Source: a virus. Taken from it: a DNA stretch of 25,066 bases. Position 1 is the first letter of the stretch; each line of letters starts with the position of its first letter. A program made the position numbers and the translations under genes. The stretch is from positions 1-25,066 of the IMG/VR virus record IMGVR_UViG_3300006108_000686. The stretch is one strand, 5' to 3'. The notes below the pieces were generated by a model. The model had not been told where the DNA came from and did not search any database. It saw only the letters and a program-made list of their open reading frames with translations. Below are positions 1-25,066 of the stretch, piece after piece.

Positions 1-1
1 T

Positions 2-88
2 TCATATGAAACCCTTTTCTATGATGACTTGATTTACCTATCTTGGGAAGAAACTAAGGCAAAATACTTGCCACAAGTTGGCAGATAA
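2..88 (+). CDS. C-terminal end of an unknown protein (partial)
   Basis: An open frame enters from the left edge and stops with TAA at 86-88. It gives 28 residues ending in YLPQVGR. The tail is rich in acidic and aromatic residues (YDDLIY, SWEET) and shows no recognisable motif. The gene begins outside the window, so nothing can be said of its function. It is codirectional with the next gene, and a weak stem-loop with a T run at 147-168 could end its transcript. Confidence 0.55.
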   Translation, partial: SYETLFYDDLIYLSWEETKAKYLPQVGR

Positions 89-109
89 TCAAGTATACCA
101 CACGTTTAC

Positions 110-139
110 TTGACAAACACACCTAGATAATGATATGAT
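110..139 (+). promoter_or_regulatory. sigma70-like promoter of the HTH gene
   Basis: TTGACA at 110-115 and TATGAT at 134-139 are separated by 18 bases. The expected start, near 146, lies 47 bases before the ATG at 193. It coincides with a small stem-loop (147-161) that is followed by T6. Confidence 0.7.
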
Positions 140-146
140 GTGTCCA

Positions 147-168
147 CTTGCATAACGCAAGGTTTTTT
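147..168 (+). terminator. weak stem-loop with T run at the promoter start site
   Basis: CTTGC (147-151) pairs with GCAAG (157-161) around a five-base loop, and T6 follows at 163-168. The stem is short. It could terminate read-through from the upstream gene, or form a 5' stabilising hairpin on the transcript that starts near 146. Confidence 0.35.
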
Positions 169-192
169 ATTAACTTACTATGGAGTTTTACT

Positions 193-462
193 ATGAAGAA
201 GCAATCCGCTAAAAGCCGTATCCTCAATGCCCTCTTGCAAACTGAAGGTTATAACACTTTCACAGTAGCACAAGCACAACGCCGTTTTGGTATTACAAAC
301 GTGTCTGCTCGTATCTCTGAGTTGCGCCAAGAAGGTTATGCAGTTTATGCCAACAAGAAAGTTGTTAATGGCGAAAAGCAAACTGTATACCGTTTAGGTA
401 CACCAAGCAAGTCTTTCAAAGCACAATGCCGTGCTAATGGTGTTCGTGTTCAGTCTGTTTAA
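193..462 (+). CDS. small helix-turn-helix DNA-binding protein
   Basis: 89-residue basic protein. Its central part (TFTVAQAQRRFGITNVSARISELR) has the spacing of a winged helix-turn-helix: a helix, a turn at FGI, and a recognition helix NVSARISELR. A short beta wing with YRLG follows. I chose the ATG at 193 because GGAG lies at 182-185; the in-frame ATG at 148 has no ribosome site and lies almost at the predicted transcription start. The gene has its own promoter (110-139) and terminator (478-509), so it is a single-gene unit. The basic tail (FKAQCRANGVRVQSV) may touch DNA. It is probably a phage transcription regulator, but its target is unknown. Confidence 0.75.
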   Translation: MKKQSAKSRILNALLQTEGYNTFTVAQAQRRFGITNVSARISELRQEGYAVYANKKVVNGEKQTVYRLGTPSKSFKAQCRANGVRVQSV

Positions 463-477
463 TACAGTCTAGTTGTA

Positions 478-509
478 GGGGAACCACGAAAGTGGATTCC
501 CCTTTTTTT
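478..509 (+). terminator. Rho-independent terminator after the HTH gene
   Basis: GGGGAACCAC (478-487) pairs with GTGGATTCCCC (492-502), with one bulged A and a GAAA tetraloop. Seven T follow. This is a strong intrinsic terminator ahead of the next gene at 527. Confidence 0.9.
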
Positions 510-526
510 ATATCTACGGAGCAAAA

Positions 527-1345
527 ATGGAAATTTCAATCAAAAAAGAAGAACTACAAAAGAAAAGCCTTTTTGTAGCCACGCCCATGTATGGTGGTAT
601 GAACCACGGTCTTTATATGAAAGCGTGTTTAGACCTACAATCTATTTGCATGGCCTATGGCATTCAAGTCAAATTCTCATTCCTGTTTAATGAGTCCCTA
701 ATTACACGAGCAAGAAACTATCTTGCTGACGAGTTCATTCACCGTTCTGATTGCACTCATATGTTGTTCCTCGATTCTGATATCCATTTTAATCCACAAG
801 ATGTGATTGCATTATTGGCAATGGACAAAGATGTATCAGGTGGTCCTTATCCTAAGAAAGCAATTAAATGGCGTTCTGTTAAGAAAGCTGTTCAAAAGAA
901 TCCAGATATTGATGCTGGTCAATTAGAAAAAGTTACTGGTGATTATGTGTTTAATCCTGTTAAAGGTACTGCACAATTCTCCGTCACAGAACCATTACAA
1001 GTTCTTGAGATTGGTACTGGATTCATGATGATTAAACGTGAAGTATTTGCTAAAATGGAAGAAGCGTATCCAATGATTCGTTATAAACCAGACCATGTTG
1101 GTCAAGCAAACTTTGATGGCACACGATACATTCATGCCTTCTTTGATACAGTTATTGATACTGCCGATTCTATCGTTGGCGGTGGTTCTGAACGATATCT
1201 TTCAGAAGATTATATGTTCTGTCAAATGTGGCGTAAGATTGGTGGAGAAATCTATCTCTGTCCTTGGATGAAAACATCTCATATTGGTACTTATCATTTC
1301 CAAGGAGATATGCCGGCTGTTGCCAATTTTGTTGGAGAAATGTAA
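527..1345 (+). CDS. GT-A-like glycosyltransferase family protein
   Basis: 272 residues. The N-terminal half looks like a nucleotide-sugar-binding GT-A fold: a beta strand at SLFVATPMYG, then MLFLDSDIHF with the D83-S84-D85 motif that in such enzymes binds the metal and sugar nucleotide. A second acidic cluster, SEDYMFC, and a late histidine in the SHIG motif follow the usual order. GGAG lies a few bases before the ATG. It overlaps the next gene by one base (TAATG). Proteins of this shape occur in several tailed phages, but their acceptor is unknown; glycan, protein or modified DNA base are all possible. The fold assignment rests on motifs only. Confidence 0.6.
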   Translation: MEISIKKEELQKKSLFVATPMYGGMNHGLYMKACLDLQSICMAYGIQVKFSFLFNESLITRARNYLADEFIHRSDCTHMLFLDSDIHFNPQDVIALLAMDKDVSGGPYPKKAIKWRSVKKAVQKNPDIDAGQLEKVTGDYVFNPVKGTAQFSVTEPLQVLEIGTGFMMIKREVFAKMEEAYPMIRYKPDHVGQANFDGTRYIHAFFDTVIDTADSIVGGGSERYLSEDYMFCQMWRKIGGEIYLCPWMKTSHIGTYHFQGDMPAVANFVGEM

Positions 1346-1800
1346 TGCCTTGGACTTTATCTGAAATACCTGAGGAAGAAAAGATTAAACAATTGAAAGA
1401 TAATGTTCGATTAGTTTCTGAAGCACCTTATCATCCTGGTTATGAAGATGCGGCCGTTGGACCTTGTCAAGGTCATCATTATGAATCTGAAAAAGAAGAA
1501 GGTCGTAAGTTTGATGGTGGCAAACTAGAATATGGTTTGTTACCACCATTTGCTTTAGAAGAAGTAGTAAAAGTATTAACATTCGGTGCTCAAAAGTATG
1601 ACCGAGATAATTGGCAAAAAGTACCAGATTCAAAACGCAGGTACTTTGATGCACTACAACGCCATGTTTGGGCATGGAAACGTGGTGAACAATTAGACCC
1701 CGAATCTGGTATACATCACTTAGCTCATGCCATGTGCTGCTTGATGTTTTTGTATGAACATGATATAATGTATTCTTTAAATAATGGAGATGTAAAATGA
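1345..1800 (+). CDS. MazG-like dATP/dGTP diphosphohydrolase-family protein (DUF5664-like)
   Basis: 151 residues. The C-terminal two thirds carry the pattern of the phage dATP/dGTP diphosphohydrolase N-terminal family, an all-alpha NTP pyrophosphatase: GRKFDGGKLEYGLLPPFALEE, then VLTFGAQKYDRDNW, then the helix with RYFDALQRHVWAWKRGE and the closing HHLAHAMCCLMFLYE. Acidic residues in LEEV and LDPESG would bind Mg. The family hydrolyses dNTPs to dNMPs. The start at 1345 overlaps the upstream stop; an earlier in-frame ATG at 1264 would overlap the neighbour by 80 bases and lacks support. No purZ-like gene is seen here, so a link to 2-aminoadenine DNA is not supported. Its place before the clamp gene suggests control of nucleotide pools. 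Confidence 0.75.
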   Translation: MPWTLSEIPEEEKIKQLKDNVRLVSEAPYHPGYEDAAVGPCQGHHYESEKEEGRKFDGGKLEYGLLPPFALEEVVKVLTFGAQKYDRDNWQKVPDSKRRYFDALQRHVWAWKRGEQLDPESGIHHLAHAMCCLMFLYEHDIMYSLNNGDVK

Positions 1801-2468
1801 AGTTGTCAAATGAAACCCTAAACGTCTTGAAAAACTTTTCAACAATCAATCAAGGCATCCAATTCAAACAAGGTAAAAAACTAACCACAGTTTCTTCAAG
1901 TAAAACTGTTCTTGCTCAAGCAAATCTGAAAGATGAATTTCCGCAAGAGTTTTGTATCTATGATTTGAACCAGTTCTTATCTGTTTATAATCTGAATAAA
2001 GATTCAGAGTTGGATTTCACAACTTCAGATGTTGTATTCAAAAGCGGTAAGAAAAAAACAAACTATCGTATGACAGCACCAGATATGATTGTAACTCCTC
2101 CAAACAAAGAAATCACATTACCATCGGTTGATTGTCAGTTTACTTTGACAGAAGAAGATTACAATTCTATTTTAACTGCTGCTAAAGTATTATCTTCTCC
2201 ACATATTGCTATTAAATCTGATGGCGATACGATTGAAGTTGTTGCTTTTGATGCTGCTGATAATTCGGCACATACAAACTCAACTGAAGTTGGTGAAGGT
2301 AATGGTAAGAAATATACAATCGTGTTTAAGACAGAGAATATTAAAATGATTCCTGGTTCATACGATGTGCAAATTTCATTTAAAGGTATTGGCCACTTCC
2401 AAAATACTAAAGAAGATATTCAGTATTGGATTGCCTTTGAAGCCAAAGAATCGAAAGTGAGTGAATAA
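1797..2468 (+). CDS. 45: sliding clamp, DNA polymerase processivity factor gp45
   Basis: 223 residues, close to T4 gp45 (228). The opening MKLSNETLNVLKNFSTIN matches the start of gp45-type clamps. CIYDLNQFLSVYNL and the later stretch around KMIPGSYDVQISFKG follow the family. It forms a trimeric ring that tethers gp43 to DNA, is loaded by gp44/gp62, and in T4 also activates late transcription with gp33 and gp55. GGAG precedes the ATG, which overlaps the upstream stop by four bases (ATGA). It is the first gene of the replication block and is followed at once by two small genes and then 44. Confidence 0.93.
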   Translation: MKLSNETLNVLKNFSTINQGIQFKQGKKLTTVSSSKTVLAQANLKDEFPQEFCIYDLNQFLSVYNLNKDSELDFTTSDVVFKSGKKKTNYRMTAPDMIVTPPNKEITLPSVDCQFTLTEEDYNSILTAAKVLSSPHIAIKSDGDTIEVVAFDAADNSAHTNSTEVGEGNGKKYTIVFKTENIKMIPGSYDVQISFKGIGHFQNTKEDIQYWIAFEAKESKVSE

Positions 2469-2653
2469 TGTTTTTAAAATTTATTGAAGTAAAAACTAAA
2501 GATACCATTGCAGTTAATTCTGACCATGTTGTTGCAGCTTTTGTGGCCACCGAAGGTGATTTGCAAGGTAAAACAATTATTAATTTAATTAATGGTATGG
2601 TTGCAGTAGAAGAATCTCTTGTTACTGTATTAGGTCAATTGGCGGCGGTATAA
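2468..2653 (+). CDS. small protein of unknown function between 45 and 44
   Basis: 61 residues, translationally coupled to 45 by a TAATG overlap. Its alternating hydrophobic pattern (FLKFIEVKTKDTIAVNSDHVVAAFV, then TIINLINGMVAVEESL) suggests a small all-beta protein and faintly resembles FlbD-like or Sm-like folds. No catalytic motif is visible. The stop is one base before the next ATG, so it is part of the replication operon. I do not recognise it; it may be a clamp partner, judged by position only. Confidence 0.7.
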   Translation: MFLKFIEVKTKDTIAVNSDHVVAAFVATEGDLQGKTIINLINGMVAVEESLVTVLGQLAAV

Positions 2654-2654
2654 T

Positions 2655-2933
2655 ATGGGAACAGAAATTACAACCCTATATGGTACCTATAACCAAGACC
2701 AATTAAAGGCAATTAAATCTGCAATCGATGAGGTAAATGTTTCTCAAACAAAAATTGATTTTGAAAAACAATTACAAAAAGAAATTATTGATGTTGCTTT
2801 TGATAACTTTAAAATTCCTAAAAAGATTCTTGCCAAGATGGCAAAAGTAAAATACAAACAAAGCTTTGCCACAGAAGTTTCGGAACAAAAGGAGTTTGAG
2901 GCTTTATTTGAAGTCATTAGTGAAGTAAAATAA
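2655..2933 (+). CDS. small helical protein, possibly DsbA-like transcription regulator
   Basis: 92 residues, mainly helical and rich in Lys and Glu. The second half (FEKQLQKEIIDVAFDNFKIP, KILAKMAKVKYKQSF, FEALFEVISEV) has the length and helix pattern of T4-type DsbA, a small double-stranded DNA-binding protein near late promoters. I recall that family only roughly, so this is a suggestion. The ATG lies one base after the upstream stop. It sits between clamp and clamp-loader genes, which would suit a protein acting at clamp-dependent late promoters. Confidence 0.65.
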   Translation: MGTEITTLYGTYNQDQLKAIKSAIDEVNVSQTKIDFEKQLQKEIIDVAFDNFKIPKKILAKMAKVKYKQSFATEVSEQKEFEALFEVISEVK

Positions 2934-2961
2934 GCAGTATAATATATTATGGGAGTATGTG

Positions 2962-3894
2962 ATGGAACAATTATTATGGGTCGAAAAGTATCGACCACAA
3001 AAAGTGGAAGATTGTATCCTACCGGATGCAATCAAATCCACATTCTTGGAATATGTTACTAGAAAAGAAATACCGAATCTATTATTATCAGGTACGGCGG
3101 GTGTTGGAAAAACAACGATTGCTAAAGCCCTCTGTAATGAAGTTGGTTGTGACTATATTGTTATTAACGGCTCCGACGAATCTGGTATTGATGTTCTCCG
3201 CAATAAAATTAAAAACTATGCTTCATCGGTTTCCCTCGCTGGTGGCCGCAAAGTTGTTATCATTGACGAAGCAGACTATCTAAATCCCAATTCAACTCAA
3301 CCTGCGTTGCGTGGTGCCATCGAGGAGTTCTCCTCAAACTGTTCTTTCATCTTTACTTGTAACTATAAGAACCGCATCATTGATCCAATTCACTCTCGTT
3401 GTTCAGTTGTGGATTTTAAAATCAATGGTAGTAAGGCAAAGATGGCTGCAGCTTTCTTTAAACGTGTTGAATGGATACTTGAACAAGAGAATGTTCAGTA
3501 TGATAAAGAAGTTGTTGCTGCCGTTATCACCAAACACTTTCCTGATAATCGTAGGGTTCTCAATGAACTTCAACGGTATTCGGTATCTGGTGTAATCGAC
3601 AAAGGTATTCTATCAAATGTTGCCGATGTTCAAGTTGGTGAATTGATTTCTGCACTCAAAGAAAAAGATTTTGCATCTACACGCAAATGGGTTACTTCAA
3701 ACTTAGACAATGATCCGGTAAAGATTTATCGTAAACTTTACGATGGTCTTTATGATGTATTAAAACCTCAATCGGTCCCACAATTGGTACTGATTTTGGC
3801 TAAGTATCAATATCAGGCTGCCTTTGTGGCAGACCATGAGATTAATATGGTGGCTTGTTTGACCGAAATTATGGTAGATTGTGAGTTTAAATAA
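2962..3894 (+). CDS. 44: clamp loader large subunit gp44 (AAA+ ATPase)
   Basis: 310 residues against 319 in T4. The order is typical of clamp-loader ATPases: WVEKYRP near the start, Walker A GTAGVGKT (44-51), Walker B VVIIDEAD (98-105), sensor-1 FTCN and the SRC arginine-finger motif (145-147). Four copies act with gp62 to open and load the gp45 ring, driven by ATP. I chose the ATG at 2962, six bases after GGAG (2952-2955); an in-frame GTG at 2959 is possible. The stop overlaps the next ATG (TAATG). In T4, gene 62 follows directly; here two other genes intervene. Confidence 0.95.
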   Translation: MEQLLWVEKYRPQKVEDCILPDAIKSTFLEYVTRKEIPNLLLSGTAGVGKTTIAKALCNEVGCDYIVINGSDESGIDVLRNKIKNYASSVSLAGGRKVVIIDEADYLNPNSTQPALRGAIEEFSSNCSFIFTCNYKNRIIDPIHSRCSVVDFKINGSKAKMAAAFFKRVEWILEQENVQYDKEVVAAVITKHFPDNRRVLNELQRYSVSGVIDKGILSNVADVQVGELISALKEKDFASTRKWVTSNLDNDPVKIYRKLYDGLYDVLKPQSVPQLVLILAKYQYQAAFVADHEINMVACLTEIMVDCEFK

Positions 3895-4505
3895 TGTATA
3901 CTTTAGAAAACATGACCATGAAGTGGTTTAGTAATAAAGATACATTGTATAAAATTACTAGAAATATTCCTTCCGCTGTATATTGTTTTGTTATGTCTGA
4001 ATCTATGCCCACAGATACAATTTTACCATTTATGATGGAAGAATTGGTTTATGTTGGTATGTCAGGAGGATTAAAAAACGATTACACAGGAGATAAAAAA
4101 AATAAAAATAGTAGTAAAGTTACATTAACAACTCCCGTGCATCAAAGATTAAAATCTCATATAAGATTATTGGAAAATAGAAATAATATCTTAGGCCATG
4201 CAGAAGAAAAAAAATACGCATTGTTTCATGATTCTTATCCTATATTAACTCGCCAAGATAAAAATCTGTATATTGGTTTATTGGTTCCACAATCCCATAT
4301 TCCTAAAGATAATATGAGAAATATTTTATCTTTAGTTGAAAGTGAACAAATATATCTTCATTCTAAATTATATAAAAAATTACCTTTGATGAATTTATCT
4401 GAAAGTAATAATTATGGTGATAATAGAAAAAAATCAGATTCTTATTCTCAACAAGAAATACAAAGAATAACTTCACAGAACTTATATTCCTTGTCGGAGT
4501 GTTAA
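3894..4505 (+). CDS. GIY-YIG-superfamily-like nuclease, inserted between 44 and 62
   Basis: 203 residues. Motifs in order resemble a GIY-YIG nuclease core: AVYCFVM (28-34) for the first strand, LVYVGMSGG (51-59) for the second, QRLKSHIRLL (84-93) with the conserved Arg and a His, and VESEQIYLHSKLYKKLPLMN (148-167) with the metal-binding Glu and the closing Asn. About 20 residues separate the GIY- and YIG-like strands. The gene is visibly more A/T-rich than 44 and 62, with poly-A runs, which suggests separate acquisition. Its position beside conserved replication genes is typical of free-standing homing endonucleases, but a non-mobile GIY-YIG protein is also possible. It overlaps the stop of 44. 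Confidence 0.6.
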   Translation: MYTLENMTMKWFSNKDTLYKITRNIPSAVYCFVMSESMPTDTILPFMMEELVYVGMSGGLKNDYTGDKKNKNSSKVTLTTPVHQRLKSHIRLLENRNNILGHAEEKKYALFHDSYPILTRQDKNLYIGLLVPQSHIPKDNMRNILSLVESEQIYLHSKLYKKLPLMNLSESNNYGDNRKKSDSYSQQEIQRITSQNLYSLSEC

Positions 4506-4958
4506 ATGAATAAATTATTGCCTGGTATAAAATTAATTACACACGTTAGACACATTGATGAACGTGGTTACTTTACAGTATTGACTAACACAACTCATGA
4601 TGAAATGAGAGGAACTTTTCGTCAAATCAATATTGCCAAAAGTAGACACAATGTATTGCGTGGTATGCATAGACAGAATCAAACTAAATTGGTTATGCCA
4701 ATGGTCGGTGAAATCTTTGATGTCGCTTTGGATCCATTAACTGGAGATTGGTGTGGTTTTAAATTGGATTCCGAAACTGCATTATTAATTCCACCACAGT
4801 ATGCACATGGTTATTTGGTATTAAGTGATTGGGCAAATGTTCAATATGTCGTTGATTCACCATATAATCCACAAGAAGAAGAAAACTTCAAGTGGGATGC
4901 TTATGGTATCGATTGGCCAACCACTTCTGCACCATTATTATCAAATAAGGATAGATGA
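4506..4958 (+). CDS. dTDP-4-dehydrorhamnose 3,5-epimerase-like protein (RmlC family)
   Basis: 150 residues, somewhat shorter than the usual 180 or so. RmlC signatures occur in order: DERGYF (18-23), FRQINIAKS, VLRGMH with catalytic-type His55, KLVMPMVGEIFDVALD, IPPQYAHGYLVLS (95-107), Tyr120 in DSPYNP, and WDAYGIDWP with LLSNKD at the end. The family epimerises C3 and C5 of a dTDP-4-keto-6-deoxy sugar on the way to dTDP-rhamnose. The reduced length sits mostly at the N-terminus and between strands, while the active-site residues are kept. GGAG lies before the ATG. It lies inside the replication operon and was probably acquired from a host. Use on host surface sugars or a virion glycan is inference. 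Confidence 0.85.
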   Translation: MNKLLPGIKLITHVRHIDERGYFTVLTNTTHDEMRGTFRQINIAKSRHNVLRGMHRQNQTKLVMPMVGEIFDVALDPLTGDWCGFKLDSETALLIPPQYAHGYLVLSDWANVQYVVDSPYNPQEEENFKWDAYGIDWPTTSAPLLSNKDR

Positions 4959-5347
4959 TGCCAGATTTATTCAAAGAAATATTACCATCTATACTGGAGA
5001 AAAAGAAATCCGTCTTTCGTGACGAACTGGACTATAAAGATTATAAACCTTTTATAATCAACCGAGCCTTATCCTATCACATGGATTGCATATTGTATGT
5101 CAATGAATTGAATATAAACAACAGCTTAGATGTGGATATGCAATACCAATATCTTCTAAATACAATAAGACCAATGAAACGGAAATTCCAACCGTGGCAG
5201 AAATCAGAGGTCGATAAAGATATTGAGTGTGTAAAGCAATACTTCGGTTACTCAAATGAGAAAGCCAAAGAAGCTCTGCGTATTCTTACTGATGAACAAA
5301 TCGCTGAAATAAAAGCAAAAATAACAAAAGGCGGAGTGAACAAGTAA
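4958..5347 (+). CDS. 62: clamp loader small subunit gp62
   Basis: 129 residues. It matches the shorter gp62 of aquatic T4-like phages rather than the 187-residue T4 protein: DYKPFIINRALSYHMDCIL, then YQYLLNTIRPMKRKFQPW, then VKQYFGYSNEKAKEALRIL and a basic KITKGG tail. One copy joins four gp44 to form the loader. ATG codons occur at 4955 and 4958. The Shine-Dalgarno AAGGA (4947-4951) is better spaced for 4958, but 4955 is possible. It overlaps the epimerase stop and its own stop overlaps regA. Confidence 0.88.
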   Translation: MPDLFKEILPSILEKKKSVFRDELDYKDYKPFIINRALSYHMDCILYVNELNINNSLDVDMQYQYLLNTIRPMKRKFQPWQKSEVDKDIECVKQYFGYSNEKAKEALRILTDEQIAEIKAKITKGGVNK

Positions 5348-5754
5348 TGATTTCAATTATAGATTTAGTTGAAGTTACATTGAACGAAAAGGATGACTTT
5401 CTCAAGGTTCGGGAAACCCTTACCCGTATTGGTGTTGCTTCCAAAAAAGATAGAATACTTTACCAGTCTTGCCACATTCTGCATAAGCAAGGTAAGTATT
5501 ACATCGTGCATTTCAAAGAACTATTTGCATTAGATGGTAAACCAACTGACATTTCTGAAAATGATTTGTCCCGTAGAAACGCAATCGCAAAACTTTTGGC
5601 TGATTGGGGTCTTGTAACTATTGTCAATAAGGACAAGGCGGAGAATCCTCCTCCTATTTTCTTGTCGCAAATCAAGATTCTATCTCACAAAGAAAAGCAC
5701 GATTGGGAGTTGGTACCAAAATACAACATAGGTAAAAAACCCCAAGAATATTAA
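5347..5754 (+). CDS. regA: RegA translational repressor
   Basis: 135 residues, slightly longer than T4 RegA (122). The stretch DDFLKVRETLTRIGVASKKDRILYQSCHILHKQGKYYIVHFKE is close to T4 RegA throughout, as is RRNAIAKLLADWGL. RegA binds around the start codons of several early phage mRNAs, including replication genes, and blocks ribosomes. The start overlaps the gp62 stop (TAATG). The C-terminal extension (PPPIFLSQIKILSHKEKHDW) is also a known feature of RegA proteins. In T4, gene 43 follows soon after; here about 15 kb intervene. Confidence 0.95.
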   Translation: MISIIDLVEVTLNEKDDFLKVRETLTRIGVASKKDRILYQSCHILHKQGKYYIVHFKELFALDGKPTDISENDLSRRNAIAKLLADWGLVTIVNKDKAENPPPIFLSQIKILSHKEKHDWELVPKYNIGKKPQEY

Positions 5755-5769
5755 TTTGGTAATTATATT

Positions 5770-6318
5770 ATGGCATATGATGATATTAATGATGATAGAC
5801 ATAAGAAGATACACATCTTTGATGATGTGTTTTCTTTTGCTGAACGAACAAGATTCTACCAATACATAACCAACAGCCTCTACAAGGTTGGTGAGTATGA
5901 TGGAGTAATCTTAGAAAATCATAAATCATCTACATTGACCAGTAAGTATAATCAAAATGATATTGAATCAATGGGGTTTTATTTACCTGAAGAAGTTACC
6001 GATATTGTATATCTGAAAGCTTTCAAACCTGTGGCTGCATATGCCAATTTATGTAGACCAGATGATTCTTTTCATATTCATACTGACCATCATGGTCCAA
6101 TGTGGACACTACTGTATTATCCTAACTTAGACTGGCATATTGAATGGGGTGGTGATACTTATTTTCTAAAAGAAGATTTGACCATAGATTATGTTAGCCA
6201 ATACATTCCAGGAAGACTGGTAATATTTGATGGAACTATACCACATCTTATTAGACCAAGTACCAGACTGGCACCAGAAAACCGTTTCTCCTTTGTTATA
6301 AAATATATACCAGAATAA
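5770..6318 (+). CDS. 2-oxoglutarate/Fe(II)-dependent oxygenase
   Basis: 182 residues. The iron-binding facial triad is visible: H104-T-D106 in FHIHTDHHG and H159 in GTIPHLIRP. Arg172 in ENRFS would bind 2-oxoglutarate. The strands TLLYYPNLDW, EWGGDTYFL and PGRLVIFDG match the prolyl-hydroxylase-like double-stranded beta helix. Such enzymes are common in aquatic T4-like phages; their substrates are mostly unknown (protein residues, nucleobases or small molecules). No clear Shine-Dalgarno lies before the ATG, so expression may be weak or coupled. The gene sits just upstream of the hsp20 promoter. Confidence 0.85.
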   Translation: MAYDDINDDRHKKIHIFDDVFSFAERTRFYQYITNSLYKVGEYDGVILENHKSSTLTSKYNQNDIESMGFYLPEEVTDIVYLKAFKPVAAYANLCRPDDSFHIHTDHHGPMWTLLYYPNLDWHIEWGGDTYFLKEDLTIDYVSQYIPGRLVIFDGTIPHLIRPSTRLAPENRFSFVIKYIPE

Positions 6319-6321
6319 TTG

Positions 6322-6352
6322 TTGACACGGTGCAATAAATGTGTTATAAATA
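6322..6352 (+). promoter_or_regulatory. hsp20 promoter, sigma70-like, overlapping a late-type TATAAATA
   Basis: TTGACA at 6322-6327, a 17-base spacer and TATAAA at 6345-6350. The -10 is part of TATAAATA (6345-6352), the T4 late promoter sequence, so the gene may be read both early and late. The predicted start at about 6357 is the first base of a hairpin in the leader. Confidence 0.8.
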
Positions 6353-6356
6353 TGGT

Positions 6357-6420
6357 TGTAGTCGCCTAATGGGACTACATTTTATGAAACTCGCTTAACA
6401 CAAGGAGAACTAAGCATGAA
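6357..6420 (+). promoter_or_regulatory. ROSE-like RNA thermometer in the hsp20 leader (candidate)
   Basis: The 59-base leader can fold into two hairpins. Hairpin 1 pairs TGTAGTC (6357-6363) plus CC (6365-6366) with GG (6371-6372) plus GACTACA (6373-6379), with one bulged G and a TAAT loop. Hairpin 2 pairs CTC-g-CTT (6390-6396) with the Shine-Dalgarno AAGGAG (6402-6407), leaving G6393 bulged. Outside it, TTTATG (6381-6386) can pair with CATGAA (6415-6420), covering the start codon. UCGCU (6391-6395) fits the U-Y-G-C-U anti-Shine-Dalgarno motif of ROSE elements, which control small heat-shock genes in proteobacteria. The pairings were read by eye; energies were not calculated. Confidence 0.65.
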
Positions 6421-6868
6421 CACAACTATCAACGCATTATTTCCACAACTTAAAACCCTCAGCAAGTCTTTGGATCCTTTCACCATCGGTTTTGATGATG
6501 TATTGAGTCAGATTCAAGAACTCTCAGAAGGTGTTACCAAGGCAGTTCCTGGTTTCCCTCCATACAATATCAAACAAGTTAAAGATAACAAATACGTTAT
6601 CGAAATGGCAGTAGCAGGTTTTGCCAAGTCTGATATCGAAGTAACATTGGATGGTAACAAACTGGTTATCAAAGGTAATGCTTCAGAAGAAGAAGCTGAA
6701 GATAACTACATTTTCAAAGGTATTGCAACTCGTAACTTTACCCGTCAATTTACATTGGCTGATAAGGTAGAAATTAAAGATGCCGAAATTGTAAATGGTA
6801 TGTTAAAAGTTTGGTTGGAAAATCTCGTTAAGGCACAAGATGCCGTCAAAAAGATTGCCATCAAGTAA
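6416..6868 (+). CDS. hsp20: Hsp20 / alpha-crystallin small heat-shock protein
   Basis: 150 residues. A short N-terminal region (FDDVLSQI) is followed by the alpha-crystallin domain from about residue 48. That domain includes YNIKQVKDNKYVIEMAVAGFAKSDIEVTLDGNKLVIKG, a later GIATRNFTRQFTLADKVEI and NGMLKVWL. The IbpA-like core is complete; the final I-x-I-like motif is seen as KIAIK. Small heat-shock proteins hold unfolding proteins; hsp20 is frequent in T4-like cyanophages and relatives. AAGGAG (6402-6407) precedes the ATG but can be hidden in a leader hairpin. The gene has its own promoter and a terminator directly after it, so it is a one-gene unit. Confidence 0.95.
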   Translation: MNTTINALFPQLKTLSKSLDPFTIGFDDVLSQIQELSEGVTKAVPGFPPYNIKQVKDNKYVIEMAVAGFAKSDIEVTLDGNKLVIKGNASEEEAEDNYIFKGIATRNFTRQFTLADKVEIKDAEIVNGMLKVWLENLVKAQDAVKKIAIK

Positions 6869-6882
6869 TTGGTAATATCAAC

Positions 6883-6910
6883 GGGGGTTGATTGACAACC
6901 CCCTTCTTTT
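6883..6910 (+). terminator. hsp20 terminator, overlapping the next promoter
   Basis: GGGGGTTG (6883-6890) pairs perfectly with CAACCCCC (6896-6903) around a five-base loop, followed by TTCTTTT. The right arm and loop contain the TTGACA of the following promoter. Confidence 0.9.
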
Positions 6911-6920
6911 GAGTTATACT
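6892..6920 (+). promoter_or_regulatory. sigma70-like promoter giving a leaderless transcript
   Basis: TTGACA at 6892-6897, a 17-base spacer, TATACT at 6915-6920. The -35 box is inside the terminator hairpin. The expected start, around 6927, is at the ATG of the next gene (6928). Confidence 0.75.
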
Positions 6921-6927
6921 TTATATT

Positions 6928-7116
6928 ATGAAAAAACCCTACATTCAAAAACTCCGTTGTAAACACAACTCAGAAATTTACTACACCTGGTCTAATTGGG
7001 AAACCAAAGATATTGACGGTGTGGAATTTTATCCTGTGGTTCGTGAAGAACCCACTAGCCTTAAATTGCAACAAACTTTTTATATGAAAAAAGATAACAT
7101 GGAGTTAGTCAAGTGA
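6928..7116 (+). CDS. small protein of unknown function, probably leaderless mRNA
   Basis: 62 residues, rich in aromatic and charged residues (IYYTWSNWETKDIDGVEFYPVVRE). A compact beta-rich fold is likely, but I recognise no family. The ATG has no Shine-Dalgarno and lies eight bases after a -10 box, so the message would begin at or next to the start codon. No other ATG in this frame lies upstream within the promoter-fed transcript. The stop overlaps the GTG of the following gene, so the three small genes 6928-7489 form one unit. Confidence 0.7.
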   Translation: MKKPYIQKLRCKHNSEIYYTWSNWETKDIDGVEFYPVVREEPTSLKLQQTFYMKKDNMELVK

Positions 7117-7319
7117 ATAGATTAGAAACCTGGAATTTAAACCAACGCCGTTTGTTTGAACCTAGTAGTAATGATGATTTAAAAACTGTTCGTAGATATC
7201 TTCACACATTAAGTTGGGGTGAAGGTGGTTGTCCATTTTATTTGGAGTGGCCATATTTGGATATTCCATCTATGTTGAAAGATAAAATTACCGCATATAC
7301 ACTCAAAGGTTTAAAATGA
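7113..7319 (+). CDS. small protein of unknown function, GTG start
   Basis: 68 residues. It starts with GTG at 7113, eight bases after GGAG (7101-7104), and overlaps the upstream stop by four bases. It contains W-rich stretches (ETWNLNQRRLFEP, TLSWGEGGCPFYLEWPYLDIP) and no signal peptide. No known motif is visible. Its stop overlaps the ATG of the next small gene. Confidence 0.65.
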   Translation: MNRLETWNLNQRRLFEPSSNDDLKTVRRYLHTLSWGEGGCPFYLEWPYLDIPSMLKDKITAYTLKGLK

Positions 7320-7489
7320 TTGATTGGTTACTATATTCTGGTTGTAATATTATTTTAAAATTAAATCCATTACATTGGAGAATTTCTTTTAATTACAAAA
7401 AAACAAATGAAGCGTGGGAACAAGATGCTTTAGTTATTGAATTGTTACCCATCACAATCAGAATATGGTTTGATAACGGAGAATGGTAA
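7316..7489 (+). CDS. small aromatic-rich protein of unknown function
   Basis: 57 residues from ATG 7316 to TAA 7489, overlapping the previous stop (ATGA). The pattern of two beta strands around LHWRISFNY and LLPITIRIWF, ending in EW, resembles very small tryptophan-rich proteins common in phages. No function is known to me. It ends the unit started by the promoter at 6892. The following 105 bases, up to 7594, hold no clear gene or strong promoter. Confidence 0.55.
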   Translation: MIDWLLYSGCNIILKLNPLHWRISFNYKKTNEAWEQDALVIELLPITIRIWFDNGEW

Positions 7490-7594
7490 TCGAATTTATC
7501 AATAAGGTATATCAAAACATATCATAATGTAAATAACGCAAAATTAGTATTTCTACTTATACATATTATTATGATTAATTAAATTGGAGAAGTT

Positions 7595-8044
7595 ATGTCA
7601 GATACATTAAAAAATCTTGAGAGTGCATTGGCTGGCGAATCAATGGCTCATGTCAAGTACCGTTATTTCGCTAAGATTGCTCGTGAAGAAGGATTTGAAG
7701 ATGTTGCAAAACACTTTGAACACACAGCAGACCAAGAGATTCTTCATGCATGGGGACATCTTGAATTATTAATTGGTAAACCTTCCACAAAAGAATGCCT
7801 TGAAAAGGCCATTGAAGGCGAAACATATGAGTTTACTACAATGTATCCTCAGTTCCAAATTCAAGCAGAACTTGAAGGTCATTCACATTGGTTTGATGAA
7901 CTCAAAGACCAAATCAATGAATCAAAACAACACGCCGAAGAATTCCAAAAAGTTTTGGAGAAGGCAGAGAAAAGATTTAAAGCATTAAAAGGTGTTGAAG
8001 AACGTCACGCAAATGCTTATAAAAAAGTATTGGAGAATCTATAA
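7595..8044 (+). CDS. rubrerythrin diiron domain (ferritin-like), separate protein
   Basis: 149 residues, matching the four-helix diiron domain of rubrerythrin. The ligand set is visible: E15 in AGES, E48 and H51 in EILH, E76 and E79 in EGETYEF, and E135 with H138 in EERHA. GKPSTKECLEKA joins the two helical halves. Rubrerythrins reduce hydrogen peroxide with electrons from a rubredoxin centre that is usually on the same chain. Here the chain ends at 149, and the rubredoxin is encoded next, in another frame, with a TAATG overlap. GGAG precedes the ATG. The role is probably peroxide defence during infection. Confidence 0.93.
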   Translation: MSDTLKNLESALAGESMAHVKYRYFAKIAREEGFEDVAKHFEHTADQEILHAWGHLELLIGKPSTKECLEKAIEGETYEFTTMYPQFQIQAELEGHSHWFDELKDQINESKQHAEEFQKVLEKAEKRFKALKGVEERHANAYKKVLENL

Positions 8045-8178
8045 TGGAACAAAGACACGTTTGTATTGTATGTGGCCATGTCCACGATGAAAAAACAGAA
8101 GGTAAGTGGGAAGATTTACCAGATAATTTTGAGTGTCCTGAATGTGGTGTAAGTAAAGAAGATTACGTTACTGAATGA
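8044..8178 (+). CDS. rubredoxin-like protein, partner of the upstream rubrerythrin domain
   Basis: 44 residues with the rubredoxin iron knuckles C7-x2-C10-G-H and C31-P-x-C34-G. The order VCIVCGHVHDEK, then WEDLPDNFECPECGVSKEDY, is typical of the rubredoxin domain at the end of rubrerythrins. The start overlaps the upstream stop (TAATG), a -1 frame relation. 149 + 44 residues equals the usual length of a fused rubrerythrin. Its own stop overlaps the next ATG (ATGA). It would pass single electrons to the diiron centre. Confidence 0.92.
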   Translation: MEQRHVCIVCGHVHDEKTEGKWEDLPDNFECPECGVSKEDYVTE

Positions 8179-8759
8179 TACCTAGAAAACTAACCCCTTT
8201 CGACAAACAGAAACTCATTGACCACTTTATGGATGACATGGTGGAAAATGATAGACGTTTAAGATTTGGTTATGAAGCACCAGATACCGCAGTCAAAAAA
8301 TATATTGAGGACTCATTATACAATTTTGGTAGAATCAATATGTGGTTTGTTGTAGATAATGGTGATAAAATTATTGCTACTTGTCATGTGTCTATGAATT
8401 TAGATACTAACACGGCCGAAATGGGTTGCACGGTTTCGCCTCAGTACCGTAACCAGAAACTGGGGCAAGAATTATTCAATCGTGGAATTACTTGGGCTAG
8501 AATGGCTGGTGCAGAAAATGTATTCATGCATTGTCTTTCTGAGAATAGAACGATTCAACATATCGCACAAAAAGGTGGTATGACGGTTGTTACTATTGAC
8601 CCAACCGAAAAAGAGTCCACGATTCAGATTAAACAAAATAGATTTGAAGCAGGATTTAAAGATTATATTATGGACCAGATTGCCATCTATGATGCAGCCA
8701 TTGGCCAGCAAAGATTTTTTGCCAAGAAGTTTATGAAAGGTTTGATAAGTGAAGGCTAA
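8175..8759 (+). CDS. GNAT-family N-acetyltransferase
   Basis: 194 residues. The acetyl-CoA binding motif of GNAT enzymes appears as CTVSPQYRNQKLGQELFNRGITWA (about 86-109), after the strand IIATCHVSM and before the region FMHCLSENRTIQHIAQKGGM, which matches motif B with its Asn. The substrate cannot be read from sequence. It is coupled to the rubredoxin gene by ATGA, and the dCMP deaminase starts within its last eleven bases. Membership of the same unit as rubrerythrin may simply reflect compact packing. Confidence 0.85.
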   Translation: MIPRKLTPFDKQKLIDHFMDDMVENDRRLRFGYEAPDTAVKKYIEDSLYNFGRINMWFVVDNGDKIIATCHVSMNLDTNTAEMGCTVSPQYRNQKLGQELFNRGITWARMAGAENVFMHCLSENRTIQHIAQKGGMTVVTIDPTEKESTIQIKQNRFEAGFKDYIMDQIAIYDAAIGQQRFFAKKFMKGLISEG

Positions 8760-9192
8760 GTTTATATCCGCATATATGGATGTGGCTGAAAGATTTGCTA
8801 AGTTATCTTCCGCCAAAAGATTACAGGTGGGCGCCATTGTGGTAAAAGATGACCGAATCATCAGTATCGGTTACAATGGTATGCCATCCGGATGGACAAA
8901 TGAGTGTGAGAACTATACCGTATTTACGGACGATACCGTATTGTCCAAAACCAAACCTGAAGTCATCCACGCAGAGGCCAATGCCATCGCTAAGTTGGCC
9001 AAGAGTAGTGAGTCTGGAGATGGTTCCATGATGTTCCTGACCCATGCACCTTGTATTGACTGTGCCAAACAAGTTTATACCGCTGGAATAAAAAAAGTTT
9101 ATTACCGAAATTCATACCGAGATTCGCAAGGTCTTGATTTCCTTGAGAAATGTGGTGTGGAGATAGAGAAAATTTCACCTGGTGAAATCTAA
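8749..9192 (+). CDS. deoxycytidylate (dCMP) deaminase
   Basis: 147 residues, compared with 193 in T4 Cd. Zinc-site motifs are present: H74-A-E76 in VIHAEANAI and C102-x2-C105 in APCIDCA. The N-terminal AKRLQVGAIVVKDDRIISIGYNGMPSG is typical of dCMP deaminases. The enzyme makes dUMP for thymidylate synthesis. It starts with GTG at 8749, supported by GAAAGG upstream; no suitable ATG covers the conserved N-terminus. It overlaps the acetyltransferase gene. It belongs functionally with the phage nucleotide supply. Confidence 0.92.
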   Translation: MKAKFISAYMDVAERFAKLSSAKRLQVGAIVVKDDRIISIGYNGMPSGWTNECENYTVFTDDTVLSKTKPEVIHAEANAIAKLAKSSESGDGSMMFLTHAPCIDCAKQVYTAGIKKVYYRNSYRDSQGLDFLEKCGVEIEKISPGEI

Positions 9193-9196
9193 ACGC

Positions 9197-9225
9197 TTGA
9201 TAAATATCGGTTAGTGTGATATAAT
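9197..9225 (+). promoter_or_regulatory. sigma70-like promoter of the metallopeptidase gene
   Basis: TTGATA at 9197-9202, 17 bases, TATAAT at 9220-9225, with a second TATAAT at 9225-9230. GATAAATA (9199-9206), which resembles a late box, overlaps the -35. Confidence 0.75.
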
Positions 9226-9273
9226 ATAATTTGGAATGTGCTTATTGGGTCAACTTATTAAAGGAGAGACCTG

Positions 9274-9768
9274 ATGCAGTTAAGTATAGTTGGTTGTCCC
9301 GATAAAAAACGTTTCCGCCCCTATGTTAAGCGGGCTGCTATATTCTACGCCGAACAATTGATGTCACCAAGAATGTTGGAAAACATTTTTATCAGAATTA
9401 AATTCAAAAAATTGAATGCTCACGGATACGCTTCCGTCACAGAATTCAGTCCTAGTAACAAACCAAGACAATTTGAAATAGAAATCCATCCTGGAATCGG
9501 TGCAAAAGAGATATTAAAAACTCTTGCTCATGAGATGGTACATATTAAGCAATATGCTATAGGTGATATGAATGTAAATTGCACCCGTTGGAAAGGTTCA
9601 AAGGTAGAATCACCTGATTATTGGACTGAACCTTGGGAAATAGAAGCCTATGGTATGCAACCAGGAATATGGACCAAGTTTGCTAAAGAAGAAAAATTGT
9701 GGGAAGTATTTGAAGATGTGGATGATCCAGATTCACCAATAGAAATGAAACCCATAGGTTGGAAGTAA
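9274..9768 (+). CDS. SprT-like zinc metallopeptidase
   Basis: 164 residues with the zinc motif H86-E-M-V-H90 in TLAHEMVHIKQYA. A downstream acidic helix, EPWEIEAYG (119-127), can supply the third ligand. The layout (N-terminal helix, beta strands FIRIKFKK and EIEIHP, then HExxH) resembles SprT/Spartan-type domains. That family degrades DNA-bound or other proteins in some organisms, but the phage substrate is unknown. AAGGAGAG gives a strong ribosome site. It has its own promoter and is followed after 41 bases by homospermidine synthase. Confidence 0.8.
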   Translation: MQLSIVGCPDKKRFRPYVKRAAIFYAEQLMSPRMLENIFIRIKFKKLNAHGYASVTEFSPSNKPRQFEIEIHPGIGAKEILKTLAHEMVHIKQYAIGDMNVNCTRWKGSKVESPDYWTEPWEIEAYGMQPGIWTKFAKEEKLWEVFEDVDDPDSPIEMKPIGWK

Positions 9769-9776
9769 CATAAATA
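9769..9776 (+). promoter_or_regulatory. possible late-type promoter (CATAAATA) before homospermidine synthase
   Basis: CATAAATA lies 33 bases before the ATG at 9810 and differs by one base from the T4 late box TATAAATA. No sigma70 pair is visible in this gap. A single A/T-rich octamer is weak evidence. Confidence 0.3.
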
Positions 9777-9809
9777 ACTCTATAAAATTAATTTTTTAGA
9801 CGAGTTAAT

Positions 9810-11249
9810 ATGAAATTACCAGCATTTAAAGAATTTGACAAAACCAAATACGAAAAGTATGCAGAATTTGATGGAAAGATTCTCATCATCGGTTATGGTT
9901 CTGTCGGTCAAGCAATCCTTCCTGTCATTCTTAGACACCTTGTAGTAGAACCAAAAAACATTACTGTATTAGAAAGAGATAATCATCGTTCTCGTTTCTT
10001 GCAGTATCATGCTGGTTCTGGTGTAAACTATGTCCGTCAAGAAATCACTCCAACAAATTACAAAAAAGAATTAGCCAAATATGTTGGTGAAGGTGATTTG
10101 ATTATCAATGCATCATTAAACATTGAAGCTCAAGCTCTGTTAGAATGGTGTATGGAAAATGGAGTAATGGAGATTGATACATCTTTAGAAAGATGGGAAC
10201 ATGATCCTGATGAAACAATTCCTAAACTTTCAGATAGAACTTTGTTTCATACCCACAATGTTGTTCGTGAAGCAATGGCACCATATTTGCATGATGCACC
10301 TACTTGCTGTGTAACTCACGGTGCAAATCCTGGTTATGTAACTCATTTGACTAAACGTGCATTGTTGCAACTTGCAAAAAAACGTGGCAAAAAAGTTGAA
10401 ACACCAAAAACAAAAGAAGAATGGGCTCAGTTGATGAAGTCACTTGGTGTTAAAGTGATTCATATTGCTGAACGTGACCAACAAGTTATCGATGAACCAA
10501 AAACTAAGAATGAGTTTACTAACACTTGGTCTTGTGAAGGTTTTTGGGCAGAAGGTAGAGCACCAACAGAAATGGGTTGGGGAACACACGAAGATAAACA
10601 TCCAGAAGGTGGTAAGTCACAAGGTACTGCTGCTTACTTAATGCAACCTGGTTGTACCACATTGATGCGTTCATGGGTACCTGATGGTGGTCAATATAAT
10701 GGTTATTGTATTCAACATTCTGAATCTGTTACAATGAGTCAGTATTTTGAAACTAAAGATAAATCATTTAGACCATCCGTGTATTATGTTTATCAACCAA
10801 GTGATGCAGCTCTCGCTTCATTACATGAGATGCGTGGTAACGAATTAGATTTACAAAAAGACCAACGTATTCTGAAAGATGAAATTGTTTCAGGTATGGA
10901 TGAACTTGGTGTATTATTAATTGGTGATGATTTCTGTATGTGGCATGGTTCACAATTAGATATTCACGGTGCTCGTAAACTTGTTGAAGGTGAAAATGCC
11001 ACCTCATTACAAGTTGCAGGTTCTATGTTAGGTGCTATCGTTTGGATGATTAATCACCCAAGAGAGGGATACATCGAACCGGAAATGTTACCATTTGAAG
11101 AAATTTTAGAAATTGGTGATATGTATTGGGAACCTTTGGTAACAGTAATGTCTGATTGGACGCCATCACAGGATAAGAATTCATTATTCTATCGTGAATA
11201 TGATAAATCTAATCCATGCAAGTATGAAAATTTTAGGGTTTGGACTTGA
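9810..11249 (+). CDS. hss: homospermidine synthase
   Basis: 479 residues, the normal length for bacterial homospermidine synthase (about 477). An NAD-binding Rossmann motif G28-Y-G-S-V-G-Q lies near the N-terminus in IIGYGSVGQAILP. Family landmarks follow: DTSLERW, THGANPGYVTHL, GTAAYLMQPG, SWVPDGGQYNGYCIQHSESVTM, PSVYYVYQPSDAALASLHE and the late ATSLQVAGSMLGA. The enzyme joins two putrescines, or putrescine and spermidine, to sym-homospermidine with NAD as a bound cofactor. Only a weak ribosome site (GACGAG) is visible. The gene is complete, with no frameshift. In the phage it could supply polyamine for DNA packing or alter the host polyamine pool; that is inference. Confidence 0.93.
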   Translation: MKLPAFKEFDKTKYEKYAEFDGKILIIGYGSVGQAILPVILRHLVVEPKNITVLERDNHRSRFLQYHAGSGVNYVRQEITPTNYKKELAKYVGEGDLIINASLNIEAQALLEWCMENGVMEIDTSLERWEHDPDETIPKLSDRTLFHTHNVVREAMAPYLHDAPTCCVTHGANPGYVTHLTKRALLQLAKKRGKKVETPKTKEEWAQLMKSLGVKVIHIAERDQQVIDEPKTKNEFTNTWSCEGFWAEGRAPTEMGWGTHEDKHPEGGKSQGTAAYLMQPGCTTLMRSWVPDGGQYNGYCIQHSESVTMSQYFETKDKSFRPSVYYVYQPSDAALASLHEMRGNELDLQKDQRILKDEIVSGMDELGVLLIGDDFCMWHGSQLDIHGARKLVEGENATSLQVAGSMLGAIVWMINHPREGYIEPEMLPFEEILEIGDMYWEPLVTVMSDWTPSQDKNSLFYREYDKSNPCKYENFRVWT

Positions 11250-11274
11250 TAAACTAAATCAAGTCTGTTATACT
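11246..11274 (+). promoter_or_regulatory. sigma70-like promoter firing inside the hss terminator
   Basis: TTGATA at 11246-11251 (within the last bases of hss), 17 bases, TATACT at 11269-11274. The expected start near 11281 is inside the left arm of the terminator at 11277-11301, so RNAs from here lack a full hairpin and could read into the tRNA array. Confidence 0.6.
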
Positions 11275-11276
11275 AG

Positions 11277-11305
11277 AACCCTAGACTAACCATCTAGGGT
11301 TTTTT
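11277..11305 (+). terminator. Rho-independent terminator after homospermidine synthase
   Basis: AACCCTAGA (11277-11285) pairs perfectly with TCTAGGGTT (11293-11301) around a seven-base loop, and the T run continues to 11305. Confidence 0.88.
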
Positions 11306-11341
11306 GTTTGTTGTACCAAAACAACAATACCAAAAAGTTAC

Positions 11342-11370
11342 TAGACAAACTAATAAATGTCTAGTATAAT
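11342..11370 (+). promoter_or_regulatory. sigma70-like promoter of the tRNA array
   Basis: TAGACA at 11342-11347, 17 bases, TATAAT at 11365-11370. The expected start is about five bases before the tRNA-Glu 5' end at 11383. Confidence 0.75.
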
Positions 11371-11382
11371 GGTTGTTTTAAT

Positions 11383-11457
11383 GCACCTATCGTCTATCGG
11401 TTAGGACACCGCCCTTTCACGGCGGGAAGAGGAGTTCGATTCTCCTTAGGTGTACCA
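11383..11457 (+). tRNA. tRNA-Glu (TTC), CCA encoded
   Basis: 75 bases. Acceptor GCACCTA pairs with TAGGTGT (first pair G-U). Anticodon stem CCGCC/GGCGG closes the loop CTTTCAC with anticodon TTC at 11416-11418. The T-arm has TTCGATT. Discriminator A and CCA are encoded. It is first in the array and directly downstream of a promoter. Confidence 0.95.
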
Positions 11458-11458
11458 T

Positions 11459-11542
11459 GGGGTAGAAGCATCAACGGTGATGCAGCGGACTGTAAATCCG
11501 CCGGCTCTGCCATGCCTAGTTCGATCCTAGGATACCCCACCA
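11459..11542 (+). tRNA. tRNA-Tyr (GTA), class II, CCA encoded
   Basis: 84 bases with a long variable arm, as expected for bacterial tRNA-Tyr. The anticodon stem GCGGA/TCCGC holds the loop CTGTAAA. T-loop TTCGATC. Acceptor GGGGTA pairs with TACCCC, discriminator A, CCA encoded. Only one base separates it from tRNA-Glu. Confidence 0.93.
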
Positions 11543-11557
11543 TTTTATAAAGAGTAT

Positions 11558-12121
11558 ATGAAAGCATTAGTTGTTGTTGCTCATCCTGATGATTGTGTTA
11601 TCTATGCGAGTGCATATATGGATGCTCATCCTGAATATGAGTGGCATATCGTATACTTGACACACCATTGGTGGAACAAACGAGCTCGTGAAGTTTCAAA
11701 ATATTGGCATAAACGTGGAGTGAAAACTAAGTTTTTAGGATTCAAAGACCATGGTAGAGATTTGGGTGCCAATGCTTTGAAAACTTGGCCAGCAGATTAT
11801 GCGATTAAAGCAATTCGTAAAGTTGCAATTAAGTATGATTTTATTTTGACACACGGTGAAGAAGGTGAATATGGACATCCACATCACCGAGTAATACATA
11901 AAGCAATTAAAGATTTTATTGTATCAAAGGTTTATTTTTCACTTGATAAATTGGATTTGGCATTACCAACAAATATTGCCATTAAAGAATTACCAAGACA
12001 CGCAGAGTCTATTTTGATTCATGCAAAAGATGGAGTTTCTTACTATAAGGAGTTTTTAAATGAAAAAGAAAAATACTCCGCAACCACGGAACTATCTAGT
12101 AAAACTGGCGTTGTTTCGTAA
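11558..12121 (+). CDS. PIG-L / LmbE-family deacetylase
   Basis: 187 residues. The zinc-binding motif of the family is at the N-terminus as VVAHPDDCVIYA (6-17), with H9, D11 and D12; the usual Glu after PDD is Cys here. The second motif, GEYGHPHHRVIH (103-114), gives the other histidine ligand. LmbE-type enzymes remove N-acetyl groups from GlcNAc-containing sugars or small molecules. GAG precedes the ATG. The gene lies within the tRNA array, and its 3' end overlaps a small basic protein gene in another frame. A role in changing a surface or nucleotide sugar is possible but unproven. Confidence 0.85.
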   Translation: MKALVVVAHPDDCVIYASAYMDAHPEYEWHIVYLTHHWWNKRAREVSKYWHKRGVKTKFLGFKDHGRDLGANALKTWPADYAIKAIRKVAIKYDFILTHGEEGEYGHPHHRVIHKAIKDFIVSKVYFSLDKLDLALPTNIAIKELPRHAESILIHAKDGVSYYKEFLNEKEKYSATTELSSKTGVVS

Positions 12122-12227
12122 AGCAGGAGTTCATCGTAAGAGTAATAAAGCTATGAGGCGTTTAGAGAAATCTAAAAAGAGTAGTTATAGTGAAGTGTAT
12201 TTTTCTTATGATTTGTTTTTGGTGTGA
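12060..12227 (+). CDS. small basic protein overlapping the PIG-L gene end
   Basis: 55 residues from ATG 12060. It overlaps the last 62 bases of the deacetylase gene in another frame and has a strong ribosome site, AAGGAG (12048-12053 region), seven bases upstream. It is very basic: PRNYLVKLALFRKAGVHRKSNKAMRRLEKSKKSS. Similar tiny Arg/Lys-rich proteins with an FRKAGxHRKSxKAxRR pattern are familiar in phages, and their function is unknown. RNA or DNA binding is likely from charge alone. The last codons contain one arm of a 17-bp inverted repeat. Confidence 0.65.
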   Translation: MKKKNTPQPRNYLVKLALFRKAGVHRKSNKAMRRLEKSKKSSYSEVYFSYDLFLV

Positions 12228-12307
12228 TTAACCAAACTATCTTATCAGACGGAGTGGTGTAAAATGAATTCCTCTAATCAAGGTTACCATAATACACTTC
12301 ACTATAA
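12185..12307. repeat. 17-bp perfect inverted repeat
   Basis: TTATAGTGAAGTGTATT (12185-12201) and its exact reverse complement AATACACTTCACTATAA (12291-12307) are separated by 89 bases. The left arm is in the last codons of the small basic gene; the right arm ends five bases before tRNA-Arg. The sequence between shows no tRNA and no convincing gene. Confidence 0.85.
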
Positions 12308-12312
12308 TTATT

Positions 12313-12387
12313 CTGGCCTTAGTATAATGGATAATACAGCTGCCTTCTAAGCAGTCAATATAGGTTCGATTCCTGTAGGCCGGACCA
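12313..12387 (+). tRNA. tRNA-Arg (TCT), CCA encoded
   Basis: 75 bases. Acceptor CTGGCCT/AGGCCGG with one wobble, D-arm stem GTAT/ATAC, anticodon stem GCTGC/GCAGT with loop CTTCTAA (anticodon TCT), T-loop TTCGATT, discriminator A, CCA. It reads AGA, a codon likely used more by the A/T-rich phage than by a higher-GC host. Confidence 0.93.
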
Positions 12388-12389
12388 AA

Positions 12390-12466
12390 GGGCCTTTAGC
12401 TCAGTTGGTCAGAGCAGTCGGCTCATAACCGTCAGGTCGTTGGATCATGCCCAACAAGGCCCACCA
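12390..12466 (+). tRNA. tRNA-Met (CAT), CCA encoded, unusual T-loop
   Basis: 77 bases. Acceptor GGGCCTT pairs with AAGGCCC. The anticodon loop is CTCATAA (CAT). T-stem GTTGG/CCAAC is intact, but the loop is ATCATGC: positions 54 and 58 are A and T instead of T and A. A fully paired 1-72 position argues for an elongator or Ile2-type rather than an initiator tRNA. Confidence 0.85.
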
Positions 12467-12471
12467 GTATT

Positions 12472-12546
12472 GCCCCGTTAGCACAGCGTTAGTGCAGCGG
12501 TTTTGTAAACCGAAGGTCGGAAGTTAGAATCTTTCACGGGGCACCA
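12472..12546 (+). tRNA. tRNA-Thr (TGT), CCA encoded
   Basis: 75 bases. Acceptor GCCCCGT pairs with ACGGGGC. The anticodon loop TTTGTAA gives TGT, with a stem GCGGT/ACCGA that has one end mismatch. The T-loop is TTAGAAT, with A instead of the nearly universal C56. Discriminator A, CCA. Confidence 0.85.
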
Positions 12547-12564
12547 AATATACCACACAATGTG

Positions 12565-12593
12565 TTGACATAGTGTATAAGTAATGTTATAGT
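12565..12593 (+). promoter_or_regulatory. sigma70-like promoter inside the tRNA array
   Basis: TTGACA at 12565-12570, 17 bases, TATAGT at 12588-12593. The expected start near 12600 is about three bases before the 5' end of the following tRNA-like element (12603). Confidence 0.8.
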
Positions 12594-12602
12594 ATTAAAT
12601 AT

Positions 12603-12672
12603 GCGGTCGGGGTATAGAACCAGATTAGGTGTCCAACTTAGTCACTTGGTGCAAATCCAAGCCACCGCTCCA
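12603..12672 (+). tRNA. degenerate tRNA-Gly-like element (apparent anticodon TCC)
   Basis: 70 bases. Acceptor GCGGTCG pairs with CCACCGC except for one C-C mismatch. Discriminator T and encoded CCA, as in bacterial tRNA-Gly. T-stem CTTGG/CCAAG is perfect, but its loop is TGCAAAT (T55 to G). The anticodon arm TTAGG/CTTAG has wobble pairs and the loop TGTCCAA, giving TCC but with G at position 33. The D-arm is reduced to about three pairs with no GG in the loop, and the variable loop has only three bases. It may be a decayed tRNA or a tRNA-like RNA with another job. Confidence 0.6.
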
Positions 12673-12674
12673 AT

Positions 12675-12748
12675 GCGGGATTAGTTTAATGGTAAAACTA
12701 GAGATTTCCAATCTTTCGTTGTCAGTTCGATTCTGTCATCCCGCTCCA
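12675..12748 (+). tRNA. tRNA-Gly (TCC), CCA encoded
   Basis: 74 bases. Acceptor GCGGGAT pairs with ATCCCGC, discriminator T, CCA. Anticodon loop TTTCCAA gives TCC with normal T33, T-loop TTCGATT, and a D-loop containing GG. It is a canonical tRNA-Gly two bases after the degenerate Gly-like element. Confidence 0.93.
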
Positions 12749-12753
12749 GTTAT

Positions 12754-12829
12754 TGCCTTGTAGCTCAGTTGGTAGAGTAGTTGACTGTTAATCAATTGGT
12801 CGCTGGTTCGAGCCCAGCCGAGGCAGCCA
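12754..12829 (+). tRNA. tRNA-Asn (GTT), CCA encoded
   Basis: 76 bases. Acceptor TGCCTTG pairs with CGAGGCA, anticodon stem GTTGA/TCAAT with loop CTGTTAA (GTT), T-loop TTCGAGC, discriminator G, CCA. Confidence 0.95.
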
Positions 12830-12876
12830 AACTATATAATGAAGCAGTATCGTGTAAAAACATAAAGGAGCAGTAA

Positions 12877-13656
12877 ATGAAAAAGTCACTCTTAGCACTA
12901 ATGATGGTTGCATCTGGTATTACATCAGTTCATGCAACAGAAGTTCTTGACGGCAATCTTACAGGTAATTTGACAATCACTAGCAACTACGAATTCCGTG
13001 GTATCAGTTTAAGTCAAAATGGTCCTGCGATTCAAGGTGGTATTGATTACAACCATAGTTCTGGTTTGTATATCGGTAACTGGAACTCCAGTTTCCGTAG
13101 TTTACCAAATTTAAACAATGATGACATCGATGCAAACAGCGGCGTTCAAATGAATGTGTATGCTGGTTGGAAAGGTGAATACAAAGGTGTTCGTGGTGAT
13201 GTAGGTTATATCACTTATAATTTCCCTCATGCAACTAATGCTGGTGAAACTAATGTGATTCAATATAACACAGGCGAAGCTTATGTTTCTTTGGGTTATG
13301 CACCAATTACTATTAAGTATAGCCAAACAATGACTAACTATTTTGGTACAAACAATAGTTCTGGTACACACTACACTCAGGCAGATTTCAAACAATCTTT
13401 GGAACCTTTGACACCTGATTTGAAAGCATTAAGTGTTGTTGCTCATTATGGTCGCACCTCTGTTGCTAATCATAGCAATTTAAGTTACAATGACATGAAC
13501 GTTGGTTTAGTTTACTCCTTCCCTGAGCAATGGGATTTAGGTGTTCGTTACTATACAAACAGTTCTATGACTAGTACCTTCCAAAATGCAAATACATTTG
13601 GTGGCACAAAGTTGTATGGTAATGTTGTTGCAGCAAGTTTAACAAAAACGTTTTAA
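12877..13656 (+). CDS. TorF-family (Gcw_chp) putative outer-membrane porin
   Basis: 259 residues. A Sec signal peptide is clear: MKKS, a hydrophobic stretch, and cleavage after VHA (residue 21). The mature protein starts with alternating beta-strand segments and the family hallmark TITSNYEFRGISLSQNGPAIQGGIDYNHSSGLYIGNW. Later strands include YAGWKGEYKGVRGDVGYITY and GLVYSFPEQWDLGVRYY. It ends in KTF; a C-terminal aromatic is the usual signal for outer-membrane barrel assembly. AAGGAG precedes the ATG. The gene lies between tRNA-Asn and the last tRNA, so it may be read from the tRNA promoters. Bacterial members are barrel proteins of poorly known substrate. Blocking of superinfection or altered uptake is a guess. 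Confidence 0.88.
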   Translation: MKKSLLALMMVASGITSVHATEVLDGNLTGNLTITSNYEFRGISLSQNGPAIQGGIDYNHSSGLYIGNWNSSFRSLPNLNNDDIDANSGVQMNVYAGWKGEYKGVRGDVGYITYNFPHATNAGETNVIQYNTGEAYVSLGYAPITIKYSQTMTNYFGTNNSSGTHYTQADFKQSLEPLTPDLKALSVVAHYGRTSVANHSNLSYNDMNVGLVYSFPEQWDLGVRYYTNSSMTSTFQNANTFGGTKLYGNVVAASLTKTF

Positions 13657-13666
13657 TTAAAGGTAT

Positions 13667-13741
13667 AGCGGAGTAGCTCAGAGGTAGAGCATTGGACTCA
13701 TAATCCAGGGGCCGTAGGTTCGATTCCTTCCTCCGCAACCA
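13667..13741 (+). tRNA. tRNA-Met (CAT), second CAT tRNA, CCA encoded
   Basis: 75 bases. D-arm GCTC/GAGC, anticodon stem TTGGA/TCCAG with loop CTCATAA, T-loop TTCGATT. Counting back from CCA, the acceptor is AGCGGAG against CTCCGCA, leaving A1 opposite A72 unpaired. An unpaired 1-72 end is a mark of initiator tRNA, but the three G-C pairs of the initiator anticodon stem are absent. It could be elongator Met, initiator-like, or Ile2 (CAT). Confidence 0.88.
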
Positions 13742-13745
13742 AAAT

Positions 13746-15365
13746 ATGCAAATTAAAAATGTGACTATTGTGGGTGGTGGGTCATCCGGCTGGATGACTG
13801 CCTCCGCACTAGTTAAAAATTGTCCACATCTCAATATCACTCTTGTTGAATCCCCAAATATTAAAACCATTGGCGTAGGAGAATCTACATTAGGCCATAT
13901 AAATCGTTTTCTTCATATGATTGGTTTAAAAGATGAAGATTGGATGCCGGCTTGTCATGCTACATACAAAAATTCAATTAGATTTACCAACTTTAGGGAG
14001 TTAGATGGTAAATCGTTTTATTATCCGTTCATTAACGGATTTGACTTTACAGATTCTTATAATGGATTCACGGCTTGGGGTGAATTAGCAACATTATATC
14101 CAGAAGAATTTCCTCCTGAAACATTCTCTCAATTTTTTGCTCCATCAAATACCTATCTCTGTGAAAATAATAAACAGACAGATAATAAAGATGGCACATT
14201 GAGAATGTTTAATTTTGAATTTGATACCGCATATCATATGGATGCTGGATTATTTGGTCAGTATTTAAAAGACCATGTTGCAATACCAAATGGTGTCAAT
14301 CATATTCTTAATGAAGTTTTTTATTGTGAAAAAGATGATGATGGTAATATAAAATCTTTGATATGCAAAGATGATTTAAAATTAGAAGCTGACTTATGGA
14401 TTGATTGCACCGGTTTCAGGTCACAATTATTGGAACAATGGATGGGTTCCAAATTTATTCCTTATTCTGATATTCTCGCCAATGACATGGCATGGGCAAC
14501 ACCAATAGAGTATAATGACCGTGAGAAAGAAATGGTCAATTATACCGATTGTCATGCACTAAAAAATGGTTGGGTATGGAACACTCCTCTATGGAGTAGA
14601 ATTGGCAAAGGCTATGTTTTTTCTAGTAAATTCATTTCCAAAGAAGATGCCAAAGAAGAATTTTTAGAACACATTGCAAAAGTTCATGGTCATCAACACG
14701 CAGTTAAAGCAAGAGATAATATGCGCTTTGTTCCCATTCGTCACGGTAAACACGAAAAAGGATGGGTAAAAAATGTTATTGGTATTGGATTAAGTTATGG
14801 TTTCGTTGAACCGTTAGAATCTACTGGACTATTAACGACACATGAAAACATAATTCGTTTAATTGATATATTAAACAGGCGAGGTGGTTATGTTACTCGT
14901 ATGGAAAAAGAATCTTATAATGTTGTAACTAATGATATCACAGATGGATTCTCAAAATTTATTTCGATGCACTATGCATATTCAAAAAGAACAGATAGTG
15001 AATATTGGAAATGGGCAACACAAGAAAATGATTATGAACCTGAAATGTTTAATACATTAAGGCAAAAAATAAATGATTATGAAAATGTGGCTGGGAAATT
15101 AAACAGTTATACTTACGATGCCACTCAACAAGGTGTATGTTTTATTCTTGCTGGTATGGGTGTTTTACCTGTTGCAACTAAATCGGCCATAGACTATTAT
15201 CACAAATTTAATTCGATAAATCCACAAGCAACAAATACTTCAAAAATGAAATACTTAATGCACAAACAATCTATAAATGAATTTATTAGTGGATTACCGA
15301 GTAACTATCAATTTATGAAAGATAGAATTTATGGTGGCAAAGATGATTATGCCACCAATAATTAA
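13746..15365 (+). CDS. flavin-dependent (tryptophan-type) halogenase
   Basis: 539 residues, the usual size. The FAD-binding motif G10-G-G-S-S-G15 is followed by WMTA. VGESTLGHINRFL precedes ATYKNSIRF, with Lys75 in the place of the catalytic lysine (K79 in PrnA). The family signature W-x-W-x-I-P is present as GWVWNTP (275-281), with T for I. EPLESTGLL (355-363) carries the conserved glutamates. Such enzymes use FADH2, oxygen and halide to halogenate aromatic compounds; relatives occur in aquatic phages, including a cyanophage enzyme with broad substrate use. The ATG lies four bases after the tRNA CCA end and has no ribosome site. The substrate here is unknown. Confidence 0.9.
   Translation: MQIKNVTIVGGGSSGWMTASALVKNCPHLNITLVESPNIKTIGVGESTLGHINRFLHMIGLKDEDWMPACHATYKNSIRFTNFRELDGKSFYYPFINGFDFTDSYNGFTAWGELATLYPEEFPPETFSQFFAPSNTYLCENNKQTDNKDGTLRMFNFEFDTAYHMDAGLFGQYLKDHVAIPNGVNHILNEVFYCEKDDDGNIKSLICKDDLKLEADLWIDCTGFRSQLLEQWMGSKFIPYSDILANDMAWATPIEYNDREKEMVNYTDCHALKNGWVWNTPLWSRIGKGYVFSSKFISKEDAKEEFLEHIAKVHGHQHAVKARDNMRFVPIRHGKHEKGWVKNVIGIGLSYGFVEPLESTGLLTTHENIIRLIDILNRRGGYVTRMEKESYNVVTNDITDGFSKFISMHYAYSKRTDSEYWKWATQENDYEPEMFNTLRQKINDYENVAGKLNSYTYDATQQGVCFILAGMGVLPVATKSAIDYYHKFNSINPQATNTSKMKYLMHKQSINEFISGLPSNYQFMKDRIYGGKDDYATNN
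15332..15357. terminator. 8-bp inverted repeat at a convergent gene end
   Basis: TGGTGGCA (15332-15339) pairs with TGCCACCA (15350-15357) around ten bases. It lies in the last codons of the halogenase, just before the tail-to-tail overlap with the minus-strand gene. No T run follows on either side, so a bidirectional terminator is possible but weak. Confidence 0.35.
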
Positions 15366-15547
15366 GCGTAACTATCTGTTACAGCAACATTTTCAGAATG
15401 TGAAAGTTCACCTTCATTGCTGAATACTTTGAAATGGTGGAAACCAACTGTTCTACCAAATTCTAAAGCATCTTCCAACCTATGGAATTCTCTTTCGAGG
15501 ATTTCCAACTTACCTTCTTTTTCGTAATGACCTTTGAGCTTGTGCAT
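15362..15547 (-). CDS. small protein of unknown function
   Basis: 61 residues: MHKLKGHYEKEGKLEILEREFHRLEDALEFGRTVGFHHFKVFSNEGE and a short tail. AAAGGA lies before the ATG on the minus strand. The sequence suggests a helix followed by a strand (FHHFKVF), with no known motif. Its stop overlaps the halogenase stop on the opposite strand by three bases (TTAA). It is the last gene of the minus-strand block, three bases after the glycosyltransferase stop. A TATAAATA box within the upstream coding region (15642-15649) could also feed it. Confidence 0.7.
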   Translation of the reverse strand: MHKLKGHYEKEGKLEILEREFHRLEDALEFGRTVGFHHFKVFSNEGELSHSENVAVTDSYA

Positions 15548-15550
15548 TTT

Positions 15551-16600
15551 TTATCCTTTGAAATATTCTACCCAAATTTTTCTTGTTTTATTTGTATAAA
15601 GTTTAAGATTAATTTGGTTTAATTTGGTATTTATGAAACTATATTTATAAGTCCTCATCAATTTATTGTAGATATCTTCAGATTCGGTTGCTTCCGCACT
15701 AAAAGAGTGACACATCCAAGGAATCTCATCGGAACCAACCAAAGGAACACCTTGAGAAACCAAGTCTGCACCAACAATGTTAAAGGTTTCGGAGAAAGAA
15801 ACTTGCATACCAATGTCCATTTGAGCACATAGTTCCAAGAATTGTTCTCTAGGTGTCCATGTATGATTGATTAATCTGTGACCTTTGTCATATAACTCCG
15901 TAAATAATGCACGAAGATTATTTGTGACTGGTTCACCTTTCATTTCAATCCTACCTGAATTAATGTGAAAGTATAATTTTTTACCAATTGATTCTGCAAA
16001 CTTGACAGCTGCAATTGCTTGTACCATATGGTTCTTTAATGGTCTGATGGCACCAAAACAACCGATATGAATTATATCTTTAGACTTATCTAACTTCTTG
16101 TATTTGTAATCTTGTGGATAGTAGTTTGGTAGATAGATTAGTTTATCTTTCATTTTTTCTTTACCATACTTTGCAGTTACATAGGTCTCCACTTCACTCA
16201 TCATTCTTGGTGCATTGATACCTAGATAAAGATTCTTGAAAGACATATAGTCTGCAATCCAGTCCATGGACATACCTTCACCAGCCAAGAATGGAAGTTC
16301 AGAGTGTAATCGGATAATCCATTTAACATTCGGATGTAATTTTTGTAATATAGCAAATTTTTGTGGAACTACCCACAAGGCTTCGATAATTACATGAGTT
16401 GGTTGGAACCGAGTAACTTCTCGGTCAATCACATTGTTATCTGGTACGACAACAAGTTTAGAATGAACTCCACTCTTATTCAGCATATCACACATAAATG
16501 ATGCTGAATTAAATAGACCCGTAGATAGGCCTAAATGTGACGAGTGGAGAACGTGATTGTAATCTTCTCTGCGTTTTAATATAAAAAGGACTTTGTTCAT
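15551..16600 (-). CDS. GT-B glycosyltransferase (GT4-like)
   Basis: 349 residues. The C-terminal nucleotide-sugar domain shows the family order: HIGCFGAIRPLKNH (about 188-201, a GxxxxxKN-type motif), then CAQMDIGMQVSFSETFNIVGADLVSQGVPLVGSDEIPW with the E-x7-type acidic motif and a G-x-P-V-V-G-like segment. The N-terminal half has an acceptor-domain look, with GLFNSASFMCDMLNKSGVHSKLVVVPD. It would transfer a sugar from an activated donor; the acceptor is unknown. The ribosome site is weak. Together with the other glycan genes of the window it suggests sugar-modifying capacity. Confidence 0.85.
   Translation of the reverse strand: MNKVLFILKRREDYNHVLHSSHLGLSTGLFNSASFMCDMLNKSGVHSKLVVVPDNNVIDREVTRFQPTHVIIEALWVVPQKFAILQKLHPNVKWIIRLHSELPFLAGEGMSMDWIADYMSFKNLYLGINAPRMMSEVETYVTAKYGKEKMKDKLIYLPNYYPQDYKYKKLDKSKDIIHIGCFGAIRPLKNHMVQAIAAVKFAESIGKKLYFHINSGRIEMKGEPVTNNLRALFTELYDKGHRLINHTWTPREQFLELCAQMDIGMQVSFSETFNIVGADLVSQGVPLVGSDEIPWMCHSFSAEATESEDIYNKLMRTYKYSFINTKLNQINLKLYTNKTRKIWVEYFKG
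15642..15649 (-). promoter_or_regulatory. possible late promoter (TATAAATA) inside the glycosyltransferase gene
   Basis: TATAAATA on the minus strand, about 95 bases upstream of the small gene that starts at 15547. It lies in coding sequence, so a chance match is quite possible. Confidence 0.3.
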
Positions 16601-16672
16601 TTTGTTTTCAATTCAAATGGGGTGGGAATTATAATATTATATATGCATACTATATGTTTCGCTTTTGTTACA

Positions 16673-17245
16673 TTAAAAATATAATGTAAGTCCTTGTGCC
16701 ATCAAAGCAATACCAATTGCCGCAGTACCAAAAGATGCCCAAAACATTAGCATATTAACTGCTAAAATACTTGCAGATAACAACACGATAGAAAGTTGGA
16801 AAGCAGTAGAGGCATAAGACAACCATGGAGATTTCTTCTTGGCTGCATCACGTTCTTCTTCTAACTTTTTAGCTTTGGCAAACAAAGCACCTTTACCCTC
16901 AGGACCATCTTCATAAGAAGCAGCTTTCTCGGACCATTTTTTTGCTTTTGCTGCATCATTGGTTTGTTCAGAAGCTAAAATATATTCAGTCTGTTTGATA
17001 CTTTTTGCTTGGTAAAAATTCCAAATATCATTAGCTTTGATTGTATTATTCATAATCAAAGAACTGGTACTACCTGCAAAGTAGGTATTGACCGCTAACA
17101 ACAAAGCAAAAATATTGATTACAAGACCAGCTTTGTCTTTAATCTTTGCTTCTCTTTCTGAACGTGAACCAACTGGTGGTTTTGGTGCGTTAGGATCTTT
17201 AGGTTGTTTATGTATTAATCCTAATACTGAATCTAGTAATGCCAT
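16673..17245 (-). CDS. DUF4337-like membrane protein
   Basis: 190 residues. AGGAG (17253-17257) supports the ATG at 17245 rather than an ATG seven codons earlier. One transmembrane segment lies near residues 40-58 (LVINIFALLLAVNTYFAG). A charged alpha-helical middle (NDAAKAKKWSEKAASYEDG, KKLEEERDAAKKK) follows, and then two closely spaced hydrophobic segments run to the end. The layout and the WNFYQAKSIKQ motif recall DUF4337 proteins of bacteria, whose function is unknown. A perfect TATAAATA lies just upstream on the same strand. Confidence 0.75.
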   Translation of the reverse strand: MALLDSVLGLIHKQPKDPNAPKPPVGSRSEREAKIKDKAGLVINIFALLLAVNTYFAGSTSSLIMNNTIKANDIWNFYQAKSIKQTEYILASEQTNDAAKAKKWSEKAASYEDGPEGKGALFAKAKKLEEERDAAKKKSPWLSYASTAFQLSIVLLSASILAVNMLMFWASFGTAAIGIALMAQGLTLYF

Positions 17246-17268
17246 TTCACTTCTCCTTTTTTTCAAAC

Positions 17269-17276
17269 TATTTATA
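17269..17276 (-). promoter_or_regulatory. late-type promoter TATAAATA before the DUF4337-like gene
   Basis: A minus-strand TATAAATA at 17276-17269 would start RNA near 17262, a few bases before the ribosome site at 17257-17253. It matches the T4 late promoter core exactly, and the placement is good. Confidence 0.6.
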
Positions 17277-17342
17277 ACATTGTTACCATTCTATATGGTA
17301 AAAAATACATCTGCAAAAAACAGTAAGTCCACATTTCAATAA

Positions 17343-17498
17343 TCATTTTTTATTCAAATCTTTATATGTGTGTCTAGCACAAGTTTTCAGATAACTATTT
17401 TTACCACCAGTCATTGATTTTGATGAATACATTTGACGAAAACGACCACAATCCTTAACATGACAAATTGGAATATTAAGAGTTGTGGTGGTTGTCAT
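17343..17498 (-). CDS. small Cys/His protein, possible zinc binding
   Basis: 51 residues from ATG 17498 to TGA 17343. The start is one base after the stop of the upstream gene, so it is probably translationally coupled. It contains ICHVKDCGRFRQMY and, later, KTCARHTYKDL: C12, H13, C17, C40 and H43 are candidate zinc ligands. The opening MTTTTT is low complexity. No family is recognised. Confidence 0.6.
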   Translation of the reverse strand: MTTTTTLNIPICHVKDCGRFRQMYSSKSMTGGKNSYLKTCARHTYKDLNKK

Positions 17499-17499
17499 A

Positions 17500-17979
17500 T
17501 TATCTACCAGATAATGGGTTATCCATTGCTTTTTGAATCTTGCTGTCTACTTCTTTACGCAATGCACGGACATCTTGGTCAGTTTCACGTTGAGCTTGTT
17601 TAGAACTTCTTTCAACAACTTCAACAACTTGTTCCAATCTACGAATGTCGTTTTTAAGGTCATTCTTGATGTCACGGGTATAGTCTGCTGACTTTTGTGA
17701 ATTTTCTTCTACAACAGCCAAACGCTTGTCAAATTCAGACAAGTCTGGTGCAACATATTTAGCAATTTTTGTTTTCATATCTTGATAGTCTTTATATACT
17801 TCAAAACAACCATATAGACCACCTAGAATGGATGATATCAAAGTAAATGCAACCATCAGTTTGGCAGGAGTAAACTCATATCCACCAATGCTGATAACTG
17901 TATCTTTACTTGCATATTTTTTTACTGCCGCTTCTGCTTCGTCAATCTTAGCATTAACGTCTTTAATTTCTTCTGCCAT
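17500..17979 (-). CDS. single-pass membrane protein with C-terminal coiled coil
   Basis: 159 residues. A charged N-terminus (DVNAKIDEAEAAVKKY) is followed by one transmembrane segment near 39-58 (LMVAFTLISSILGGLYGCFEVY). A long helical region with heptad-like spacing comes next (FDKRLAVVEENSQ, IKNDLKNDIRRLEQVVEVVERSSKQ). No signal peptidase site is seen, so it is probably an inner-membrane protein with an N-in or N-out anchor. AGGAG precedes the ATG. Proteins of this shape occur next to virion or lysis genes in aquatic T4-like phages; the function is unknown. Confidence 0.75.
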   Translation of the reverse strand: MAEEIKDVNAKIDEAEAAVKKYASKDTVISIGGYEFTPAKLMVAFTLISSILGGLYGCFEVYKDYQDMKTKIAKYVAPDLSEFDKRLAVVEENSQKSADYTRDIKNDLKNDIRRLEQVVEVVERSSKQAQRETDQDVRALRKEVDSKIQKAMDNPLSGR

Positions 17980-17991
17980 TTTACTTCTCCT

Positions 17992-20172
17992 TTATTTTCC
18001 TAATTGATATTGTTGAGTAACCATTTCATTATGAACTAAATCGGTAGCACCAAATAAACCTCTTGATGCTGCACGATTATCCACATTCCTTTGATTTCCA
18101 TAAACGGTATAAGGTTTATAGAAAGGCACATCTTTTAATGTAACATTGTATGCATCGAAACCTTGAACATAACCCATTGCACCAATGACAACATTCTGAA
18201 CTGCTTTTTGTTGTTCCATATTACCAGCATTTTCAGAATCTTTCATAGCAGCACTTGCTGTATTGGCTGCTTGTTCTTTAGTTGGTTGTGGTTGTCTTGC
18301 CGCCATCATACTACTTCTTGTAGGTGGTGGGGGTGGAGGTGGAGGAGGTGGTGCAGCTACTGCTGCCGTTGCAGCCGCAGCCGTTGGTGAAGATGATGCA
18401 GCTGCAGGTGAAGATGATGTTGAAGATGAACTAGATGTTGAACTAGAACTTGTTGCAGATGCAGGTGAAGCTGCAGGAGATGCCGCAGTTGTGCTTGGAG
18501 CAATTACGTTGTTTACTACCGGATCAGCAACAACAGCCACCGCAGCCGGACTTGGTAAAGTACCAGCAGTAGAAACTGCAATTACAGTTGGTGGTGCAGT
18601 AGTAGATTGTGAAGTAATAACACCACCACTTGTTGTTGTAGTTGTTGCAACCGCAGTTGGTGTTGTAGTGGTGGTTGTTGTGGTTGTCGTTGCCGCAGTT
18701 GTGGCTGCAGATGCAGCAACCGCAGCTGTTGATGTTGTAGAAGAAGTTGAATTTGTGGTTGAAGTTGTCGTTGTTGTAGTAGGTGTGGTGACAACGGGAG
18801 TTACATAACCAGAACAAGTTGGTGATGATTGTGGATTTGCTTGACAAGCTCTATTGAACTGATATGTTTGATATGCTTGTTGATAACCAGGACAATCAGA
18901 AGCAAACAATGGACTAATACTACATTGCTGGTCGTGATATGCCTGTTGATAACCGGTACAATCTGTTGCAAATAACGGATTGATAGAACATTGTTGATTA
19001 TGATAGGCAGTAGAATATCCAGGACAACTTGAATTGTATAAAGGATTAAGACTACATTGTTGGTTAAAATATGCTTGTTGATACCCTTGACAAGTGGTAC
19101 TGTATAGTGGGTTTAAAGAACATTGTTGGGCTAGATATGAAGCTGCATAACCTGGACAATCAGTTGCATATAAAGGATTTACAGAACATTGTTGGTCGTG
19201 ATATGCTTGAGGATATCCAGGACAACCAGAATTGTATAAAGGATTAATCGTGCATTGTTGAGTTTGATATGCTACTTGATAACCAGGACAAGATGGGTCA
19301 AATAAAGCATTTATGGTACATTGTTGAGCAGTATATGCTGCTTGATATCCTGAACATGAAGTGCTTGATAGTGGATTGGCAATACAAGGGTCTACTGGAG
19401 TTCCAGCTACCGCAGTCGTACCGTAAGATACACGGTTGCTTGAAGGTACATTAAAACCTTGTCCGTAATAATATTGAAAATACTGTCCCCGTGATAAATC
19501 ACCAGTAAATCCTGATGTAACCATATGGCCGGTACTAACAAATGCAGAACCATATCTTACATCAAATGCACCAGACCTATTGATATTAACTTCAAAAGAA
19601 CTTGTATTATTATTGTAATATTCGTGAGTATTATACCAACCGTAAGTTACTGAATCACTATTCTTCAATACCCAAGTTGCATTATTATTAACATCAATCA
19701 AATCAGTCCATAAAGGAGCAATCATATAATTGTAAACAGAGTTTCTTGTTCCTTGATTTGCCAATTGTGAAAGGTCGTTACCACCACAACAACCAGCACC
19801 AGGAATATTACCTGAAGTAAAACTTACAATACCATTAGAATACATCCAAGAATTGGTGAATGATTGGTCCCAATAAGGAAAAGTAAATCCAATTGGAACT
19901 GGTTGACTACTATCATCACCTAATGAAAGTCGTTGAGCACCAGGAGCGTTGGCCACATTTTGTAATGGTAATGCGGCAGAACCTGTTGCCACATTGACTG
20001 TAAGTCCGTTAGAATTAGGAATGACAACACCAACAATACCACCTGTACCACCATTTACTGGTGTGTAGGTGAATTGTTGGGATTGTGTGCCAAAGTTAAC
20101 CTGTGCTTCTGTCTTTGTAGAACAGAAACCTAAGAAACCGGCAACTAATATTGCTGCCGCTAATAATTTCAT
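17992..20172 (-). CDS. secreted Cys-repeat protein with NIDO-like and Thr/Pro-rich regions
   Basis: 726 residues. A Sec signal peptide ends near TEA-Q (residue 23). Residues 90-160 (PIGFTFPYWDQSFTNSW, YSNGIVSF, IAPLWTDL) resemble the opening of a nidogen-like extracellular domain. Residues 261-455 hold nine units of a two-Cys repeat with period 22 (QQC-x-I-NPLY-x3-CPGY-x2-AY). From about 460 comes a Thr/Ser/Ala-rich stretch with poly-Thr and runs of proline (about 619-629). A distinct C-terminal segment, GYVQGFDAYNVTLKDVPFY onward, closes the protein. Its ATG overlaps the upstream stop (ATGA). An envelope, surface or virion-fibre role is likely, since the paired cysteines need an oxidising place. 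Confidence 0.75.
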   Translation of the reverse strand: MKLLAAAILVAGFLGFCSTKTEAQVNFGTQSQQFTYTPVNGGTGGIVGVVIPNSNGLTVNVATGSAALPLQNVANAPGAQRLSLGDDSSQPVPIGFTFPYWDQSFTNSWMYSNGIVSFTSGNIPGAGCCGGNDLSQLANQGTRNSVYNYMIAPLWTDLIDVNNNATWVLKNSDSVTYGWYNTHEYYNNNTSSFEVNINRSGAFDVRYGSAFVSTGHMVTSGFTGDLSRGQYFQYYYGQGFNVPSSNRVSYGTTAVAGTPVDPCIANPLSSTSCSGYQAAYTAQQCTINALFDPSCPGYQVAYQTQQCTINPLYNSGCPGYPQAYHDQQCSVNPLYATDCPGYAASYLAQQCSLNPLYSTTCQGYQQAYFNQQCSLNPLYNSSCPGYSTAYHNQQCSINPLFATDCTGYQQAYHDQQCSISPLFASDCPGYQQAYQTYQFNRACQANPQSSPTCSGYVTPVVTTPTTTTTTSTTNSTSSTTSTAAVAASAATTAATTTTTTTTTTPTAVATTTTTSGGVITSQSTTAPPTVIAVSTAGTLPSPAAVAVVADPVVNNVIAPSTTAASPAASPASATSSSSTSSSSSTSSSPAAASSSPTAAAATAAVAAPPPPPPPPPPTRSSMMAARQPQPTKEQAANTASAAMKDSENAGNMEQQKAVQNVVIGAMGYVQGFDAYNVTLKDVPFYKPYTVYGNQRNVDNRAASRGLFGATDLVHNEMVTQQYQLGK
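18310..18800 (-). repeat. low-complexity DNA encoding Thr/Ser/Ala/Pro-rich region
   Basis: Strongly biased GTT/GTA/GCA triplets on the plus strand encode runs of Thr, Ser, Ala and a proline run on the minus strand. It is a likely flexible, possibly glycosylated stalk, and is prone to length change by slippage. Confidence 0.8.
18808..19392 (-). repeat. 66-bp tandem repeats encoding the two-Cys 22-residue units
   Basis: On the minus strand, nine units encode Cys pairs at residues 263/273, 285/295, 307/317, 329/339, 351/361, 373/383, 395/405, 417/427 and 443/453. The period is 22 residues except before the last unit (26). The DNA copies have diverged at many third positions, so this is an old protein repeat, not a recent duplication. 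Confidence 0.9.
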
Positions 20173-20753
20173 TTTGGTTTACGGTCTGGATCAGATTCCC
20201 AAATTGCTTTGGCTTCTTGACCAATTTTACCATCTACTGGACATGGAGTACCAGCATTTAACATAGCGTCAAATACTCGTTTATCTTGACAAAGTGTTGA
20301 TACTGCTGCCACTTTCATACCCATGTCATAAAGACGTGATGCCAGTTTAAGTCTTTCACAGTTTTTATCTGTGGTAGTTGCACCAAAAGAAAGACCTAAA
20401 ATCTGAGTTTGGACTGCACCAGACGCACCTACGGTGCATAAGTCATTATTAATAGATGTGATTGAAGGTGCAATCGCAGTTGGTGGAGGTGAGATTACCT
20501 TGGTGGTACTGGTAGCAGTAGAATTACTATTGGAATTACTATTGCTTAAACTGTTGCTATAATTATTAGATGTGCTGGTACTGGTACTTACATCTTGGTT
20601 ATAATTATAGTTGTAATTGTGGGTTGTCGCATCGCTGGTTGATTGTGTTACAATAGGTGAGTTTTGTGCAAAAATGCTGCCAGAGAACAATACAGCAGTC
20701 ATGATTGCAACCATTTTACTCGGCAGGTTACGAGCGGTCATACTTTTATTCAT
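20169..20753 (-). CDS. secreted or periplasmic protein of unknown function
   Basis: 194 residues. A signal peptide is visible: basic start, then VAIMTAVLFSGSIFA with cleavage before QNSP (about residue 29). An Asn/Ser/Thr-rich stretch follows (about 38-85, with repeated NYN and SNS). Then comes a folded part with four Cys in LCTVG, KNCERL, TLCQDK and TPCPVD, probably two disulfides. A second ATG at 20741 is also possible; neither has a good ribosome site. Its TGA overlaps the ATG of the 726-residue protein, so the two are probably made together. No function is recognised. Confidence 0.72.
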   Translation of the reverse strand: MNKSMTARNLPSKMVAIMTAVLFSGSIFAQNSPIVTQSTSDATTHNYNYNYNQDVSTSTSTSNNYSNSLSNSNSNSNSTATSTTKVISPPPTAIAPSITSINNDLCTVGASGAVQTQILGLSFGATTTDKNCERLKLASRLYDMGMKVAAVSTLCQDKRVFDAMLNAGTPCPVDGKIGQEAKAIWESDPDRKPK

Positions 20754-20838
20754 TTATTTTTGATAAAGTTTTACTTTACCATCCTCTGTTGGTTATTTTT
20801 AATTAATATAGGGATAATAAAGAATGCCGAAAGTCAGC

Positions 20839-20867
20839 TTGACGGGAACTACTAGATAAGATACAAT
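20839..20867 (+). promoter_or_regulatory. sigma70-like promoter ahead of the Sm-like gene and gene 43
   Basis: TTGACG at 20839-20844, 17 bases, TACAAT at 20862-20867. The RNA would start near 20874, with a 70-base leader before the ATG at 20944, and probably reads through 43 and uvsX. Confidence 0.7.
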
Positions 20868-20888
20868 ATCACTTCATACAACTATAAG

Positions 20889-20896
20889 TATTTATA
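20889..20896 (-). promoter_or_regulatory. late-type promoter TATAAATA for the minus-strand secreted-protein operon
   Basis: A minus-strand TATAAATA (20896-20889) lies about 136 bases before the ATG at 20753, in the divergent intergenic region. It is an exact match to the T4 late core. No competing sigma70 pair is visible on this strand. Confidence 0.5.
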
Positions 20897-20943
20897 TCAA
20901 TTAATGTCAGTAAAACCCTTACAATTTTTACCAGGAGAAACAC

Positions 20944-21255
20944 ATGGAAGTATTAGCCCTTAAATTAGTTACCGGAGAAGATTTACTAGGAGAACTCGAA
21001 TCACAATCCGAAACAGAATTCGTTATTGTAAATCCTGTTGGAATCGCAGTTGTTCGTGGTAAAGATGGTACACCACAGGTTGGATTTTCACCATTTCCCA
21101 TTCATGGAGAACAAAAATCTGGCACAACTATTGCCTTAGCTAAGAAGAATGTAGTATACTCCTATACACCAGCAGAAGATTTTATTACAAATTATAATTC
21201 CATCTTTGGTTCTGGTATTATTGTTCCTCCACAAAAACAACTTATTACGGGTTAA
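20944..21255 (+). CDS. small Sm-like beta protein of unknown function
   Basis: 103 residues. The pattern VLALKLVTGEDLLGELESQSETEFVIVNPVGIAVV, then VGFSPFPI and TIALAKKNVVYSYTP, resembles a small Sm-like beta barrel common upstream of replication genes in aquatic T4-like phages. The end FGSGIIVPP is also familiar there. AGGAG precedes the ATG. Its stop is one base before the likely TTG start of gene 43, so polymerase translation may depend on it. RNA binding is only suggested by fold. Confidence 0.75.
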   Translation: MEVLALKLVTGEDLLGELESQSETEFVIVNPVGIAVVRGKDGTPQVGFSPFPIHGEQKSGTTIALAKKNVVYSYTPAEDFITNYNSIFGSGIIVPPQKQLITG

Positions 21256-21256
21256 A

Positions 21257-23815
21257 TTGTCTAAATTCTACACAAATGTTCAATGCTTTGGTAATAACAT
21301 CTTTTATCGTGGTGTTATGGATGGCCAGAAGGTCAAACAAAAAATTGAATACTCACCATCACTTTTTCTACCATCACGAAAGAATCCGCAAGGAATCTAC
21401 AAGTCATTAACTGGTCTTCCCTTAGACCAGAAAATCTTTGGCACAATTCGTGAGGCTAGAGATTATGTGAAACAATTTGAAGGAAATTCTGGTGCTCCTA
21501 TTCCTGGTGCACCAGTCATCTATGGTCAAACTCGTTTCGAATATGCCTTTATCGCAGAACAACATAAAGGCATGGTTGATTATGATTTTGACCATATCTC
21601 TATTGCAGTAATCGATATTGAGGTTGGTTCAGAGAATGGATTTCCTGACCCATATTTGGCAAATGAACCTATCACAGCAATTTGTGTTAAGTTTCTAAAT
21701 CAATCACCTTTGGTTTTTGCCTGTGGTGAATATGAAGTGCAAGGCAATGAAGTGTATATTCGTTGTAAAGATGAATACTCACTTTGTAAACAATTCATGC
21801 ACTATTGGAAAGACAAATATCCTGATGTCGTTACTGGTTGGAACACCAAGTTTTTTGATATACCATATCTTGTCAATCGATTCAAAAAGATTCTTGGTGA
21901 AGATGAAGCCAAGAAATTATCTCCTTGGAACTATATTACAGAACGCAGAGCAAGAGTAAACAACCGTGAACTGATTGAATACAGTTTGGTTGGCATTTCA
22001 TCACTTGATTATATTGAACTATACAAATGGTATGCGCCAGGTGGTAAGTCACAAGAATCATATCGTTTGGATGCTATTGCTCAAGTTGAACTTGGTGAAG
22101 GTAAAATCTCGTATGATGAGTATGATAGTTTACATTCATTGTATCGATTGAACTTCCAAAAGTTTATTGAGTATAATATTAAAGACGTTGAATTGATTAT
22201 CAAGTTGGAAGATAAGTTAAAGTTACTTGAATTGGCTGTAACTTTGGCATACGACACCAAATCAAACTTTGATGATGTGTTTGCACAAACTCGTATGTGG
22301 GATGCTCTTACCAATTCTTATTTGTTGGAAAAGAAAATCATTGTGCCGCCTCGTATCATTAAAGAAAAAGATGGTATGTTTGAAGGTGCTTATGTGAAAG
22401 AAGTTCAAGTTGGCGCTCATGCATGGGTTGCTTCGTTTGATTTGAACTCTTTGTATCCACATCTGATGATGCAATATAATATCAGTCCCGAAACACTCAT
22501 TGAACCTGAAAACTACTCTGAAGAAATGCGTAACATTCTTTCTCAAGGTGTTTCTGTTGAGAAGATGTTGAAGAAAGAAATCAATACTGATGGATTGGTA
22601 ACTGCAACTCTAACTCCTAACGGACAATTCTTTCGTACCGATATTCAAGGCTTCTTACCTGGAATGATGGAAGAAATGTATAATGATAGAAGTCGTTTTA
22701 AGAAGATGATGCTTCAAGCAAAACAGGAATATGAAAATGAGAAAGACCCAAGTAAACTCTACGAAATTGAAAAACGTATTGCCAAATACAACAACATTCA
22801 ATTGGCGAAAAAAGTATCACTTAATTCTGCCTATGGTGCTCTCGGTTCTCAGTATTTCCGTTTTTATGACCTTCGTATGGCGTTGGGTGTTACGACTGCT
22901 GGACAGTTAAGTATTCGTTGGATTGAAGCCAAGATTAATGCGTGGATGAATAAACTTTTGGAGACCAAAGATGTTGATTATGTTATTGCTTCTGATACTG
23001 ATTCAATTTACCTACGAATGGGAGAGTTGGTTAATAAATTTATTAAGGACACTTCCAATAAACAAAAAGTAATTTCTCTCATGGATAAAATCTGTGAAGA
23101 TAAACTTCAACCATACATCGATAAATCTTATGGTGAGTTGGCAGAGTATGTCAAAGCACCTAAACAAAAGATGCAGATGAAACGTGAAGGCCTATCTGAC
23201 AAGGGTATCTGGACTGCCAAGAAACGTTATATTCTTAATGTGTATAACAATGAAGGCGTTCAATACAATGAACCACAGATGAAGGTGATGGGATTAGAAA
23301 TGATTAAGTCATCCACACCTGCGGTGATTCGTGAGAAGATGAAAGAAGCCATTACGATTATGATGAATGGTACTGAAGAAGATATTCATGAATTTATTAA
23401 GAATGCCAAAAAAGATTTCATGGGTTTACCACCAGAAGATATCTCCTCACCCCGTGGTTGTAACGGACTATCTAAATACTCCGATTCATTATCGATGTAT
23501 AAATCTGGCACACCAATGCACGTCAAAGGTGCCATTTTATACAACCACTATCTTAAAGAGAAAAAACTTACTAAAAAGTATCCACTCATTCAAGAAGGCG
23601 AGAAACTGAAATATAGTTATCTCAAAATGCCTAACCCATTCAAAGATACCGTCATTTCATTTCCAGGTCGTTTACCCGTAGAATTTGGACTTAATGAATA
23701 TATTGATTATGATGTCCAGTTTGAAAAGGCTTTCTTAGAACCAATTAAAGTAATTTTGGATTGTATGAAGTGGACAACAGAGAAAACTAGCACATTAGAG
23801 GACTTTTTCGGATGA
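21257..23815 (+). CDS. 43: DNA polymerase gp43 (family B)
   Basis: 852 residues from TTG 21257, against 898 in T4. The 3'-5' exonuclease shows D120-I-E122, GWNTKFFD (194-201) and Y306-x3-D310. Polymerase motifs are DLNSLYPH (395-402), KKVSLNSAYG (518-527) and the catalytic SDTDS (579-583); KKRY follows later. The C-terminal LEDFFG fits the clamp-binding peptide that docks on gp45. I chose TTG because SKFYTNVQCFGNN aligns with the T4 N-terminus. The upstream in-frame ATG at 21206 lies inside the previous gene, and no ATG lies between. The ribosome site is poor, so coupling to the Sm-like gene is likely. Confidence 0.95.
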   Translation: MSKFYTNVQCFGNNIFYRGVMDGQKVKQKIEYSPSLFLPSRKNPQGIYKSLTGLPLDQKIFGTIREARDYVKQFEGNSGAPIPGAPVIYGQTRFEYAFIAEQHKGMVDYDFDHISIAVIDIEVGSENGFPDPYLANEPITAICVKFLNQSPLVFACGEYEVQGNEVYIRCKDEYSLCKQFMHYWKDKYPDVVTGWNTKFFDIPYLVNRFKKILGEDEAKKLSPWNYITERRARVNNRELIEYSLVGISSLDYIELYKWYAPGGKSQESYRLDAIAQVELGEGKISYDEYDSLHSLYRLNFQKFIEYNIKDVELIIKLEDKLKLLELAVTLAYDTKSNFDDVFAQTRMWDALTNSYLLEKKIIVPPRIIKEKDGMFEGAYVKEVQVGAHAWVASFDLNSLYPHLMMQYNISPETLIEPENYSEEMRNILSQGVSVEKMLKKEINTDGLVTATLTPNGQFFRTDIQGFLPGMMEEMYNDRSRFKKMMLQAKQEYENEKDPSKLYEIEKRIAKYNNIQLAKKVSLNSAYGALGSQYFRFYDLRMALGVTTAGQLSIRWIEAKINAWMNKLLETKDVDYVIASDTDSIYLRMGELVNKFIKDTSNKQKVISLMDKICEDKLQPYIDKSYGELAEYVKAPKQKMQMKREGLSDKGIWTAKKRYILNVYNNEGVQYNEPQMKVMGLEMIKSSTPAVIREKMKEAITIMMNGTEEDIHEFIKNAKKDFMGLPPEDISSPRGCNGLSKYSDSLSMYKSGTPMHVKGAILYNHYLKEKKLTKKYPLIQEGEKLKYSYLKMPNPFKDTVISFPGRLPVEFGLNEYIDYDVQFEKAFLEPIKVILDCMKWTTEKTSTLEDFFG

Positions 23816-24702
23816 TTTACTTAACATTTTTAGCTGCAATACTTTTATCAGGAATTGCAGGTTATTATTCTGTTATTGGTTTGGCTGCCATTTTTATGGG
23901 TGCATTTTGGCCAGTTATTATAATGGGTGGCGCACTTGAGTTTGCCAAGTTGGTTACTGCATCATGGTTATATCGTAATTGGAGAACTGCACCTTTCTTA
24001 TTAAGAACCTATTTGATGATTGCCGTTGCATTACTGATGTTGATTACATCAATGGGTATTTTTGGTTTCTTGGCCAAAGCACATATTGATTCAACAATGG
24101 ATGCTGGTGCAAACTCCGTAGAATTAAAAACATTATCTCAACAACAAAAGATTACAGAAGATAGATTAAACTATCTAATGGCTCGTGCTAAGGATCCATC
24201 TACTGCAAGTGGTCAATTAGATAAACAAATTCAATCCACACAAAAAGAACTTACCGATATTAACAAGAAAAGATTACCTTTACTGCGTGAAGAAAATAAA
24301 CTTGTGGCAGATATTGGTCCAATTAAGTATGTGGCAGATATGTTCTTCCAAGGTGATGGTGCAGTAGACAAAGCAGTTAGGTTGGTAATCTTTATTATTA
24401 TGCTTGTATTTGACCCATTGGCTGTGTTATTATTAATTGCGGCTAATATTTCAATGAAAGAACCAGAAGAAACACAACCAATTAAGAAGAATTGGGATGG
24501 TTTCTTTAGAAAGAAACCTGCACCAGAAGATTTAGTTGAAGTTGAAAAGGAAAATATTGCAATAGTGGAAGATGAACCCCCTAAACCTGAAAAGGTGGTA
24601 ATACATCATGCACCTGGTATTTTTACAGAACACCATGAAATCCCGGATACTAAGTATGATTATGGTGCTGAATTTGCATTTCGTGAAAAGGAAAATAAAT
24701 GA
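23812..24702 (+). CDS. multi-pass membrane protein between 43 and uvsX
   Basis: 296 residues. Hydrophobic segments lie near 3-22, 27-48, 66-86 (IAVALLMLITSMGIFGFLA) and 190-212 (VIFIIMLVFDPLAVLLLIAA). Between the third and fourth is a helical, coiled-coil-like region (LKTLSQQQKITEDRLNYLM, LDKQIQSTQKELTDINKK). The acidic C-terminal tail is likely cytoplasmic. The sequence AAIFMGAFWPVIIMGGALEFAKLVTASWLYRNW is typical of a membrane protein found at this place in aquatic T4-like phages. The ATG overlaps the polymerase stop (ATGA), and its stop overlaps uvsX. The function is unknown; membrane anchoring of replication is a guess. Confidence 0.8.
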   Translation: MIYLTFLAAILLSGIAGYYSVIGLAAIFMGAFWPVIIMGGALEFAKLVTASWLYRNWRTAPFLLRTYLMIAVALLMLITSMGIFGFLAKAHIDSTMDAGANSVELKTLSQQQKITEDRLNYLMARAKDPSTASGQLDKQIQSTQKELTDINKKRLPLLREENKLVADIGPIKYVADMFFQGDGAVDKAVRLVIFIIMLVFDPLAVLLLIAANISMKEPEETQPIKKNWDGFFRKKPAPEDLVEVEKENIAIVEDEPPKPEKVVIHHAPGIFTEHHEIPDTKYDYGAEFAFREKENK

Positions 24703-25066
24703 GTATACTTGACAAGATTAAAAAGAATAGTAGTATTAAAGAATCTGCTATTCTATCCAAATCAAAATTCTTCACACAGAAGGATATGATTCCAACCTCT
24801 GTGCCAATCATTAATGTGGCACTTTCTGGTCGCCTCGATGGTGGTTTAACACCAGGTCTTACAATGTGGGCAGGTCCATCCAAACATTTTAAGACAGCGT
24901 TTTCTTTATTGATGGCAAAATCTTACTTGGACAAATATCCAGATGCGGCTCTTTTATTCTACGATAGTGAGTTTGGTACTCCTCAGAGTTATTTTGACAG
25001 CTTTGGTATCGATACCGAGCGTGTATTGCACACTCCCCTCACAGATATCGAACAACTCAAATTCGA
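24699..25066 (+). CDS. uvsX: UvsX, RecA-like recombinase (5' part)
   Basis: The first 122 codons are present and the gene runs off the right edge. The start overlaps the upstream stop (ATGA). SKFFTQKDMIPTSVPIINVALSG is followed by the Walker A region AGPSKHFKTAFSLL. Then come YPDAALLFYDSEFG and ERVLHTPLTDIEQL, all matching T4 UvsX in order. UvsX forms filaments on single-stranded DNA and drives strand invasion for recombination-dependent replication. It is probably read together with 43. Confidence 0.95.
   Translation, partial: MSILDKIKKNSSIKESAILSKSKFFTQKDMIPTSVPIINVALSGRLDGGLTPGLTMWAGPSKHFKTAFSLLMAKSYLDKYPDAALLFYDSEFGTPQSYFDSFGIDTERVLHTPLTDIEQLKF

Follow-up and report, generated by a model that had tools for sequence, protein, structure and literature searches.

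RNA thermometers of the ROSE-like class, whose criteria are taken here as described in PMC3669281 and PMC11182007, lie in the leaders of small heat-shock genes and consist of two to four hairpins, with the stable hairpin(s) upstream of a 3' hairpin in which the motif U(U/C)GCU is imperfectly paired with the Shine-Dalgarno (SD) sequence, leaving one G bulged. In this class, warming melts the SD hairpin but leaves hairpin 1 intact, and translation increases. In the 61–62-nt, two-hairpin layout of Pseudomonas ibpA, hairpin 2 melts with heat, thereby freeing the SD (PMC3669281); hairpin 2 alone suffices for this, and hairpin 1 stays closed (Krajewski et al. 2013, PMC3669281). The thermometer of cyanobacterial hsp17 is also on a small heat-shock gene, and in the group of bacteria that cyanophages infect, but it consists of a single hairpin with a 1x3 bulge and with the AUG in its stem (PMC4477652), whereas the cyanophage leaders considered below are of the proteobacterial ROSE type. 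In E. coli, IbpA represses its own translation via the 5' UTR, which requires Arg93, an aromatic residue at position 34 and basic residues at positions 97 and 98 (PMC10474464). Among phages, three thermometers were counted in 2024, viz. those of lambda cIII, SPbeta blyA and a sigma-70 gene of gut Caudoviricetes (PMC11182007). They resemble the present case in the control of a phage or prophage gene by temperature via the mRNA leader, which here would follow by homology; however, they are isolated cases, none of them is on a heat-shock gene, and those of blyA and sigma-70 are of the fourU type. In the literature that we searched, outside which most subscription papers and preprints lie, we found no description of a phage hsp20 gene with a thermometer or a ROSE element, and a phylogeny paper on the cyanophage sHsp mentions neither leaders nor thermometers. 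The class of the element described here is known; a widespread phage family of it appears to be new.

The hsp20 leader and its relation to known thermometers

The window (the whole stretch of 25,066 nucleotides that was analysed) is a 25-kb virus record with T4-like replication genes, in which the clamp gp45 (1797–2468), the clamp loader gp44 (2959–3894), gp62 (4955–5347) and the DNA polymerase gp43 (21206–23815) are encoded. The gene behind the leader was correctly taken for hsp20 in the earlier note: the open reading frame (ORF) at 6416–6868 (+ strand) encodes an IbpA-class small heat-shock protein of 150 aa that matches PHROG_432 (E 3e-40) and Pfam HSP20, and its score of 118.5 bits with the NCBIfam IbpA model is under the equivalog cut-off of 212. 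Its upstream neighbour is a RegA-type translation repressor (5347–5754, + strand; phrog_242, E 2e-59; S-PM2 synteny), and the gene order gp62, RegA, Hsp20, gp43 is common to the window and cyanophage S-PM2. The protein encoded at 5770–6318 matches an endonuclease V PHROG and also, just below the cut-off, a 2OG-Fe(II) oxygenase model. A nucleotide search of the window region against GenBank phages gave no match, and the window is therefore linked to cultured phages through protein and RNA models. The window, a fragment of a T4-like phage, additionally carries eight tRNA genes (11383–13738) and genes for a saccharopine dehydrogenase-like protein (9810–11249), a Gcw_chp protein (12877–13656) and a tryptophan halogenase (13746–15365).

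The predicted hsp20 promoter (6322–6352, + strand) is comprised of TTGACA (6322–6327), a 17-nt spacer and TATAAATA (6345–6352), within which TATAAA (6345–6350) is the −10 hexamer; TATAAATA is sigma-70-like, and it can also be read as a T4-type late promoter. As this promoter ends at 6352 and hairpin 1 begins at 6357, hairpin 1 would form the 5' end of the mRNA, which is consistent with the leader start near 6357 that had been proposed. A consensus promoter scan that required TATAAT-like ends left the hsp20 promoter off its list. Of 120 leaders, 106 have a −10-like hexamer in the 35 nt that precede the hairpin-1 bulge, versus 20% of shuffles, and the commonest distance is 12 nt. In a subgroup of the window family (L008:2923-3003 and similar leaders), a palindrome, ACTAGTATAAATACTAGT, is situated in the hsp20 promoter between −35 and −10, where it may serve as an operator or as a second, late promoter. 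In six relatives (L043, L057, L068, L069, L070 and L080) the promoter region, upstream of the ROSE-like element, is swapped for another conserved, structured-looking stretch (GCTGGATACCGTAACCAGT).

Covariance-model matches delimit the whole ROSE-like element, start codon included, at 6357–6421 (+ strand). Hairpin 1 (6357–6379, + strand), which is indicated by folding, by the bulged-G hairpin in relatives and by covariation, has a 5' arm of UGUAGUC (6357–6363), a bulged G6364 and CC (6365–6366), a loop UAAU (6367–6370) and a 3' arm of GG (6371–6372) and GACUACA (6373–6379). In hairpin 2, CUC-[G]-CUU-AACAC-AAG-GAG, the anti-SD CUCGCUU (6390–6396, + strand), which includes the ROSE motif UCGCU (6391–6395), pairs with the SD AAGGAG (6402–6407, + strand) and leaves G6393 bulged. 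The U-Y-G-C-U motif, the masking of the SD by CTC-g-CTT with one bulged G and the two hairpins are thus as they had been read from the letters, and both hairpins were reproduced in a 69-nt fold of 6357–6425 (−15.8 kcal/mol, z −3.0; 2 of 200 shuffles were as good). An outer stem (6381–6386 with 6415–6420, + strand), which had been thought to cover the AUG, is predicted in the minimum-energy fold of the window's 69 nt, but it is absent from the relatives. Since stems of at least five pairs that touch the AUG are no more frequent in the relatives than in shuffled leaders (5% of 121 leaders versus 8%), a conserved outer stem was rejected. Extending the sequence by 30 nt into the coding region alters the minimum-energy fold, in which the SD now pairs with coding sequence; hence, single-sequence folding is weak evidence, and the comparison of relatives was relied upon.

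With respect to the class described above, the window leader precedes a small heat-shock gene, its stable hairpin 1 lies upstream of the SD hairpin, and this 3' hairpin carries U(U/C)GCU imperfectly paired with the SD, with one G bulged. A fourU thermometer was rejected, as the pairing strand, CUCGCUU, has no run of four U against the SD. No Rfam family matched the window leader at the gathering threshold. The Rfam search suggested in the earlier note was borne out in part, in that ROSE_3 (RF02523) aligns with the whole leader (6356–6421), but at 20.6 of the 43 bits needed; on the relatives of the window its scores (25–31 bits) are also below this cut-off, and ROSE (RF00435) and ROSE_2 (RF01832) gave no match up to E 10 in 6330–6440. 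Because of the score under the cut-off, the leader is called ROSE-like and is not filed as ROSE_3. In genomes with ROSE_3 matches, hairpin 1 is GGGAUG-CCGAAGUCGGGUCCC, followed by ACUUGCUGA...UCAGGAG before Hsp20. ROSE_3, which is found on Hsp20 genes of Pseudomonadota, shares with the phage leaders the same bulged G in hairpin 1 (GAUG-CC ... GGGUC) and CUC/CUU-G-CU against the SD, whereas the phage hairpin 2 is shorter, without the extra upper pairs. The Pseudomonas ibpA leader is likewise similar in its small heat-shock gene, a 5' UTR of about 60 nt and a stable hairpin 1 (PMC3669281), as well as in U(U/C)GCU facing the SD in a short hairpin 2 and an AUG outside the conserved structure; the phage leaders differ from it in their phage-type promoters, their hairpin-1 sequence and their near-constant CUCGCUU anti-SD. 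Although the ROSE_3 cut-off was missed, the architecture and the UYGCU motif with its bulged G agree with a ROSE-type assignment, and a model built from phage leaders also retrieves the leaders of bacterial hsp20/ibpB genes (see below). These comparisons strongly support the core claim that a ROSE-type element is present on this phage hsp20 mRNA.

Conservation and covariation among phage leaders

Proteins with 70–96% identity to the window's Hsp20 are encoded on 80 viral contigs. In the leaders of this window family, CUCGCUU and AAGGAG are almost unchanged, and hairpin 1 has been rewritten in many ways with its pairing kept. For loci chosen by protein alone, the hairpin-2 core was present before 155 of 158 phage hsp20 genes (window family, 80 of 80; cyanophage type, 75 of 78), in contrast to 16 of 971 other ORFs of the same loci and 3.6% of shuffled leaders. 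The three cyanophage-type leaders without the full core retain CUCGCU and GGAG, their pairing being altered. The anti-SD is CUCGCUU in 151 of the 155 core-bearing leaders and CUUGCUU or UUCGCUU in the other four, variants in which a C-G pair becomes U-G; the loop of hairpin 2 varies freely while the position of the bulged G stays fixed. A gene-blind DNA pattern (CTCGCTT-N2-12-AAGGAG-N3-9-ATG), run on viral contigs, was found on at least 120 of them, and among the matches listed Hsp20 was the next ORF in 92 of 120. Many of these Hsp20s are only about 30–40% identical to the query proteins, and several of the matches before other genes look like chance.

RNAalifold returned no structure for a MAFFT alignment of the leaders (A1), owing to the misalignment of hairpin 1 and of some SDs, and A1 was replaced by a bulge-anchored parse and by covariance models. 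The bulge-anchored parse recovered the bulged-G hairpin 1 in 174 of 195 leaders, and 96.5% of the cells in the covariance-model alignment are paired. For hairpin 1, 165 cells changed on both sides versus 45 ± 6 in shuffles, with a covariation score of 0.426 versus 0.03–0.10 for slid partners. Fitting to the structure biases this alignment in its favour, and the shuffles do not keep relatedness; an unfitted 12-sequence seed alignment likewise exceeds its controls. Hairpin 2 displays almost no covariation because its arms are nearly invariant. The comparison of related hsp20 leaders that the earlier note had called for thus found the pairing kept, with strong covariation in hairpin 1, and the leader at 6357–6415 is a real, conserved RNA structure.

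Distribution among phages and bacteria

A covariance model (R1) built from 12 cyanophage-type leaders, with the window outside the training set, gave 73 matches overall in 659 kb, including the window leader at 26.1 bits (E 0.0012). With the refined model (R2), whose training set includes the window, the leader scores 57.6 bits and the next best match in the window 11.2. The refined model, whose training sources included L205–L214 and excluded L307–L316, detected all 78 cyanophage-type loci with enough upstream sequence, together with one off-target match (E 0.065). When it was applied to 20 phage records, it placed the site at the hsp20 leader of 19 and gave one further, weak match; for the twentieth, HTVC103P, the element was found in a shorter locus. 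The element precedes hsp20 in Synechococcus and Prochlorococcus myoviruses, in the Pelagibacter phages HTVC008M, Mosig, HTVC103P and HTVC115P, in phage C48C1 and in the Agrobacterium jumbo phage Atu_ph07, and a weaker form of it (22 bits) is present in Pseudomonas phage Callisto. It is near-exclusively linked to hsp20 in a broad set of aquatic phages. A Devosia locus (L204) with a weak partial protein match, from which the element is absent, was set aside.

These searches also touch upon gene annotation. The hsp20 of P-HM2 (ADO99925.1) has its annotated start upstream of the RNA element (L209:1399-1476; P-HM2 133301-133378), so that the leader is annotated as coding, and translation probably begins immediately behind the element. 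For the hsp20 of S-CAM7 (AOV62361.1), the element predicts a start about 29 codons upstream of the annotated one (L308:525-664). A full element (36.7 bits) lies before an AhpC/TSA peroxiredoxin gene, not hsp20, on one viral contig (L095:1907-2525, − strand). On other viral contigs the element (32–48 bits) precedes ORFs of 63–75 aa without a Pfam family (L108:1385-1655, L177:741-1019, L156:1466-1713 and L091:6068-6352), and the short ORFs of L108 and L177 have similar N-termini.

In 299 Pseudomonadota genomes the phage model gave five matches, four of them before Hsp20 genes, of which two are enterobacterial ibpB. In the order of the streamlined alphaproteobacterium SAG AG-404-M02, a match was found in 24 of 32 genomes, and 18 of the 19 loci examined are the genomes' own hsp20 leaders. 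These leaders resemble those of the phages in having two hairpins, a bulged-G hairpin 1 and UYGCUU against AAGGAG; they differ in that they mostly have CUUGCUU, not CUCGCUU, and in that the genes are chromosomal; the element is also present on one rpoH gene. In a class-wide sample, 13 of 289 genomes had a match, and most of those read are hsp20 leaders. One class-wide match is the leader of the sigma-32 (rpoH) gene of an alphaproteobacterial genome (L360:1480-2426, with AAUCUUGCUUAAUAAGGAG before the start); as the phage model matches this leader, the master heat-shock regulator of that bacterium may be under the same switch. Phage and bacterial Hsp20s interleave in a quickly built protein tree, which fits a repeated exchange of hsp20 between phages and bacteria.

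Proposed mode of control and alternative explanations

With a probability of about 0.78, we consider the hsp20 leader to be a short, two-hairpin, ROSE-like cis-regulatory RNA in which the SD is held closed and is opened most likely by warming. Hairpin 1 would fold stably where the mRNA is predicted to begin, and hairpin 2 would be a weak helix in which CUC-G-CUU holds the SD AAGGAG, one G being bulged. While hairpin 2 is closed ribosomes could not load, and translation would be repressed by sequestration of the SD; once it opens, most likely on warming, the chaperone could be made at once from pre-existing mRNA. Homology to the Pseudomonas ibpA layout implies that the phage leader should repress when cool and open on warming, and an opening of hairpin 2 by temperature may tune the supply of the chaperone to the temperature of infection. 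Hairpin 2 is indeed weak (about −3.1 kcal/mol at 25 C in the window), close to the enterobacterial ibpB core computed likewise (−3.0 kcal/mol). Nearest-neighbour folding predicts a small rise in mean SD accessibility, from 0.25 at 10 C to 0.36 at 50 C. A sharp temperature switch is not predicted by folding software for the phage leaders, and bacterial ROSE-family leaders equally show none in such programs. Temperature folding of single sequences, by which the window leader, other genes and bacterial ROSE-family leaders were not told apart, was therefore rejected as a discriminator. In the proposed folding check, an SD-covering hairpin was present in the 69-nt fold, and no sharp opening was predicted.

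That the SD is mostly paired from 10 to 50 C by software could also mean that the leader is a constant translational brake, or a protector of the 5' end of the mRNA, without regulated opening; the location of hairpin 1 at the predicted 5' end agrees with this, and strongly expressed phage genes may need damping. However, a near-fixed weak helix with a fixed bulged G and a variable loop suits a tuned switch better, the element accompanies a heat-shock gene almost exclusively and its counterparts in bacteria are thermometers, and we regard a constant brake as quite unlikely. An explanation of hairpin 1 as an intrinsic terminator of the gene upstream, and of hairpin 2 as chance complementarity to the SD, is extremely improbable. 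A short U run does follow hairpin 1 in the window family, but hairpin 1 is just downstream of the predicted promoter, and the anti-SD hardly varies and is lacking in other leaders; moreover, no terminator-like site was scored and a U run behind hairpin 1 is missing from the cyanophage-type leaders, and by these two results this explanation is contradicted for the family and was rejected.

Another possibility, compatible with a thermometer, is that Hsp20 binds and closes its own leader and is titrated off by unfolded proteins, which would make the leader a sensor of folding load for which temperature is one trigger among several. The phage Hsp20s are nearest to the IbpA/IbpB families, and Arg93 is present in 208 of 211 of them, Tyr or Phe at position 34 in 209 of 211 and Arg or Lys at position 97 in 200 of 211. 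Nevertheless, position 98, which is basic in E. coli, is mostly Ala, Ser, Thr, Val or Gln in the phages, and the conservation of Arg93 may be structural; this explanation appears unlikely to us. A wider proposal, which we put forward tentatively and consider doubtful, is that of a self-contained proteostasis circuit of aquatic phages, in which an IbpA-class Hsp20 is combined with a leader that senses both temperature and free Hsp20, the pair having been repeatedly exchanged with streamlined marine alphaproteobacteria. If such a circuit exists, the supply of the chaperone would be matched both to the ambient temperature and to the burden of protein folding in the infected cell.

For the thermometer that we favour, the presence of one ROSE-like element on hsp20 across cyanophages, pelagiphages, freshwater T4-like phages and an Agrobacterium jumbo phage suggests that translation may regularly be under temperature control during phage infection in lakes and the sea. 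A covariance model is now available for a family that Rfam misses. The phage hsp20 gene, which is widespread and poorly understood, gains a testable mode of control, and the effect of warming on infection becomes directly testable with cultured cyanophages.
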